Shown piece by piece: positions 1 through 59,791 of a stretch of DNA of 59,791 nucleotides (positions are counted from its first letter, which is position 1; the number at the start of each line of letters is the position of its first letter). This DNA comes from Hydrogenimonas thermophila. Its GTDB lineage: Bacteria > Campylobacterota > Campylobacteria > Campylobacterales > Hydrogenimonadaceae. Under the pieces are notes generated by a model. That model was not told the origin of the DNA. It saw only the letters and a list, made by a program, of their open reading frames with translations, and ran no database searches. Made by a program: the position numbers and the translations under genes. Location: the NCBI RefSeq assembly GCF_900115615.1, contig NZ_FOXB01000011.1, forward strand, positions 1 through 59,791. The letters run 5' to 3'.

Positions 1-109
1 TGAAAGTTTTAGGTGTAACTTTTTCGTTTGTAAATACCTAATTATAGAGCAATTTGGCTTGTTGTCTAATTTGGTATGGATTTATTGGGGTTTTAATTTA
101 AAATTAATA

Positions 110-139
110 TTGATTTTCTTTTTCTATCTTTGGTATAAT
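110..139 (+). promoter_or_regulatory. Probable sigma-70 promoter of ychF
   Basis: TTGATT at 110-115 and TATAAT at 134-139 are separated by 18 bp, and a TG at 132-133 makes an extended -10. The ychF start lies about 65 nt downstream, with its own AAGGAG ribosome binding site at 194-199. The stretch before it (1-109) is AT-rich and shows no gene that I can support. Confidence 0.6.
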
Positions 140-206
140 TTCTTTTTATTCAACTTCAAAACTTCCCTTAAAAACAGAAGATTAAAGAAACTCAAGGAGT
201 CATTAT

Positions 207-1310
207 ATGGGTCTTCCCGTAGGAATTGTAGGTTTGCCAAATGTAGGTAAGTCTACCACATTTAACGCACTTACAAAAGCACAAAATGCAGAATCAGCCA
301 ACTATCCTTTCTGTACAATCGAACCAAATAAAGCGGTCGTTCCTGTTCCTGATCCAAGGCTAGACGAGTTGGCAAAAATTGTCAATCCGCAAAGAATACA
401 GCACTCTACAATCGATTTTGTCGATATTGCCGGACTTGTAAAAGGTGCTAGTAAAGGTGAAGGTCTTGGAAACCAGTTTCTAAGCAACATCCGTGAAACA
501 GATATGATTTTACATATGGTACGCTGCTTTGAAGATGGAAATATTACACACGTTGAGGGAAGTATAGACCCGCTTAGAGATATTGAAATTATAGAAAGCG
601 AACTGATTTTTGCCGATATTCAGCAGCTTGAAAAGAAGATTGATCGTCTTGCACGACAATCAAAAACAGGTGATAAAAAAGTAAGGGCACAGCTTGAGAT
701 AGCGCAAGAGCTTATGAAACATCTTGAAGAGATTAAACCTGTAAGCACTTTTGAAAATAGAGATGATGAAAACTTCATTCAACTTGACAAAGAGCTTAGA
801 TTTTTGAGCAATAAACCTATTATTTACGGTGCAAATGTAGATGAAGATGGACTGCTTGAAGATAATGAACATGTAAAAGCTGTTAAACAACATGCCAAAG
901 AGGTAGGAGCTGATGTAATCAAACTCTGTGCAAAAATAGAAGAAGAGTTGGTTCAGCTTGAAGAAGAGGAAGCTAAAGAGTTTCTTGCAGAACTTGGCAT
1001 AGAAGAGTCAGGACTAGATAAAATAATTCGCACAGCTTTTGATAGACTAGGACTCATAAGTTACTTTACTGCCGGAGTCAAAGAGGTAAGAGCCTGGACA
1101 ATCCACAAAGGGTGGAAAGCACCTAAAGCAGCAAGTGTCATTCATAATGATTTTGAAAGAGGTTTTATACGTGCTGAAGTAATTGCATATGAAGATTTTA
1201 TTCAGTATGGTGGCGAACAAGGTGCAAAAGAGGCTGGTAAAATGAGACTAGAAGGAAAAGATTACATAGTCCAAGATGGCGATATAATGCACTTTAGATT
1301 TAATGTTTAA
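207..1310 (+). CDS. ychF: Redox-regulated ATPase YchF (Obg family)
   Basis: Cytoplasmic P-loop NTPase of the Obg/YchF family, known to bind ribosomes and, unusually for this GTPase clan, to prefer ATP. The P-loop GLPNVGKST is at residues 9-17, the G3 motif DIAG at 73-76, and the position of the usual NKxD motif is NVDE at 210-213, the NxxE form linked to ATP specificity. A coiled-coil insertion follows the G domain and a TGS domain fills roughly residues 283-366. The 367 aa length is standard. The ATG is supported by AAGGAG eight bases upstream. It is a single-gene unit facing a convergent gene, with a shared hairpin between them. Confidence 0.97.
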   Translation: MGLPVGIVGLPNVGKSTTFNALTKAQNAESANYPFCTIEPNKAVVPVPDPRLDELAKIVNPQRIQHSTIDFVDIAGLVKGASKGEGLGNQFLSNIRETDMILHMVRCFEDGNITHVEGSIDPLRDIEIIESELIFADIQQLEKKIDRLARQSKTGDKKVRAQLEIAQELMKHLEEIKPVSTFENRDDENFIQLDKELRFLSNKPIIYGANVDEDGLLEDNEHVKAVKQHAKEVGADVIKLCAKIEEELVQLEEEEAKEFLAELGIEESGLDKIIRTAFDRLGLISYFTAGVKEVRAWTIHKGWKAPKAASVIHNDFERGFIRAEVIAYEDFIQYGGEQGAKEAGKMRLEGKDYIVQDGDIMHFRFNV

Positions 1311-1340
1311 TCTATAACTGCCCTTTTAGGCGGTTATAGA
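1311..1340. terminator. Bidirectional stem-loop between convergent genes
   Basis: Twelve-base arms at 1311-1322 and 1329-1340 pair with one G-T wobble around the six-base loop CTTTTA. The loop contains the stop codon of the leftward gene. There is no strong T tract on either side, so termination efficiency is uncertain, but the position between two converging genes fits a shared terminator. Confidence 0.65.
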
Positions 1341-1946
1341 TAGACTATTTCTTTGTTCTATAGGTTGCAAAGCTGTAGAACTATACTGTTTTAACCCCTC
1401 TTCCCTTTGAATTTCACTCTTTTCTTTTTGAAGATCCATAAGAGCTTTTAACTCTCCACTTCTTGCACTTGCTGCAACAGCATGATCTTGAGGACTTGGA
1501 TCAGCAGGAGCCATAGCAGCAGCTTCAACTTGTCGCATCTTCTCTAATGTATCTTGAGGATCTTTTCCTTCACTAATCGAAATAGGAACCTCTCCTGCTA
1601 CAGCATACATACGTCCATCTGGACCACGCTCATATGTAAAACTTGCTCCTCCTGCAGCTATGCCTGCTGCAGCAGATAAATGTGCACTCTCATGAGCTCT
1701 GACTTTAGAATCACTGGCTTGCAACTGAGCAAGCAGAGTTTTCTCTTCACTATCCAGTTCATTTATACTTTTAGGTTTTGTATTATCATCTCTATTTTCT
1801 GTAGAATTGTTTGAAGTTTTAGAAGAGTTATCTGCAACTAAAGTGTTATTGTCGTTTTGTGATATAGAAGTATTTGACTGGAGAAAATTGTTTTCTCTCC
1901 AGTTTGAATTACTATATGTAGTAAGCCAGTTTGAACTGACTTGCAT
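1326..1946 (-). CDS. SprA-related putative zinc metalloprotease
   Basis: Matches the SprA-related family (annotated in Campylobacter as putative metalloprotease CJM1_0395 family). The first 65 residues are Asn/Ser-rich and look disordered. The conserved block starts near residue 70 and holds an HExxH-type motif, HESAH at 85-89, followed by a Gly/Ala-rich stretch and the conserved segment GPDGRMYAVAGEV. The C-terminal part is Ala-rich, then charged. No signal peptide is seen, so the site of action is unknown, and proteolysis is inferred only from the zinc motif. A strong AAAGGGG ribosome site sits inside the end of the preceding gene, four bases away, so the two are co-transcribed. Confidence 0.85.
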   Translation of the reverse strand: MQVSSNWLTTYSNSNWRENNFLQSNTSISQNDNNTLVADNSSKTSNNSTENRDDNTKPKSINELDSEEKTLLAQLQASDSKVRAHESAHLSAAAGIAAGGASFTYERGPDGRMYAVAGEVPISISEGKDPQDTLEKMRQVEAAAMAPADPSPQDHAVAASARSGELKALMDLQKEKSEIQREEGLKQYSSTALQPIEQRNSLSITA

Positions 1947-1950
1947 ATAT

Positions 1951-2157
1951 TTACCCCTTTATATCCAACTGCATACCTAAACCAGTCATAGCTGCAATCT
2001 GTTGCTGTTGCTGCTGTTGTTGCTGTTGCTGTACCATCTCTTGTTGTTTTTGCATTATATTGTTTTGATTATCCATTGTACTATTTTCAGCTCTTTTTTG
2101 CATCTGTACATCTTGCATTTGCGGCATCTGACTTGTAAGAGAGTTTTGAACAGTCAT
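1951..2157 (-). CDS. Small Gln/Met-rich protein with poly-glutamine tract
   Basis: I do not recognise a family. The 68 aa product is very rich in Gln and Met and has an uninterrupted run of 11 glutamines at residues 43-53, encoded by mixed CAG and CAA codons (1999-2031). It lacks a signal peptide and cysteines. The C-terminal 15 residues are the only non-repetitive segment. It directly precedes the SprA-like metalloprotease with a four-base gap, so it may be a partner or substrate, but that is inference. The coding call rests on the intact frame, the position in the operon, and the mixed codons of the repeat. Confidence 0.6.
   Translation of the reverse strand: MTVQNSLTSQMPQMQDVQMQKRAENSTMDNQNNIMQKQQEMVQQQQQQQQQQQIAAMTGLGMQLDIKG
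1999..2031 (-). repeat. CAG/CAA microsatellite (11 Gln codons)
   Basis: Thirty-three bases encoding 11 consecutive glutamines, with CAG and CAA interspersed irregularly. The interruptions reduce slippage compared with a pure triplet run, although length variation between strains remains possible. Confidence 0.9.
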
Positions 2158-2205
2158 TTTAAATCCTTCTTATAGTTTGTCACTTTAAACAATTATACAT
2201 CAATT

Positions 2206-3033
2206 TCAATCACGAATCAATGCAACTTTTTCACCAAAACGTACTTTTGCCCCGGTACCAACTCTTAAATCTATTAAACCAGGCTCTGCAAAAACCAAAA
2301 CTGTAGAGCCCATCATAAACATACCAAGCAAATCACCTTTATTTAGCCAACGCTCTTTATCATCATATCTATAATAGGTTGGTTCAAGCTTTTGTGCATT
2401 TGTCTTAATGCGATGATCAAAGCTAATAGTCATCTTACCAACATTTAATGCACCTACTAAAACAATAAATATGCGTCTGTTTGACTCTGTAAAGCACTCA
2501 ACAATTACCCGCTCATTCTCTACAAAAAGATTTTTTGTTCTGCGTAATGAAGGAAAGTTTACAGGATAGAGTTTTCCAGGTTGATGCAATATGGATGCAA
2601 CTCTTAGTTTATATGGCATATGGTAACGATGGTAATCTTTTGGTGAAAGATAGAAGTTTATATATGTTCCATTATAAAGAGCCTTAACCTCATTGCTGTA
2701 CTGCTGGGTCAAAAGCTCATCTATGCAATAACTCATACCTTTTATCTGAAGAGCCTTATTCTGGTCCAACTTTCCACACTCAGTTACCAATCCATCAACA
2801 GGAGAGATAAAAGAGCTTTTACGATAATCTATAGCTCTTCTTTTTCTAAGCTCTCTTGTAAAGAGTTTATTGAGTGTAGGATATGTTGAAGGAGGAGCAA
2901 ATTCAGACATATCAAGACCTAATAGGTTTACATATGCACTATTTATAAACGACTGTACACCGCTTGGAAACTCATGATTGGCAAAACGTCCAAATAACTG
3001 AGATATTGTGTTTTTTATGTCTCTTTTTACCAT
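2206..3033 (-). CDS. psd: Phosphatidylserine decarboxylase proenzyme
   Basis: Makes phosphatidylethanolamine from phosphatidylserine at the inner membrane, the last step of PE synthesis. The enzyme cleaves itself into beta and alpha chains and forms a pyruvoyl group from the Ser of a GST motif. Here that motif is MGST with the serine at about residue 243, giving an alpha chain of about 33 residues, as expected. The catalytic-fold segment PKDYHRYHMP is also present. At 275 aa it is normal length for the bacterial type I enzyme. It is the third gene of a tight operon, one base after the ferritin-like gene, so translation is likely coupled. Confidence 0.95.
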   Translation of the reverse strand: MVKRDIKNTISQLFGRFANHEFPSGVQSFINSAYVNLLGLDMSEFAPPSTYPTLNKLFTRELRKRRAIDYRKSSFISPVDGLVTECGKLDQNKALQIKGMSYCIDELLTQQYSNEVKALYNGTYINFYLSPKDYHRYHMPYKLRVASILHQPGKLYPVNFPSLRRTKNLFVENERVIVECFTESNRRIFIVLVGALNVGKMTISFDHRIKTNAQKLEPTYYRYDDKERWLNKGDLLGMFMMGSTVLVFAEPGLIDLRVGTGAKVRFGEKVALIRD

Positions 3034-3034
3034 T

Positions 3035-3856
3035 TTACTCTATTCTCTCCAAAGCCTCTTGCATGAGGGTAATATGATAATCTTCCTGAAAATTTATGAA
3101 ATTAAAAAAGTTTTGAAGCTCTTCATTATCTACTGCTTCAGCCAATGCCCTGCACTGCTCTTTTGCACCTTTTTCTTCTTCTATGCCATCTTCTAAAAAC
3201 TTTTTAAGTGATTCAAACTTGTAAATCTCTTGCGTTACCATACGAGGAACTGCTAAAATTCCCATCTTTGCCATCATTCTTGCAAAAGATTTGAGATGAA
3301 ACTTTGACTCATCTATCAAGATTTGAAAAATTTCACTAAGACGTTTATCTTCAACAACCGTCCCCGCATAAGAGTAGATAACAATCAACTCATACTCTTT
3401 ATAACTCTCTTCAAATAGAAACATAACGAGTGCATCAAGTGAGCTTTTTTCAAGCTCATAACCATCAAGAGTTAAAGATTTGTTAAAAGCAGTTACCTTT
3501 TCGCTTCGTTCAAATTCACGTTTTAGTGTTGAACGAATAAAGCCTAAATCATTTAACATTCTCTTAGCCAATGGATCACCATTATCACTCAGCTGCTTCT
3601 CTACACGCTCAAGTGCTTCATCACAAAATAAAGCTGCTTCACCTTCTGTTTTAAAGTTAAGCTCTATTGCTGGACGCTCATAACTATACTCTATATTTTT
3701 AGCCACATAGATTGTCTCTATAAAGCGTAAGTGTCTGTATATGATTTCTGAGTAGTCATACAGTTTTTCAGCCCACTCTCTGTCATTTACTGCAAATGAT
3801 GAAAAGAGCAATCTAAGCCACGCTTCATGAACCGATACAAATAGACGTTTTTGCAT
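3035..3856 (-). CDS. Ferritin-like four-helix protein
   Basis: A 273 aa mostly helical cytoplasmic protein. It carries repeated Glu/His pairs of the kind that bind di-iron centres in ferritin-like bundles: EESYKEYE, DESKFH about 45 residues later, and QEDYH close to the C terminus. The family is only recognised by this pattern; I cannot assign an enzyme activity. Its position between a NifU-like protein and psd, with gaps of three and one bases, ties it to iron handling or to oxidation chemistry at the membrane, but this is inference. An iron-store or oxidative-stress role is as likely as a catalytic one. Confidence 0.6.
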   Translation of the reverse strand: MQKRLFVSVHEAWLRLLFSSFAVNDREWAEKLYDYSEIIYRHLRFIETIYVAKNIEYSYERPAIELNFKTEGEAALFCDEALERVEKQLSDNGDPLAKRMLNDLGFIRSTLKREFERSEKVTAFNKSLTLDGYELEKSSLDALVMFLFEESYKEYELIVIYSYAGTVVEDKRLSEIFQILIDESKFHLKSFARMMAKMGILAVPRMVTQEIYKFESLKKFLEDGIEEEKGAKEQCRALAEAVDNEELQNFFNFINFQEDYHITLMQEALERIE

Positions 3857-3859
3857 TAA

Positions 3860-4303
3860 TTATTCTCCTTCTTTAGGCACTACACATGCTTTGCTTATCA
3901 TATGCGTTGGTACCAGTGCTTGCGTGTCACTCTTTTTTGCTTCAAAGTGTTCCAATGCTGCTAAAAAAGCTTCAGCTACCATCTCTGAGCATGCAGCCTC
4001 TTCTGGTGGCATCTGGTCTAATTTATCAAGCATTATCTTTGCCAACTCAATTGATTCTTCAATTGTAACACCTTTGATGGTTTCTGTAAAAATAGAACCT
4101 GCAATAATTGTCGTCATACAAGCTTTAGCTTGAAAACGGATATCTTCTATCTTGCCATCTGAAATTGAAAGATAGACAATCACCATCTCTCCATTTTCAG
4201 GATTTTTACCAATTCCCTGAGCACTTGGAGACTCTAGTTTGCCATAGTTTCTTGGATTCATCATATGATCCATTGTAACATCGTAAAGCTCGTTTTTATC
4301 CAT
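3860..4303 (-). CDS. NifU/IscU-like iron-sulfur scaffold homolog lacking the first ligand cysteine
   Basis: The N-terminal pattern (NELY..T.DH...PRNYG) and overall layout match the IscU/NifU N-terminal scaffold fold. Scaffolds bind a nascent cluster with three cysteines. Here the second and third positions are kept (C62 in the KACMTT segment and C105 in AACSEM), but the first, normally within a GxCGD segment, is replaced by GKNPENG at about 32-38. An additional Cys lies in the C-terminal tail. The 147 aa length is slightly over a stand-alone IscU. It is the first gene of the operon with the ferritin-like protein and psd. It may be a divergent scaffold or iron-binding protein rather than a standard assembly factor. 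Confidence 0.75.
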   Translation of the reverse strand: MDKNELYDVTMDHMMNPRNYGKLESPSAQGIGKNPENGEMVIVYLSISDGKIEDIRFQAKACMTTIIAGSIFTETIKGVTIEESIELAKIMLDKLDQMPPEEAACSEMVAEAFLAALEHFEAKKSDTQALVPTHMISKACVVPKEGE

Positions 4304-4382
4304 AGATCCATTCCATCCGTTAACTTAAGGGTATATAAATAAACCCATTGATAGTAATAAGAAAAGCAGATTATATCATTTT

Positions 4383-4391
4383 TGGTATAAT
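4383..4391 (+). promoter_or_regulatory. Extended -10 promoter of gltX
   Basis: TGGTATAAT at 4383-4391 is an extended -10 with no recognisable -35 in front. The gltX ATG lies 31 bases downstream, preceded by AAAAAGGG. The same TGGTATAAT occurs before ychF, which suggests a common housekeeping promoter style in this genome. Confidence 0.6.
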
Positions 4392-4422
4392 CTCTTTTAA
4401 AATTTATATAAAAAGGGATTAA

Positions 4423-5721
4423 ATGCTTCGTTTCGCACCCAGTCCAACAGGGGATATGCATATCGGAAATCTTCGTGTAGCAATTTTCAACTATATAGTC
4501 GCAAAACAGAAAAAAGAGCGTTTTATAGTCAGGATTGAAGATACCGATAAAGAGCGAAATATTGAGGGGAAAGATAGAGAGATTCTTGAAATTCTTCAAC
4601 TTTTTAATCTTCATCCTGATGATGTTTACTACCAAAGTCACAACTTAACTATTCACCAGCATATGGCAATCAAACTTCTTGAAGAGCGTAAAGCATTTGC
4701 ATGTTTTTGTACACCAGAAGAGCTTGAGCGTGAGCGTGAAGCAGCCAAGAGTGCAAAAAAAGCGTATAGATACAGCGGAAAGTGTATAAAGTTAAGCGAT
4801 GCAGAGGTTTTAGCTAATGAAAAACCATTTACCGTACGTCTTAAAAAACCTGAAAACAATGTAGAGTTCAATGACTTAATCAAAGGTGAACAAAGCTTTG
4901 CACCTGATGACATAGATAGTTTTGTCATAATGCGTGCTGATAAAACCCCAACATACAACTTTGCATGCGCTCTTGATGATATGATTCATGACATTAGCCT
5001 TGTAATCAGAGGTGAAGATCATGTAAGCAATACACCTAAACAGATACACATTAGAAACCAGCTTGGATATGATAAAGAGATAACTTATGCACACCTTCCT
5101 ATTATTCTTAACACGGAAGGTAAAAAGATGTCCAAGCGTGATGATGCATCAAGCGTTAAATGGTTGCTTGAAGAGGGATTTCTTCCTGAAGCTATAGCTA
5201 ATTACCTGATTCTTTTAGGCAATAAAACACCTTGTGAAGTCTTTTGCTTACAAGAGGCTATAGAGTGGTTTGATCTTGCAAAATTGTCCAAGGCTTCAGC
5301 TAAATTTGATATTGATAAACTAAGATTTTTAAATCGTGAACATATGAAGCGTATGGATTCCAAAGAGTTGTCCCGCGCCTTTGGATTTGCTGATGCCAGT
5401 ATTGGTGAATTGGTAAAATGCTACCTTGAAGAGGGAAGCACTATTAAAGAGATTAAGCCTAAAATAGAAGCTATTTTTGCTGCTAAACCTTATGATAATG
5501 AGTGGAAAGAGCAGATGGAAAAGTTACGTGATGCTCTAAACAAAACATCTACTTTTGAAACTTTTGATGAATTAAAAAGCTATCTGATGAAAGAGACAGG
5601 TTTAAAAGGTAAAAACTTTTTCAAGCCTTTACGACTGCTCTTAACAAGTGCAGAGCATGGTCCAGAGCTTTCAAACCTATATCCGCATCTTAAATCTTAT
5701 CTTATGGAGATTGTAAAATGA
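4423..5721 (+). CDS. gltX: Glutamyl-tRNA synthetase
   Basis: Class I aminoacyl-tRNA synthetase charging tRNA-Glu (and possibly tRNA-Gln, later amidated). The N terminus has the FAPSPTG signature, the HIGH-type motif is HIGN at residues 13-16, and the KMSKR loop is at about 235-239. The helical anticodon-binding half is somewhat short, giving 432 aa against about 460-480 in most bacteria. Campylobacterota usually have two GluRS paralogs, one discriminating and one acting on tRNA-Gln; the sequence alone does not show me which this is. The stop overlaps the yggT start by four bases (ATGA), so the two are translationally coupled. Confidence 0.95.
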
Positions 5722-6011
5722 TACTGTCAACACTAATTCAAGCTATTGCACAAATATTGCATATGGTTATAAGTATCTATATTTGGGTTGTTATTATCGC
5801 TGCCCTTATCACATGGGTACGACCTGATCCATTCAATCCGATTGTTCAAACACTATATAGATTGACTGAACCGGTATATGCTTGGGTGAGACGATACATT
5901 CCAACTACTGTTGGAGGAATAGATTTAGCTCCACTTATAATTATTTTTGGATTGCAGTTTATTGATCTTTTCTTTGTTAAACTGCTGTTTCAACTTTCAG
6001 CAAGCTTGTAA
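5718..6011 (+). CDS. YggT family membrane protein
   Basis: A 97 aa integral membrane protein with two hydrophobic spans, near residues 5-35 and 70-95. The YggT signature segment [11 protein letters not shown] is followed by [13 protein letters not shown] and a conserved GGIDLAP. Members in other bacteria have been linked to osmotic or ion homeostasis and to the division or membrane machinery, without an agreed function. It overlaps gltX by four bases and is followed 23 bases later by the transglycosylase gene. Confidence 0.9.
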
Positions 6012-6034
6012 ACTAAAAGTTAAAGAACTGAAAG

Positions 6035-7663
6035 TTGAAAATTAAATTTATTTCTCTTTTGCTTGTGGCTATTTCTATGCTACAAGCAGATGAGATAACT
6101 CTAAAACAGTTGGAGCAGTGGCCAAAAAGTTATTCCAGAGATTTTTTTATCTGGAGATATTTAGATCAAAACATATCTGCAAAGTCAGCTGACAAGGCAT
6201 TCTATTTAATTAATTCTGTAAACTGGTCTTTACTACACAGATACGCTAAAAAGACAAAAAAACCTAGGTTTAAGATGGCTGACAAATGTCACTTTTTAAA
6301 ACCTAAAGACCTTCCCGCAAAAGATCCATCCTGTTCAGCCATTGCAATAACTCCATATAAATTTTCCAAACTCTCATCCTCAAAACAGTCAGAACTGATA
6401 AAACAGCTCAAAAATTTTCCAAATATAGTTAAGTGGATGAGAGTAATGGCTTCAAATGATCCATTTTTAACATTGATTGAAGCAGATTCAGATACCTTTT
6501 TTAAAATATACAATCAATGTGGAAGAGTTTGGCGTAATAAATTTCTAAATCACCCTTTACCCCAAAAACTTATAGATCAATTAGCAACAAGAAAAGAGTT
6601 TGCACAAACAATCAAGTTGATTGTAACTGACAACAATATGATTGATGCACAAAAATCACTTTTTAAAGTTGATAGTAAAAAGCTGAATCATCAAAGCACA
6701 TTTTTTCTTGCAATGAATGCTATAAACTTTGGAAGAATCAATCAAGCAAAAAAGTATCTAGAGAGTGCATACAAAAAAGCGTATTACCGCTTCGATTTAG
6801 ATAAAACTCTGTTTTGGTTAGCTCAAGTTGATCCAAAAGGTAAACATTTAGACGAACTTTTAAAAAGTTTTGATATCAATATATATACCCTTTATGCTAG
6901 AGAGTTGAAAAAATTGCCACTGCCAAAGGTTGTTACACCTGACTTTAAAAAAAGTGGCTGTGATTTCAATATCTCAAATCCATTTGAATGGATACCGGTT
7001 TTACGACAAATAAAAAATTACTCATCAGATAAACTAACTAAACTTGCAAAAAAATTTAGTTGCGATGAAACAGAAGGACACTACTCATTTTTAATGGAAA
7101 GAGCTGCTAGATATAGAACAGAATACTTTCCTATGCCATACAAAAATGCATACAAAGATCTACCTAAAAACGATCAAGCTCTGATATTGGCACTTGCAAG
7201 ACAAGAGAGCCGTTTTATACCATCATCAATCTCTACTTCATATGCATTGGGGATGATGCAAATAATGCCTTTTTTAGTAAAATCACTTGCAAAAGAGCTT
7301 AAAGAACCATTTGACTTAGATAAAATGTTTGATCCAATAATAAATATCTCATACGCTAAACAGCATCTTAAATTCCTAAAACGCTCACTATATCATCCTC
7401 TGTTTATTGCATATGCATATAATGGTGGAATAGGTTTTACAAAAAGGCTTCTAAAAAAAAGAGGATTATTTAAAAAAGGGAAGTTTGAACCTTGGCTAAG
7501 TATGGAGCTTGTATATTATGATGAAAGTAGACGATATGGCAAAAAGGTACTTGCCAACTATATCGTCTATAAAAATCTGTTAGGAGAACCTATCGACGTA
7601 GTGTCGAGCGTTGAAAGTTTAACGAAACCGGACCGTACGGATCGATTTCGAGCTTCAAAGTAA
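6035..7663 (+). CDS. slt: Soluble-type lytic murein transglycosylase
   Basis: Periplasmic enzyme that cuts the MurNAc-GlcNAc bond with formation of 1,6-anhydro ends. The N terminus is a signal peptide (hydrophobic core from about residue 5, cleavage near ADE at 18-20). A long helical U-type region is followed by the SLT catalytic domain, with the catalytic Glu at 391 in ARQES, then a conserved GMMQIMP and the AYNGG segment. The start must be TTG at 6035: an in-frame TGA lies two codons upstream, and the next ATG would destroy the signal peptide. No clear Shine-Dalgarno is visible. The last 74 bases overlap a convergent lipoprotein gene. Confidence 0.92.
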   Translation: MKIKFISLLLVAISMLQADEITLKQLEQWPKSYSRDFFIWRYLDQNISAKSADKAFYLINSVNWSLLHRYAKKTKKPRFKMADKCHFLKPKDLPAKDPSCSAIAITPYKFSKLSSSKQSELIKQLKNFPNIVKWMRVMASNDPFLTLIEADSDTFFKIYNQCGRVWRNKFLNHPLPQKLIDQLATRKEFAQTIKLIVTDNNMIDAQKSLFKVDSKKLNHQSTFFLAMNAINFGRINQAKKYLESAYKKAYYRFDLDKTLFWLAQVDPKGKHLDELLKSFDINIYTLYARELKKLPLPKVVTPDFKKSGCDFNISNPFEWIPVLRQIKNYSSDKLTKLAKKFSCDETEGHYSFLMERAARYRTEYFPMPYKNAYKDLPKNDQALILALARQESRFIPSSISTSYALGMMQIMPFLVKSLAKELKEPFDLDKMFDPIINISYAKQHLKFLKRSLYHPLFIAYAYNGGIGFTKRLLKKRGLFKKGKFEPWLSMELVYYDESRRYGKKVLANYIVYKNLLGEPIDVVSSVESLTKPDRTDRFRASK

Positions 7664-8078
7664 ATGATTTATCTTTCATTGAAGGGAATGTGACAATATA
7701 GTAACTGCCCCATCTATTTACACCTGGCATTAAAACATAAAGAAAATCTTTTTGCCCTACATTTTTTACACTAATAGGCGAATTTCCATCAAGAATTATA
7801 TTTTTGCTTATATCCAAAGGGATATCAGTTATTACTCCAACAAAAAATGATATACCTTTATCATACGAAAAACGCTTTGGAAATACTTCATTTAAAAGAG
7901 TAGCTGTTACTGTTGCTTTTGTCTCTAAAGATTTAACAAGCTGATTCTCTTTTGTATGGACCAATGCTTTTTCATGAATTAGATCTTTTTGAATAATTTC
8001 AGTCACTTCATTTTTTTCTGAACATCCAGATAAAACTATTGCCAATCCTAAAAATAAAAATGCAAATTTACTTCTCAC
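7590..8078 (-). CDS. Putative lipoprotein of unknown function
   Basis: The N terminus is a lipoprotein signal peptide with the lipobox LSGC, the lipidated cysteine being residue 19. The mature part of about 143 aa has no domain that I recognise. It begins with a charged helical segment and ends in what looks like a small beta-rich domain (segments VGVITDIPLDI and RWGSYYIVTFPS). Its 3' end overlaps the transglycosylase gene by 74 bp on the opposite strand, so the last 24 or so codons of each gene share DNA. No other gene is in its transcription unit. Confidence 0.75.
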   Translation of the reverse strand: MRSKFAFLFLGLAIVLSGCSEKNEVTEIIQKDLIHEKALVHTKENQLVKSLETKATVTATLLNEVFPKRFSYDKGISFFVGVITDIPLDISKNIILDGNSPISVKNVGQKDFLYVLMPGVNRWGSYYIVTFPSMKDKSFTLKLEIDPYGPVSLNFQRSTLRR

Positions 8079-8164
8079 TTAAACAACCTTTTGATTATTT
8101 TACATATAACATCATCTATGTTTTAATTCTATCACATTTTACATTAACCTTATCATTTTTTAGC

Positions 8165-8170
8165 TATAAT
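8165..8170 (+). promoter_or_regulatory. -10 element of mobB
   Basis: TATAAT at 8165-8170 in the divergent gap between the lipoprotein gene and mobB, 33 bases before the mobB ATG. A GGAATAA sequence nearer the start could serve as ribosome site. No good -35 is found at 16-18 bp spacing. Confidence 0.5.
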
Positions 8171-8203
8171 CCGAGCTATATAAATTTTGGAATAAGTTAA
8201 AAA

Positions 8204-8701
8204 ATGAAGAAACGATTAGCTATTGCATTCACAGGACCATCTAACAGTGGAAAAACCACTCTCATTGAAAAAATTGCTAGGGTTTTAATTACCAACCATA
8301 AAGTGGCTATTGTAAAAAACGACCCAAAAGATAAAGCAAAATTCGATGTAGAAGGTAAAGATAGCTGGAAATTTTTCAACACAGGTGCTGAAGTTGTCGT
8401 AACTTCTCCTACACGTACAACATACTTTTCTCATCGACAAAAACAGATAGATGAGATTATAGAGATGGTAGATGATTTTGACTACCTTCTTGTAGAGGGG
8501 TTAAAGACTCTTCCACTTCCTAGAATAGCAATTTTCCGCAATAGTATTGATGAGAGTTATTTCAGGTGTTCTGAAGCGATTGCAATTGATGACTCAATTG
8601 ATTTGAGTAACTATAATGTACCCTCAAATATCGATATACTTGATTTAAATAATACAGAACAAATAATAAACTGGATAAAAACCAATGCAAAGGCAGTTTA
8701 A
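8204..8701 (+). CDS. mobB: Molybdopterin-guanine dinucleotide biosynthesis protein MobB
   Basis: Small P-loop GTPase that assists MobA in forming the guanine dinucleotide version of molybdenum cofactor, needed by enzymes such as nitrate or formate oxidoreductases. The P-loop GPSNSGKTT is at residues 11-19, and a second conserved segment, [14 protein letters not shown], sits near residue 95. At 165 aa it is typical length. The stop codon overlaps the fbp start by one base (TAATG), so the two unrelated enzymes are co-translated. MobA is not in this window. Confidence 0.92.
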
Positions 8702-9549
8702 TGACTCTTAAACCGATATTTGATGCCATAGAAAAGTCAGCACATCGCATTCGTGATGCTATAACAAATGAAGATTTATGCTACTCAGAACAGTGCAATG
8801 CAACTGGAGATATGCAGCTTAAACTTGACATTCAAAGCGATCTGATTATTGCAGAAGAGTTCTCTAAAATAAGTGCAATAAAAGCGATAGCAAGTGAAGA
8901 GAAAGAGGAAGCTGAAATACTGCATGAAAATGGTAAGTATATGATAGCTTACGATCCTCTTGATGGATCAAGCCTTATTGATGTCAACCTTAGCGTAGGA
9001 TCAATCTTTGGTATATATGATGGTGAATTCCAAGCAAAAAAAATGTTAGCTAGTGTCTATGTTGTGTATGGACCACGGTTAGAGATGGTTACTGCATACA
9101 AAGGAAGTGTACGTCACTTTATCTTCCGTCATGGTAAATTTATGGAGCAAGAGACAATTAAACTAAAAGAAAAAGGTAAGCTTAACGCTCCAGGTGGAAC
9201 ACAGCAACACTGGCCAAAGCATCACAAACAGATGGTAGATTCTCTTTTTAATGAGGGTTATCGCCTTAGATACTCTGGAGGAATGGTTCCAGATCTTCAT
9301 CAGATACTTCTAAAAGGTGGTGGACTTTTTAGCTATCCCGGTACTACAGATAAACCAGAAGGCAAACTTCGCAAACTATTTGAAGTATTCCCTTTTGCAT
9401 TTGTCTATGAAACAGCAGGTGGTGAAGCAATTGACAATAAAGGGCACCGACTTTTAGAACTCCCTTGTGACGACCCGCATGAAACTACTCCTTGTTTCTT
9501 TGGAAGTAAATATGAGATTTCTAAGGTAAAAGAGGCTTATGGTGTCTAA
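8701..9549 (+). CDS. fbp: Fructose-1,6-bisphosphatase, class I
   Basis: Hydrolyses fructose 1,6-bisphosphate to fructose 6-phosphate, the committed gluconeogenic step that also serves carbon-fixing metabolism. The metal-binding signature DPLDGSS is at residues 85-91 and the substrate-binding segment [12 protein letters not shown] follows at about 190-210, with the downstream GGEA motif. The 282 aa length is on the short side of class I enzymes, and N-terminal allosteric elements seem reduced. It begins on the mobB stop and its end overlaps the next small gene by 11 bases. Confidence 0.95.
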
Positions 9550-9742
9550 CGAAAAAGAGTTAGACAAATGGGAGTTAGCAAGAAATGAAGCAAAAGAGAA
9601 ACTTCTTGCCTGCCAAAAAGAGATGCAAGTACAAAGTTGCTTAAAGTGTGAAAAAGTAATTGGATGCCAAATAAGAAATGAGTATGTTAGAAAAGTTTAT
9701 GAAAGTATGAACAAAGGCCAAGGTGGTGGCTTTGAATTCTAA
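9539..9742 (+). CDS. Small cysteine-containing conserved protein
   Basis: A 67 aa charged, helical protein with four cysteines at 25, 34, 37 and 43, including a CxxC pair followed by a further Cys six residues on, and a Gly-rich tail. I do not recognise a named family. The pattern suggests metal binding or a disulfide. It starts inside the end of fbp (11-base overlap) and is followed 21 bases later by metG, so it belongs to the mobB-fbp-metG operon. The compact packing supports it being real. Confidence 0.7.
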
Positions 9743-9763
9743 ATTTAAGAACAGGATTTTTAA

Positions 9764-11737
9764 ATGAGCGATAAGTGTAAAAAAGTATATATAACTACTC
9801 CTATCTACTATGTTAATGATGTACCTCATATAGGTCATGCCTACACAACTATAATTGCAGATACATTGGCAAGATATTCTCGCTTGGTTGGACATATAGA
9901 TGATGTTTTCTTCCTTACAGGAACAGATGAGCATGGACAAAAGATAGAACAGGCAGCTAAAGCAAGAGGCAAATCTCCACAAGAGTATGCTGATGAGATA
10001 TCGGGTCGATTCAAAGAGCTTTGGGATGAGTTTGAGATAAGCTATGATAAGTTCATAAGAACAACCGATGAAGATCATATGAGGGGTGTTCAAAAAGCGT
10101 TTGAAGTGATGTATAACAATGGAGATATCTATAAAGATGTCTACCGTGGTCACTACTGCGTAAGTTGCGAAACTTTTTTCCCTGAAACTCAACTTATAGA
10201 TAATGAATTTTGCCCTGAATGTGGCAGAAGCACTACAATGGTAGAGGAAGAGAGCTACTTCTTTAGACTCTCAAAATATCAAGACAAACTTCTTGAATGG
10301 TATGAAAATAATCCTGAATGCATTTTGCCAAAATCAAAGCGAAATGAAGTCATTAACTTTGTAAAAAATGGTCTTGAAGATCTCTCTATTACCCGTACAA
10401 GCTTTGACTGGGGTGTAAAACTGCCTGAAAGTATAAATGACCCTAAACACGTAATGTATGTCTGGCTTGATGCACTAATGAACTACGTAACTGCACTTGG
10501 CTATGGTAATGATGAAAAACTTATGGATTTTTGGCCTGCTAAAGTTCATCTAATCGGTAAAGACATTCTTCGTTTCCATGCTATCTACTGGCCTGCATTT
10601 TTAATGAGTCTTGGTCTTGAATTGCCAAAACACATTGCAGCACATGGATGGTGGACAAGAAACGGTGAAAAGATGAGTAAATCAAAAGGTAATGTTGTCA
10701 ATCCAAAAGAGATTTCAGATGCATACGGACTAGAAAACTTCCGCTACTTTATGCTAAGAGAAGTACCTTTTGGTCAAGATGGAGATTTTAGTCAAAAAGC
10801 TCTTATTGATCGTATTAACTCCGACCTTGGAAATGATTTAGGCAACCTTCTTAACCGAATCATCGGTATGAGTGGAAAATATTTTGATTTTAATGTAAAA
10901 AGTGATGGAGTTAAAACTTATCACTCTACTGAACTTGAAGAGGTTGAATCTATTTTAAGCAATATTGAAGAGTATCTTTATGAAATTCAAACAAACAGAT
11001 ATTTAGAAGAGTTGTGGAAAACTTTGCGCATTGCCAATAAAGCAATAGATACTGGTATGCCTTGGGCAAAGATGAAAGAAGGAAAAGAGGATGAAGCAAT
11101 GGCAACAATTGCACTTGTTGCCAATATATTGGCAAAAGTAGCTGTACTGTTGCATCCTTTTATGCCAAAAACAACACAAAAGATTGCAAGTGCAATTGGA
11201 TTTGAAATTAATACCGAAAGCTACAATAAAATTATTAAAAATAATGAGCTTTTAGGTGACTTTAAAATAGAAAAAATCCCGCCTCTCTTTCCTAGAATTG
11301 AAGAACAACAACTATTAGAGACTTCAACTCAAAAAAGTGAAACAGTAAAAGAGGAGAAAAAGGTAAAAATGGAAGAAAATAAAAAACAAAATGAAAATGA
11401 AAGCGGTGCAAATCTTATTACTATCGATCAATTCTTCCAAACACAACTGAAAGTAGGAACTGTTGTTGAAGCTGAGGAGGTTCCAAAATCTAAAAAATTG
11501 CTAAAGCTACAAGTTGACCTTGGAGAAGAGAAACCAAGACAAATCATTGCAGGAATAAAAGAGTGGTACTCACCTGAAGATCTTAAGGGAACTCAAGTTT
11601 GTGTAGTAGCAAACTTGAAACCTGCCAAACTGATGGGTATGCTCTCAGAGGGTATGCTTCTTGCGGCAAAAGATGATGATGGGCTATGTCTAATACGCCC
11701 TGAAAAATCTAGAAAACCTGGTAGTTCAATCGGTTAA
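9764..11737 (+). CDS. metG: Methionyl-tRNA synthetase
   Basis: Class I synthetase charging both initiator and elongator tRNA-Met. HIGH is at residues 22-25 and KMSKS at about 303-307. One zinc knuckle with cysteines at 132, 135, 150 and 153 is visible. The C terminus, after a Lys/Glu-rich linker near 520-550, is a tRNA-binding OB-fold domain (EMAP/Trbp type, about 555-657) that mediates dimerisation. The 657 aa length fits the long bacterial form. Its stop is immediately followed, with no gap, by the ATG of a MurF-like gene. Confidence 0.97.
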   Translation: MSDKCKKVYITTPIYYVNDVPHIGHAYTTIIADTLARYSRLVGHIDDVFFLTGTDEHGQKIEQAAKARGKSPQEYADEISGRFKELWDEFEISYDKFIRTTDEDHMRGVQKAFEVMYNNGDIYKDVYRGHYCVSCETFFPETQLIDNEFCPECGRSTTMVEEESYFFRLSKYQDKLLEWYENNPECILPKSKRNEVINFVKNGLEDLSITRTSFDWGVKLPESINDPKHVMYVWLDALMNYVTALGYGNDEKLMDFWPAKVHLIGKDILRFHAIYWPAFLMSLGLELPKHIAAHGWWTRNGEKMSKSKGNVVNPKEISDAYGLENFRYFMLREVPFGQDGDFSQKALIDRINSDLGNDLGNLLNRIIGMSGKYFDFNVKSDGVKTYHSTELEEVESILSNIEEYLYEIQTNRYLEELWKTLRIANKAIDTGMPWAKMKEGKEDEAMATIALVANILAKVAVLLHPFMPKTTQKIASAIGFEINTESYNKIIKNNELLGDFKIEKIPPLFPRIEEQQLLETSTQKSETVKEEKKVKMEENKKQNENESGANLITIDQFFQTQLKVGTVVEAEEVPKSKKLLKLQVDLGEEKPRQIIAGIKEWYSPEDLKGTQVCVVANLKPAKLMGMLSEGMLLAAKDDDGLCLIRPEKSRKPGSSIG

Positions 11738-12757
11738 ATGCTTCTTGAAAATTTGCTTGCCGTTACAGGCGGCAAGCTACTAAACAACCCTTCAATATCA
11801 AGATTTGATTCTATTGAATTAACTGCATCCAAAGTAACTCGTGGATCACTATTTATAGCTGAATCACCAGAAGAGATAGATAAAGCATTAAGTCGTGGTG
11901 CATATGGAATTGTAACTGATGATCTATACATTACAACTACAGATGAAGAAGTAGCCTGGGTTTACGTAAAAGACATCAAAAAGAGTCTTGTAAAACTCCT
12001 AAGACTTTGGCTTCTTAAATCTCCAAGAAACATATTTTATGTTTCTACACAAGTTCTAGAATTTTTAGAAATAATACAATCAAATTCATCAATCGTACTA
12101 TTAAATGGGGATGATGAAGAAAAAAGCAAACAAATTTTATCTTCATCACAAAACCATATAATCTTTTGTGATGACAAGATTTTTCTTGATCATATTGGAG
12201 CTAACGAAGTTGTACCTGAAATAAGTCAAGTAAAATATGAAATTGTCGACTCTAGGACTTTTGAAACATCGATTATCATAGATGAAACATACTATAATCG
12301 CCTTCCATTAATTCCAAGTATGGTTACTTTTTTAATAGAGGCAATAGGAGTATTAAAATCTTTAAATCATAATTTTTCCATGAATCACATTGATTTTACA
12401 CCATCACTTGAACCTATATTTGTAAACTCATCTTGTGAAAGGGTTGGTTTTGGAGAGAGTGACAAGGTTTTAATCTTTGCATCAAATGATTTAAAGTGTA
12501 AACATCTAAAAATATTTGAAAATGTCAAATGGATAGATTTTAGACTTCTTTTGCCAAGCCAAATTAAGTTTTATTGTGATATAAAATTACCATATTTTAC
12601 TTGGGAATCAAAAAAAGAGTTTTTTGAAATAGTTACACAACAGATCAAAAAGAGAAGTTATATACTGATTTTTGCACAAAAAAGTGAAATATTTTTTAAA
12701 GAGATAGAGAACTTTAACTTAAATAATAGGCCTATCTTAAATCAAGGGCTTTTTTAA
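11738..12757 (+). CDS. MurE/MurF-like N-terminal domain protein without the ATPase core
   Basis: The first 80 residues resemble the UDP-MurNAc-peptide-binding N-terminal domain of Mur ligases: the segments VTRGSLFIA and ALSRGAYGIV match the region that in MurE/MurF begins DSRxVxPGxLFxA. The remaining 250 residues lack the Mur ATP-binding GTxGKT loop and the central-domain histidines, and I recognise nothing else there. It may be a catalytically dead Mur homolog that binds a wall precursor, or a lineage-specific protein with a borrowed domain. Zero-base spacing to metG indicates coupling. Cytoplasmic location is expected; no signal or membrane span is seen. Confidence 0.6.
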   Translation: MLLENLLAVTGGKLLNNPSISRFDSIELTASKVTRGSLFIAESPEEIDKALSRGAYGIVTDDLYITTTDEEVAWVYVKDIKKSLVKLLRLWLLKSPRNIFYVSTQVLEFLEIIQSNSSIVLLNGDDEEKSKQILSSSQNHIIFCDDKIFLDHIGANEVVPEISQVKYEIVDSRTFETSIIIDETYYNRLPLIPSMVTFLIEAIGVLKSLNHNFSMNHIDFTPSLEPIFVNSSCERVGFGESDKVLIFASNDLKCKHLKIFENVKWIDFRLLLPSQIKFYCDIKLPYFTWESKKEFFEIVTQQIKKRSYILIFAQKSEIFFKEIENFNLNNRPILNQGLF

Positions 12758-12774
12758 TAAAAGGAGAATTTTTT

Positions 12775-13941
12775 ATGAATGACTCGTCGTCGGAACCAGC
12801 ATCATATTTCCAAGACTTTATGGAAAACTACTGGGATTTGATTGCAGGAACTATTTTTGCAATTATTGCTTTTATTCTACACAAAACTGGACACATCTAC
12901 CTATCAACACTATTTGCAGGACTTGGCATAGCCGCATTCTCATTTACCGTATCTGAAATTGCAGAGATTCTTGCCGAAAGACTACAAGAACCATATGCTA
13001 GCTTTGTTCTTACTTTCAGTGCAGTTGCAGTTGAAATTTTGCTTCTATTTATGATTTTGCTTGAAAGCAGTCATGGATCAAGTGCGCTTGAAACAGTCAA
13101 GGGTGGTATTATCTCTGCTGTTATTGTAGATATGAATGTACTGCTTGGTATTGCAGTATTTATTGGTGGTTTAAGATTTAAAGAGCAAGAACATAATGAA
13201 GATACATCAAGCACATACACTACAATTTTACTAGTAGCATCTGTAGCCTTACTGGTTCCTAGCCTTTTACAATACTCAAAAGGCAGTGGTGAGTCTATAA
13301 TGACAGCAAGCTATATAATTTCTTTTTTATTAATGATCTACTATATAACAATATTTATTTTTCAAACAAAGACACATATTCACTTCTTTAAAGCTACAGC
13401 TAGAAGCCGTATTTTTCGCCTCAGACGAAAAAAAGCAGATCAAGATGAAGAGGATGAAGAAGAAGAAAATTATATTTTCGAAAAACTTCCAAATATTGCC
13501 AACTTCTTTGCAATTTTTGGATTAATTTTTATCATAGGTGTAATTGCAGAAATTTTTGCAAGTGATGGTATGCAAATAGCTAAAAACTATGGTATCTCAC
13601 CTGCTCTTGCCGGTCTTGTTATTGCTATTATTAGTGTCTCTCCTGAACTCTTTACAGCAATAAAAGCTGCTAAATCCGATCAGATTCAAAGAGTTGTAAA
13701 CATTGCTATGGGAGCATCTACTGTATCAATACTGTTAACAGTTCCTATTCTAATGATGCTCTCTCCTCTTGCCGGTATTGAATTAGCACTAGACTTTAAC
13801 TCATTACAAATAGGAGCTCTCATTTTAACTGTTATACTGGCTTGGAAAACTACAGATAATGGTGAAACAAACTATGTTGAAGGTATATCTCATTTAATGT
13901 TTTTCCTAGCTTATGCAGTTATAGCAGCATTTTATCATTAA
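12775..13941 (+). CDS. Calcium/cation-proton antiporter of the CaCA superfamily (ChaA-like)
   Basis: A 388 aa protein with about ten to eleven hydrophobic spans in two halves joined by an acidic cytoplasmic loop (DQDEEDEEEE near 220). Each half holds an alpha-repeat with the exchanger glutamate: SEIAEILAERL ... VAVEILLL in the first half, and SVSPELFTAIKAA in the second. Such proteins expel Ca2+ or Na+ in exchange for protons across the inner membrane. The acidic loop could sense cations. A good AAAAGGAG site precedes the ATG. The ion specificity is not decided by sequence. Confidence 0.85.
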   Translation: MNDSSSEPASYFQDFMENYWDLIAGTIFAIIAFILHKTGHIYLSTLFAGLGIAAFSFTVSEIAEILAERLQEPYASFVLTFSAVAVEILLLFMILLESSHGSSALETVKGGIISAVIVDMNVLLGIAVFIGGLRFKEQEHNEDTSSTYTTILLVASVALLVPSLLQYSKGSGESIMTASYIISFLLMIYYITIFIFQTKTHIHFFKATARSRIFRLRRKKADQDEEDEEEENYIFEKLPNIANFFAIFGLIFIIGVIAEIFASDGMQIAKNYGISPALAGLVIAIISVSPELFTAIKAAKSDQIQRVVNIAMGASTVSILLTVPILMMLSPLAGIELALDFNSLQIGALILTVILAWKTTDNGETNYVEGISHLMFFLAYAVIAAFYH

Positions 13942-13965
13942 AGAGGATTATTAAAATATTTTATT

Positions 13966-13997
13966 CTTGCTCGAAGAGCAAAGCTTTAGTGAGAGGA
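13966..13997 (+). repeat. Structured leader element, copy A
   Basis: Contains the perfect hairpin TTGCTC-GAA-GAGCAA at 13967-13981, followed by AAGCTTTAGTGAGAGGA, whose GAGAGGA serves as the ribosome site of the TRAP gene at 14006. A near-identical sequence lies on the other strand upstream of queC (18900-18950). Its function is unknown; it may be a mobile intergenic repeat or a shared regulatory leader. Confidence 0.6.
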
Positions 13998-14005
13998 ATT
14001 TTCAA

Positions 14006-15100
14006 ATGAAACGTAGAGATTTTTTAAAATCTGCCGCAGTAGTTGGAGCAGCTGCAACACTCGGTGGATGTACTAGAGAGCAGATAGAGGGTAAAAAGAG
14101 TGTCAATATAAACAGACAGCGTAAAGTCAAACTAAAACTTGCAACAAGTTGGCCGGCACACTTCCCAATTATGGGAACTGGTGTTGACCGTTTTGCTGAA
14201 ATGGTTAAAGCTATGAGTGGCGGGAGTCTTGAGATTAAAGTATATCCTAAAAATATACTTGTTCCAGCTCTAGCTGTATTTGATGCAACAAGCAGAGGTC
14301 AGATTGATGCCTTCCACTCTGGTCCATACTACTGGAAAGGAAAAAATCCGGCATTCTCACTATTTAGTGGTTTGCCACTGCGTATGAATGCCAATGAGTT
14401 AAACTGCTGGATGAATTATGGTGGAGGTTATGAGCTATGGCGTGAACTTTATGGCAAATTCAATCTCTATCCATTTATAGGTGGCAATACAGGTGTGCAG
14501 ATGGGAGGATGGTTTAGAAAACCCATTGAGAAACTTGACGACTTAAAAGGGCTTAAAATGCGCATTCCTGGAATGGGAGGAGAAGTTATGGCAAAACTAG
14601 GTGTTAACCCTATTCTCCTTCCAGCCGGTGAAATATTTACAGCATTAGAGCGTGGAACAATTGATGCAACTGAGTGGGTAGGACCTGCCCTTGATATTCG
14701 CATGGGCTTTTACAAAGTAGCACGCTACTACTATACTGGTTGGCATGAACCAGGCTCGATTCTTGAGCTAACATTTAATAAAACTCGTTTCAATAGCTTA
14801 AGCTCAGAGCATCAAGCAATCATTAAATATGCTGCTGAGGCACTAAGTTCTCAAATGTACCATGAATTTATGGATGAAAACTCCAAAGCTCTTAAAAAAT
14901 TAAAAGAGATGAATATAGAGATAAAAGATTTTCCTAAAGAGATTATAGAGAGAGCTAAAAAAGCTCTTGTAGAAGTTGTTGAAGAGCAGAGCAAAAAGAG
15001 TAGTGATTTTAAACGTGTATTTGACTCTATGGAAAGTTACTATAAACAAATTAAACCTTGGAGTGATATAAGCGAAAGTAAATACCTATCGATTAGATAA
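14006..15100 (+). CDS. TRAP transporter solute-binding protein (DctP family), Tat-exported
   Basis: Periplasmic ligand receptor of a tripartite ATP-independent transporter, resembling the TakP type that binds 2-oxo acids. The N terminus is a twin-arginine signal (RRDFLK from residue 3) ending GGC, so residue 22 may be lipidated. The mature protein has the DctP fold, including the conserved GLKMRIPG arginine segment near 190 and GTIDATEW. The start is ATG 14006 rather than an in-frame upstream codon, because GAGAGGA is well placed and the Tat motif begins there. No DctQ or DctM membrane subunits are adjacent, which makes it an orphan receptor within this window. Confidence 0.88.
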   Translation: MKRRDFLKSAAVVGAAATLGGCTREQIEGKKSVNINRQRKVKLKLATSWPAHFPIMGTGVDRFAEMVKAMSGGSLEIKVYPKNILVPALAVFDATSRGQIDAFHSGPYYWKGKNPAFSLFSGLPLRMNANELNCWMNYGGGYELWRELYGKFNLYPFIGGNTGVQMGGWFRKPIEKLDDLKGLKMRIPGMGGEVMAKLGVNPILLPAGEIFTALERGTIDATEWVGPALDIRMGFYKVARYYYTGWHEPGSILELTFNKTRFNSLSSEHQAIIKYAAEALSSQMYHEFMDENSKALKKLKEMNIEIKDFPKEIIERAKKALVEVVEEQSKKSSDFKRVFDSMESYYKQIKPWSDISESKYLSIR

Positions 15101-15105
15101 AAAGA

Positions 15106-15669
15106 ATGCATAACTATATTTCTATAAAAGATATTGACAAAGAGCTCTATTTTGACAATTGTTCTGGATGTGAAATAAGTTGTTGCAGTGGCATAAATTT
15201 TAAACTTATGCCCCTGATTCTGGATGATTTCATAGAGGTGTTTAATAATTTTAATATCTACTTTGCAAAATTAGGCAATGAATTTGTGCCAGTTATTCAA
15301 TTAGCAGAAGAAAATTCAGCATGTAAATATTTCAAAAACAATATATGCACTATCTATAACAAAAGACCTCCAGGGTGCAGACTCTACCCTATTTCTCCAT
15401 ATTTTGATGATATTTTAGTAGATCTATCTTGCAAAGCAGTTGGGAATCAAGGTATGTTTTTAGCTTCCAAAAATGAAATTTCATCCAATTTCTACCACAA
15501 AAGATTAGAAAACTTTAATAAAAAAAGAGAAGCAACCATAAATTTTACAGAAAGTATAAAAGATGAGCTAATTTTGGAAAAGGTTCTATCAAATATTGAG
15601 CTTTATATTTATAAAAAAAATATTGATAATTTTTATATTAAACTTCATAAAAAGAGCTTACAAACCTAA
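15106..15669 (+). CDS. YkgJ family cysteine-cluster protein
   Basis: Has the family's CxxCxxxCC cluster at C19, C22, C26 and C27, plus three further cysteines in the segments CKYF, ICTIY and PPGCRLYP. The family (Zn/Fe-chelating domain) is thought to bind a metal or an iron-sulfur cluster; no biochemical role is established. At 187 aa it is typical. The C-terminal third is Lys/Asn-rich and poorly conserved in character. It lies five bases after the TRAP receptor gene and probably shares its transcript, although a functional link is not evident. Confidence 0.85.
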   Translation: MHNYISIKDIDKELYFDNCSGCEISCCSGINFKLMPLILDDFIEVFNNFNIYFAKLGNEFVPVIQLAEENSACKYFKNNICTIYNKRPPGCRLYPISPYFDDILVDLSCKAVGNQGMFLASKNEISSNFYHKRLENFNKKREATINFTESIKDELILEKVLSNIELYIYKKNIDNFYIKLHKKSLQT

Positions 15670-15694
15670 GAAATATTAATTTTTATCCTCTATT

Positions 15695-17329
15695 TTAAAA
15701 AATAATTTTATCTCGTCCCTTAGTTTTTGCCTGATACAATTTTTTGTCAGCAGTTTTAATTAAACTATCAAGACTGTAATCACTCTCTATAGTGTCAGAA
15801 ACACCTGCGCTAAATGTATAGCATATTTTTCCTTTTTCTAAATATATACAACCTTGTTTTTTAACAGATTGATGTATTCTTTTAACAATATCATAAGCAC
15901 TCTCTTTATCAATATAGGGCATTATAATAAAAAATTCTTCTCCTCCAAGTCTAAAAATTAGATCACTTTCTCTTATTAAACCTTTAATAATATCAGCAAA
16001 CTGTTGTAATACTAAATCCCCTTTATCATGACCATATGTATCATTTACTTTTTTAAAATGGTCTATATCAAGATAAGCAACAGAGATAGGATAATTATAA
16101 CGCTGACATTTTATAAATAATGGAGTTGAAATTTCATTCAAATAGTGTCTATTATACAATCCTGTCAAACTGTCAGTAATTGCCATAGAATATATTTTTT
16201 TCTTCTCATTCTCTATTTTATGTATTATATTATATTTAACCATAAAAGATATAATTGTTAATAATAAAACAGCAACAATCAAAGATATAATAACAATTTT
16301 TACAATTGTACTTTTTACTACTTTTGAACTTAATTCTTTCATTTTAATAACTTGGGATTCAATATCATCAGTATATACACCTGCTCCTATTATCCAATCC
16401 CATGGTTTAAAAATTTTTACATATGATATTTTCATAACAGGTTTATCAGCTCCTGGTTTTGGCCAATGGTACTCAACTATTCCTTCTCCCATCTTAGATA
16501 CTACCTTTACCATTTCAACAAAAAGATATACACCATTTGGGTCTTTGATTTTACATAAATTTTGTCCATTTAACTCAAGTTTAAAAGGATGCATTATCAT
16601 TTTAGGAGTTGTATCATTTATCCAAAAATATCCATTTTTACCATATCTTAATTCAGAAATTTTTTTGAGAGCCTCTTTTTTTAATTTTTCCTCTATTTTA
16701 CTTGGATTAATTTCTGTTCCTATAATCCAATTAAATGGTTTAAATACTTTTACTACAAACCTTTTATATAAGTATCTTTTTGTATCTTTAGAATAAAATG
16801 TATACCCATCAAAAACTATATCTTTAGAACTATTTTTTAACTTATCTACTGCAAGTTTTACATATGGAGCTATTTGATTATCTTCTAAAAACTTGCCATT
16901 TAATTCTTTATTTACAGGATTAACAATCATTTTATAATTAAAATCATTTATCCAAAAGTATCCATTACCGTCATATTTTGCAGATGTAACTATATTAATA
17001 ATTAATTTTTTCATTTCATCTTTACTTATCTTATTTTTATATTTATTAAATTGCTCCTCAATAATATTAAATAAAATATCAACTCTTTTTTTCAAATAGT
17101 GATCACCATATTCTCCTAATTCTGAGTAATAAGAGTAAATAATCTCTTCAGCAAGAGTAACATTATCATAAAGCATCTCTTTTTTATTTTTTATAATATC
17201 TGCTTTATATATTTCAATATTCTTTTCTGATAAATTGTTTATAGATAAAGTACTGATTGCCAAAAGTATAAATGAAGCAATAACAATAGTTGCAAGAATA
17301 ATAAGTTGTATTCTTAATTTTATAGACAT
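15695..17329 (-). CDS. Membrane diguanylate cyclase with double Cache sensor
   Basis: Makes cyclic di-GMP in response to an extracytoplasmic signal. Order: membrane span at about 7-29; a periplasmic region of about 300 residues with two similar Cache_2-type units, each carrying a YGKNGYFWIND-like segment; a second span at about 335-357; then a GGDEF domain. The active-site motif is GGEEF at 462-466, and RESD placed five residues before it is a product-inhibition I-site. The cyclase therefore looks catalytically competent and feedback-controlled. Double Cache units usually sense small organic acids. It is transcribed alone. Confidence 0.93.
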   Translation of the reverse strand: MSIKLRIQLIILATIVIASFILLAISTLSINNLSEKNIEIYKADIIKNKKEMLYDNVTLAEEIIYSYYSELGEYGDHYLKKRVDILFNIIEEQFNKYKNKISKDEMKKLIINIVTSAKYDGNGYFWINDFNYKMIVNPVNKELNGKFLEDNQIAPYVKLAVDKLKNSSKDIVFDGYTFYSKDTKRYLYKRFVVKVFKPFNWIIGTEINPSKIEEKLKKEALKKISELRYGKNGYFWINDTTPKMIMHPFKLELNGQNLCKIKDPNGVYLFVEMVKVVSKMGEGIVEYHWPKPGADKPVMKISYVKIFKPWDWIIGAGVYTDDIESQVIKMKELSSKVVKSTIVKIVIISLIVAVLLLTIISFMVKYNIIHKIENEKKKIYSMAITDSLTGLYNRHYLNEISTPLFIKCQRYNYPISVAYLDIDHFKKVNDTYGHDKGDLVLQQFADIIKGLIRESDLIFRLGGEEFFIIMPYIDKESAYDIVKRIHQSVKKQGCIYLEKGKICYTFSAGVSDTIESDYSLDSLIKTADKKLYQAKTKGRDKIIF

Positions 17330-17505
17330 ATTTTTGCCTGAATATATTTTATTAATCTACACAAATATATTAACAAGTTTAAACTTAAAATAGATAATTA
17401 AAAGTATTAAGAAATAAACTTTTTATACTAAAAAACTTGAAATTTATTGATTTTTTTTAGATGAGTTTATTATCTCAATTAGTAGACTACTATTGCTATA
17501 AAAGT

Positions 17506-17949
17506 TTACAAACTCATTTTTAATAAAGTTGGTGGATGTGCAGGTAATTTATACTGAATAAATTTGTGACCAGTTTCATAATGACATTGATTACAAGCTT
17601 CACTTGCTTCATTATAATCTTTTTTAAATCTAATCCAATCTTTTACTTCAATATCTTTCTCTAATTTTGTAAGATATTTTGACTCAAACTTTTTTAACTT
17701 TTCAGCATATTCAGGGCGTGTAGTTTCACCAACTTCTTGAATTTCTAATTGTTCATTAAGCTGATATTTTGCTAAATCCCAATTATTGGCCTTAGCTGCA
17801 TAGTAGATAACATAAAAACGGTATCCATACTCCATCATCACTGTTCCCATACCTGGTTGAATACTACTTAATTCTTTTAAAGAAAAAGTATGATCTTTAC
17901 TTCCAAAAAGTGATATAATCATAAAAGGTACAAGTAAAATCTTTTTCAT
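17506..17949 (-). CDS. Small periplasmic c-type cytochrome
   Basis: A 147 aa protein with a signal peptide (MKKILLVPF onward, cleavage near residue 17) and a single heme-c motif CNQCH at 119-123 close to the C terminus. The preceding helical stretch of about 80 residues and the late heme site resemble single-heme helical-bundle cytochromes, and a Met near the C terminus could be the sixth ligand. The partner is unknown. It follows an 84 aa gene with a two-base gap, itself coupled to queC, so the three form one leftward unit. The 176 bp between it and the cyclase gene is AT-rich and holds no gene. Confidence 0.8.
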   Translation of the reverse strand: MKKILLVPFMIISLFGSKDHTFSLKELSSIQPGMGTVMMEYGYRFYVIYYAAKANNWDLAKYQLNEQLEIQEVGETTRPEYAEKLKKFESKYLTKLEKDIEVKDWIRFKKDYNEASEACNQCHYETGHKFIQYKLPAHPPTLLKMSL

Positions 17950-17951
17950 TT

Positions 17952-18206
17952 TTAAATCTCCTTTTTATTTGGAAAAAATCTTTTAATAATATATCCATCT
18001 CTACGCATTTCATCATTTTCATCAAAAGTATAATCATCAAAAAAATCATTTAAAATGGTAGCTAAATATTTAAGCCTATCTTCAACCACCATATCTGGAA
18101 ACTCTTTTTGCAAGAATGTATAGATATCATCATCTTGTGCTTGGATTTTTTTATGCAGTGATTTAATGTATTCTACACTTAAGTCAAGATTTTTATTCTG
18201 TTCCAT
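17952..18206 (-). CDS. Conserved small protein of unknown function
   Basis: An 84 aa acidic, helical, soluble protein without cysteines, signal peptide or membrane span. I do not recognise a family. Its start overlaps the last base of queC, and its end lies two bases before the cytochrome gene, which supports translation as part of a queC operon. Nothing in the sequence shows whether it acts in queuosine synthesis or with the cytochrome. Confidence 0.65.
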   Translation of the reverse strand: MEQNKNLDLSVEYIKSLHKKIQAQDDDIYTFLQKEFPDMVVEDRLKYLATILNDFFDDYTFDENDEMRRDGYIIKRFFPNKKEI

Positions 18207-18874
18207 TAGTTTACCTTATAAGGAATAGGATCTTTCAGCCCAGCCTTTTCAAAGCCTTTGAGACGTAAACGGCAACTGTCGCAAACTCCACATGCTTCAT
18301 CTTCGTTCTTATAGCAGCTCCAAGTAAGTTCAAGCGGTACTCCATACTCTATGGCTGTTTTAACTATATCCTCTTTTTTCAGATGTACAAGTGGTGTTTT
18401 AATAGCTATTTTTGTATCATCTTTTGTACCTAAATCAATAGCTCTTTCTATTGCATCTATAAAATTTTCCCGACAATCAGGATAACCACTGCTATCTTCT
18501 TCAACAACTCCTATATATAGTGCTTCAGCACCCTCTTTCTCTGCAACCGCAGCAGCAATACTTAAAAAAATACCATTACGAAATGGTACATATGTAACAG
18601 GTACGCCTGCTTCTATTCCACCTGTTGGAACATCTATACTCTCATCTGTCAAAGCTGATGCACCAATATGCTCAAAAAAAGGCAAATCTATTACATATCT
18701 ATTTACAACTTTAAGAGAATTACAAATGGCATCAAAAGCTTCATGCTCTCTTTTTTGTGTACGTTGCCTATAATCAAAATGCAAAGCTACTATCTCATAA
18801 CCTTCTGACTTTGCTATATAAGCTGCTGTTGTAGAATCCATCCCTCCACTTAAAATGACTACCGCTTTTTTCAT
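18206..18874 (-). CDS. queC: 7-cyano-7-deazaguanine synthase
   Basis: Converts 7-carboxy-7-deazaguanine to preQ0 with ATP and ammonia, a step in queuosine tRNA modification. The PP-loop SGGMDS is at residues 9-14. The zinc site is formed by cysteines 187, 195, 198 and 201 in the CGVCDSC region. The 222 aa length is normal. AAGGAG precedes the ATG. Its leader contains a structured repeat element (18900-18950) shared with the TRAP gene leader. No other que genes are in the window. Confidence 0.97.
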
Positions 18875-18899
18875 ATAAAAATCTCCTTATTACTAAAGC

Positions 18900-18950
18900 A
18901 AAGCTTCAGCAAAAACTCCTCTCACTGAAGCTTTACCCTATCGGGCAAGA
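18900..18950 (-). repeat. Structured leader element, copy B
   Basis: On the minus strand it reads TTGCCC-GATA-GGGTAA (18948-18933), a hairpin closed by one G-U pair in RNA. It runs into a second, perfect 10-bp hairpin with arms at 18925-18934 and 18900-18909. The loop of the second hairpin holds TGAGAGGAGTTTTTG. It corresponds to copy A at 13966-13997, but copy A lacks the second arm of the second hairpin. It lies 26 bases upstream of the queC start. Confidence 0.65.
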
Positions 18951-19001
18951 AAAAAATATTACCTTTTACTTAAAAAGTATAAAATTTTATCAAAGTTTAG
19001 G

Positions 19002-19014
19002 TAAAATCGCGCCT
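19002..19014 (+). promoter_or_regulatory. -10 element of ybeY, implying a leaderless mRNA
   Basis: TAAAAT at 19002-19007 is only seven bases from the ybeY ATG at 19015. Transcription would normally start 6-9 bases after the -10, that is on or next to the ATG. No Shine-Dalgarno sequence can be placed before the start. The -10 is the only plausible one in the gap. Confidence 0.45.
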
Positions 19015-19440
19015 ATGATTGAAATTATAAATGAAACAGATTACCAACCTAATGTAAACTTGCTAAAAACAATTGCACAATATCTTACTAATCGTCATAT
19101 TGAAGTCACTTTGACCAATAATGCGACAATGCGAGAAATAAACAGAGAGCAGCGTGGGATTGATGCACCTACAGATGTATTGAGTTTTCCACTTGAACCT
19201 GTACCTTATGCTCCCTTAGGAGAACTTGTCATTAGCGTAGAGTATGCAAAAAATCAAGCAAGCCTATACCAAAACTCTCTTGATGATGAAATTGCCCTAC
19301 TCTTTATTCATGGTCTTTTGCATCTTTTAGGTTACGATCATGAAACTGATGATGGAGAAATGAGACAAAAAGAGGAAGATCTTATAAAACATTTTGGACT
19401 GCCAAAGAGTCTAATAGTACGTACAGAAGGAGAATCTTAA
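19015..19440 (+). CDS. ybeY: Endoribonuclease YbeY
   Basis: Zinc-dependent single-strand RNase needed for 16S rRNA 3' end maturation and ribosome quality control. The zinc motif HxxxHxxxxxH is formed by H99, H103 and H109 in HGLLHLLGYDH. The 141 aa length is standard. It probably starts leaderless, as described for the upstream element. Its stop overlaps the start of the antiporter gene by one base (TAATG). Confidence 0.96.
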   Translation: MIEIINETDYQPNVNLLKTIAQYLTNRHIEVTLTNNATMREINREQRGIDAPTDVLSFPLEPVPYAPLGELVISVEYAKNQASLYQNSLDDEIALLFIHGLLHLLGYDHETDDGEMRQKEEDLIKHFGLPKSLIVRTEGES

Positions 19441-20372
19441 TGGATTTTATCATTTTTATTATAAGTATGGGAGCACTTATATGGGGAGCTGACTTTATCA
19501 TTAAAGAGTCTGAACGAATTGCTCTGCACTTTAATATAAGTGAATTTATAATCGGTGCTACACTAATAGCTCTTGGAACAAGTCTTCCTGAAATGGCTGC
19601 TAGTATAAGTGCAAGCATTAAAGGTCAAAGTGATATGGCCGTTGCAAATGTTCTTGGCTCAAATATAATGAATATATCACTAGTTCTTGGACTTGTCTTT
19701 TTAATTGCATCTAAAATTACACCAGGAAGAGACCTTTTTTTTAAAGATAGTGCCTGGCTTCTTTTCCCTGTTATAATTTTTCCATTAATGATTCTTGATG
19801 GACACCTTTCAAGATTGGATGGTTTTCTTCTATTTGCAATGATGGGCGCATATGTTATGTTTTTAATGCAATCAAATAAAAGTGAACAGGTAATTGAAAT
19901 AGATGAAGAGCTAAAAAAGGAAAAATTTAACTGGACTAAAACAATAGCATTACTATTAGTAGGGTTTATTCTTGTTGTCATAGGAGCAGATTATGCAATA
20001 GAGAGTGCTGCAAATATTGCAAGAGAATTTGGCATAAGTGAATGGATTATTGGATTAATTCTTATCGCTTTTGGAACCAGTTTACCTGAACTTGTTGTCA
20101 GTATACAAGCTGCAAGACAAGGAAAAGCAGATATGAGTATAGGAAATATTATAGGCTCAAATATGGCAAACACATCTGTAGTACTTGGCTCAGCTGCTAT
20201 GACAAAGCCCCTTGCAATAAATTTATCATCAAGCTCTTTTGATGTATTTTTAATGATAGGCGTTACCTTAATGCTTGTTTTTATAACTGCAAATAAGCTG
20301 TATGCAAAAGCTTCTGGAGTAATGCTTTTAATAGTACTTGCAATATTCTTGCAACATGCATTAGGGGCTTGA
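19440..20372 (+). CDS. Calcium/sodium antiporter (YrbG type)
   Basis: A 310 aa inner-membrane exchanger of the CaCA superfamily with ten expected spans in two homologous halves. The alpha-repeat signatures are clear: GTSLPEMAAS followed by NVLGSNIMN in the first half, and GTSLPELVVS followed by NIIGSNMAN in the second. The conserved glutamates coordinate the transported cation. It is a different subfamily from the antiporter at 12775. It converges on mrdA with only two bases between the stop codons, leaving no room for a separate terminator. Confidence 0.94.
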   Translation: MDFIIFIISMGALIWGADFIIKESERIALHFNISEFIIGATLIALGTSLPEMAASISASIKGQSDMAVANVLGSNIMNISLVLGLVFLIASKITPGRDLFFKDSAWLLFPVIIFPLMILDGHLSRLDGFLLFAMMGAYVMFLMQSNKSEQVIEIDEELKKEKFNWTKTIALLLVGFILVVIGADYAIESAANIAREFGISEWIIGLILIAFGTSLPELVVSIQAARQGKADMSIGNIIGSNMANTSVVLGSAAMTKPLAINLSSSSFDVFLMIGVTLMLVFITANKLYAKASGVMLLIVLAIFLQHALGA

Positions 20373-20374
20373 TT

Positions 20375-22162
20375 TTATTTTATATATTTATGATCAACTA
20401 ACCAGTTATATATATTTTTTATAATCTTTCCTGTAGCAGCACCACCGTGTCCACCATGTTCAACTAAAACAGTAACAACATATTGTGGATCATTATATGG
20501 TCCATATGTTGTCATCCATGCATGAGAACGGTGAAAATAAGCCAACTCGTGCTCTTTCATACGCCTCTTCTCTTCCTGAGGAATTCCAATAACCTGTGCA
20601 GTACCTGTTTTTCCTGCAATTTTTAGTTTTATTCCTTTAAGATAGTGTGTTGCTGTACCTTTTGGATGATTACAAACTTCATACATTGATTTTTGAACAT
20701 TTGGCAAATACTTTTTCTGTACAGGAGTTAAAACATCTTTTATAATAGGTTCAACCTTTTTATCTCCTATATATGAAACCAATCTTGGTACAGGTAGCTT
20801 GCCTTTTGCCAAAAGTGCAGTATATCTTGCTGCTTGCATAGGTGTTATAAGTACATATCCTTGTCCAATAGAAGCATTTAAAGTTTCACCCATATACCAC
20901 GGCTGTCTGTATTTAGAGGCTTTCCAAGATTTGTCAGGCACTACACCAATAAATTCATTTGGCATATCAATTCCAGTTTTTACACCAAGACCCATTTTTC
21001 TTAAGTCAGCTGCAATCTTATCGATACCAACAAGCAGACTGCCTTTATAAAAATATACATCACAACTCTCTCTAATGGCTTTAACCATATCAGTTTTTAA
21101 ATGCCCCACATTTTTCCAGCAACGAAATTTATGACTCCCTAACTCTACTGCTCCATTACAATAGAATTTTGTATATGGTGAAATTTTTCCACTATCAAGG
21201 AACGCCTCTGCAACTCCAGGTTTTATAATAGATCCTGGTGGATAAAGCCCATGAATGAACTTGTTAGTAAATGGGTGATTCAAATCATCAATAAGGTTTT
21301 TCCATGCTGTTCGGCTTATTCCACCTACAAAAATATTTGGATCAAATGATGGATAACTTCCTGCACTGATAATGGCTCCATCTGTCCGCATCACAATGGC
21401 TACACCAGCCTTGCCTTTAAATAAATTAGAGATATATGACTGCAACTCTATGTCAAGATACAGTTTTAAATCTCTATCTTCAATAGGAGGTATTACTTCA
21501 AGTGTATCTATGCACTTATTAAAAGCACTTACTTTAACATTTTTATAACCAGGCTTTCCTTCTAGAAAGACATTATATTTTTTCTCCAATCCACTTTTGC
21601 CTGCTACTTTGATGAGTTTAACTACAGGATCTTCGTTTATATCCTTCTCATTTGCTTTTCCAACATATCCAACAACGTGAGCTGTTATTTCTCCGTATGG
21701 GTAGTATCGTTTGGTAGTAGGTTTGATTGTAATATGAGGTTTACGTGACAACCCAGTAAAATGAGGTAAAACTTTTTCATATGGAAGAAATTTGATCATC
21801 CTTATTGGCTCATGCCTATATGGAGAATCATAACGTTTATAACGACGCATCAGCTTAGTAACATTTACATCTGGAAACTTCTCTTTTATATTATTAAGAG
21901 CTTTTTTTAGTTCTGGCAACATCTTTTTTGAACTAAGATGTGGATCTATTAAAATTTGAAAGCCTATTTTATTAATTGCCAAAGGTTTACCGTTAACATC
22001 TAAAATCTCTCCACGTACCGGAAGTATCCACTCTTTTTTGACAATATTTTGTTTTGCCAATGTTTCATAATATGTATTTGACTTAATACTTATCTGATAA
22101 ATTCTAACAAGAAGTATAATCCAAACTAAAAGAAAAAATGCAAATACAATACGGGTTCTCAC
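20375..22162 (-). CDS. mrdA: Penicillin-binding protein 2 (peptidoglycan transpeptidase)
   Basis: Elongation-specific DD-transpeptidase that works with RodA. It has an N-terminal membrane anchor (about 5-22), a PBP dimerisation domain, and the catalytic domain with SxxK as SIIK at 311-314, SxN-equivalent SCD at 366-368 and KTGT at 518-521. The 595 aa length is normal. It is the last gene of a long leftward operon and overlaps the mreD-like gene by four bases. Its partner RodA is encoded separately at 50960-52081. Confidence 0.96.
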   Translation of the reverse strand: MRTRIVFAFFLLVWIILLVRIYQISIKSNTYYETLAKQNIVKKEWILPVRGEILDVNGKPLAINKIGFQILIDPHLSSKKMLPELKKALNNIKEKFPDVNVTKLMRRYKRYDSPYRHEPIRMIKFLPYEKVLPHFTGLSRKPHITIKPTTKRYYPYGEITAHVVGYVGKANEKDINEDPVVKLIKVAGKSGLEKKYNVFLEGKPGYKNVKVSAFNKCIDTLEVIPPIEDRDLKLYLDIELQSYISNLFKGKAGVAIVMRTDGAIISAGSYPSFDPNIFVGGISRTAWKNLIDDLNHPFTNKFIHGLYPPGSIIKPGVAEAFLDSGKISPYTKFYCNGAVELGSHKFRCWKNVGHLKTDMVKAIRESCDVYFYKGSLLVGIDKIAADLRKMGLGVKTGIDMPNEFIGVVPDKSWKASKYRQPWYMGETLNASIGQGYVLITPMQAARYTALLAKGKLPVPRLVSYIGDKKVEPIIKDVLTPVQKKYLPNVQKSMYEVCNHPKGTATHYLKGIKLKIAGKTGTAQVIGIPQEEKRRMKEHELAYFHRSHAWMTTYGPYNDPQYVVTVLVEHGGHGGAATGKIIKNIYNWLVDHKYIK

Positions 22163-22611
22163 AACAGTATGACTCCGGCTAAATCTATAAGTAGATAATA
22201 TATCAACACAAATGACTCACTAATAATATCTTTACCCATTAAAATCTCATACCCTTCAATAAAAATGAAATATAAGATATCAAAAATAGCAACTCTAATT
22301 AACTTAAGAAATATGTTAGCATGTAATAAATGGTATATTTTCGGTTCAATAACAGTATACATAACTAACATTGTCACCATTAAAAAATATAGTGGCAATC
22401 CCCAAATTGACTCAAATACAATAGTATAAAGTATCCAAAGAAATACAAAGATATACTCTTTTTCCTTTATTGCATTTGCCCATAGTATATAGACTACACC
22501 AATAAGCGGAGGAAATAGTGGAAAAATTGATCCCAGTGATGGATAAACCATCACTGCTAAAGCGATCAAAAATATTTTTAAAGTTTTTTGACTAAAGATA
22601 TCTCGTTGCAT
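22159..22611 (-). CDS. MreD-like rod-shape membrane protein
   Basis: A roughly 150 aa protein with about five closely spaced hydrophobic spans and few charged loops, immediately before mrdA, the usual place of mreD. MreD proteins are poorly conserved, so this is mainly topology plus context. I chose ATG 22611; a longer in-frame TTG start at 22647 is possible but would overlap the acetyltransferase gene further. The chosen start still lies 34 bases inside that gene, so translational coupling is likely, and no clear ribosome site is seen. Confidence 0.65.
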   Translation of the reverse strand: MQRDIFSQKTLKIFLIALAVMVYPSLGSIFPLFPPLIGVVYILWANAIKEKEYIFVFLWILYTIVFESIWGLPLYFLMVTMLVMYTVIEPKIYHLLHANIFLKLIRVAIFDILYFIFIEGYEILMGKDIISESFVLIYYLLIDLAGVILL

Positions 22612-23060
22612 ACAGGAAAATATTTGCACTTGATGCAGTCCGCCCAAATTTTATGCTCAGGAATTGTCTCTTTTGGAATTTCAACAAACCCTAGCTTTTG
22701 AAAAAAACTGCCCATATATGTTAGAGTTAACACCTCTTCAACACCAAGTTTTCGTCCCTCTTCAACAGCACACTCAACAAGATTTGAACCTATTGCTCTG
22801 TTTCTACATTTTGCATCAACAACCAAACTGCGAATTTCAGCCAATCTTTGAGAGTGAATGTGCAATGCAACATAACCAACAATCTCTTTACTCTCTTTCA
22901 ATCTGGCAATAATATATGAACGAATGTTAGTAGCTACTTCATCATCACTTCTAGGTAGTATAATGCCCTCTTCTACCTCTTTTTTGACAAGTTTTTGCAT
23001 ATTTGGTATATCTTGCAAAACAGGCTTGATATACTCAATCGATTCATTGCTTACAGGCAC
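22578..23060 (-). CDS. GNAT acetyltransferase, ArgA-like
   Basis: A 160 aa GNAT-fold enzyme, with the acetyl-CoA loop region around CRNRAIGSNLVECAV at about 85-98. The C-terminal tail has the spaced cysteines of the short, kinase-free N-acetylglutamate synthases found in several proteobacterial lineages (WADCIKCKYFPVCNE). The probable reaction is acetylation of glutamate, the first step of arginine synthesis, but other small-molecule substrates cannot be excluded. It overlaps engB by ten bases upstream and the mreD-like gene downstream. Confidence 0.8.
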   Translation of the reverse strand: MPVSNESIEYIKPVLQDIPNMQKLVKKEVEEGIILPRSDDEVATNIRSYIIARLKESKEIVGYVALHIHSQRLAEIRSLVVDAKCRNRAIGSNLVECAVEEGRKLGVEEVLTLTYMGSFFQKLGFVEIPKETIPEHKIWADCIKCKYFPVCNEISLVKKL

Positions 23061-23668
23061 GACTCTCCTCTTATAACAATATCAAAAATCAACTCTTCTA
23101 ATCGTTCTATTCCTCTTTTTTTCAAGTTAGACACCAAAAGAGCATTTGGATTTTTAGCACGAATCTTTGCAATATCTTTTTGCTTAAGTTTATCAGACTT
23201 GGTAAACACTTCTATGTAACACTGATCAGGACCTATAAACCCATTAATATACTCTTTTACTGCTTCATCAATCGGTTCATCTGGATGCCTTGCATCACGA
23301 AGATGTATAAAAAGTCTGATAGTACGACGCTTTTTAATAAACTCATTTAAACTTTTTTGCCACTCATACTTCATACTCTTTGAAACTTTTGCATATCCAA
23401 AACCAGGTAAATCAACAAAATGCAAAGTATATTTTTCTTCATTCTCATCATCTTTATAGATGACTTCAAAGTAGTTAATTAGTCTTGTTTTACCTGGAGT
23501 GGAAGAGCTTTTTGCAAGACTCTTTCTATGTGTCAGAGAATTTAACAGTGAACTCTTTCCAACATTACTTCGCCCCAAAAAGGCAACTTCACCTATCCCC
23601 TCAGGAGGAGCTTCATCCAACTTGCTTGCCGAAGTGACAAACGATGCATCAACGATTCTTACTGGCAT
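23051..23668 (-). CDS. engB: Ribosome biogenesis GTPase EngB/YsxC
   Basis: Essential GTPase for large ribosomal subunit assembly. G1 is GRSNVGKSS at residues 32-40, G3 DLPG at 86-89 and G4 TKSD at 156-159. The 205 aa length is typical. It starts inside the end of lptA (20-base overlap) and ends inside the acetyltransferase gene, all in one transcript. Confidence 0.97.
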   Translation of the reverse strand: MPVRIVDASFVTSASKLDEAPPEGIGEVAFLGRSNVGKSSLLNSLTHRKSLAKSSSTPGKTRLINYFEVIYKDDENEEKYTLHFVDLPGFGYAKVSKSMKYEWQKSLNEFIKKRRTIRLFIHLRDARHPDEPIDEAVKEYINGFIGPDQCYIEVFTKSDKLKQKDIAKIRAKNPNALLVSNLKKRGIERLEELIFDIVIRGESCL

Positions 23669-24134
23669 TGTTCTCTTCTATCTTAAATATAAATTTAACA
23701 GGCTTCTCTTTACTGCCCTCAACTCTTGCTTTGGCGCTTTGCTTATCGACAAAAACCTTTTCCCCAATCAATATCCTATCCAACTTGGTATCAAAAAGTT
23801 TGACATTCTCATAAAGTTCATAAATTTCTGTTTTAGGGATGTATACAAGTCGTCCAGATTCTCCTTTATATACCTTCTTACCATCATTCATAGTAATAGT
23901 AAATTTAACATTTCCGATTGCTTCATATTTTATAGGCTTTTTATTAGCATCAAAATAGACATAAACTTTAGATGCATTTAACTCATCTACACCTTTTATC
24001 ATATGAACATTACCAATAAACTTTGTAACTTTTTTTACATCACTAGCTTCAAAATGATCTGCCGTAATCTCAACTTGTTGAGAAGAGAAAAGTGTACTAA
24101 TAGCTAAAAGCGGTAATAATAAATACTTTTTCAA
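23649..24134 (-). CDS. lptA: LPS transport periplasmic protein LptA
   Basis: Periplasmic bridge component that carries lipopolysaccharide from LptC to the outer-membrane LptDE complex. It has a signal peptide (MKKYLLLPLLAIS, cleavage near residue 18) and an OstA/LptA beta-jellyroll repeat, starting with VEITADHFEAS and continuing through GESGRLVY. At 161 aa it is normal length. It starts on the base after lptC ends. LptB, LptF, LptG and LptD are not in this window. Confidence 0.9.
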   Translation of the reverse strand: MKKYLLLPLLAISTLFSSQQVEITADHFEASDVKKVTKFIGNVHMIKGVDELNASKVYVYFDANKKPIKYEAIGNVKFTITMNDGKKVYKGESGRLVYIPKTEIYELYENVKLFDTKLDRILIGEKVFVDKQSAKARVEGSKEKPVKFIFKIEENNASKNR

Positions 24135-24662
24135 TTATCTATCCTCTTCAAAGATTTTTGCATATATTTTATCGGCAAAGATTTTACCACTTTTTTGATA
24201 ATATTTCAGAGACTCTCCAGTTACAACATTTTTTCCATAATAGGCTTCAAATCTATTCCCTTCTGTTGAATAGAGCTTTGTTTTCATATCGTATAGCATT
24301 TTTGAAGATTTTATTGTCAAATTATCATCACGACTAAGCTCTACAAAATCATAAAGCCTGACATAAGAGTCTTCAACAATTACACCATTATTTGCAGAAA
24401 CTGTCTCTATACCTTTTTTGGTTTGTCTCATAAATTTTGGAAATTTGATAGTAAGTCTTTTCTCATATTTAAGTGCTTCACTTCCAAAACCTATAGACTC
24501 AACCCCTTTTTTTGTTATCTCAAAACTTTCAAAAGAGACAAACTTAAGCTGTGGGATATTCTCTTTTTTAACTTTAATAGTTTCAAAAGGCTTTAACAAA
24601 ACAGCTGCTACAATTGACCCAAACAATAGTGTAATAAAAAAATACTTTACATTTAAAGCCAC
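24135..24662 (-). CDS. lptC: LPS export protein LptC
   Basis: Inner-membrane-anchored periplasmic protein that receives LPS from the LptBFG ABC transporter and passes it to LptA. One N-terminal span at about 7-22 is followed by a beta-jellyroll domain. The assignment rests on topology, 175 aa length and its place between kdsC and lptA, the classical kdsC-lptC-lptA order. It overlaps the kdsC end by ten bases. Confidence 0.87.
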   Translation of the reverse strand: MALNVKYFFITLLFGSIVAAVLLKPFETIKVKKENIPQLKFVSFESFEITKKGVESIGFGSEALKYEKRLTIKFPKFMRQTKKGIETVSANNGVIVEDSYVRLYDFVELSRDDNLTIKSSKMLYDMKTKLYSTEGNRFEAYYGKNVVTGESLKYYQKSGKIFADKIYAKIFEEDR

Positions 24663-25147
24663 CGTGAAAGATACTCCTCTTGCAAACCTTCTTGTTTAAT
24701 AAGTAGTTCAATCATTTCACGGACAGCCCCATCTCCGCCTTTCTTACTTAAAACTACATCTGCTATCTCTGTTACATAATGCATAGCATCTGCCGGAGTA
24801 AAAGAGATTCCTACAGATTTAAGAAGTCTTGCATCATTCAAATCATCACCAATAGCTGCAACATTCTCAAAAGATATTTGCAATGACTCACATAAAGATG
24901 TAAGTGTAGCTAATTTATCTTTAACTCCTTGATAACAGTGCTCTATTCCCAACTCTTTTGCACGCCTGGCTACAATTGTAGAGTTTCTTCCTGTTATAAT
25001 GGCAGCTTTTTTCCCCATACGAATCCACTGAACAATAGCAAACCCATCTTTGACATTAAATGCTTTTAACTCATCACCTGATGCTGTATATATGATTTTT
25101 CCATCAGTCATACAACCGTCAATATCTAAAACTACCAATTCAATCAT
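24653..25147 (-). CDS. kdsC: KDO-8-phosphate phosphatase (HAD family)
   Basis: Dephosphorylates KDO-8-phosphate to KDO for the LPS inner core. HAD motif I is DIDGCMTDG with the catalytic aspartates at 8 and 10; motif II is the T of IITGRNS and motif IV lies in GDDLNDARLL. The 164 aa length and lack of a large cap domain are typical of tetrameric KdsC. It is co-encoded with lptC and lptA and overlaps hisB by four bases. Confidence 0.93.
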   Translation of the reverse strand: MIELVVLDIDGCMTDGKIIYTASGDELKAFNVKDGFAIVQWIRMGKKAAIITGRNSTIVARRAKELGIEHCYQGVKDKLATLTSLCESLQISFENVAAIGDDLNDARLLKSVGISFTPADAMHYVTEIADVVLSKKGGDGAVREMIELLIKQEGLQEEYLSRWL

Positions 25148-25716
25148 AACACACCTTTTGTACTTGGCACACCTGCTTTTACATTAGGAGCCAATGCCCG
25201 TCTTAACGCAACAGCATATGCTTTAAATGCTGCTTCTATAATATGATGGCGATTTTTACCCCGCTCTTTTACAAGATGTACACTGAGTGCTGCATTAAAA
25301 GTCAATGCTCTAAAAAACTCTTCTGCAAGCTCTACATCAAATGTACCTATTTTTCCATCACAATCAATTTCATAAACCAAAAATGGTCTGTTGCTCAAAT
25401 CCATAGCACAACTGACTGCTGCTTCATCCATTACAATAACAGTATTGGAAAAACGCTCAACCTCTTTAATTGGATATATAGCTCTATTTATAGCCTGCCC
25501 AAGTACAATACCTATGTCTTCTACTGTATGATGATCATCAACATGAGTATCACCTTTACACTCAACAAAAAGATCTATCTGAGAATGCTTTGAAAAACTC
25601 TCAAGCATATGGTTAAAAAAACCAACCCCTGTATCTATCTCAGACTTACCATTTCCATTTATATCTAACTTTAAAAAAATATCTGTCTCTTTTGTTGTTC
25701 GTTTTATCTCAATCAT
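25144..25716 (-). CDS. hisB: Imidazoleglycerol-phosphate dehydratase
   Basis: Catalyses the sixth step of histidine synthesis. Manganese-binding histidine-rich signatures are visible: [10 protein letters not shown], the DDHHTVED block around residue 63-70, and the C-terminal [10 protein letters not shown]. It is the monofunctional 190 aa enzyme, without the fused phosphatase found in enteric bacteria. It sits between rlpA and kdsC with four-base overlaps at both ends, which is a curious place for a histidine gene. Confidence 0.96.
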
Positions 25717-26516
25717 TCACTGCTCCTAATAACAAATGCTCCTGGAATATTCCAAGCTCTAATAAAGTCACGCGCCTCTTCCTCACTTTGAAATCCCATT
25801 AGCCAAACTCTGTACAGAGGTCGTCCACCTACAATAAATTTAACAACTTTTGCATTATACCGTCCCTCAAAATTATCGTAACGTTTTTTGTAGATCATGG
25901 CTCCCTGGTGTCTTCTAAATGAACCAACTTGCACGCCAAAACCACCAAGTACTACTCTTTGAACAGGTTTTGTTCCACCTTTTTTAGCCATTTTAGCTAT
26001 AAGAGAGTCAAATCCAAGTACTTCCAAATGTACCGGTGCTGTTCCTGTTCTGTCAATACCTATCTTTTTACCTGCAATATATGAAAGATCAATTATTCGT
26101 CCCTTTACAAATGGTCCCCTGTCATTAATTCTTACAACAACAGACTTTCCATTATTTTTGTTTGTCACACGAACCATTGTATTCATAGGCAAAGTTTTGT
26201 GAGCAGCCGTCATAGCATACATATTGTATTGTTCACCGTTAGATGTTTTTCCACCATGAAAATTTGGACCATACCAGCTTGCAATACCATCTTGTGTCCA
26301 ACCAACTGAAACAACAGTAGGATAGTATGTTTTTCCATTGATTGTGTATGGACGCAAAGTAGCTCTGTGAATGGCAGCTGAAGATCTTGGGGTTGTTTTA
26401 ACTGGTGTACTTACACTATATCCATAATCAGGATAAAATTGGCTTCTTGAGCTGCAACCGATTATAAAAAAGGATATAGCTAAAACAGATATAAAAAACT
26501 TAATTTGGTATAACAA
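25713..26516 (-). CDS. rlpA: Septal ring lytic transglycosylase RlpA-like lipoprotein
   Basis: Outer-membrane lipoprotein with a lipobox ending IIGC at residue 21. A double-psi beta-barrel domain at about 75-165 includes the conserved [13 protein letters not shown], and RINDRGPF with the catalytic-type Asp. The C-terminal SPOR domain (about 190-265) binds denuded septal glycan. RlpA proteins cut glycan strands lacking stem peptides. It starts 17 bases inside the end of mltD, so the two glycan-cutting enzymes are made together. Confidence 0.93.
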
Positions 26517-27738
26517 GTTTGTCTCCTACATGAATAACATTGCTTTTAAGTCCATTTCTCTCTTTAATACGTTCTACTTTAACATTAAAAAGACGAGCAA
26601 TTTTATATATAGAGTCACCTTTTTTGACTCTATAATGAATCGATTCTCTACGCGGAACAGGAATAACCAATGTCTGCTTTGGATATATCACAGCATTTCT
26701 CATTTTGTTAAAACGTTGAATCATTTTATAAGAAATTCCATATTTACGAGCAATTGCTCCAAGAGTATCTCCCTTTTTTACTGTATGTACAAAAAACATT
26801 TTATTCTGCTTGCCCGGTTTATAAAACTGTTTAAAATAAGCCAGTTTTTCGTATGGTATATTAATATAAGCACCTTTTTGCGGTGGAGTGAAACCATAAT
26901 TAAATTGTGGATTGAGTTTTTTCATATCACTTACACTCATACCAATTTGAGATGCAATATGCTCCAAAGTTTCCCCACCACTTACTTTTACTCGAACCAA
27001 AGTTTTACCTTCGCCTCTGTTAAACATATGAGTGTGTGATTTTGTTGTAAACATATCTGGATCATTTGCTATCAATGCCAGTGAAACTATTTTTCTTATG
27101 TAGTTACGGCTCTCTTTTGGAAGATAACGTTTTTTCTCATCCAACAAAACTTGCAACTCATCGCTACCGGCTCTTTTTATTGCTCTAAGTACACGACCCT
27201 CTCCGGAGTTATAAGCAAGTGCTGCAAGATACCACTTTCCAAAAAGTTTATGAAGTTTTTTCAAATATGCAATAGCAGCTTCTGTAGAACGAACAGGATC
27301 TCTTCGTTCATCAATATATTCATCTATCTTTAAACCGTAAATTTTTGCTGTTTTAGGCATAAACTGCCATAAACCTGAAGCTTTTGCTCTAGAGTAAGCA
27401 TTTGTCTTAAAGTTAGACTCTGCCATTGCCATATAAAGAAATACTTGAGGAATATTATTATCATGGATCATTTTTCTAAGAGTAGGAATATAAAGAGATC
27501 CTCTCTCAAGCATTTGAAGATAGTGCCTCTTTTTTGTTGTTGCTAAACCATTTTTAAGTTGAATAAATAATGGATCACGTAAAAAAGATGGGTTTATATC
27601 CAAACTCTGCAATACAGCAATATCATCACGATAAAGAGGTTGAACATATAGTGATCCATATGCCAATCCACATAACATGAACCAAACAAATAGTAATTGT
27701 CTCAATACTGCTCCATTTTTTAATCGATAGTATACCAT
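26500..27738 (-). CDS. mltD: Membrane-bound lytic transglycosylase D with LysM repeats
   Basis: Peptidoglycan-cleaving enzyme. After an N-terminal signal segment (about 10-28), the SLT domain carries the catalytic Glu in AMAESNFK and the following GLWQFMP. Three LysM-type wall-binding repeats follow, near residues 245-295, 315-360 and 370-411; the last two have clear LysM signatures ([11 protein letters not shown] and [11 protein letters not shown]). The 412 aa length fits MltD. No lipobox is evident, so anchoring is uncertain. It is adjacent to tatD with no gap. Confidence 0.93.
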
Positions 27739-28521
27739 TTATAAGATTTCTATCCCAAAAAGCTCACAACTATTTTTAGTAGTTATATTTTCAACATCTT
27801 TAACTTCCATTTTTAAAACCTCTGCAATTTTTTCAGCGACAAAAACAGTATAGTATGGCTCATTGCGCTTTCCTCTGTGAGGATGCGGTGTCAAATATGG
27901 TGCATCGGTCTCAATTACAAGACGACTTAAAGGTACTTTAGGTAAAACTTGCGGCAATTTTCTTGCATTTTTAAAAGTAAGAACTCCACCAATTCCATAG
28001 TAAAAACCATGCTCTGTAAGCTTTAGTAGTTGCTCATCAGCATTATAACAATGCAGTACACCTCCAACCTCTTTTGCATTATGCTCTATCAATATACTCA
28101 TAGAATCACTGCTAGCTTCACGAATATGGACTATAATAGGCTTTTTAAACTCCTTTGCCAACTCTATTTGACTGGCAAAAACCTCTTTTTGTTTAGCAAT
28201 TACTCTCTCTTTTTCTACCTCATCCTCAGGCAACCTGTAGTAATCAAGCCCACACTCACCTACAGCAATACATTTAGGATCATTCAAATATTGACGCAAA
28301 AAAGATTCATCATATTTATCTATGTCATATGGGTGTACTCCTGCCGCATAGTAGACATCTTCAAATTTATGTGCAATCTTTTGTGCTTTTGGCAAAGTGT
28401 CAGGATCTGCTCCTGGAATAATAAAAGCTTTTACACCATTCTCTTTGGCTCTTAAAATAACCTCTTCAAGATCTTCATCATATCTGCTGTCATCAAGATG
28501 GCAATGTGTATCTATAATCAA
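27739..28521 (-). CDS. tatD: TatD family metal-dependent hydrolase
   Basis: Cytoplasmic TIM-barrel phosphodiesterase with 3'-5' exonuclease activity in characterised members. Metal-binding motifs are visible: DTHCHLD at residues 4-10, GECGLDYY near 92, PIIVHIREA near 128, and the late ETDAPYLTP. The 260 aa length is standard. It overlaps recN by four bases, consistent with a nucleic-acid repair context. Confidence 0.94.
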   Translation of the reverse strand: MIIDTHCHLDDSRYDEDLEEVILRAKENGVKAFIIPGADPDTLPKAQKIAHKFEDVYYAAGVHPYDIDKYDESFLRQYLNDPKCIAVGECGLDYYRLPEDEVEKERVIAKQKEVFASQIELAKEFKKPIIVHIREASSDSMSILIEHNAKEVGGVLHCYNADEQLLKLTEHGFYYGIGGVLTFKNARKLPQVLPKVPLSRLVIETDAPYLTPHPHRGKRNEPYYTVFVAEKIAEVLKMEVKDVENITTKNSCELFGIEIL

Positions 28522-30056
28522 CTTGAAAACTCCTCTAAAATTTTCTCAGCAAGAGTTCTTGCCTCTAGCATTTTATTCTCACCAGCTATCATTCTGGAAA
28601 TTTCAGTAACTCTTTCATCACTGTTTAAAACTTTTGCAATACTTTTACCACTCTCTTTAGTCACAATTATATGCTGTTTTGCTGCAGCACTTAAGTGTGG
28701 CTGATGAGATATGGCAATAATTTGATAACTTTTTGACAAGCTTTTTAAAAGCTTTGCTATTGCAATTGACTCATCACCGCTTACATTTGCATCAATTTCA
28801 TCTATAAGCAAAATACCCTTACCACCTGCTAGTTCACTTTTACAAAGCAATAGAGCAAGACGAATACGGTTAAACTCTCCTCCGCTTAGAGTTGCTATGT
28901 TTGATCCTTGAAGGTCTATATTTACACTGTCAATACCTGTTTTATCAATAGGTTTTACAGAGAATGTAAATGAAATGTTTCCCATTCTCAGATCTAAAAG
29001 AAGCTTGTTAACAAACTCTTCAACACCTTTAGCTGCATTTTGTCTGATACTGCTTATTTTTTTAGCATCTTTTTCTATTTTGTCAAAAAGTTCTTCTACC
29101 TCTTGCTCAAGTCCTCCAAGTTCGTGATCTATATTTTTATAATACTCCAACTCTTTTATCTTTTCATCACGATAGCTTAAAGCCTCCTCTATAGAGCCGT
29201 AACGCCTTTTTAGAGATGCAATTGCTTCTATCCTGTTAAGTACCTCTTCAACATTAATCTCATCTAACTCTTCAAGCATTGCCTGAGCGCGTTCAAACTC
29301 ATTACGCAACATATTCATAGCTTCATTAAAAAGTACACTGTCACTCTCTATAAGAGTTAATGCTTCTAAAACATCATCTTCACTCTCAAAAATTCTTGAA
29401 GCTTTAGAAATAGCTTCACTTATCTTTTCACGCTTTGAGAGTTTACGCTTAATAGCCATTAACTCTTCATCTTCTCCTATCTTTGGAGATACTTCATCTA
29501 TCTTTGAAATTTCAAACTCAGCAAACTCTATTAACTCTTTTACTCTCTTCTCATCAGCTTTCATCTCTTGCAATCTAAGCAGTTTACGCCTGTACAAATC
29601 GTACATATTTTTATAGTTTTTTAAAGTTTCAGCATAATCTTTACTATTTTTTGCAGCCTCTGCATCTAAAAGTTCAAGTAAAAGTTCGCTTGAGAGTTCA
29701 TTATTACTTCTTTGTGCTATATGTCTAACCAGTGGTGAAACAAGATTACTCAATCTTTTTTTTGATATTGTCAAATCATTAAGAAAGTACCTTATCTTCT
29801 CTTTTTTTATTGCTCTAATAGTAATTTCAGCTTCATCATTATCAAAACTCTCAAGGTTTAAATTAACACTTTTTTTTAATACTACTTCAGAAATATCTGC
29901 CTGTACATTAGATAAACCAAAAAGAGCCAAAAGTGAGCCCATAAAGACTGACTTACCAGCTCCACTAGGTCCTGTAATGGCAATAAGACCCGGTTCTAAC
30001 TCTAAATCAAGTGTATCAAAGCCTACAAGATTTTTTGCATAGAAACGTTCTATCAT
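28518..30056 (-). CDS. recN: DNA repair ATPase RecN
   Basis: SMC-like protein acting in double-strand break repair. The Walker A motif GPSGAGKS is at 29-36, a long coiled coil fills about 140-340, and the ABC signature LSGGEFNR and Walker B LLIDEIDA lie in the C-terminal half. At 512 aa it is slightly shorter than typical RecN (about 550), a length often seen in this phylum. It overlaps nadK and tatD by four bases. Confidence 0.94.
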   Translation of the reverse strand: MIERFYAKNLVGFDTLDLELEPGLIAITGPSGAGKSVFMGSLLALFGLSNVQADISEVVLKKSVNLNLESFDNDEAEITIRAIKKEKIRYFLNDLTISKKRLSNLVSPLVRHIAQRSNNELSSELLLELLDAEAAKNSKDYAETLKNYKNMYDLYRRKLLRLQEMKADEKRVKELIEFAEFEISKIDEVSPKIGEDEELMAIKRKLSKREKISEAISKASRIFESEDDVLEALTLIESDSVLFNEAMNMLRNEFERAQAMLEELDEINVEEVLNRIEAIASLKRRYGSIEEALSYRDEKIKELEYYKNIDHELGGLEQEVEELFDKIEKDAKKISSIRQNAAKGVEEFVNKLLLDLRMGNISFTFSVKPIDKTGIDSVNIDLQGSNIATLSGGEFNRIRLALLLCKSELAGGKGILLIDEIDANVSGDESIAIAKLLKSLSKSYQIIAISHQPHLSAAAKQHIIVTKESGKSIAKVLNSDERVTEISRMIAGENKMLEARTLAEKILEEFSS

Positions 30057-30916
30057 CTACATTGTCCCCAAGATAGTTTGTCACGAAGAACATCAAAATA
30101 GTTTCTTTCAATTCTATGAATCAAACGTGCACCAATTGAGGCTTTTTGTATTATAAGAGTATCATTTGGTCCAAACTCATACTTCTCCTGACCATCAATA
30201 ATAACCAAAGATATCTTCTCTGGTGTCTTAATCTCTATCTCAAAATTAGCCGGCATTACCAATGGACGCTGAGTTAAAGAGTGTGGACATATAGGTGTAA
30301 GTATAAAAGCATCTGTTAAAGGAAATGTAACAGGTCCTCCTGATGCAAGATTATATGCAGTTGATCCGGTAGGTGTGGATATTATCAATCCATCTCCATA
30401 ATATGTGTTAAACCACTTTTTATCAATATATGCATCAACTTTTACCATCTTTGAGATTGAAGGACGACTAATAACAATGTCATTGAAAGAGTAAAAAACT
30501 TTCTCATCAGCTTTCCCTTTCAAAATACCTTTTATCATCATTCTTTCATCTATTCTATATTCACCAGAATATAATTTATCTATAAAACCTTCTATTTCTG
30601 ATGGATTTATATCTGCTAAAAACCCTAATGTACCAGCATTAATCCCAAGAATTGGTTTATGATACTTATAACTTCTGCGAGCAAGAGAGATAAGCGTCCC
30701 GTCTCCTCCTATGCAAACTAATATATCACTAGCTTCACACATAGAGGTGAAATCTTGCCCAAGAACTCCAATCATTCCAGCACTTATGGAATCAATAAGA
30801 ACCTCTGCTCCATATCTTTCAAATATTCCCTTAACCTGAAAAAAAAGTGTTTTAAGTTCAGGAGTTGAAGGGCGAAGGACAATACCGACACGCTTAATAT
30901 CTAACTCAGCTTCCAT
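30053..30916 (-). CDS. nadK: NAD kinase
   Basis: Phosphorylates NAD to NADP. The GGDGT motif is at residues 70-74, and the conserved [15 protein letters not shown] segment lies in the second half. The 287 aa length is normal. It is the first gene of the 13-gene leftward operon; its start lies about 97 bp from the aspS start on the other strand, so the gap holds two divergent promoters. Confidence 0.96.
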
Positions 30917-30975
30917 ACTTTAATTTTCCATCTTAAATTTTTAAATTTGATTCTAACAAAAAATAAGTTTGGTTT

Positions 30976-30984
30976 TGATATAAT
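30976..30984 (+). promoter_or_regulatory. Extended -10 promoter of aspS
   Basis: TGATATAAT at 30976-30984 is an extended -10. It lies 28 bases before the TTG start of aspS at 31013 and inside any longer aspS reading frame, which argues against the upstream starts. CGGAGAT at about 31001-31007 is the ribosome site. Confidence 0.6.
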
Positions 30985-31012
30985 CGCGCAACTAACTCAA
31001 CGGAGATTCGAT

Positions 31013-32776
31013 TTGCGAACACACTACTGTACCGATTTAAATGAAAATAATGTTGGTGAAGATGTAACTTTAGCCGGCTGGGTCAATAGCTATCGTGATC
31101 ATGGCGGTGTTATCTTTATTGACCTACGTGACAAAACAGGACTTATTCAGCTTGTATGTGACCCTGCTGATAATGAGCAGGCACATAAAGTTGCTTCCCA
31201 AGTAAGAGACGAATTTGTTCTCATTGCAAAAGGGAAAGTCAGAAAACGAGGCGAAGGTCTTGAAAACCCTCGTCTAAAAACAGGTAAAATCGAAATTGTT
31301 ATCGATGAATTGACCATCGAAAACCGAAGTGAACCGATGCCATTTACTTTAGGTGATGAAAATGTTGGAGAAGATATCCGACTAAAGTATAGGTATCTTG
31401 ACTTACGTCAAAAAGAGATGTTTGAAACATTCCAGCTGCGATCAAAAGCTGCAATAGCTGCACGTAATTTGCTGGACTCTCTTGGATTCCTTGAAGTAGA
31501 GACACCAATTCTTACAAAATCTACACCTGAAGGTGCACGTGACTACTTGGTTCCAAGCCGTGTTCATAATGGTGAATTTTATGCTCTACCTCAATCTCCA
31601 CAACTTTTTAAGCAGCTATTAATGGTCAGTGGCTTTGATCGCTACTTCCAGATTGCAAAATGTTTCCGTGATGAAGACTTAAGAGCAGATCGTCAGCCTG
31701 AATTTACACAGATTGACGTAGAGATGAGCTTCTGTACACAAGAAGATGTAATGAAAGTAGCTGAAGATCTTCTAAAAGCAATGTTTGGTGCTTGCGGTTA
31801 CGAGATAAAAACACCATTTAACCGAATAACATATCGTGACTCTATGGAAAAATATGGTAACGATCGACCTGACCTTAGATTTGGACTTGAGCTTGTAGAT
31901 GTAATTGATCTTTTTGAAAACTGCGATAGTCCAATTTTTGCTGAAATAGCTCAATACAAAAAACTTAACCGTATTAAAGCACTTAAAGTCCCAGGTGGAG
32001 ACAAAGCATTTTCTAGAAAAATAATTAAAGAGCTTGAAAGCTTTGTAAGCAAGTTTGGTGCTAAAGGATTGGCATATATTCAAGTTAAAGAAGATGGTCT
32101 TAAAGGGCCTATCTTAAAATTCTTGAGTGAAGAAGCAATTGAGACAATGAAATCACGGCTTGAGATGGAAGTTGGTGATATTGTCTTCTTTGGAGCAGGT
32201 AACAAAAAAACTGTTTTAGATTATATGGGACGTTTGCGTACAGAAGTTGCCAAGCGAATGAATTTGATTGATGAAAATCGCTTGGAGTTTGTCTGGGTTG
32301 TAGACTTCCCAATGTTTGAAGTTGAAGATGGAGAGGTAAAAGCTCTACACCATCCATTTACAATGCCTAAAAATATAGATGAAGATGATGTTGAAGAGAT
32401 TGACTCAATTGCTTACGATGTTGTTCTTAACGGTATCGAGCTTGGGGGAGGAAGTATTCGTATTCACAAGCTTGATATTCAACGTAAAGTATTTGAAATG
32501 TTAGGCATTGATGAAGAAGAGGCAAATGAGAAGTTTGGCTTCTTGCTTGATGCTCTTAAGTTTGGTGCGCCTCCACATGGCGGATTTGCTCTTGGATTTG
32601 ATCGTCTAATGATGCTTCTAACCAAAAAAGAGAGCATTCGTGATGTCATTGCCTTCCCTAAAACACAAAGTGCAACCTGTTTATTAACACAAGCACCTAG
32701 CCAAGTAGATGAAGCTCAACTTAAAGAATTGGGAATCAGAATCAGGAAGCAGCCAAAGACAGATGCGGCTCAGTGA
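31013..32776 (+). CDS. aspS: Aspartyl-tRNA synthetase
   Basis: Class II synthetase charging tRNA-Asp; in organisms lacking AsnRS the non-discriminating form also charges tRNA-Asn. The N-terminal OB-fold anticodon-binding domain begins at VTLAGWV; class II motif 2 is [16 protein letters not shown], and motif 3 is in GFALGFDRL. The bacterial GAD insertion lies between. I chose TTG at 31013 because the promoter lies further upstream, CGGAGAT is well placed, and homologs begin with a short MRTHYC-type N terminus. This gives 587 aa. The end overlaps feoA. Confidence 0.95.
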
Positions 32777-33002
32777 TGCTAAACCCGGAGATATAGTCAA
32801 GATCAAAGGATTCGAGGGAGGATGTGATGACTTTAAATGTCGTCTAGACTCTCTTGGAATTCGAGTAGGAGATATAGTAGAAATTAAATCCAAAGCCTTT
32901 TTAGGTCCTATAGAGATTAAAAATGAAGATATAGACCTCGCTTTATGTCGGGGTCAGGCAGAGAAGATTATAATAAAGCCAATTAAACTTAGGAGACCAT
33001 AA
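32763..33002 (+). CDS. FeoA domain protein
   Basis: A 79 aa SH3-like FeoA protein, recognised by [13 protein letters not shown] at the start and a [14 protein letters not shown] segment. FeoA modulates the ferrous iron channel FeoB at the membrane; stand-alone FeoA domains also occur elsewhere. No feoB is nearby. The ATG at 32763 lies 14 bases inside aspS; an upstream in-frame ATG at 32709 would add 18 unrelated residues. It shares one base with adk (TAATG). Confidence 0.88.
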
Positions 33003-33574
33003 TGAAAAAACTGTTTCTAATCATCGGTGCCCCAGGCAGTGGTAAAACAACAGATGCAGAAATTATTGCTGCAAACAATACTGACACTGTAGCACACTTT
33101 TCAACAGGAGAACTGCTTCGCGCTGAAGTTGCAAGCGGTTCAACTTTGGGACAGACTATAGATAGATTTATCAGCCAAGGAAATCTTGTTCCACTAGAAA
33201 TTGTAATAGATACAATTGTAAGTGCTATTAAAAAGAGTGACAAACCTGTTATTTTAATCGATGGTTTTCCTCGCAGTGTTGAGCAGATGGAAGCACTTGA
33301 TAAAATATTAAAAGATGAACCTTATGTTGAGCTAAAAGCAGTAATCGAAGTAGATGTAAGCGAAGAAGTAGCAAAAGAGCGTGTTTTAGGTCGAGCTAGA
33401 GGTGCAGATGATAATGAAGAGGTATTTAAGAACCGTATGAAAGTTTATACTGAGCCTATTGATGCAATCAGAAATTTCTATAAAGATAAAAACCTTCTTC
33501 ATGTAATCAATGGTGAAAGAACAATCGAAGAGATTGTTGATGAAATGGAAAGCTTTATTAAAAGTAAAATCTAA
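33002..33574 (+). CDS. adk: Adenylate kinase, short form
   Basis: Interconverts ATP and AMP with two ADP. The P-loop GAPGSGKT is at residues 9-16, and the AMP-binding DGFPRS is near 83-88. The large LID domain is replaced by a short loop around [10 protein letters not shown], giving 190 aa, the short-type enzyme usual in Campylobacterota. It is coupled to feoA and to the cinA-like gene by one-base overlaps. Confidence 0.96.
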
Positions 33575-34344
33575 TGAATTTTTACCAGGTCATAATTGGA
33601 TCTGAAATACTAAACCGTCGCAGAAAAGATAAACACTTCGAATTTCTCTCTACAGAGCTTACAGCTCTTGGAGAGAAGCTGTCAGCCTCCTTTATTATAG
33701 AAGATAACAGACAACTCATAGAAAATGTTTTTACTATTATTAAGAGTGATCCAAAAAGCATAATGTTTAGTTTTGGAGGGATTGGTTCTACCCCAGATGA
33801 TTTAACAAGAGAGATAGCTGCAAAAGTCTTTACAGGTAAACCGCTTACAACACATCAGGAAGCAAAAAAGCGTATTTTAGAGCAATTTGGAGATGATGCC
33901 TACCCTCATCGTATCCATATGGCTGAACTCCCTGAAAATGCAGATTTGCTAGATAATCCTGTAAACAATGTACCAGGATTTAGTCTTGAAAATCGATTTT
34001 TCTTCGTTCCTGGATTTCCACAAATGGCACATCCTATGATAAAACAGGCTCTATCTAAAATTTTACACGAAACTAAACCAGTTTGCAGAAAAACCTTCAC
34101 AGCATTGGTAAGTGAAAATGATTTAATCGAAATGATGCAAAAAGTTCCTAAAGAGATTGAACTATCATCACTGCCAGCTTTTTGTGGTGACAAACGAATA
34201 GCTGTTATTAGCCTTTGCAACAAAGATAGTGCCTTGGTAGAAGTATGGTATGAAAAATTCATAGAGTTTATGAAGAAACAAAAGATTGTCTGGGTAGATG
34301 GAGACAGGCATAATGACCCTGACATATGCAAACCTAAGAATTGA
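33574..34344 (+). CDS. CinA/MoaB-type molybdopterin-binding domain protein
   Basis: The first 170 residues match the MoCF-biosynthesis domain found in MoaB, MogA and the N terminus of CinA: IGSEILNRRRKD at the start, the FGGIGSTPDDLT loop near 68, and FFFVPGFPQMA. The C-terminal CinA amidase domain is absent. CinA-type N-terminal domains hydrolyse ADP-ribose or related pyrophosphates, so a nucleotide-repair role is possible, but substrate cannot be read from the sequence. It starts on the adk stop. Confidence 0.85.
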   Translation: MNFYQVIIGSEILNRRRKDKHFEFLSTELTALGEKLSASFIIEDNRQLIENVFTIIKSDPKSIMFSFGGIGSTPDDLTREIAAKVFTGKPLTTHQEAKKRILEQFGDDAYPHRIHMAELPENADLLDNPVNNVPGFSLENRFFFVPGFPQMAHPMIKQALSKILHETKPVCRKTFTALVSENDLIEMMQKVPKEIELSSLPAFCGDKRIAVISLCNKDSALVEVWYEKFIEFMKKQKIVWVDGDRHNDPDICKPKN

Positions 34345-34588
34345 TTTGCCATTTGTCTCTTCAAAAAAAGGGCGACGAGCTATAATCAACTCTATAAAAG
34401 AGCGTTTAAGCAAATTAAACTGCTCACTGCTTGATATTTCAGGAGAATACCCTAAAGAGGCAGAAATTGCTATCTCATTTTTATCTCCAAATGAGCAGAG
34501 TGCAATCTCTAAAATTGAAAAAATAGAAACTCTGCTTGAAACAAAATTTCCAGAAATTGAAGCAGTGCTGACTTACGATTTTATATAG
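34313..34588 (+). CDS. DUF503-like small protein
   Basis: A 91 aa protein with the alpha-beta layout of DUF503 (YlxP) proteins: an initial strand LRIDLPF, then KKGRRAIINSIKERL, then a strand pair. No biochemical function is established for the family, although it is often near ribosome-maturation genes. ATG 34313 is preferred over the in-frame ATG at 34298, because homologs start directly with the first strand. It overlaps the preceding gene by 32 bases, and its stop is one base from the convergent HAD gene. Confidence 0.7.
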   Translation: MTLTYANLRIDLPFVSSKKGRRAIINSIKERLSKLNCSLLDISGEYPKEAEIAISFLSPNEQSAISKIEKIETLLETKFPEIEAVLTYDFI

Positions 34589-34589
34589 G

Positions 34590-35420
34590 TCACCCCTTAA
34601 GTTCATCTTTTAAAAACCTTGCTACTGCATCTTCATCATTGGTCCAAGGTAGTACTATATCTGCTACAGCTTTTAGTTCATCTATAGCATTGGCAACAGC
34701 AATCTTTCGTCCGGCAGCATTAAAAAGACCCAAATCATTGTGACTGTCACCAAATACAGTAGTATGCTCTCTATTAACACCTTCAATCTCTTCAAGTTTT
34801 TTTAGTGCATGAGCTTTGTCACCTTTTGCATGCATTACAGTCATAAACCAGCAATCCATATAAGGATCTTTAGACCTTTTAATCTCTATCTCATCTTTAA
34901 ACTTCTCTTTTAAAGCTAACTCTATTTGGGCAGTTACCTCCTCGCTCTCCATATAAACAATTTTGAGGTTTTTTTCCATAGCTTTTAAAGGATCTGCATC
35001 AAGAAGTCTACGGTCATTATGATATGTTCTTAACAACTCCTCTTGATACCTGTTTCTTTGTTTAGGATAGATAAATCTCTCTACTCCATTACTATCAAGC
35101 CCGACAAGTAAAGGAAAAATATCTGCTTGCTGTTTGCCTATTTCTATGATTTCATCACCAATATCACGATCTAGTGCACTAACATAAATGATATCACCAT
35201 CAGCAGATGTAATCATTACACCATCTAAAACTATTAATGGCTCTTTTAAATGCAACCCTTTAAGAAGCTTACAAACTCCAGTATAACTTCTTGCAGTTGC
35301 TACAGAAAGTTTTACTCCATTTGAAACTGCAACATTGAATACATTACGACTAAAATCACTAACACTTAAGTCTGTTCGTAGAAAAGTTTTATCAAGATCA
35401 GTTAGATAGAAATTTTGCAT
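34590..35420 (-). CDS. HAD-IIB (Cof-type) phosphatase
   Basis: A 276 aa cytoplasmic sugar- or cofactor-phosphatase of the Cof family. HAD motif I is DLDKTF (catalytic Asp at 8 and 10), motif II is the T of ATARS near 42, and motif IV is GDSHNDLGLF near 218. The C2-type cap lies in the middle. Substrate is not predictable from this. It is a single leftward gene whose promoter region faces that of ppa. Confidence 0.9.
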   Translation of the reverse strand: MQNFYLTDLDKTFLRTDLSVSDFSRNVFNVAVSNGVKLSVATARSYTGVCKLLKGLHLKEPLIVLDGVMITSADGDIIYVSALDRDIGDEIIEIGKQQADIFPLLVGLDSNGVERFIYPKQRNRYQEELLRTYHNDRRLLDADPLKAMEKNLKIVYMESEEVTAQIELALKEKFKDEIEIKRSKDPYMDCWFMTVMHAKGDKAHALKKLEEIEGVNREHTTVFGDSHNDLGLFNAAGRKIAVANAIDELKAVADIVLPWTNDEDAVARFLKDELKG

Positions 35421-35465
35421 TCATAACTCACATTTTAAATTTTTCAAAATTGTATCATATAGTTT

Positions 35466-35474
35466 TGGTAAAAT
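35466..35474 (+). promoter_or_regulatory. Extended -10 promoter of ppa
   Basis: TGGTAAAAT at 35466-35474, an extended -10 with a one-base departure from TATAAT, 32 bases before the ppa ATG. AAGGAG at 35492-35497 is a strong ribosome site. Confidence 0.55.
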
Positions 35475-35506
35475 AACACCATCTATTTTCCAAGGAGAAA
35501 GCAAAT

Positions 35507-36025
35507 ATGGATATTTCAAAAATCGGCAGTGGTGAATGCCCTGACAAAGTTAATGCATTAATAGAAATCCCTTACGGATCAAACGTTAAATATGAACTTG
35601 ATAAAGATAGCGGTGCTGTTGTAGTTGATAGAGTTCTTTACTCTGCAATGTTCTACCCTGCAAACTATGGTTTTGTTCCAAATACACTAGCTGATGATGG
35701 CGATCCAATTGACATTTTAGTTCTTAATGACTATCCTGTTCAAGCTGGTTCAGTTATTAAGTGTCGTTTGATTGGTGTACTTATTATGGAAGATGAAGCG
35801 GGTATGGATGAAAAACTTCTTGCTGTTCCTGTAAGCAAAATAGACCCATCTTATGATGGAATTGACAGCTATGAAGATCTTCCAAAAGCAACACTAAACA
35901 AAATTAAAAACTTCTTTGAGACATACAAAATGCTTGAGCCAAACAAATGGGTTAAAGTAAAAGAGTTCCAAGGAAAAGAGGAAGCAGCAAAACTGCTTGA
36001 AGTATCTATCAAAAACTACAAGTAA
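35507..36025 (+). CDS. ppa: Inorganic pyrophosphatase, family I
   Basis: Hydrolyses pyrophosphate and so drives biosynthesis. The metal-binding signature DDGDPIDILVL is near residues 65-75, and IEIPYGSNVKYE gives the substrate-binding lysines. The 172 aa length is standard for the soluble hexameric enzyme. The good promoter and ribosome site fit high expression. It stands alone, followed by a strong hairpin. Confidence 0.97.
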   Translation: MDISKIGSGECPDKVNALIEIPYGSNVKYELDKDSGAVVVDRVLYSAMFYPANYGFVPNTLADDGDPIDILVLNDYPVQAGSVIKCRLIGVLIMEDEAGMDEKLLAVPVSKIDPSYDGIDSYEDLPKATLNKIKNFFETYKMLEPNKWVKVKEFQGKEEAAKLLEVSIKNYK

Positions 36026-36033
36026 TCTACACT

Positions 36034-36062
36034 AATACAATATGCTTTTTGCATATTGTATT
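36034..36062. terminator. Bidirectional hairpin between ppa and amiC
   Basis: Perfect 12-bp arms at 36034-36045 and 36051-36062 flank a five-T loop, between the convergent ends of ppa and the amidase gene. There is no long T tract after the stem, so it may act as a bidirectional or processing terminator. Confidence 0.7.
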
Positions 36063-36068
36063 ATAAAA

Positions 36069-37544
36069 CTATCTATTGTGTCTAATATAACTCTCAATAC
36101 CATTAGCTATGCCTTCTGCTAAAAGCTTCTGATAGTAAGGATTAAAAAGACGTTTTGATTCAGTAGGGTGTGTAATATAACCAATTTCTATTAACACTGC
36201 TGGCATCTGAGCACCTACAAGAACCCAAAAAGGACCTTCTCTAACACCATTGTCAACTACACCTCTATATTTGCTTCTTAAAGAGCTTAAAATCTGCTTT
36301 TGAAGGTCAATTGCCAATTTATTTGATTCGATTATCTTCTCTCTATTCAGTACACTCAAATATGTCTCTTTTGTATAACGGTCAAGGTCACTTACATCTG
36401 CACTGTTTTCAAGTGCAGCAACACGCTTGGCACGATCACTTCTAGCAGGAGATAGAAAAAATGTTTCAATACCTTTACTTCTGTATCTGTTTTTTCTTCC
36501 AGCTACAGCATTAGCATGAATAGATATAAAAAAGTCTGCATCTTTAAGATTTGCAAATCTTGTTCTTTTTTTCAAAGGAACAAATTTATCTCTGCTTCGT
36601 GTCAAATATACTTTAAAACCTCTTTTTTTCAGTATATTTCTTACTTTTTTAGCTACAGAGAGTACTACTTTTTTCTCTTCTAACTTCTTATATCCAACTG
36701 CTCCAGAATCTTTACCACCGTGACCTGGGTCTATAACAACTATATATTTGCTTAAATTCAAACTATTTTTTTTAGTACTGTTTTTAGTTTTTGACACTAC
36801 ATTTTTTTGTACAGAATCTTTTTTTTGATGCCTTTTAACAGTACCCTTTGGTAATGTAATAAAAAGTCTTCGTCCTTTTATTTTCCATTTTGGCTTATAG
36901 CTTCGCGATACTTCAATGACAACTCTGACTGTTTTAGGATCAAATTGTGCAATTCTTATCTCTTTAAATGTTGGACCTTTAATTCGTTTAATTGAAAAGT
37001 ATGTTTTTGCAGGAGATATATCAAATACATACAAGTAGTGCCCTCTTCTTTTAAGCACCATTTTGTGTATACTCTTTTTTGAAAAAGTAGTATTAAATGT
37101 AAGAATCAGATTACTGTTTTCAACAGCAGTTTTCTTTAGTGAAATAGTTCTGTTTTTTGAAACTGTTTTGCTACTTTTATTTAAAGATTGTTTTGAAATT
37201 GATTTAGATTCAGAAGGTGCTGCAGTAAAACTATTTTGATTTTCAAACTCTTTTATATCTTCTGAAGTATCTAAAGCTTTAATTGCATTTTTATAGCGTG
37301 TTGCATCAATATCTAATGCTTTTGATGCTTTTATAAGCCCCTTTAAAGCTTGTAGTTGCAGTTTTTTATCGCCTTCCAATAAACCTTTCATATAAAGGGA
37401 CTGAAAGTCGTGATACCCTTTCCAGATAACCGATTTTGCATTTGATGCAATAGCTCTGTTTGCTCTGTTAATCTGTTCAGAGTAGTCACCTGCTTTCAAA
37501 TATAGAGACAATATAAATAGTAAGAAAGTGGCAATCTTACGTAT
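36069..37544 (-). CDS. amiC: N-acetylmuramoyl-L-alanine amidase with AMIN domain; probable AUA start
   Basis: Periplasmic zinc amidase that removes stem peptides from peptidoglycan to split daughter cells. The C-terminal Amidase_3 domain has the zinc site VIDPGHGGKDSGA, the ISIHANA histidine and the catalytic Glu in AVLIEIGYI; a beta-rich AMIN-like domain precedes it after a Ser/Lys-rich linker. The first standard in-frame start is TTG 37511, but this cuts off a signal peptide. Continuing upstream gives RKIATFLLFILSLYLKAG, and the only codon with a proper ribosome site (GGAGAG, five bases away) is ATA at 37544. An in-frame stop lies at 37557-37559. Confidence 0.88.
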   Translation of the reverse strand: MRKIATFLLFILSLYLKAGDYSEQINRANRAIASNAKSVIWKGYHDFQSLYMKGLLEGDKKLQLQALKGLIKASKALDIDATRYKNAIKALDTSEDIKEFENQNSFTAAPSESKSISKQSLNKSSKTVSKNRTISLKKTAVENSNLILTFNTTFSKKSIHKMVLKRRGHYLYVFDISPAKTYFSIKRIKGPTFKEIRIAQFDPKTVRVVIEVSRSYKPKWKIKGRRLFITLPKGTVKRHQKKDSVQKNVVSKTKNSTKKNSLNLSKYIVVIDPGHGGKDSGAVGYKKLEEKKVVLSVAKKVRNILKKRGFKVYLTRSRDKFVPLKKRTRFANLKDADFFISIHANAVAGRKNRYRSKGIETFFLSPARSDRAKRVAALENSADVSDLDRYTKETYLSVLNREKIIESNKLAIDLQKQILSSLRSKYRGVVDNGVREGPFWVLVGAQMPAVLIEIGYITHPTESKRLFNPYYQKLLAEGIANGIESYIRHNR

Positions 37545-37546
37545 AA

Positions 37547-38638
37547 CTACTCTCCATTAACCAATTTTTGCATCAACTCTTTTACACTTATAAGTTTATC
37601 TATTTTATAACCGTTTGAGCCTGTAAAGAAGAGACCTAACTCTTTATTACCCATATATGCATCACTTAAACGATCAGCAATACAATACCCTACTTCTTTT
37701 GCTTCCACACCCCGCTTACAAGGGGCAACACAGTTACTGATACACTTAATAGCAGGACCTTCTCGTTTCTCTACCAGGTTAATGAGATTTGTTTTAACAC
37801 CTCTTGCAGGGTATCCTACAGGTGATTTCAAAAGAAGAATATCCTCTTTTTTTGCATTTATGAGAATCTCTTTAAAGTTTTGATGCGCATCACACTCATA
37901 TGTCCCAATAAATCTGGTACCTATCTGAACACCTGCTGCACCTAACTCTATACACTTTTCTATATCTTTCTTATCCCAAATTCCGCCTGCTGCAAAGACA
38001 GGAATGCCACCCCAGTTGTTTGCTTCTTCAACAACAGAAGGGATCAGATTTTCAAGCTGATACTCCTCCATAAAACACTGTTCATACGTAAAACCTTGGT
38101 GACCGCCACTTAGAGGACCTTCTAGAACAACTGCATCTGGAATACGCCCATACCGCTTCTCCCAGCGTCTGCATATCAGACGCAAAGCTTTAGCAGAAGA
38201 GACAATAGGAATAAGCGCAACATCAGGAAAATTTGCCGTAAATTCAGGCATATTGGTTGGTAAGCCAGCTCCTGTAATGATCATATCTGCACCAGCTTCA
38301 CAAGAGTCCTCTACAACTCTGCCATAATCATTTATGGCATAAAGGACATTACACCCCAAAGGCTGATCGCCACAAATTTTACGAGCATTTTCAAATATTT
38401 TAAAAAGTGCTTTTTTAGAGTAGAAGTTATCTACTTCCAAAGGACGGTCGGCTACCAGTTTTTCAGCATACTCTTTATTTTGATAGTATCCTGTTCCAAC
38501 ACTGCTTATGACACCAAGTCCTCCTTCAAGACTCACATGTCCAGCCAATTGATCCCAACTTATTCCGACCCCCATTCCACCCTGGATGATCGGATACTTA
38601 AGTGTATGTTTTCCGATTTTTACAGGTTTAAGCTCCAC
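37547..38638 (-). CDS. Nitronate monooxygenase / FabK-like flavin oxidoreductase
   Basis: A 363 aa FMN-dependent TIM-barrel enzyme. The N-terminal IIQGGMGVGIS and the central GGH segment, with the catalytic-type His, identify the family, followed by FAAGGIWD and GVQIGTRF phosphate-binding loops. It could detoxify nitronates or act as enoyl-ACP reductase; the sequence does not decide. A Cys-rich segment (CISNCVAPCKRG) lies near residue 305. The start is GTG on the tyrS stop (TAGTG), with GAAGGTGAA just upstream. Confidence 0.85.
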   Translation of the reverse strand: MELKPVKIGKHTLKYPIIQGGMGVGISWDQLAGHVSLEGGLGVISSVGTGYYQNKEYAEKLVADRPLEVDNFYSKKALFKIFENARKICGDQPLGCNVLYAINDYGRVVEDSCEAGADMIITGAGLPTNMPEFTANFPDVALIPIVSSAKALRLICRRWEKRYGRIPDAVVLEGPLSGGHQGFTYEQCFMEEYQLENLIPSVVEEANNWGGIPVFAAGGIWDKKDIEKCIELGAAGVQIGTRFIGTYECDAHQNFKEILINAKKEDILLLKSPVGYPARGVKTNLINLVEKREGPAIKCISNCVAPCKRGVEAKEVGYCIADRLSDAYMGNKELGLFFTGSNGYKIDKLISVKELMQKLVNGE

Positions 38639-39867
38639 TACTTCACCTTCACTTTTGCAAATTTTTTCTTTCCTACTTGAAGTATATAATCTCCAGCTTC
38701 TAATTGCAAGTCTTTATCTTCAACTTTTACCTGATCAATCCGTACAGCGCCAGCTTGAAGATCACGTCTTGCTTGAGATGTAGATGGCTCAAGCTTTGTT
38801 TCAACAAGAGCTTTAGCAATCCAAATTGGACCTTCTAGCTGAAACTCTGGTATATCTGTAGGTAAGTCTTTTTGTTTAAATACTTTATTGAACTCTTCAC
38901 AAGCTGATAATGATGCATCTTTATTGTGGAATCTTTCAACAATCTCCATACCAAGCATCTCTTTTGCACGTTTTGGATGAAGTTTTCCACTTTCAACATC
39001 TTTTTTCATCTGTTCAATCTCTGTTAAAGATCGACTGCTTAAAAGTTCGTAGTATCTCCACATAAGATCGTCACTAATACTCATAACTTTAGCAAACATA
39101 GTATTAGGCTCTTCTGTAACCCCTATGAAGTTACCAAGAGATTTACTCATCTTCTGTACACCATCAAGACCTTCTAAGATAGGCATCATTAAAACAGCCT
39201 GCTCTTTACCAACATTGTAAGCTCTTTGAAGGTGGCGACCCATTAGCAAGTTAAACTTCTGATCTGTACCTCCGATTTCAATATCGCTCTTAAGAACTAC
39301 ACTGTCATACCCTTGAAACAGTGGATAGAAAAACTCATATAAAGATATATCCTGACCATTTTTAAAACGTTTTTCAAAGTCATCGCGTTCTAACATTCTT
39401 GCAACAGTACGCTTAGATGCAAGTTCTATCATCTCATAGCTAGAGAGTTTTCCAAGCCAATCACTGTTAAAAACAACTATAGTCTTTTCAGGATCTAAAA
39501 TTTTAAATACCTGCTCTTCATAACTTTTAGCGTTCTCTTTTACCTCTTCTTTTGTAAGCTTTTTACGTGTTTGACTTTTACCTGTAGGATCTCCAATCAT
39601 ACCGGTAAAATCACCTATAAGAAACTGCACTATTGCACCATATTTTTGGAAAGTGGCAAGTTTTTGAAGTAATACCGTATGACCTAAATGAAGATCCGGG
39701 GCAGTCGGATCAAATCCTGCTTTAACATAATATGGTTCACCAGTTTCAAAATATCGTTTGATAAGTGTTTCAATCTGCTCATCGGTGATAATCTCGGCTG
39801 AACCACGTTTTATCTCATTCAAAGCTTCTACTATCTTTAAATCTTTCATATCCAAATCCTTTTGCAT
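38638..39867 (-). CDS. tyrS: Tyrosyl-tRNA synthetase
   Basis: Class I synthetase charging tRNA-Tyr. The HIGH motif is HLGH at residues 60-63, KMSKS lies near residue 240, and a C-terminal S4 RNA-binding domain ends the 409 aa protein (TyrZ-like long form with [11 protein letters not shown]). A second ATG six codons in (39849) also has a fair ribosome site, so the first six residues are uncertain. It sits 12 bases after spoT, in the pyrH-rpoZ-spoT-tyrS operon. Confidence 0.96.
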
Positions 39868-39879
39868 TCCTATCCCTTC

Positions 39880-42039
39880 TTAGATTTGTTTATATGCATC
39901 GGTAAGACTAACCAATTCAATCAACTTGAATTTTTTCTCCAATAACTCTTTTAAACGATTTTGATCATGACTTTTTGTCTCAAAAATGACTTCACATACA
40001 TTGCTGACAGATGATCCGTCACCAAGTTTTATTGAAATTATATTTAAATCAATCTTTGCTAAGTAAGAGAGAAATTTTGCCAATGCACCTTTTTCATCTT
40101 TAAGTGTTACTAACAGTCGATAGCCTTGCATTTTACTATCACTCCACTCAATATATAGCATAGGGGTATTATCTTTAATCAACCCATATGCTTTCTCACA
40201 AAATTTATGATGGACAACTGCTTTACTGCCAATTTTGAATGCAACAATAGGATCATTTCTTTTAGGATGACAACAGTAATCAAACTCTATACTGCCAATA
40301 TAATCTGCAGAATATACTATAAAGTTTTCAAAATCATACTGTTTTAGCCGTCTATGCTGTCTTTGTAAAAATGCAGGAAATATAGAACGAACTTTTTTTG
40401 AATCAATAAAACGATGAATTATCTCTTTATAGAAACTAAGCTCTCTTGCTACACGATATATTTGAGACTCAATTCCCTCTTCTTTTATCCACTCTTCTAT
40501 CTCTTTTACAGAAACAGAAAATGTTGCACTTAAAATATTGATTGAACTCATACGATCAATCTCTTTGCGACGCTGATTGCATCTCATCCTCATATGACTC
40601 TTTGCACGTGATGTTTTAACTGCATCAATCCAGGTACAGTGGTATATTGGATGATCAGCTGTAATTATTCTTACTAAATCCCCATTTTTTAGTTCAGTAA
40701 GCAGTGAAGCTTGCTTTTTATTTACCAAAGCACCGCTTGCACGCTCACCAACCTGCGTATGTACTGCATATGCAAAATCTAATACTGTTGCACCACGTGG
40801 CAAGCTTATTTGATCTCCTGCAGGAGTAAAAACACTTATATCTTCGCTATATAAATCATTCTTGACAAGTTCATAAAACTCTTCTATAGACTCATTTTGA
40901 AACTGCAGATTCTTAAGCCACTCTATATTTATGTTTGAACTGCCTAACTTATATTTCCAGTGAGCAGCAATGCCATATTCAGCTGTTTTATGCATTTTAA
41001 ATGTTCTAATTTGAGCCTCTATAATTGATGTATCATCAAAGACTGTCGTATGAAGTGTCTGGTAACCATTCTCTTTTGGCAATGCTACATAATCTTTAAA
41101 TCTTGCTATAAGAGGTTTAAAATTTAGATGCAATGTTCCAAGTGCTCTGTAGCAATCTAGAGGTTCTTTAACTAAAACTCTAATAGCCAATAGATCAAGT
41201 ATTTCATCTATTGATATACCTTTTCTCTGCATCTTCAAATATATTGAGTAGTGATGCTTAAGACGACCAAAAATTTCAAAACTTCCAGCCTTAAATCCAT
41301 CATGAACCATTAATGTTTTAACTTTTGAAATGAAAGTATTTAACTTAATTTGAAAGTCTTGCTTGTGTGATGTTAAAAAATTCTCTATCTTTGCATATTC
41401 ATCAGGGAAAAGGTAGTAAAAACTTAAATCTTCCAATATATTTTTAATAGCTGCAATACCTAATCTATGAGCTATAGGAGCATAAACCACAAGTGTCTCT
41501 TCAGCAATTCTTTGCTGTTTTGCTTTTGGTAGAGCATCTAGTGTCATCATATTGTGTAGACGATCACATAGCTTTATAACCAAAACCCGTACATCTTCTA
41601 TTGAGCATATCAACATTTTACGAAAAGTCAATGCTGATGTCAGAAGCTTTTCATCTGAGGTTGATGGAAGAAGTTCACTATCTCTAATCTCAATGATTTT
41701 TGTCAATCCTTCAACAAGATTAGATACATCTGAACCAAACTTACTTTTAATATCTTTAATTGTATATGAAGTATCTTCAACAACATCATGAAGAAGTGCT
41801 GCTATAGCCATTGTTTCATCTGCACTTATAGCAGCAGTAATAGCAGCAACTAAAATCGGGTGAATTATATATGGCTCACCACTTTTTCTAAATTGACCTG
41901 TATGAGCCTCTTTTGCAAACTCTAAAGCCTCTTTTATCTGCTCACTCTTCTTTATTGTTTCAAAAAGTAGACTCTCAGCTTCATCAATACTCTTAACATT
42001 ACGGATTTTCTCTATTAGAGGTTCTAAAATTTGTTGCAC
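39880..42039 (-). CDS. spoT: Bifunctional (p)ppGpp synthetase/hydrolase
   Basis: Controls the stringent-response alarmone. Order: an HD hydrolase domain with the HD pair at 84-85 (ALLHDVVEDT), a synthetase domain in the region of about 240-350 (includes YRALGTLH and NGYQTLHTTV), a TGS domain near 395-455, and a C-terminal ACT domain (about 645-719). Both catalytic domains look intact, as expected for the single long RSH of Campylobacterota. It follows rpoZ by nine bases, the same rpoZ-spoT linkage seen in many proteobacteria. Confidence 0.96.
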   Translation of the reverse strand: MQQILEPLIEKIRNVKSIDEAESLLFETIKKSEQIKEALEFAKEAHTGQFRKSGEPYIIHPILVAAITAAISADETMAIAALLHDVVEDTSYTIKDIKSKFGSDVSNLVEGLTKIIEIRDSELLPSTSDEKLLTSALTFRKMLICSIEDVRVLVIKLCDRLHNMMTLDALPKAKQQRIAEETLVVYAPIAHRLGIAAIKNILEDLSFYYLFPDEYAKIENFLTSHKQDFQIKLNTFISKVKTLMVHDGFKAGSFEIFGRLKHHYSIYLKMQRKGISIDEILDLLAIRVLVKEPLDCYRALGTLHLNFKPLIARFKDYVALPKENGYQTLHTTVFDDTSIIEAQIRTFKMHKTAEYGIAAHWKYKLGSSNINIEWLKNLQFQNESIEEFYELVKNDLYSEDISVFTPAGDQISLPRGATVLDFAYAVHTQVGERASGALVNKKQASLLTELKNGDLVRIITADHPIYHCTWIDAVKTSRAKSHMRMRCNQRRKEIDRMSSINILSATFSVSVKEIEEWIKEEGIESQIYRVARELSFYKEIIHRFIDSKKVRSIFPAFLQRQHRRLKQYDFENFIVYSADYIGSIEFDYCCHPKRNDPIVAFKIGSKAVVHHKFCEKAYGLIKDNTPMLYIEWSDSKMQGYRLLVTLKDEKGALAKFLSYLAKIDLNIISIKLGDGSSVSNVCEVIFETKSHDQNRLKELLEKKFKLIELVSLTDAYKQI

Positions 42040-42048
42040 AGAGCAGCC

Positions 42049-42258
42049 TTAATTATCAATCCCCTCTATTTTAATCAATCCTTGAGCTATTTCAACAATA
42101 GCAATATCTGCATATTTATGCTTTTTAGGATCCATTTCAACTTTTGGCTCAGCACCATCAGCAAGTTCATTAGCACGTTTTGAAACTGCTGATGAAAGAA
42201 GGTATCTGTTAAAGTTTGCTTTTTCAAGTGCAAGTGCAGCTACTTTTTCAAGTCTCAT
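42049..42258 (-). CDS. rpoZ: RNA polymerase subunit omega
   Basis: A 69 aa small subunit that helps RNA polymerase assembly and, in many bacteria, forms part of a ppGpp site. The start RLEKVAALALEKA and SSAVSKRANELADG correspond to the conserved omega core. It lies between pyrH and spoT. An AGGAG sequence precedes the ATG. Confidence 0.93.
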   Translation of the reverse strand: MRLEKVAALALEKANFNRYLLSSAVSKRANELADGAEPKVEMDPKKHKYADIAIVEIAQGLIKIEGIDN

Positions 42259-42288
42259 TTTATCTCCTGTTATTTTTTATTTTTAAAA

Positions 42289-43017
<729 letters not shown>

Positions 43018-43079
43018 TTAGAAATTGAGTGGATTTTATCTAAAAATTGCTTTAATTAAGTTTTCTACAGCTTAATAAC

Positions 43080-44783
43080 TTAAGATTTGAATTTTTCAAC
43101 ATCAACTAATACATTTTTCATGCTTTCATTTAAGAGCATAACATCCTGTTTTAGCTTATTCAATTTAGAGACATTTTCCATACTCAATTTACCAACATTT
43201 TCAATATCTTCTGTTGCTTTTTCATTTACTATTGAAGCATTTTCAACTTTCTTAGAAGCATCATTTGTTATGGCTGTTGTAGTCTTCATAATTGAGACAG
43301 TATTGGCAATTTTACTATTGATTTCTGCAACTTTTTCTGCAATATGTTCAATATCTTGAGCATTATTTATAACATCAGATGATACATCATTAACTGACTG
43401 AACAACTACATTTATTGTTGAATTTATTTCATTAAGTGACTTTTGCGTTCTTTCTGCTAGCTTTCTTACCTCATCAGCAACAACAGCAAAACCTCTACCA
43501 TGCTCTCCAGCTCTTGCAGCTTCTATTGCTGCATTAAGTGCCAGTAGATTTGTTTGATCAGCAATCTCTTGAATAACTTCTACAATATTTTTAATCTCTT
43601 GAGCATTATCCCTTACACTCTCCATTTTATGAGCAAGTTCTGTACCTATTTCACTACTGTTTTGTACTTGAACAACTATATTTGAAGTACTACTTTGAAC
43701 ATCTATTATGTTATTATGAGCCTCTTCTATATTGGCTAATGTTTGATTTGATAACTCACTTGAATCACTTAAGAGTTTGCTAGCATCTTTTAACCCTTTT
43801 ATTGAAGAGTTGAGAGTATATGATTGGTTTTGAATATCTTTATTAATTTCATCTGTTGTATTAGCTATACTGCTAATTATTCTATTAGTACCAAAAACAG
43901 CCTCTTTTGTATTTCTTACAACATCTCGAATTGAGAAAATAAAGTTATTTACAGCTTTTACAATTCCCCTAATCTCATCACTACCCTTTTCTTCCAGTTC
44001 TATAGTTAAGTCATTTTCATGTGTCTGTAATGTATTGGATAACTCTTTAGCAGGTTCAATTATCTCTTTTTCAAACATTAATGTAATTGAAATATAAAGT
44101 ATCGCAACAAATAGTAAAGCTGCTATTATATTTGCTATTAAAAGAGTATTATCAATTTGAGCTATCTCATATTCACTAAATTTTAAAGGTACTGCAACAG
44201 ATACAATACCTCTTAAATCACCCTCTTTAAAATTAAATGCAACATTTCCATAATCTTTTACCAGCTTTTTATAAAGATGTTCAGGAACATCTTTATAAGG
44301 AACACCATGACATTTTAAACAAACCTTTTTTATATATAAAGGTTTAGCATATCTTATTGCTCTTTCACCTTTATACTCACCTATTTCCCAAAACTCATCC
44401 ATTTTATTTTTTTCAAGCTTCTTTAAAATTTCAACTTCATATTTATCAGGTTTATTTGCAGGATTTCTATACTTTAAAGATGTCTGTTTTATATAAAAAC
44501 CAGCTGTTTTAGTGAGTTTTTGAGCAACTTTACCACCAGAATAAGCAGGCGTTGCAGCCCAATGAGAGATACTATCTTTTGTAAACTTTACATATGGTGC
44601 AATTGAAGCCATATATCCTCTCATTGCAATCAATTGCTGAGCAGATTTTCTAGCTTTATCAACATTACTTTCTATTACAAGATCATAAACTTTACTATGT
44701 GTTACATATCCTAAAGATAGCATAATTGCTATTTGGACAATAACAACAATCAATAATATTTTAAATTTAGAACTTATATGCAT
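43080..44783 (-). CDS. Heme-c containing methyl-accepting chemotaxis protein
   Basis: Order: membrane span at about 8-27, a periplasmic DUF3365/Tll0287-like domain of about 190 residues with one heme-c motif CLKCH at 155-159, a second span at about 222-245, a HAMP-like linker, then the cytoplasmic signalling domain with the hairpin tip around [18 protein letters not shown]. Covalent heme in the sensor suggests detection of redox state or of a gas such as NO or O2, relayed to CheA. It is transcribed alone, with about 100 bp of AT-rich leader. Confidence 0.92.
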
Positions 44784-44881
44784 CTCTTTCCTCCATTTTA
44801 ATCATAAATCTATTTTATTACGATCAATATAAATTTTGAATTAAAGATTAAAATGAAGTTTTTAACTATTTTGTTAATTAC

Positions 44882-46096
44882 TTATTTTAGATTTATTAAT
44901 TCAAGAGGGTTTATATGACGATTTTTTTGTGTTACTTCAAACATTAACTCTTTTTTTATCCGACCTATTACATATCCTTTTTTAATCTTTTTTCCCTCTT
45001 TAATTGTTGGAGCTATTTTATCTATCTTTGCATATATTGTATGAAGATTATTTTTATGCTCTACAATAACTACTTTTCCTAATACAGGGGTGTCTTTTGC
45101 AAAAACAACACGACCATTTAATACATTTTTGACTTTTGCATTCTTTTTATATGGTTTTAATGTTATAGACTCATTAAAGATTTTTATTTTATAAACAGGG
45201 TCGGTATAAACACCAAACTTTTTAACTACCTTTGCTTTTCCAACAGGTGATATTGTCTTAGGTCCTCTATACCTTCCAATAGCATGTTTTTGAAAAGATG
45301 ATCCTATTTTTCGAACTTTTAATTTATTTCCTCTATCTATCTTTTTTCTATTTTTACTAGCTAAACTCTGCTTTTTTCTTCTCTCTATCTCTTCACGCTT
45401 AATAATGTTAAGTCTAGCAAGTGTATTTCTTAAATCACGTTCCTCTTTTTGAAGTCGCTCTAAACGTTGTTGATACTTCTTTTTCTCAGTTTCTAGTAAT
45501 GAGAGAAGCTCTGTCTTTCGTTTTTTTTCCTTTGCAGCATAATCTTTTTTTGACTTCAACCTGTCTATCATTGATATTAGCTTTTGAGCTTCGCTGTCAA
45601 GTTGCTCTTTTTTATTAATAGTTTGAAGTAAACTCTTCTCCATATTTCCAATCTGCTCTGTACTTTTATGTATCAATACTTCAAGTACTTCATTTTCAAT
45701 TACATCATCAGGACTTTGAAGTCCTTTGTCTTTTTTTATATACTCCAATATATAAGAGTTTGCAATCATCTTAGCAAATTGGTTCTCTTGAGCCCTCTTT
45801 TTCTCTTCCAATATTTTCAACTCTTTTTGTATCTTTTTTAGACGCTCTTCTGAGGATGAAAGAATTTTTGAACTTCGTTCAATCTCACTATCTAAATCTT
45901 TTAAAATCCTGTCAAGTTTTTTTAACTCTGACTCATTTTTCTTTATCTCTTTTGCAATACCAGCAAGTTTTTTATCCATATATGCATAACTGTTTTTTGT
46001 TTCTCGTAACTTCTTTTTTGAAGATGCAATCTTTACATCAATTGAACTGGCATATATTAAAGATATAGAAAGAAACAATAAAAACAATATACGCAC
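44882..46096 (-). CDS. envC: EnvC-like murein hydrolase activator with degenerate LytM domain
   Basis: Signal peptide (RILFLLFLSISLIYASS), a long coiled coil at about 25-270, and a C-terminal M23-fold domain. The zinc ligands of active LytM enzymes are not kept: the HxxxD segment is absent and the HxH position reads LMFEV, so it should activate an amidase rather than cut. I set the start at GTG 46096 (404 aa): AAGGA lies six bases upstream, the GTG overlaps the ftsX stop (TAGTG), and the signal peptide follows at once. Order ftsE-ftsX-envC supports control by FtsEX, with AmiC (36069-37544) as likely target. Confidence 0.88.
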   Translation of the reverse strand: MRILFLLFLSISLIYASSIDVKIASSKKKLRETKNSYAYMDKKLAGIAKEIKKNESELKKLDRILKDLDSEIERSSKILSSSEERLKKIQKELKILEEKKRAQENQFAKMIANSYILEYIKKDKGLQSPDDVIENEVLEVLIHKSTEQIGNMEKSLLQTINKKEQLDSEAQKLISMIDRLKSKKDYAAKEKKRKTELLSLLETEKKKYQQRLERLQKEERDLRNTLARLNIIKREEIERRKKQSLASKNRKKIDRGNKLKVRKIGSSFQKHAIGRYRGPKTISPVGKAKVVKKFGVYTDPVYKIKIFNESITLKPYKKNAKVKNVLNGRVVFAKDTPVLGKVVIVEHKNNLHTIYAKIDKIAPTIKEGKKIKKGYVIGRIKKELMFEVTQKNRHINPLELINLK

Positions 46097-46917
46097 TACT
46101 GTTCCTTGAATCTTACTATAACCCATAAAGTACTAGTTAGTGCTACACCATATGAGATAGAAGCAAGTAAATATGTATCTTCTTGCCAAAACGATGGAAT
46201 ATCAGTCATTCCAAGTTCTGAAATAAATGAAAGTACTTGAGGCTGATTTAAAATGTAATAAATAACTCCTAACGTCAACAATAAAGCCAAAGTGGCATCA
46301 ACTATTGCTAATTTAATTAGTATTGTGCTTCTAAGCCAGACAGGAGCACCAAAAAGTGCCATTATTTGCATACGCTCATAATGCTCTAATTGCCAAATTG
46401 TCATCTGTTTTATCATTAATAGAAATGAAATAACTGAAATTATAATTATAAAAATAGATATATTTGTTTTAAAAAAGCTCAATATTTCATACATCTTATC
46501 ATGCATGTTTTCAAAAGCGTGTACACTCTTAACACCTTTTAAGCGCATTAAATTCTTTTTTAATATCTCAATTCTTTGTGCATCAGTATAGTGTCTTAGT
46601 TTTACTGTATAAAAGGATGGTACAATATCTTTTATCTTATGAATATTTTTTGAACTTATCTGTTGTCGGATTTTATCTAAAACTTTCTCAATGCTAATTA
46701 ACTCTGCACTTTTAATCAAAGTATCACTTTGCTGTATGTCTGAAGTGGTAATATTATTATCAGAAACTATTATCAATGAGTATTCGCTATTTAAACGATC
46801 CTCATAAAAGTTTAAAATTCTATCGATAAACATTAAATACTCTATACTAAAAAGTATGGCAAAAAGCGGTAGTATCAACCCCAAATGGTTTCTAATGGAT
46901 CTCATATATAGCTCCAT
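46096..46917 (-). CDS. ftsX: Cell division protein FtsX
   Basis: Inner-membrane permease-like partner of FtsE that transmits ATP hydrolysis to periplasmic hydrolase activators. The 273 aa protein has one span near 15-30, a periplasmic domain of about 110 residues, and three C-terminal spans. Low sequence conservation is usual; position between ftsE and envC is strong support. The start may be the ATG at 46917 or the one at 46905. It begins 26 bases inside ftsE. Confidence 0.9.
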   Translation of the reverse strand: MELYMRSIRNHLGLILPLFAILFSIEYLMFIDRILNFYEDRLNSEYSLIIVSDNNITTSDIQQSDTLIKSAELISIEKVLDKIRQQISSKNIHKIKDIVPSFYTVKLRHYTDAQRIEILKKNLMRLKGVKSVHAFENMHDKMYEILSFFKTNISIFIIIISVISFLLMIKQMTIWQLEHYERMQIMALFGAPVWLRSTILIKLAIVDATLALLLTLGVIYYILNQPQVLSFISELGMTDIPSFWQEDTYLLASISYGVALTSTLWVIVRFKEQ

Positions 46918-47575
46918 TTTCTATCATTAAATGACGATAAGGAATATTTAAAACTTCTGGTATGCGATGTGTAACAACTACTACAGTTGTTTTAAGATCT
47001 TGATTGGCACGCTCAAGCAACTCCCATACAACCTGACTTGAATATTCATCAAGATTTCCGGTAGGTTCATCAGCTAAAATCAAAAAAGGGTTATGAGCCA
47101 AAGCTCTTGCCATTGCAACACGCTGCTGTTCACCACCGCTAAGCTCCATTGGATAGCGATCGGACTTATGTGAAAGTTTTACGTGAGCAAGAAGTTTTTT
47201 AGCTTGAGTTCTACTAACATCTTTAGAAAAACCGGCAATCATCAATGGTAAAGTTACATTCTTTTCAACATTCCACTCTTTAATAAGTTTATAGTCTTGA
47301 AAAACTACTCCTAGGTGGCGACGAAGCTTATATAATTTAGAAGACCTTACTCTTCCCATATCAACTCCGCCAACAATCAAACTTCCACCAAAAGGAGGAA
47401 TAACACCATAAAATGATTTCAACAGTGTAGACTTGCCACTTCCACTTGCACCTGTAATAAAGACGAATTCACTAGATTTTACTGTAAAAGTAGCATTTTT
47501 TATTACAGGTTCATGCTGTGGATAAGCAAGTTTTAAACCATTTGCTTCAATTACATTTTGCATGCTTGCATCCAT
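46892..47575 (-). CDS. ftsE: Cell division ATP-binding protein FtsE
   Basis: ABC ATPase of the septal FtsEX complex. The Walker A motif GASGSGKST is at 42-50, the signature is LSGGEQQR, and Walker B is LILADEPTGNLD. The 227 aa length is typical. It starts 25 bases inside trmB; alternative ATGs occur at codon 5, and no clear ribosome site separates them, suggesting coupling to trmB translation. Confidence 0.95.
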   Translation of the reverse strand: MDASMQNVIEANGLKLAYPQHEPVIKNATFTVKSSEFVFITGASGSGKSTLLKSFYGVIPPFGGSLIVGGVDMGRVRSSKLYKLRRHLGVVFQDYKLIKEWNVEKNVTLPLMIAGFSKDVSRTQAKKLLAHVKLSHKSDRYPMELSGGEQQRVAMARALAHNPFLILADEPTGNLDEYSSQVVWELLERANQDLKTTVVVVTHRIPEVLNIPYRHLMIENGAIYEIH

Positions 47576-48738
47576 TTTAAAATAATTTGATGCGCTTTAT
47601 GATTAGTTTCAGTTCTTACAGGATTATGAGGATAATATTTCATCTTTCCATTTTCAATAAGGATAAACTTATGCTCGGGTCTGTCAAAACTTCCCAAAGA
47701 TAGACGTATTAAACCATCATTTTCATTTATTGCATAAAAACGCTCTATATGTGCAAAGCATCCATTTTCTATCCAGGCACTTTTAGGTTTTTGCTTAAAT
47801 AGTGAAGAGATTCCAATGTTTTGCGGAAAGTCAAAACATACATCTATACTCTTTGGTTCAGACTCTTCCAATGATTCAACCCGTATCTCATAGATATCTT
47901 TTTCATATCGCAACCATCTCTCTTCATATTTACTTTTTACAGCTGCTTCACTATTTTTTTCCAGAGTCAACTTAACATGCTTTGGTCTGGTAAAAACCTC
48001 CATAGAGTAATGAAAGTAGTTATCACTGTCTGTACGAAGTTCAAGTCTTCCACCAGGCTTTAAAACACGCATTGCTTCATTCATAAAAGTATCAGATATT
48101 ACACGTCGATGTGGCTTTTTATCCCAAGGAACTGGGAAGTGGACAAAGATCCTCTCAATCCTGTTACTTGGAAGAAGTTCCATAAAAAGCCTTGCATCAT
48201 AATCGATAACCCATACATTATCGAGTCCTTCAAGATCTATTCTTCTCATTACCTGCTCAAGTGAAGGACGATGAATTTCAAGACCTATAAGATGAACATT
48301 TTGATTCTCTTTTGCTTGATACAGCAGATGTCGTCCGCTTCCAAAGCCTATCTCTATCCAAACCTCTTTATCAGGCAAATCATCAGCATTAAATGTAGCT
48401 ATCTCTTTCAATGAAGGTAAAGGCTTTTTAAGAGGTACATTATCAACATTTGCAATATTTGAGTAACTTGGTTTTTGACCGGTAATATTCAAATACTCTT
48501 GTAATGCTCTTTTAATCAGTGTATTTGGAGATGGCCGCGAAATCTTTTCTGCTTTTAAAAGCAACTCTTTGTTTTTTGGTTTAACTTGCAGTAAAAATGG
48601 AATATTATCTACTGCAACTCCCAACAGACCATCATTAAGATGTTCCATATTCCTTGCATACCAAAGAAAAGAGACCTCTCCACTTTGTAGAGGCAACTTT
48701 TCGTGAAAATTAAATGATTCTACTCTAATGTGTGGCAT
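47551..48738 (-). CDS. trmB: tRNA (guanine-N7)-methyltransferase, long form
   Basis: Methylates G46 of tRNA with S-adenosylmethionine. The Rossmann SAM motif WIEIGFGSGRHLL is near residue 130, and the family signatures HFPVPWDKKPHRR and LELRTDSDNYF follow. At 395 aa it is much longer than the 210-240 aa enteric enzyme, with an N-terminal extension of about 110 residues and a C-terminal one of about 100, the form typical of Campylobacterota. It lies three bases after the FN3 lipoprotein gene and overlaps ftsE. Confidence 0.93.
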   Translation of the reverse strand: MPHIRVESFNFHEKLPLQSGEVSFLWYARNMEHLNDGLLGVAVDNIPFLLQVKPKNKELLLKAEKISRPSPNTLIKRALQEYLNITGQKPSYSNIANVDNVPLKKPLPSLKEIATFNADDLPDKEVWIEIGFGSGRHLLYQAKENQNVHLIGLEIHRPSLEQVMRRIDLEGLDNVWVIDYDARLFMELLPSNRIERIFVHFPVPWDKKPHRRVISDTFMNEAMRVLKPGGRLELRTDSDNYFHYSMEVFTRPKHVKLTLEKNSEAAVKSKYEERWLRYEKDIYEIRVESLEESEPKSIDVCFDFPQNIGISSLFKQKPKSAWIENGCFAHIERFYAINENDGLIRLSLGSFDRPEHKFILIENGKMKYYPHNPVRTETNHKAHQIILKWMQACKM

Positions 48739-48741
48739 GGG

Positions 48742-49992
48742 TTAATGAATATCTTCAATAAATAGTTCTACAGGCTCAGAAGGCTCTGAACGAATTCCAT
48801 ACTTATCTACTGCCATTACACGATAAGTATACCTAGTACCAGGTTGCATCATAGTATCCATAAAGTCTGTCTTTGATATATTGATAAACTCTCGTTTTCT
48901 CTTTATTAAACCTTCCCAGTGATTACGGACTACAACATAACTCTTTGTTCTCTTATCATTAGAGTTCCATCTTAAAATAGCATGATTGTCAACTACTCTT
49001 GCATCTGTGATAGTTGGAGTAGCAGGTTTTGAAAGAGTGCTTCCCATTACAGGAACTTCAGATATTGGACTTTCAAGTCCATCTTTATCAACTGCTGTAA
49101 CTTTATAGTAGTAAATTTTTCCATCTTCATCTACTATATCATCATAAGTTATTTTATCTGTTTTTGCACGATAGCTGTAAAATGCACTTGAAAAAGGACT
49201 TCTGTATACTTTGTAATAAACCACATCTTTTGTAGGGCTTGGCTGCCATTCAAGATGAATTTTTTTAGGTTTATCTATTGTTGCGTGCAGTCCCATAGGA
49301 GGAAGTGGCAAAGGTTTTGTAATAGCTTTTACTGCTGTACTTGGTCCAGTTATGATCCCATTACATAACTTAACGCGTACGCGGTATATGTATACTTCAC
49401 CATCTTTTAAATCCTTATCCATATATTCAGCACTCAATCTATTTTCAACTGTAGCAATCTTTGTCCAATTATTAGGCTCTCTAACAACAGCCCTTTCAAT
49501 AATATATGCACTTACTTGAGAATTTTGATGCGGTCGCCAAATGAGTTTTACCCTCTTTGGCAAATTGGCAATAGCACGAACAAAACTAACTGACTCAGGC
49601 ACTGGCTTGGTACGAACACGAACCGGTTCAGACTGTTTTGACTCAAACCCCTCTTTATTGTATGTAGACATTTGATATACATACTCTTGACCAGGTTTTA
49701 ATTTGGTATCAACATAGTGTGAACTATATCTGTCTGCAATGGTAGCTACACGTTTAAGCTTTTGCTCTTTACCAGGTTCTAAACGATAAAGATGATAACC
49801 TTCTATTTCTTGAGAAGGTACCATTTTCCACTCAAATCCTACACTTGTAAGATCTGATAATGTTTTAATAGATGTCACAGGTGGCAAGTTTGGAGCAACT
49901 TTAGGTGTTTTTGATGTCAGGTTTTTACCGGCACATCCACCCATCGCAACCATTAAAAGCGTTAAGCAAACTGTTTGAATCCAAAATTTCAT
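48742..49992 (-). CDS. Fibronectin type III repeat lipoprotein
   Basis: A 416 aa lipoprotein, with a signal peptide ending GGC at residue 20. The mature part is about four FN3 domains of about 90 residues each; repeated features are a Trp in strand B and endings such as YVYQMSTYNKEG, YIYRVRVK, YYYKVTAVDKDG and YTYRVMAVDKYG. FN3 proteins usually mediate protein or glycan contacts at the envelope; the partner is unknown. The start is firm (AAGGAG seven bases upstream), although it lies 68 bases inside the rluD gene. Confidence 0.87.
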   Translation of the reverse strand: MKFWIQTVCLTLLMVAMGGCAGKNLTSKTPKVAPNLPPVTSIKTLSDLTSVGFEWKMVPSQEIEGYHLYRLEPGKEQKLKRVATIADRYSSHYVDTKLKPGQEYVYQMSTYNKEGFESKQSEPVRVRTKPVPESVSFVRAIANLPKRVKLIWRPHQNSQVSAYIIERAVVREPNNWTKIATVENRLSAEYMDKDLKDGEVYIYRVRVKLCNGIITGPSTAVKAITKPLPLPPMGLHATIDKPKKIHLEWQPSPTKDVVYYKVYRSPFSSAFYSYRAKTDKITYDDIVDEDGKIYYYKVTAVDKDGLESPISEVPVMGSTLSKPATPTITDARVVDNHAILRWNSNDKRTKSYVVVRNHWEGLIKRKREFINISKTDFMDTMMQPGTRYTYRVMAVDKYGIRSEPSEPVELFIEDIH

Positions 49993-50917
49993 GAAGTTTC
50001 TCCTTATCTATACACATGGAAATTTCTGAAAATATATTTTCTGGAAACGGCGCTACAAAGTAGAGCGTTTCGCCGCTTTTTGGATGGTTCAAATAGAGTA
50101 TATATGCATGGAGCATAATGCGTCTGATAGTATCGTTTTTGCTCTTAAAACCGTATAAACTATCACCTACAATATGCCTTCCCAACGCAGAAAGATGGAC
50201 TCTTATTTGATGTGTTCTTCCTGTATAAAGCTTAGCTGCTATAAGTTCAAAATTTCCCTGCTTGCAAACAGCTAATTTCTTAAAAGCTGTTTTAGCATAT
50301 TTTCCACCACTTACAATCCCCATTTTTAGACGATTTGCAGGGTTTCTTGCTATAGGCTTTTCTACACAAATATCCTCTTTTAAAGGATAGTCAATAATAG
50401 CTACATAATAGCGTCCCATACTTTTATTTTGTAACTGCAATGAGAGTTTTTCATGTGACTCATTATTTTTGGCAATGACCATAGCACCACTGGTCTCTTT
50501 GTCAAGACGATGAACAATACCATGACGCTCATCTCCGCTGATTGTAGAAAGTGAAACACCTTTAAGTCTTAACCAATCTACAAGTGTTGCCTCTTTTACA
50601 CTTGGAGCAGGATGAACAACAAGAGGTGATGGTTTATTAATAACCATAATATCATCATCTTCATATAGAACTTCGACATCAAAATCGACTCTTTCACTCT
50701 CTCTTTTTTCAACTTTTGGCAATGAATATTCAATGATATCTTCTAATTGAACTTTAAATCCTGCTTTAGTAACAACTTTGCCATTTACACTGACATAACC
50801 TTTTTTTATCAACTGTTCTATCTGGTTTCTTGATACATAAAGTGATTTTTGAAGCAATTTGTCTAAACGCTCAGATTTTGTAGCAACAATTGTTTGCATT
50901 AAACTATTTCTTTCCAT
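49925..50917 (-). CDS. rluD: 23S rRNA/tRNA pseudouridine synthase, RluD family
   Basis: Isomerises uridines in large-subunit rRNA. An N-terminal S4 domain (about 15-65) precedes the catalytic domain, with the catalytic Asp at 139 in HRLDKETSG. The RluA/RluD subfamily is clear, while the exact target uridine is not. The 330 aa product runs 68 bases into the downstream FN3 gene, and the last 20 or so residues (Cys/Gly-rich) look non-homologous. The start may be ATG 50917 or ATG 50899. Confidence 0.92.
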   Translation of the reverse strand: MERNSLMQTIVATKSERLDKLLQKSLYVSRNQIEQLIKKGYVSVNGKVVTKAGFKVQLEDIIEYSLPKVEKRESERVDFDVEVLYEDDDIMVINKPSPLVVHPAPSVKEATLVDWLRLKGVSLSTISGDERHGIVHRLDKETSGAMVIAKNNESHEKLSLQLQNKSMGRYYVAIIDYPLKEDICVEKPIARNPANRLKMGIVSGGKYAKTAFKKLAVCKQGNFELIAAKLYTGRTHQIRVHLSALGRHIVGDSLYGFKSKNDTIRRIMLHAYILYLNHPKSGETLYFVAPFPENIFSEISMCIDKEKLHEILDSNSLLNAFNGCDGWMCR

Positions 50918-50959
50918 TGATTCGATAAAATATCTCCAATTAACTCTGCAGGTAAACAG

Positions 50960-52081
50960 ATGAAATTTTCTCCTATATTTGACAGGCGCATTTTAACACA
51001 CTTTGATTTTTTTTTACTGCTACTTATCTTGCCTATAATAACTGTTTCACTGGTTTTGGTTAACGAAATAAGCTTTGCCCTCTTTAGAAAAGAGCTTTTC
51101 TACATTGGTCTTGGTTTTTTGGTATTTTTCATATTTTTTCTTATACCCTGGCGTTCTATTCGTTGGCTAATACCATATTTTTACTGGGGCAACATATTTC
51201 TTTTAATAAGTGTAGATCTTTTTGGGGTTACAAAACTGGGTGCACAAAGATGGCTTGAGATACCATTTATAGGCTTAACTATACAGCCATCAGAGCTTTT
51301 TAAACCTGCATTTATATTAATGCTTGCCTATCTTATACAAGAAAATCCTCCACCAAAAGATGGTTATAGACTAAAAGATTTTCTAAAATTATCATTCATA
51401 ATTCTGCTTCCATTTTTTCTAATAGCAAAAGAACCAGATCTAGGAACAGCTATGGTTCTACTAATAATAGGGTACGGAATTTTATTTGTAGTTGGCGTTC
51501 ACTGGAAAATTTGGGCAGGAATTATCATAACTTTAGCTGTTGCTGCACCATTTCTCTATAGTAATCTACACGACTATCAAAAAAAGCGTATTCACGATTT
51601 CCTTGCAGAAAAACCAAGTTACCACGTTCAACAATCAATCATTGCCATAGGTTCAGGAGGCTTAACAGGAAAGCCAAAAGATGAAGCAACACAAACTCAA
51701 CTAAAATTTTTACCCATTGCATCGAGTGATTTTATATTTGCATATTTTGTAGAGAGATTCGGCTTTGTAGGAGCCGCTCTTTTAATACTTTTATATGCTA
51801 TGCTGATTTTGCATATCTTTAGTTTAGGTTTGCAACCATACACTGACTACTATATAAAAGTGTTTGCATATGGTATAGCTTTTTTGATTTTTGTATATAC
51901 AAGTGTAAATATTTTAATGACTATTGGACTAGCTCCAGTGGTTGGTGTACCGCTTCCTCTTTTAAGTCACGGAGGAAGTAGTTTTATAAATTTCATGGTT
52001 CTTTTTGGAATTTTGGAAAATTTACTTGCTTTTCGATTTAATTTTTTGTATAATTCCAGCTCGAAAGTTAGTTACCTCTAA
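50960..52081 (+). CDS. rodA: Rod-shape peptidoglycan glycosyltransferase RodA
   Basis: SEDS-family membrane polymerase that extends glycan strands during elongation, paired with PBP2 (mrdA, 20375-22162). About ten spans are visible. The family signature near the C terminus is VGVPLPLLSHGGSSF, and the extracytoplasmic catalytic region includes KEPDLGTAMV. The 373 aa length is typical of RodA rather than FtsW. It is transcribed divergently from rluD; the tRNA promoter lies within its last 60 bases. Confidence 0.95.
   Translation: MKFSPIFDRRILTHFDFFLLLLILPIITVSLVLVNEISFALFRKELFYIGLGFLVFFIFFLIPWRSIRWLIPYFYWGNIFLLISVDLFGVTKLGAQRWLEIPFIGLTIQPSELFKPAFILMLAYLIQENPPPKDGYRLKDFLKLSFIILLPFFLIAKEPDLGTAMVLLIIGYGILFVVGVHWKIWAGIIITLAVAAPFLYSNLHDYQKKRIHDFLAEKPSYHVQQSIIAIGSGGLTGKPKDEATQTQLKFLPIASSDFIFAYFVERFGFVGAALLILLYAMLILHIFSLGLQPYTDYYIKVFAYGIAFLIFVYTSVNILMTIGLAPVVGVPLPLLSHGGSSFINFMVLFGILENLLAFRFNFLYNSSSKVSYL
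52026..52054 (+). promoter_or_regulatory. Promoter of the tRNA gene inside rodA
   Basis: TTGCTT at 52026-52031 and TATAAT at 52049-52054 are 17 bp apart, inside the 3' end of rodA, 36 bases before the mature tRNA. The downstream discriminator is fairly GC-rich, as at many stable-RNA promoters. Confidence 0.6.
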
Positions 52082-52089
52082 TTTTCAAA

Positions 52090-52166
52090 GGGCCAATAGC
52101 TCAGTTGGTTAGAGCATCCGGCTCATAACCGGATGGTCCCAGGTTCGAGTCCTGGTTGGCCCACCA
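52090..52166 (+). tRNA. tRNA with CAU anticodon (elongator Met, or Ile2)
   Basis: A 77-nt cloverleaf with acceptor arms GGGCCAA/TTGGCCC, T-arm GGTTCGAGTCC and encoded CCA. The anticodon CAT is at 52124-52126 in a seven-base loop closed by TCCGG/CCGGA. The G1-C72 pair rules out the initiator type, which has an unpaired 1-72. CAU can be elongator Met or, after lysidine modification, Ile2; I favour Met. Its 3' end is the probable attachment site of the island that follows. Confidence 0.95.
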
Positions 52167-52443
52167 CTTCAAAACTCCATAAAATCGGACTTCATAACCA
52201 TTTCAATCAAGTGTTTAAGTTTTCTATGTAATACTGATTGCTACCCTATTGCTACCCATCTTTTAGATTTCTACCTTTTTGCTACCCTGTAAAGGTTTTT
52301 ACAGTCCTGATGAGGTCAAGCAGATAATAAAATGATAGTGTTACAATGTAATAGTAAAGTTTTGATGAGGTCAAGCAGGGATTAAAGAGGGTAGCAAACG
52401 GGTAGCATTAATCCCCGATCATTCAATCGGGGTGTAGCAGGTA
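52167..52443. other. Attachment-side repeat region (attL-like)
   Basis: No gene fits here. TTGCTACCC occurs at 52238-52246, 52249-52257 and 52279-52287. Its inverse occurs as GGGTAGCAA at 52389-52397 and GGGTAGCAT at 52400-52408. Between these sets lies a 16-bp direct repeat. This layout, right after a tRNA 3' end, resembles arm-type sites of a tyrosine recombinase plus accessory-factor sites. A hairpin with seven-base arms at 52413-52419 and 52426-52432 precedes the last leftward gene's end and could terminate the island operon. Confidence 0.6.
52308..52378 (+). repeat. 16-bp direct repeat near the tRNA
   Basis: TGATGAGGTCAAGCAG occurs at 52308-52323 and 52363-52378, 55 bp apart start to start, inside the attachment-side region. 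Such pairs are typical of excisionase or other accessory-factor sites. Confidence 0.85.
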
Positions 52444-52713
52444 CTATTTACCTGAAAGTATTCTGTCAAGCTCTTCATATACTAAGTGGCTTCTTTCCAT
52501 TGCTTGTTTCATATTACGCCCAATACCATTTAAGATTAACTGCATCTGATCAAATGAATCATATTCATCCGGTTCTAAATTCTCCTCCATATATTCAGCC
52601 ATTGCCAATGTACTAGCCGCCGCCGTATATTGCAAGTTTGCATCTAGTAACTCATCTGCTAACTTAAGTAGTCTTTCTCTTTCTACTGTTATTAGGTTTT
52701 GATTATTTGCCAT
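52444..52713 (-). CDS. Small island protein, unknown
   Basis: An 89 aa acidic helical protein with no recognisable family, cysteine, signal or membrane segment. A good AGAGGTGAG site precedes its ATG. It is the last gene of the island operon, next to the attachment site. In satellites this position often holds genes that interfere with or redirect helper packaging; that is only a positional guess. Confidence 0.6.
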   Translation of the reverse strand: MANNQNLITVERERLLKLADELLDANLQYTAAASTLAMAEYMEENLEPDEYDSFDQMQLILNGIGRNMKQAMERSHLVYEELDRILSGK

Positions 52714-52726
52714 CTCTCACCTCTCT

Positions 52727-52933
52727 TTATTTTGTAATTTGAATTTTTGCATCTTTGAATAGTTTAAACAGATCCATTTCTGTATAACCACCATCATAAA
52801 TACTAATAGCCAACTCTTTAAAAGCACCACTATCAAAAGTGATGGTTATCTCTTCAGCTGTTTCAGCTCTCAAAGCTGTGTCTAGCAGGTCCTGCAGGGA
52901 TTGAATCCTTACTGCTTTTTTGGTAGTATTCAA
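52727..52933 (-). CDS. Small island protein, unknown (TTG start)
   Basis: A 68 aa protein with a predicted alpha-beta pattern and no family that I recognise. The start is TTG 52933, with AAGGAT five bases upstream. It lies 13 bases before the next island gene, so they are co-transcribed. Confidence 0.55.
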   Translation of the reverse strand: MNTTKKAVRIQSLQDLLDTALRAETAEEITITFDSGAFKELAISIYDGGYTEMDLFKLFKDAKIQITK

Positions 52934-52996
52934 ATCTAATCCTTTTTAGTGGATTATTTGCAGTGGGTAGGCTTCCAACTCACGCCCACTGCTTTA

Positions 52997-53188
52997 TTAC
53001 TCATCTTTGGCTTTATAAGCCTTGATAGCCTCTTTCAGTTCATCCGCTGTTACATCCAGCTTATTAAGCAGCTCTTCACATTCAAAGCTTTTTACAATGC
53101 GTTGATATAGCTCTGGTCTGCTTTGCTTCCATCTGCTGAATGTATTTTCTGGCACGTTGATTGCTTCTGCCATCTCTTTAGCTTTCAT
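52997..53188 (-). CDS. Small helix-turn-helix protein
   Basis: A 63 aa protein whose first 37 residues form an HTH (KEMAEAINVPENTFSRWKQ), as in Cro/YdaS-like phage regulators or small terminase DNA-binding domains, followed by an acidic helical tail. AAAAGGAGGTGA is a very strong ribosome site. It lies between the small terminase and the attachment end and could regulate the late part of the element. Confidence 0.65.
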   Translation of the reverse strand: MKAKEMAEAINVPENTFSRWKQSRPELYQRIVKSFECEELLNKLDVTADELKEAIKAYKAKDE

Positions 53189-53497
53189 TCACCTCCTTTT
53201 TATGATATGATTACATTTTTAAAAATGTTAATCAACACTATGTAGAGAATTATACCTAATAACTACATATTTATTATTAAATTATAGATTAGTTAAATCT
53301 TTTAAGGTTTATATACAATAGGTAGATTTTTCACTCTAACCTTAATCAAGTTATTCACATATTGGCAATTTTATTCACATCCTAAAAAATCCACATACTT
53401 TTTAAGCTTACTAAACCTTAAACGCTCTGAAAGAGTTAAAAAACCACTCTAAAAAGTATTGAAAAGTGGACTTTTCAAACAATCAATTTTTTAAACC
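53189..53497. other. AT-rich intergenic region with DnaA-box-like sites and repeats
   Basis: No gene is seen in these 309 bases. TTATTCACA (fits TTATNCACA) occurs at 53351-53359 and 53371-53379, exactly 20 bp apart, with a weaker AAATCCACA at 53387-53395. AAACCTTAAACG is present at 53413-53424 and again at 53493-53504, and the inverted core TTTAAGGTTT lies near 53299. It may be an origin-like or regulatory region. Confidence 0.5.
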
Positions 53498-54037
53498 TTA
53501 AACGTCTATCTCTTCCGCTATGTTTGTAATGTCAAAAATATCATCCTTTTTATTGTCGCTTTTAGGTACAACTCCGATTTTCTTTCTGCTCGATACTGTT
53601 AAGCCAAGCTCTTTGCTAAGTGATACCACTGTTTTGACTGTTGTAAGCAGGGCGTTATAATTCGGGTTTGCATATGGTACGCCTTTGGAGCTGATAATAG
53701 TTACACCCTCTTTTAAAACTACCTGTTCAAGATTTATCATCCTTGCGTACTGGTTGCAAAGTGGTATCAATGCTATATCGTCAAGCTCGGTCAACGTGTC
53801 GCCCATTTTTGACTTTATAGCCTCGTATTTCTCCTTAGCTATTTCCGATATAAAGGCATTATCAATAAGTTTCGGTGCTGTTGACTTTTTGACTTTTGCA
53901 CGTACCCAATTACGCTTCTTTGCTTCTCGGTGCAGATAACCTTTGTCAATCTTATGTTTCTCGGCTACATCTGCTATTGTAAGCTCTCCGGCTAAGTAAT
54001 CTTTTTCAATAGCTTTCCAATTATAGCGGCTACTCAT
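53498..54037 (-). CDS. Phage terminase small subunit (P27-like)
   Basis: The DNA-recognition subunit of a phage packaging motor. The N terminus holds an HTH (LTIADVAEKHKIDKGYLHREA, about 17-37), and the region of about 55-165 has the P27-type small-terminase pattern: an ALIPLCNQYAR helix, a G-ending beta turn, NPNYNALLTT, and LSKELGLTVSSRKK. It starts with AAGGGG upstream. No large terminase follows; instead only small genes and the attachment end. In satellites a private small terminase lets the element's DNA be packaged into helper capsids. Confidence 0.75.
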   Translation of the reverse strand: MSSRYNWKAIEKDYLAGELTIADVAEKHKIDKGYLHREAKKRNWVRAKVKKSTAPKLIDNAFISEIAKEKYEAIKSKMGDTLTELDDIALIPLCNQYARMINLEQVVLKEGVTIISSKGVPYANPNYNALLTTVKTVVSLSKELGLTVSSRKKIGVVPKSDNKKDDIFDITNIAEEIDV

Positions 54038-54091
54038 AAGTACCCCTTATTTTTGGTTTTTGTAAAAATTTGTCTGTGTGTCCGGTGTGAG

Positions 54092-54120
54092 ACTATAGCC
54101 TAAAACATTTCACTATAGCC
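54092..54120 (-). promoter_or_regulatory. Tandem 9-bp repeat upstream of the small terminase gene
   Basis: ACTATAGCC occurs at 54092-54100 and 54112-54120, 20 bp apart. On the coding strand each reads GGCTATAGT and contains TATAGT, close to a -10. It could be paired promoters or sites for an activator bound on one face of the helix. Confidence 0.4.
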
Positions 54121-54136
54121 CCTCCCGTTTGTAAAA

Positions 54137-54373
54137 TTATTTTATGACTTCATCTCTAAAAAGCTTTGTCTCATAGTGCTGTATGATTGCTTCTTTAGCT
54201 TTCAACTCTTCTGTAAGTTGATCTATCTTCTTGTTACCTGCTATCCAGTAACCGGCTATCTCTTCGTGGTCTTTGTAAATCTCACTCAACAACTCTTTAA
54301 TAGAGTTATACTCCTCTGTATCTTCGCCACATATTCCGGCTACCTTTGATAGTGCTTCTTGTTTGCTTATCAT
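54137..54373 (-). CDS. Small coiled-coil island protein
   Basis: A 78 aa, highly helical, acidic protein with a likely coiled coil at about 45-72. No family is recognised. It overlaps the previous island gene by four bases, which supports co-translation. Confidence 0.55.
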   Translation of the reverse strand: MISKQEALSKVAGICGEDTEEYNSIKELLSEIYKDHEEIAGYWIAGNKKIDQLTEELKAKEAIIQHYETKLFRDEVIK

Positions 54374-54777
54374 CTGTCGCCCTTAGTTTGCTTCTTTACC
54401 CATTCAGTTGCTTTCAACACTACCTCTTGAAGTGCGTCTCCATCAAAATACTTATTTAAATCCGCCCAATCACCGTCTCTATCAAGACCACGATAACCTA
54501 CAATACACTGAAAATTATAAGTAAGCCCTATATACGAAACACTTACATCATTTATGTAAAAATGGTCGCCATTATTGATGGTTTCATCTTCAGGAAAATT
54601 GTCAACCATCCATCTGATACACTTATCAACAAGCTCATAGATGTTTATTGGTTTTTGTATTAATGGAGCATTCTTGTAACGTTCATTAGGTATCCAGTAT
54701 ATGTAATTATTCTCTCTGACAGTGAGATTTACCACTTCAACACCTAAAACCTCACTAAGTACCTCTTTGCTTATCAT
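54370..54777 (-). CDS. Island protein of unknown function (135 aa)
   Basis: A soluble alpha-beta protein rich in Trp and Tyr with no recognised domain. It has four-base overlaps with both neighbours, so it belongs to the same transcript as recT and the Lar-like gene. The aromatic content and length resemble phage-encoded accessory proteins, but no function can be given. Confidence 0.55.
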   Translation of the reverse strand: MISKEVLSEVLGVEVVNLTVRENNYIYWIPNERYKNAPLIQKPINIYELVDKCIRWMVDNFPEDETINNGDHFYINDVSVSYIGLTYNFQCIVGYRGLDRDGDWADLNKYFDGDALQEVVLKATEWVKKQTKGDR

Positions 54778-55070
54778 CTCTTAGCCTCCCAATGCGCTCT
54801 TTTATTCCACTCGTTTATTTCCCAGCTCATTGAACTCCATAAAAGTTTTGGATTCTGTTTACCCTCATTATCTGAAAAGCCTACAGATACAGTTGGAGAT
54901 ATTTTGCATTTATTACAACCCATCTTAGCGTGATGCCAAACTCCACCTGTAGAACTTTTATCGTATATCTTCCACTTAAAAAAAGGTTTTTTCCCACAAA
55001 ATGGACAATATTTCGCTCTTGTTACTTTTCTCCTAAACTTTTTGTAGTATTTAATCTCCTTGCTTGTCAT
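54774..55070 (-). CDS. Lar-like zinc-ribbon protein
   Basis: A 98 aa protein with the CPFCG...C..C layout of Lar-type proteins (cysteines near 22, 25, 52 and 55) and the C-terminal INEWNKR that corresponds to the family's W.xWNxR end. Lar was described as relieving type I restriction in the Rac prophage, where it also sits near recE and recT. The same neighbourhood here supports the call. A GAGAGGAT site precedes the ATG. Confidence 0.7.
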   Translation of the reverse strand: MTSKEIKYYKKFRRKVTRAKYCPFCGKKPFFKWKIYDKSSTGGVWHHAKMGCNKCKISPTVSVGFSDNEGKQNPKLLWSSMSWEINEWNKRAHWEAKR

Positions 55071-55072
55071 TA

Positions 55073-56074
55073 CTATCCTCTCAACTCTTCTGATATTGCA
55101 TCCAATGAACCCAAATCACTCAATAAAGAGTTAGCCTGTTCTGCATTCTCTTTGGCATACTGTAAAGCTTTTGAGCGTGCTACTCCTCTATCTATCAAAG
55201 CTTTTGTTAGTTCCTGCTCTGGTGTCATCTGGTTAGTATCTACTGCCCCACTTAAAAGCATTGCATTAACATCTTTTGGCTGTTCCAACTGTGGTGCGTC
55301 TGCTGTTGCATCTACCTCAACAACTACCGCCTCTTTTTGGAACTTTTGATAATCTGGTATGCTGCCTCTTTCTGCAATATCATCAAGTCCAAGTGCTACT
55401 GTTACATCATCATTTGCTATAGGTAAACGTTTAATGTGTCGCTTAATTGCACTCTTAATTGCCATCTGCTCGTACCATTCAAACCATACGCCTGATGGTC
55501 TGCTGTGGTCTTTCTGGTTCTGGCTCTTTAATCGGATCTTCTCTATCTCTTGCTTTGTCATAACGTTGTAAAGTATCTCTCCATCTCTGGCTTTGACGAT
55601 AGTTACAACTTTCTCCAAGTTCTGATATATCCATTCCGGATTACTCTGTCGGCTCTCATAGTTCGGTCTGAATGTAAGCTTCTCTTCCCATCCGTTTATC
55701 TCGTAATCAAACTCATCTACTGAATAGACTGCATACGCTTTTAGATGCCATCCAATGCGTTCAAGCATTGTTATATAGCCTCTCCATCCAATCTGTAACT
55801 GGCAAACTGTTTCACCCGTTTTTGTTTTGTAAGGTACTAAATAAGCTAATCCAAGCTCTTTACCCGGCATAAGTTTCAACATTCCCGCCGCTATACCTGC
55901 TTCAACAATGCTTTTAGTTGAACAGTTTCTTAGATTGTAATCTAGCCCTGCTTGTAATAGTGTTGCTGCAAACTTAGCCCCTCTGGTCTTATCGCCCATC
56001 AAAGTATCAAGCATTTTTCTCTTTGGTATGATTAACTGTTTTAACTCATTCTCTCTGGTCATTATGTTACTCAT
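55073..56074 (-). CDS. recT: RecT single-strand annealing recombinase
   Basis: Phage annealing protein that pairs complementary strands, working with a RecE-type exonuclease. The conserved block spans about 30-220: AATLLQAGLDYNLRNCS, LVPYKTKTG, QLQIGWRGYITMLER, and WYEQMAIKSAIKRHIKRLP. The C-terminal 100 residues are acidic and variable. AGGAG lies eight bases before the ATG. The exonuclease gene is immediately upstream in the operon. Confidence 0.95.
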   Translation of the reverse strand: MSNIMTRENELKQLIIPKRKMLDTLMGDKTRGAKFAATLLQAGLDYNLRNCSTKSIVEAGIAAGMLKLMPGKELGLAYLVPYKTKTGETVCQLQIGWRGYITMLERIGWHLKAYAVYSVDEFDYEINGWEEKLTFRPNYESRQSNPEWIYQNLEKVVTIVKARDGEILYNVMTKQEIEKIRLKSQNQKDHSRPSGVWFEWYEQMAIKSAIKRHIKRLPIANDDVTVALGLDDIAERGSIPDYQKFQKEAVVVEVDATADAPQLEQPKDVNAMLLSGAVDTNQMTPEQELTKALIDRGVARSKALQYAKENAEQANSLLSDLGSLDAISEELRG

Positions 56075-56109
56075 CTCATTTACTCCTATAATTGATTTTA
56101 AGACGTTTT

Positions 56110-56146
56110 AAGCGTTGAGGTATAGTAAGATATACCCCTGACGCTT
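56110..56146 (-). other. Interrupted hairpin between exonuclease and recT
   Basis: Outer arms AAGCGT (56110-56115) and ACGCTT (56141-56146), and inner arms GGTATA (56119-56124) and TATACC (56131-56136), form an interrupted stem in the 113-bp gap. With no T tract, it may be a processing or regulatory site rather than a terminator. Confidence 0.4.
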
Positions 56147-56187
56147 TTCGTTGATTTTATTGCCTTTTTTGGCTCTCTCTTAGTGTT

Positions 56188-56976
56188 TTATGCTCCGCTC
56201 TCTTGCTTCCAGTACCAAGCAGGTAAACTTATTGGCTCTGCTACCTGTCCAACCCCAGTGTCCAAAAACTTCTTTAATCGCTCCAAGTGGTAAAGATAGT
56301 TTTCTCTTCCTGCTTCAATAGCTTCCTGTTCAAGCTGATAGATACGTACTAGGTATGGTGATTGCTTTTCAACTGCTACAATGATAAAAGTTTCAGCCGG
56401 ATAACCTGCCAATTTAAGAGTGTCAAGGTACCAAGCAGCTTGACGGTGGTATCTGTAATCATAGATAGCTTTCTCAAAGCTGTAAGGATCCACGCTCTTG
56501 GTCGTTTTTATGTCGATCACAATTCCCGCTTTTTGCAGGTAATAGTCTGGTCTGCATTTACGCGTAAAACCAAGATCATCTTTAGCAAATATGGAGCGTT
56601 CAGCTACTCCATTGCTAAGAATCCCACCTGCTATGGCTCTAATGTTCTCTGCCATTCGCTCTGCTGTCTCCCACTCATCCACTGCTACTACTTGCTTACC
56701 TGCATTTTCTTCAAGGAATTTAGCTTTAGCCTCTCTGTATTTTTTAGAGTTCTTGTTTTCCCTGCATCCGTCAAACTCTTCTTTGACAAACTCATTACTA
56801 AGAGTTTCTGGCTCCAGTACCATTGCGTGTAAAAGAGTTCCAAAATCAAACTGTTTACCCTCTAGCTTAAAACGCTCTCGGTGTACGTAATGCAGTGGTG
56901 ATAGTTCTAAAAGCCTAAAATCACTGCTACTGATTCCATCTTTTGCCCGATATTCAGCATTACTCATCTGTTGCAT
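56188..56976 (-). CDS. RecE-like exonuclease (PD-(D/E)XK)
   Basis: Double-strand DNA exonuclease that creates single-strand tails for RecT, of the exodeoxyribonuclease VIII C-terminal family. The early SSSDFRLLELSPLHY and GTLLHAMVLEP (active-site His) and the core GFTRKCRPDYYL ... GIVIDIKTTKS, giving Asp and D-x-K, mark the nuclease. I favour ATG 56976 (AAGG six bases upstream) over the ATG two codons earlier, giving 262 aa. It pairs with recT next to it. Confidence 0.9.
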   Translation of the reverse strand: MQQMSNAEYRAKDGISSSDFRLLELSPLHYVHRERFKLEGKQFDFGTLLHAMVLEPETLSNEFVKEEFDGCRENKNSKKYREAKAKFLEENAGKQVVAVDEWETAERMAENIRAIAGGILSNGVAERSIFAKDDLGFTRKCRPDYYLQKAGIVIDIKTTKSVDPYSFEKAIYDYRYHRQAAWYLDTLKLAGYPAETFIIVAVEKQSPYLVRIYQLEQEAIEAGRENYLYHLERLKKFLDTGVGQVAEPISLPAWYWKQESGA

Positions 56977-57032
56977 TAACATCCTTTTGTTTGAATCTTT
57001 CAGCCGGCTGATTTAAACGTACCTCGATACGC

Positions 57033-57305
57033 TTAAATCAACTCTTCTAAGTTCTGCTTCACCTCATCAACGCTATGTGCTACAAATGCTATTCCACCTG
57101 CTTTTTTAATCTCGTTTATGTGATGCTCTTGCAATGGTGTTACTCTTCCTCCTGGTCTTTTAACTTCGATAGCGATAAATTTGCCATTTAAACAAGCCAA
57201 AATGTCTGGTGTTCCTGCTCTATTAGTTGCTACAGTTTTGACGCTATAAGCCCCGATTCTGTTCAAATAGTCGATAATCTTCTTTTGTATCTGCTGTTCA
57301 CTCAT
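57033..57305 (-). CDS. VRR-NUC domain nuclease
   Basis: A stand-alone 90 aa VRR-NUC protein of the PD-(D/E)XK superfamily, with catalytic residues in GTPDILA (Asp34) and IAIEVKRPGG (Glu47, Lys49), followed by the conserved TPLQ. Phage examples act on branched or flapped DNA in replication or recombination. It overlaps the replication gene by eight bases; AAGGG precedes the ATG. Confidence 0.92.
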   Translation of the reverse strand: MSEQQIQKKIIDYLNRIGAYSVKTVATNRAGTPDILACLNGKFIAIEVKRPGGRVTPLQEHHINEIKKAGGIAFVAHSVDEVKQNLEELI

Positions 57306-57930
57306 ATTTGCCCTTTTTTAACTGCATGAACTTCTTGCAATTATCAACTGTAAGAAAATCTTCACTCTCTATTTTTGCTTTTATGTTTCGCTTATAAGCC
57401 TGTAAATTTTCCACTCTAAACTTTGGATCTCTTTTTTCATTTTCGCCTATAAGATAGCTTATAAACTCGTCAAAGTTCTCCATCACATATGCGCGCGCGT
57501 ATTCTTCATCATATGTTCTATCTATTAATTGTGTGTTCAATTTTGATACACCGGTGTTTAATTTTGATACACCTGAAACGCCTAAATTTTGGGTGTTTAA
57601 TTTTGATACACCTTGCAATAACTTTTTATTATTTAAAGCGATACTGTAAACGCTTGTTATGTCCATACCAATTTTGGATTTTCTGCGCTGTACCTTTATA
57701 AGTTTTTTTTCTTCAATAGATTTCAAAATCTTTACTACTTTAGCTTTACTCATACCGGATTCATCCATCCATTGACTTATACTGATAGCATCGCTTCTTT
57801 TTTTAAATAGAATTGTCTTTTTAAGCAATATCATCAAGATAGTAAACTCACTATCGCTAATCTTCTTCTGCTCCAGTAAGTCATATAGTGATTTAACTAT
57901 CTCAACAAATGTGATATAATTATCCTGCAT
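57298..57930 (-). CDS. Phage-type replication initiator with internal iteron-like repeats
   Basis: A 210 aa protein. Residues 1-95 form a winged-helix domain like the N terminus of lambda O-type or RepO initiators (helix ISQWMDESGMSKAKVVKIL, then wing KKLIKVQRRK). Residues 107-134 contain three GVSKLNT units encoded by 20-bp DNA repeats. The C-terminal 75 residues are helical and could bind a helicase or loader. Its place between an SF2 helicase and nucleases supports a role in element replication. An initiator is the best explanation, but a transcriptional regulator with a similar wHTH cannot be excluded. Confidence 0.7.
   Translation of the reverse strand: MQDNYITFVEIVKSLYDLLEQKKISDSEFTILMILLKKTILFKKRSDAISISQWMDESGMSKAKVVKILKSIEEKKLIKVQRRKSKIGMDITSVYSIALNNKKLLQGVSKLNTQNLGVSGVSKLNTGVSKLNTQLIDRTYDEEYARAYVMENFDEFISYLIGENEKRDPKFRVENLQAYKRNIKAKIESEDFLTVDNCKKFMQLKKGKYE
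57533..57612. repeat. Three 20-bp iteron-like repeats inside the replication gene
   Basis: GTGTTTAATTTTGATACACC is found at 57554-57573 and 57593-57612, and with one change (C for T) at 57533-57552. Start spacings are 21 and 39 bp. The unit has inverted ends (GTGT/ACAC), so each could bind a dimer. An AT-rich segment follows at about 57613-57640. This fits an origin of the lambda type, located within the initiator gene. Confidence 0.75.
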
Positions 57931-57933
57931 TAA

Positions 57934-59124
57934 CTAAAATCCTTTTGGATGCCGATTAATAAACATTCTGGCTTTAAAGTCTTTATGTTTAAGTGCTACC
58001 GCTTCAAAAACTGCTTCTGACACTCCGCCTCGTGTCATAAGTATATGAACGTTGATAGGTGTCTTTCTATGCATAGATGCCTGTCTTGCGTTCCGCTGCT
58101 GAAAACGTGCTGTTGAATAATCCATACTGGCTATTATTAAATGCTCTATATGCGATAACTCCACTCCCTCCGCGTGGCTATGACTGCTTAGAATCAATGC
58201 ATTTTTAAACTCTTTCTCAAATATTTTACGTTGCCCAATCCACCTGGTCATAATTGCCACGTCTTTGGTATCTCCCCAATGCTCTTTTATATAATTGACA
58301 TACTCTCTACCGCCTGTATCGTGATATTCATCATCAATCTTTAAACATCCGCACTCTATCTGGTAAAGTCCATTGATTAGCTTTATAGGTGTATCTGCTA
58401 CAAATCCCGCTAAAACTCTATCACGCTGTAAAGTAGCTAAAAGCTCCATTGTACGTGGTCCAAGCTCTACATAATGCGGTACTATCTTTGGTTGATATTT
58501 AAAGCCCGTCTGCTCTCTGGTAATCTGTAGCAGGTATGGTCTCACCTCATCCATAATTCTATCTGTCTTAGCTTCTGAATAATCGTTGATAGCTCTACCC
58601 ATAATAAAACGCTGTTTTTTGTTTACAAATAGCCTTGCCCAACTGTAGAAGTTTTTATACTTGCTAAATGGATGACTTCCACATAACCATAACGGGTGAA
58701 ACCATTGACTAGCACTCTCTGCTGCTGGTGTAGCACTTATTAAAATCTTTGGTACATTTAACCAATTATTTCTGATCAGCTTTGCTTTAGCGGGTGTTTT
58801 TGGAAAACTGCTTATCGCATAATGAAATTCATCAATGATGATGAGGTCAAAATCTCCGCTTACTTTGTGTAAACTCTCATAATTGATGACTGTATAATCT
58901 TTCTTTGCTTCATACTTTTTAAGATCATCTTCCCATCCACTGATAGCAGCTTTTTTAGTGATAACCAAAATCTTTTTACAAGTTAGATGCTCTACTGCAT
59001 CAATTACCATTAGAGTTTTACCGCTTCGCTCTGGTGCTTGGACGATTGCTAATAAGTGCTGTATTATTAGCTTTTGGATTTGCTTTGAGCCTTGTATTTG
59101 TAGTAGGAGTAGTGTTATTGCCAT
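57934..59124 (-). CDS. SF2 (DEAD/SNF2-type) phage helicase
   Basis: A 396 aa ATP-dependent helicase or translocase. Motif I is PERSGKT at 31-37, motif II DEFH at 98-101 and motif III SATP at 130-133. The C-terminal half has a helicase-C domain ending in FQQRNARQ, the motif VI arginine region. It is compact, with a central insertion carrying a Cys pair (ECGCL near 265). Similar helicases are common in phage early regions. GAGGTAG precedes the ATG; the replication gene starts four bases after its end. Confidence 0.88.
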   Translation of the reverse strand: MAITLLLLQIQGSKQIQKLIIQHLLAIVQAPERSGKTLMVIDAVEHLTCKKILVITKKAAISGWEDDLKKYEAKKDYTVINYESLHKVSGDFDLIIIDEFHYAISSFPKTPAKAKLIRNNWLNVPKILISATPAAESASQWFHPLWLCGSHPFSKYKNFYSWARLFVNKKQRFIMGRAINDYSEAKTDRIMDEVRPYLLQITREQTGFKYQPKIVPHYVELGPRTMELLATLQRDRVLAGFVADTPIKLINGLYQIECGCLKIDDEYHDTGGREYVNYIKEHWGDTKDVAIMTRWIGQRKIFEKEFKNALILSSHSHAEGVELSHIEHLIIASMDYSTARFQQRNARQASMHRKTPINVHILMTRGGVSEAVFEAVALKHKDFKARMFINRHPKGF

Positions 59125-59135
59125 TATGCTACCTC

Positions 59136-59378
59136 TTACGCTGTTTTTACGTTATTGTTAGTCAAATAGCTAACTATCGCCTGCAATGGGTAGCGTACTG
59201 CTCCACGTCCTCCCGGTGTATCTTTCTTTTGATACTCTGGTCCTATACCCTGCTCTTTTAGCCGGTCAAGTGTAGCTACTGAAATGCCTAATACCTTTGC
59301 AGCTTGTTTTCTGGTAAGTGCGGCTGTTTTGTAAGTCTCAAAGAGTGTTTTGTATAGGTCTCTTTGTAGTTCGTCCAT
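59136..59378 (-). CDS. AlpA/MerR-like excisionase or regulator
   Basis: An 80 aa protein with a winged HTH of the MerR/AlpA type: LTRKQAAKVLGISVATLDRL, a Gly-containing wing, then a RYPLQAIVSYL helix. AlpA-like proteins control integrase or act as excisionase in phages and phage satellites. It is the first gene of the island operon. GGAGGT lies eight bases before the ATG. An inverted repeat just upstream could be its own operator. Confidence 0.75.
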   Translation of the reverse strand: MDELQRDLYKTLFETYKTAALTRKQAAKVLGISVATLDRLKEQGIGPEYQKKDTPGGRGAVRYPLQAIVSYLTNNNVKTA

Positions 59379-59391
59379 TTGTAGTTACCTC

Positions 59392-59424
59392 CATCAAGTT
59401 TGTTTTATTAGCTAAAACTTGATG
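59392..59424 (-). promoter_or_regulatory. Inverted repeat before the AlpA-like gene
   Basis: Perfect 10-base arms at 59392-59401 and 59415-59424 with 13 bases between. The proximal arm ends just before the GGAGGT ribosome site. A TATACT on the coding strand (59433-59428) could be the -10, placing the repeat in the transcribed leader. It could be an operator or an RNA hairpin affecting translation. Confidence 0.55.
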
Positions 59425-59566
59425 AAAGTATATGATTATGTAGAATTTTAAAAGGGAGTGATTTTGTCCAAATATCTATATTTAGCCTTTTTATAAAAAA
59501 TAACTTAAAAAGGACAAAAAAATAAAAAAGCAATAGCTTTTTAAAGCTATTTTAAAAACAACCAAT

Positions 59567-59590
59567 TTTCAAGAGATTTTTCTCTTGAAA
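59567..59590. repeat. Perfect 10-bp hairpin in the control region
   Basis: TTTCAAGAGA at 59567-59576 and TCTCTTGAAA at 59581-59590 flank a TTTT loop. A neighbour at 59532-59551 has nine-base arms around a two-base centre. Confidence 0.8.
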
Positions 59591-59604
59591 TGAGTTTGAT
59601 TTTG

Positions 59605-59684
59605 AAAGCACTTTTAAGAGTTTAATCTAAAATTATAACTTTAGATTAGAGTGCTTTTACAATCAAACTAAGTTGGTTTGATTG
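59605..59684. repeat. Long imperfect hairpin followed by a 9-bp palindrome
   Basis: AAAGCACT (59605-59612) and TAATCTAAA (59623-59631) pair with TTTAGATTA (59640-59648) and AGTGCTTT (59650-59657). Directly after, CAATCAAAC (59660-59668) and GTTTGATTG (59676-59684) form a second dyad. These could be repressor operators or replication-related structures. Confidence 0.75.
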
Positions 59685-59791
59685 ACAATTAAAAGGTGAT
59701 GGCACTATTACAATTCCATCATCAATTTGAAGTAAATTAGCTTTAGTTCTTTAACTTATCACTGTCTAACCATAGCAAAAACACGAGAGGG

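Follow-up and report, generated by a model that had tools for sequence, protein, structure and literature searches.

Gene content next to the tRNA-Met gene

The window, meaning the whole 59,791-nucleotide stretch of Hydrogenimonas thermophila DNA that was analysed, is one entire contig (C11), and an element beside a tRNA-Met gene lies at its right end. Thirty-nine ORFs are listed for positions 50000-59791. As the gene set we took the 13 leftward ORFs between the tRNA and position 59378, setting aside overlapping rightward ORFs as chance. All 13 share the leftward sense, which agrees with the one-way transcription expected of a Gram-negative PICI. The features are:

52090..52166, + strand: tRNA-Met (CAU), the integration site (ARAGORN); 3' part duplicated on contig C22
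52120..52176, no strand: 57-bp attachment copy (blastn); the other copy, on C22 (L014:15048-15104), is 56/57 identical
52236..52400, no strand: non-coding block beside the attachment copy, containing TTGCTACCC repeats of the integrase arm type and two TGATGAGGTCAAGC repeats
52444..52713, - strand: small ORF, 89 aa; no match in Pfam, PHROGs or PADLOC at the limits used
52727..52933, - strand: small ORF, 68 aa, matching a homologue in the C3 element at 44% over 54 aa
52997..53188, - strand: small HTH protein, 63 aa, with weak matches to CII-like proteins and a homologue at 52% in L074
53498..54037, - strand: small terminase TerS, Terminase_4 / P27 type, 179 aa (Pfam 4.7e-14, phrog_83 7e-19)
54137..54373, - strand: ORF, 78 aa, no function assigned on comparison with Pfam, PHROGs and PADLOC
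54370..54777, - strand: ORF, 135 aa; one weak PADLOC match (0.003)
54774..55070, - strand: Lar-like protein, 98 aa, a weaker call (phrog_599 8.4e-7, no Pfam match)
55073..56074, - strand: RecT annealing protein (Pfam RecT 3.6e-27)
56188..56982, - strand: RecE-type exonuclease VIII (phrog_412 1.2e-68, DUF3799 1.6e-31)
57033..57305, - strand: VRR-NUC nuclease (Pfam 1.5e-9)
57298..57930, - strand: lambda O-like replication initiator (Phage_rep_O 1.8e-9, phrog_678 4.3e-13)
57529..57612, no strand: three iterons inside the O-like gene, each about 21 nt long and of GGTGTATCAAAATTAAACACC type, a candidate replication origin
57934..59124, - strand: SF2 helicase, marker of the satellite clade (phrog_62 1.5e-36)
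59136..59378, - strand: AlpA-like / HTH_17 regulator-excisionase (HTH_17, PF12728, 1.5e-6; phrog_66 9.7e-7)
59484..59791, no strand: one end of a repeat present in several copies, probably an IS, at which the element is interrupted and the contig stops

An earlier, sequence-only reading had described an AlpA-like regulator, helicase, initiator, VRR-NUC, RecE/RecT and TerS running leftward to a tRNA, and the Pfam and PHROGs matches bear this out; the Lar-like protein that it also named stands on the weaker match listed above. The AlpA-type regulator typical of Gram-negative PICIs is recognized through HTH_17 and phrog_66, with no match listed to the AlpA family PF05930, and the window copy carries the TerS found in some members of that group. 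The Pfam matches of the 13 ORFs included no relaxase or partition family, and no ORF of C11 or C22 matched a primase. Scanning 10 proteins with PADLOC for defence cargo gave three weak matches (0.0004 to 0.003).

Attachment sites and the interrupted end

The window element is cut because C11 stops at 59791, inside the multi-copy repeat, which is also found at the ends of eight other contigs of the genome. The sequence-only reading had looked for a second attachment copy and an integrase to the right, and both were found on C22, which carries an integrase, an ORF overlapping it and the 57-bp copy of the 3' part of tRNA-Met. When C22 is turned to match the attachment copy, its integrase has the same sense as the window genes. 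Pairs of TTGCTACCC at 11-nt spacing occur at the C22 end as well as at both ends of a second element in the same genome (C3), to which 52238-52350 is 80.5% identical. Thus, the other end of the window element very probably lies on C22, a pairing drawn from the attachment copies, arm repeats and gene order of two contigs that are not joined in the assembly. Integrase and direct-repeat attachment sites are assigned to the C11-C22 element by this pairing and are fully shown in the C3 element.

Repeat ends lie on both contigs, A on C11 and B on C22, and may belong to one IS; the interior is absent from the assembly, leaving room for other sequence between the contigs. The other 17 genomes of the genus contain no copy of end A. 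Because the repeat falls within the integrase-overlapping ORF or directly behind it, and before alpA, the C11 copy may be impaired. A search with rodA in 18 genomes of the genus, including this one, matched 17. The tRNA was present at 15 of the 16 relatives' rodA loci (one is cut at a contig edge), and ppsA was matched at 0/16 within 0-1.4 kb beyond the tRNA, where flanks are short and downstream genes vary, so that no relative displayed a clean empty site.

Search for virion genes

No structural, lysis or TerL match was found among the 13 window proteins, the two C22 proteins or the scanned ORFs of the related elements, in keeping with the sequence-only reading, which had reported neither a large terminase nor a structural gene. 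Since the contigs are unjoined and the interior of the repeat is missing, C11 and C22 might be the two ends of a large ordinary prophage with its late genes in the gap. Profile searches made across the whole genome covered TerL and the HK97 capsid. TerL was matched on no contig with PF03354, which detects 3/14 controls, or phrog_2, which detects 11/14, and the HK97 capsid was matched on none with PF05065, which detects 4/14. The genome is rated 100% complete, and its C3 element has two small ORFs, and no more, between integrase and AlpA. These results make a prophage hidden in the gap extremely unlikely. They also leave the genome without signs of a complete prophage by TerL or HK97 capsid, genes whose presence in the element would have told against the satellite reading.

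Related elements

Six elements in five genomes share the helicase at 57-96% identity in an all-versus-all homology comparison: C11, C3, G040, G257 (= L073), L072 and L074. The C3 element is complete, 9.75 kb long and flanked by 28-bp attachment repeats at tRNA-Pro. The four relatives outside this genome are all from Campylobacterota and lie at tmRNA or tRNA-Leu: G040, in a single-contig genome, at tmRNA (24-nt repeat at 96%); L073 at tRNA-Leu (57-column repeat at 91%); L074 at tmRNA, with a weak far attachment copy (14/15 nt) outside the tmRNA gene; and L072, which is partial, at tRNA-Leu. The helicase had no match in the other 17 genomes of the genus.

In the five elements with an integrase end, the order is integrase, extra ORF(s), AlpA-like HTH and replication genes. 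The AlpA-like ORF precedes the replication block in 5/5, being matched by profile in C11, C3, G040 and L073 and recognized by eye alone in L074 (57 aa). C3 lacks TerS, RecE, RecT and the O-like gene and encodes AAA and CHC2-like proteins, the latter match (6.5e-5) being below the curated cut-off. One small opposite gene-like ORF (at least 60 aa) occurs in each of C3, L073, L072 and L074. In G040, G257, L072 and L074 the place of TerS is occupied by a wHTH protein whose model (pLDDT 66) found no similar fold at E<=0.001. The N-terminal domain is most like Xis/MerR domains and one viral-packaging DNA-binding domain, 7lwr (E 0.73), a likeness that is not diagnostic. Scanning viral_contigs with this protein gave one locus, covering residues 1-58 only.

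The sequence-only reading had regarded a deleted prophage as the main alternative, that is, a prophage stripped of its late genes and now decaying. Four of the genes, those for RecE, RecT, TerS and the O-like initiator, are phage genes, the element is broken by an IS-like repeat, and related helicases occur in true phages (39% in NrS-1) and on a contig of G144, where terminase-like ORFs were read by eye. RecE relatives at 52-60% lie in other prophage-like regions of the order. Against this, all six related elements in the five genomes lack recognised structural genes. Attachment repeats are kept, the genes are open, and dN/dS is 0.09-0.35 for six genes compared between L072 and L073. Within the genomes and collections searched, no full prophage carried a member of the helicase clade, whose nearest phage copies are 39-40% identical. 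The scan of viral_contigs with the helicase gave nine distant loci (25-33%). We judge decay quite improbable because independent deletions are unlikely to give the same 8-10 kb design. Instead, the five relatives are of the kind that the sequence-only reading had proposed to look for, sharing the core genes and lacking recognised structural genes, here at other attachment sites.

Replication module

The O-like initiator is present in C11, G040, L073, L072 and L074, and in 5/5 of these genes the strongest tandem repeat begins between codons 100 and 112. It was matched in 0/300 codon shuffles for C11, G040 and L073, in 6/300 for L072 and in 5/300 for L074, whose triple was matched in 0/100. For the three-copy iterons of C11, 0/200 codon shuffles reached three copies, and among 53 window ORFs of at least 150 aa the O-like gene alone has three repeat copies. 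Phage lambda encodes an O initiator with iterons, its origin, inside its own gene. The module here is alike in having an O-like initiator with intragenic iterons, and unlike in being carried by an island without virion genes.

Proposed helper, packaging and life cycle

TerS relatives, at 27-32% identity, are found in HK97-type prophages beside TerL, and the six top-ranking homologues of TerS from beyond the window are all in prophages with TerL (TerL was Pfam-checked in five of these; HNH, portal and capsid in one). Since TerS relatives adjoin TerL in such prophages, a plausible helper is an HK97-type phage with a PF03354/PF20441 TerL. Scans of viral_contigs with TerS and RecT found no relative, and the element had no blastn match among phages.

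The integrase, initiator and iterons might instead belong to a self-replicating integrative element, such as an integrative plasmid, that makes no use of phage capsids and holds TerS by accident. C3 lacks TerS, and the genome has no TerL match that would mark a helper prophage. Yet TerS is intact and homologous to prophage TerS beside TerL, RecE/RecT are of phage type, no relaxase or partition family was among the Pfam matches of the 13 ORFs, and the helicase has matches in two plasmid records, at 28-29%. Thus, we regard this explanation as unlikely.

The integrase and attachment repeats, the AlpA-like HTH before the replication block, TerS without TerL and the lack of recognised virion and lysis genes, together with the same core genes at different attachment sites in other genomes, make it likely that the window contains a tRNA-integrated, PICI-like phage satellite of a Campylobacterota lineage. 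This was the proposal of the sequence-only reading, which the far attachment copy and integrase, the missing TerL and capsid and the five relatives support. The term PICI-like, in preference to PICI, reflects the replacement of the pri-rep module and a mobilisation that is predicted from gene content.

Induction, packaging and the helper are what we infer from sequence. An infecting or induced helper phage would switch on AlpA, which with the integrase and the integrase-overlapping protein would excise the island. The O-like initiator would start replication at its own iterons and RecE/RecT would help form concatemers. The satellite TerS would then recruit the helper TerL, directing the cutting of satellite DNA into capsids of the helper. 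Tentatively, the elements could form a phylum-specific family with lambda-like replication and RecE/RecT, in which a swapped packaging slot lets one chassis parasitise different helper phages; the window copy has a P27-type TerS in this slot and four siblings have an unrelated wHTH plus helical protein, a possible Nu1-like TerS.

Comparison with known systems

No title or abstract opening that we found among open-licence PMC papers described a satellite of Campylobacterota. One survey took a single PICI integrase as query against >32,000 genomes of Campylobacter and other Epsilonproteobacteria, looked at the five best hits from each database and reported phage-gene surroundings in Enterobacterales alone (PMC10111431). 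A compact family in this phylum would supply markers (helicase, O-like gene, AlpA) with which to look for further members and a definite prediction of the helper. It would also exemplify satellite replication assembled from a lambda-type module in place of pri-rep.

Among phages, Nitratiruptor phage NrS-1 has a homologous helicase (39%) adjoining an endonuclease gene and NrS-4 has similar RecE (37%) and RecT (32%). Both differ in being complete temperate phages that encode capsid and tail proteins. PICMI of Vibrionaceae (PMC10803314) are likewise small and have an integrase-overlapping ORF (ATGA overlap) followed by a PF12728-type AlpA-like gene. The published PICMI models require a primase and take fis as site marker, optional in one model and mandatory in another. 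By contrast, the elements here lie at tRNA-Met, tRNA-Pro, tRNA-Leu or tmRNA rather than fis and mostly lack a primase, so that integrase and alpA are joined by a CHC2-like match in the C3 sibling alone; TerS is present in the window copy.

Close parallels lie with Gram-negative PICIs of the EcCICFT073 type, which integrate at att sites, encode an AlpA-like regulator and replication functions of their own, have genes that all run one way, carry TerS in some members and lack structural genes (PMC6092414). The same source gives about 15 kb for Gram-positive PICIs, compared with 8-10 kb here. As a group, Gram-negative PICIs are further defined by att sites that prophages do not use, and by being induced and packaged by a helper phage with which they interfere. 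In place of a pri-rep gene with an adjacent iteron origin, these elements have an O-like initiator with intragenic iterons and an SF2 helicase (CHC2-like and AAA proteins in C3), and they further differ in having RecE/RecT and in belonging to Campylobacterota.

Gene content of the element

The candidate satellite contains 13 leftward genes up to the tRNA-CAU gene. The genes named by the sequence-only reading are correct, and TerS, RecT, RecE, VRR-NUC, the O-like initiator, the helicase and the AlpA-like HTH protein are all backed by Pfam or PHROGs. That reading had also noted no large terminase or structural gene. This was borne out, as the TerS of the window is the sole strong packaging match among the proteins scanned against PHROGs (13 from the window, two from contig C22 and 11 from contig C3 of the same genome, and five, 10 and 10 from the related elements G040, L073 and L074 of other Campylobacterota). 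The scan of the C3 primase-like protein was partial, the remaining core proteins of the siblings were assigned by blastp, and the small ORFs of a further relative, L072, and a few G040 ORFs lay outside the scans. The weak matches were those of a 64-aa HTH protein of L074 with a TerS family (2.3e-4), of the AlpA-like protein of the window with phrog_57 (0.001), of HTH proteins from C3 with TerS families (0.013-0.02) and of the integrase on C22 with a scaffolding family (0.018). PF03354, PF05065 and phrog_2 had no match in the whole genome.

The probable other end of the element

The window is the whole of contig C11 and ends within a repeat that also terminates eight further contigs. The far att copy and integrase that the sequence-only reading proposed to look for were both found on C22. 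This contig contains a 57-bp copy of the 3' part of the tRNA (56/57 identical) and, inward of it, a gene for a 371-aa tyrosine integrase (Phage_integrase 7.3e-35), which a 189-aa ORF overlaps by ATGA; past this ORF, C22 too terminates in a repeat. Arm-type repeats TTGCTACCC with equal 11-nt spacing occur at either end of the C3 element as well as at the ends on C11 and C22. These shared repeats support the inferred pairing of C11 and C22 as the two ends of one element, between whose terminal repeats other sequence may lie.

The assembly is broken by two repeat ends, A at 9 contig ends and B at 11.

Contig ends formed by the repeats
59484-59791, window
L014:16905-17068, C22 end
18 other contig ends

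Inspected by eye, the outer edge of repeat B terminates in promoter-like TATTATACGAG, and in most of the 11 copies it abuts a G-rich flank that resembles a ribosome-binding site. Repeat B is possibly a mobile element inserting ahead of genes.

Related elements

The relative on C3 is complete; it sits at tRNA-Pro and has att repeats of 28 bp. Helicase matches were found in 5/149 genomes (its own, G000; G040; two at 40%; G058 at 24%) and, within the order, in 7/398, among which the close clade is G000, G040 and G257 only; identity is 40% in G077 and G144, and the matches in G261 and G370 are weak. The helicase scan of genome_contigs gave three loci. With L073 taken as contig C118 of G257 and the two counted once, this makes six elements from five genomes. 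Five of the elements retain the integrase end, L072 being cut. Att repeats are clear in C3, G040 and L073 and weak in L074. An ORF overlaps the integrase by 4 nt in C22, L073 and L074, and by 11 nt in G040 provided an inner ATG is the start; no ORF overlaps the C3 integrase. According to PMC10803314, excision of the satellite PICMI115 requires an ORF of this kind.

Iterons in the replication gene

The O-like gene of the window contains three 21-nt iterons at codons 106-134. Three copies were reached neither in 200 codon shuffles nor in any of the 52 remaining ORFs of at least 150 aa in the window. The strongest tandem repeat begins at codons 100-112 in all five elements having an O-like gene.

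Strongest repeat in each O-like gene
C11: 18 of 18 nt; 0/300 shuffles
G040: 17; 0/300 shuffles
L073: 18; 0/300 shuffles
L072: 15; 6/300 shuffles
L074: 15; 5/300 shuffles (triple, 0/100)

In sequence, the repeats of C11, G040, L073 and L074 differ. Since position is kept while sequence varies, as expected of initiator-specific origins, we read them as candidate origins of this type. In C3, one CHC2-like and one AAA_25 protein take the place of the O-like gene.

Selection and possible gene exchange

Six genes compared between L072 and L073 had dN/dS of 0.09-0.35, which argues against decay of these two copies, the pair that the test covers. In the same comparison dS was 1.14 for the last gene (L072:5408-5914; L073:15501-16004) and 0.23 for the helicase. 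This difference of about five times suggests that the last gene may have been swapped between satellites.

RecE homologues of 52-60% identity occur at G040 C1:1201540 and on G318 C31 and C49 (L163, L164, L165). Integrase, RecT-like and repressor-like genes were seen there by eye, and read in this way the regions are a second reservoir of satellite recombination genes.

Packaging genes

TerS matches were found in 12/398 genomes, including its own. We inspected the best six of the 11 outside it (L134-L139); these homologues have 27-32% identity and each adjoins TerL (Pfam-checked in all but L136, where it was seen by eye, in pieces). Nearby HNH, portal and capsid genes were Pfam-checked in L134 and seen by eye in the other five loci. 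G144, among the five weaker matches, has terminase-like ORFs by eye. In four siblings the last gene differs from the TerS of the window, and its protein model is of low confidence.

Comparison with known satellites

The sequence-only reading had proposed a PICI-like satellite. Among the PICI features drawn from PMC6092414, the window element shares int/att, the AlpA-like regulator, one-way gene order, TerS and the lack of late genes, and to this extent the proposal stands, whereas it departs from PICI in pri-rep. On this evidence the element would work like a PICI, and we file it, as known here from its genes, as a PICI-like satellite rather than a PICI.

Follow-up and report, generated by a model that had tools for sequence, protein, structure and literature searches.

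The window, that is, the whole 59,791-nucleotide stretch of the Hydrogenimonas thermophila contig NZ_FOXB01000011.1 that was analyzed, probably contains a replication origin of the lambda type inside the gene of its own initiator: three iterons, situated in the part of the gene that encodes the linker between two protein domains, would be the binding sites of the O-like initiator protein. This reading builds on the repeats themselves, the domain layout of the protein, the conservation at the DNA level in relatives and the island context of the gene. In such an origin, the winged-helix domain would attach to the iterons as a dimer, wrapping the DNA and melting the AT-rich tract beside iteron 3 (57498-57531), while the C-terminal domain would recruit the replicative helicase of the host.

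The initiator gene (57298..57930, minus strand) encodes a protein of 210 amino acids. It matches the family PF04492 (Phage_rep_O) with 38.5 bits (E 1.8e-9), above the curated cut-off of 28.7 bits, in agreement with the winged-helix N terminus of the original prediction, and phrog_678 ("replication initiation O-like") at 4.3e-13. In the AlphaFold model, which has a mean pLDDT of 67 over 210 residues, a winged helix of helices and strands (residues about 8-106) is followed by a low-confidence linker (about 101-140), inside which the repeats lie, and by a helical C domain modeled with confidence (about 135-205); the linker is predicted to be disordered over residues 101-134 or so. The matches of a viral fold search include proteins that carry the names lambda GpO N-terminal and replication initiator, though at low TM-scores. 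A fold search of the PDB gave nothing at E <= 0.001, the best matches being the DnaD N domain and MarR-type folds, and a sequence search of solved structures gave 0 matches. With tblastn, no phage or plasmid match was found and none was confirmed in viral_contigs or genome_contigs; the nearest relatives were found in whole genomes within the same order.

In the gene sense, the iteron is a 21-bp unit, GGTGTATCAAAATTRAACACM, of which three copies are found on the minus strand at spacings of 21 and 39 bp. Iteron 1, the first in the gene direction (57592..57612, GGTGTATCAAAATTAAACACC), and iteron 2 (57553..57573) are identical; iteron 3 (57532..57552, GGTGTATCAAAATTGAACACA) has two synonymous differences. 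The repeat coordinates and spacings given in the original prediction are right, and the unit is unique to this place: no other match to GGTGTATCAAAATTRAACACM exists in the window at up to three mismatches, and shuffled windows contain 0.02 matches on average and reach three in 0 of 100 cases. The unit is a dyad, with 7 of 10 positions pairing and perfect 5-bp ends (GGTGT/ACACC). One spacing falls in the lambda-type range of 20-24 bp and the other, 39 bp, outside it, although the latter is also present in the Acinetobacter phage Ab1656-2. Since winged-helix proteins are often repressors, and since the fold search lists many MarR-type regulators, the repeats might be regarded as operators by which the initiator controls its own gene row. 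This is hardly likely: the protein belongs to a family of replication initiators (PF04492, phrog_678), the sites are buried deep in the coding region, about 320 bp past the start codon, and another island of this genome, described below, has other replication genes in the place of O.

All three copies are read in one frame, with spacings divisible by 3, so that the peptide GVSKLNT is repeated perfectly between the two domains, as had been predicted. These features would also suit a peptide repeat that serves the protein, or a recent tandem duplication, without any role as DNA sites. Because of the common frame, the window alone cannot separate selection on DNA from selection on the peptide. 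Codon shuffles of the window gene that preserve the protein come up to its best pair of 18-mers in 7 of 200 cases, and the codon identity among the iterons is significant in a codon-usage simulation (P 0.002 or 0.0007), though a recent duplication could give the same result.

The relatives are more informative. Four homologs with 24-30% protein identity (L002-L005) contain DNA repeats at the equivalent linker position, with sequences different from those of the window, and L015 likewise has linker-position repeats of its own sequence. The copy number in relatives of the window's group varies from 2 to 4, and the repeat score of each of these five genes was matched in 0 of 200 protein-preserving codon shuffles. 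Furthermore, the copies are not bound to one frame: L004 encodes VVRHTD, PSSPHE and VVRHTN, its middle copy being out of frame with the other two; in L005 it is the first copy that deviates; and the four copies of L015 switch back and forth between frames (VVPKIGT, TSTENGY, VVPKKGT, SSTENGY). Frame-differing copies occur in most phage O genes surveyed, and in the lambda control the same procedure recovered the four annotated ori iterons, in three frames. Dyad symmetry is seen again in most in-gene arrays. Because the repeats of the relatives differ in sequence and frame, what is under selection, as judged from these comparisons, is the DNA of the iterons and not the peptide. This agrees with the original argument that peptide repeats which are also DNA repeats point to selection on the DNA, and together with the predicted disorder of the linker it makes a mere peptide repeat or duplication very improbable.

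The homolog comparison that had been proposed as a check therefore came out largely as expected, with a kept linker position, varying copy number and kept DNA repeats; what is not kept is the 20-mer itself, as the relatives share the presence and position of repeats and differ in their sequence. Four weak homologs matched mainly over the winged helix, L006, L007, L008 and L017, have no significant in-gene repeats. No significant array was found in the relatives phiAC-1, RAP44 and Silvergun, which share the C domain only, and the array of P12002L is borderline. The O-like gene of the Aggregatibacter phage S1249 (L072) contains a sequence encoding GMPADS that is repeated four times, exactly and in frame, with no ACAA junction; this may be a peptide repeat or another type of origin. 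L018 (G512:C34) served as a control only: it is a fragment of lambda O running into vector-like sequence and looks like cloning-vector contamination of its assembly.

Two AT-rich tracts flank the iterons. The run named in the original prediction (57613..57640, 79% AT) does follow the repeats on the plus strand, but in the gene sense it is on their N-terminal side. On the C-terminal side, the tract 57498..57531 has 74% AT, only slightly more than the 69% of the initiator gene. Ranked within the island, its least stable 30-mer belongs to the top 0.9%, and that of the other run to the top 1.9%. Across the border of iteron 3 and the C-terminal tract lies the motif ACACAA (57529..57534, minus strand). 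A junction of the ACAA type (CACAA or ACAAWA) directly past the last iteron was found in 17 of 20 in-gene arrays, against a background of 2.6% for 16-nt windows taken from other parts of these genes; the motif was picked after looking, in a convenience sample with uneven phage coverage, whose genes are not independent, as the E. coli-type phages among them are related, and the binomial P value of the enrichment is therefore too strong. The junction spans all three codon phases across in-gene arrays (phase 2 in the window, phase 0 in lambda) and is translated as TK in lambda, HN in Acinetobacter phages and TQ in the window and L004, a spread that would be hard to explain at the protein level. 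On account of this junction and the geometry of the relatives, the unwinding tract of the window is likely to be 57498-57531, which fits the lambda-equivalent position better than 57613-57640.

The resemblance to lambda is extensive: in both systems the winged helix belongs to PF04492, the linker region holds the iterons, these are dyads with an A-rich center whose reading frame does not matter, and an ACAA junction leads into an AT tract located C-terminally of them. On sequence evidence, the originally proposed lambda-O-like placement of the origin is thereby upheld in its family, linker position, DNA conservation and AT tract. The lambda ori sits in the middle of the O gene, the two iterons proximal to its AT tract form the minimal unwinding unit, and three are enough for growth (PMC7466680). 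O and P contact the open DUE (PMC5043065). In the Stx phages P27 and 933W, the number of iterons within the O gene varies, lengthening the protein linker (PMC7466680); these are full phages with P and have six iterons of the lambda type, whereas the three of the window, 21 and 39 bp apart, are unrelated to lambda's in sequence. P22-like and other phages (SPN9CC, Proteus phage V3, Acinetobacter phage IME284 and Morganella phage IME1369_01) share the frame-independent in-gene iterons and the ACAA junction, but have a gene for a DnaB-like helicase or DnaC after O, of which none was recognized in the window. In the window, O is not followed by P either; an SF2 helicase gene precedes it, a VRR-NUC gene follows it, and the carrier is a satellite-like island instead of a phage.

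This carrier was not part of the original prediction, and neither were the missing recognizable helicase-loader gene and the second, DnaA box-containing element discussed below. The island comprises a leftward row of genes, all on the minus strand where a strand was assigned, which starts with a small HTH_17 protein resembling excisionases or regulators (59136..59378; PF12728 1.5e-6, phrog_66 9.7e-7) and the SF2 helicase (57934..59124; ResIII 9.7e-7, phrog_62 1.5e-36) directly upstream of O. The VRR-NUC nuclease gene (57033..57305; PF08774 1.5e-9) overlaps O by 8 bp and is followed by genes for an exonuclease VIII-like protein (56188..56982; phrog_412 1.2e-68), a RecT-like annealing protein (55073..56074; PF03837 3.6e-27), a Lar-like restriction alleviation protein that is possibly an anti-restriction factor (54774-55070; phrog_599 8.4e-7) and a 78-aa protein with a weak DnaB-like match (54137-54373; E 0.017). 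A gene resembling those of terminase small subunits (TerS-like; 53498..54037; PF05119 4.7e-14, phrog_83 7e-19) and a small HTH gene complete the row, which ends at a tRNA-Met gene (52090..52166, plus strand). The latter is probably the attachment site, in accordance with sister islands, which have att repeats and are likewise inserted at genes for tRNA or tmRNA. Close to it are a repeat TGGGTAGCAATAGGGTAGCAA(A/T) (52238..52259, minus strand), probably an arm-type site of the integrase, and further GGGTAGCA units at 52280 (minus), 52389 (plus) and 52400 (plus), probable arm-type repeats as well. At the other side, the last part of the contig (59483-59791) has copies of 99-100% identity at seven other places in the genome, mostly at contig ends; it is probably the end of an insertion sequence that cuts the island, so that the integrase side is no longer part of the contig. 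With the SF2 helicase as a query, nothing was found in genome_contigs, and viral_contigs gave only relatives of 25-33% identity.

Two related islands are complete and syntenic. L064 (8.2 kb) is bounded by 17-bp repeats, one of which lies in a tmRNA gene, and L065 (8.9 kb) by 28-bp repeats, one of which lies in a tRNA-Leu gene. In both an integrase is present and no structural genes are recognized, and the GGGTAGCA arm-type repeats of the window recur in L065. The combination of integrase, att repeats and absence of structural genes is thus found in three sisters, the third being L091 (G000:C3:36926-46676), a second complete island in the same genome as the window, which is 9.7 kb long, is bounded by 28-bp repeats, of which one lies at tRNA-Pro, and carries the TGGGTAGCAATAGGGTAGCAA(A/T) repeat at both ends. 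As no large terminase or structural genes are recognized in the window's island either, its TerS-like gene suggests the use of a helper phage for packaging. Judged by its gene content, the carrier appears to be a compact integrated island of the satellite-like kind and not a lambdoid phage. In this respect it resembles the PICIs of Gram-negative bacteria such as EcCICFT073, which are also small integrated elements with regulators and a replication module, without structural genes, and which likewise have an integrase (seen in the window's sisters) and a TerS-like gene (seen in the window itself). The PICI origin is located 3' of the initiator gene and has two iteron sets around an AT-rich region (PMC6092414), whereas the window has a single set inside the gene and on one side of the tract, and hence not an origin of the PICI type. 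Another island, of about 5 kb, is found at a tmRNA gene adjoining nitrogenase-like host genes (L067, G197:C19:8000-21500); it encodes an integrase, a LexA/CI-like protein and an O-like protein whose gene contains iterons.

The comparison with the sisters also indicates that the initiator is exchangeable. Between the window and L064 or L065, the helicases are 67-69% identical (69% to L065), the VRR-NUC proteins 60-63%, the exonuclease VIII-like proteins 68% and the RecT-like proteins 58-60% (57-58% to L065 in a separate comparison), whereas the O proteins share just 32% and the iterons are unrelated. L091 keeps the helicase (67%) and VRR-NUC (67%) genes with 46 bp between them and without O or iterons; upstream, it has a primase-like gene (PF01807, just under the cut-off) and an AAA_25 gene (1.7e-29). 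O thus occupies the place of an exchangeable replication module. The best explanation of these patterns is that iterons and initiator would form a self-contained specificity cassette and change together. The drop in identity of the initiator amid neighbors of 58-69%, together with its replacement in L091, suggests that replicon specificity is what changes fastest in these islands.

P, DnaB or DnaC follows O in most phages examined. In the window it is VRR-NUC that follows, as it does, by position and identity, in L064 and L065, so that O has no loader as a neighbor. Family searches of the small genes of the island, which is cut by the contig end, yielded no P or DnaC and nothing DnaB-like beyond the weak match at E 0.017. 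With no recognizable gene for P, DnaC or DnaB, helicase loading would rest on the DnaB of the host, possibly together with host DnaA. Helicobacter pylori does not have DnaC, and its DnaB is able to self-load (PMC2761005), which makes a loaderless origin plausible in hosts of this kind.

Besides the 39-bp spacing and the modest AT excess of the C-terminal tract, a second origin-like element, 4 kb from the iterons, counts against the in-gene origin. The intergenic region 53189..53497 has 76% AT and contains the least stable 30-mer of the island; it is kept in the O-bearing islands, with matching elements at L064:3302-3957 and L065:2942-3571, each upstream of the small HTH gene. A motif search located two DnaA boxes TTATTCACA on its plus strand (53351..53359 and 53371..53379), 20 bp apart. 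Exactly two such boxes, perfect and on the same strand, are present in all three O-bearing islands of the window's type, at 3765 and 3827 in L064 and at 3390 and 3452 in L065 (62 bp apart as against 20 bp in the window), and none in the O-less L091. The form found in L064 and L065, a pair with a 40-60 bp gap, was seen in only 4 of 377 genomes, among them the two that contain these islands, and TTATTCACA agrees with published epsilonproteobacterial DnaA boxes (PMC5043019). Judging by the DnaA boxes and the tmRNA tags, the hosts of the islands would be Campylobacterota.

Replication might hence start at 53189-53497, with the iterons in the gene merely titrating or regulating the initiator. This is considered unlikely, as no copy of the islands' own iterons is present in the element or its counterparts, the complete lambda-type geometry including an AT tract is already available inside the initiator gene, and the region could also be the promoter region of the small HTH gene. 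In addition, the element came to notice post hoc, its three islands include two that are closely similar, and the gap between the boxes is not constant. As far as its sequence goes, it may be an aid to DnaA in helicase recruitment, the real start site or a promoter region. Next to the in-gene origin as such, an origin in two parts can be considered, in which the in-gene iterons would act with the distant DnaA-box element, host DnaA or DnaB would replace lambda P, and the exchangeable cassette would allow sister islands to share a cell; this extension is possible but rather doubtful. Iteron plasmids that use both Rep and DnaA, such as P1 and RK2, also have iterons and DnaA boxes in one replicon, but there the boxes adjoin the iterons instead of lying 4 kb away.

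If the in-gene origin is real, the arrangement by which lambda places its origin in the initiator gene would reach as far as small satellite-like islands without a recognizable helicase loader. Such islands would then be simple natural systems for helicase loading without P or DnaC. Furthermore, the frame-independent ACAA junction would serve as a DNA hallmark, open to testing, for origins within genes across the range that spans lambda and these islands.
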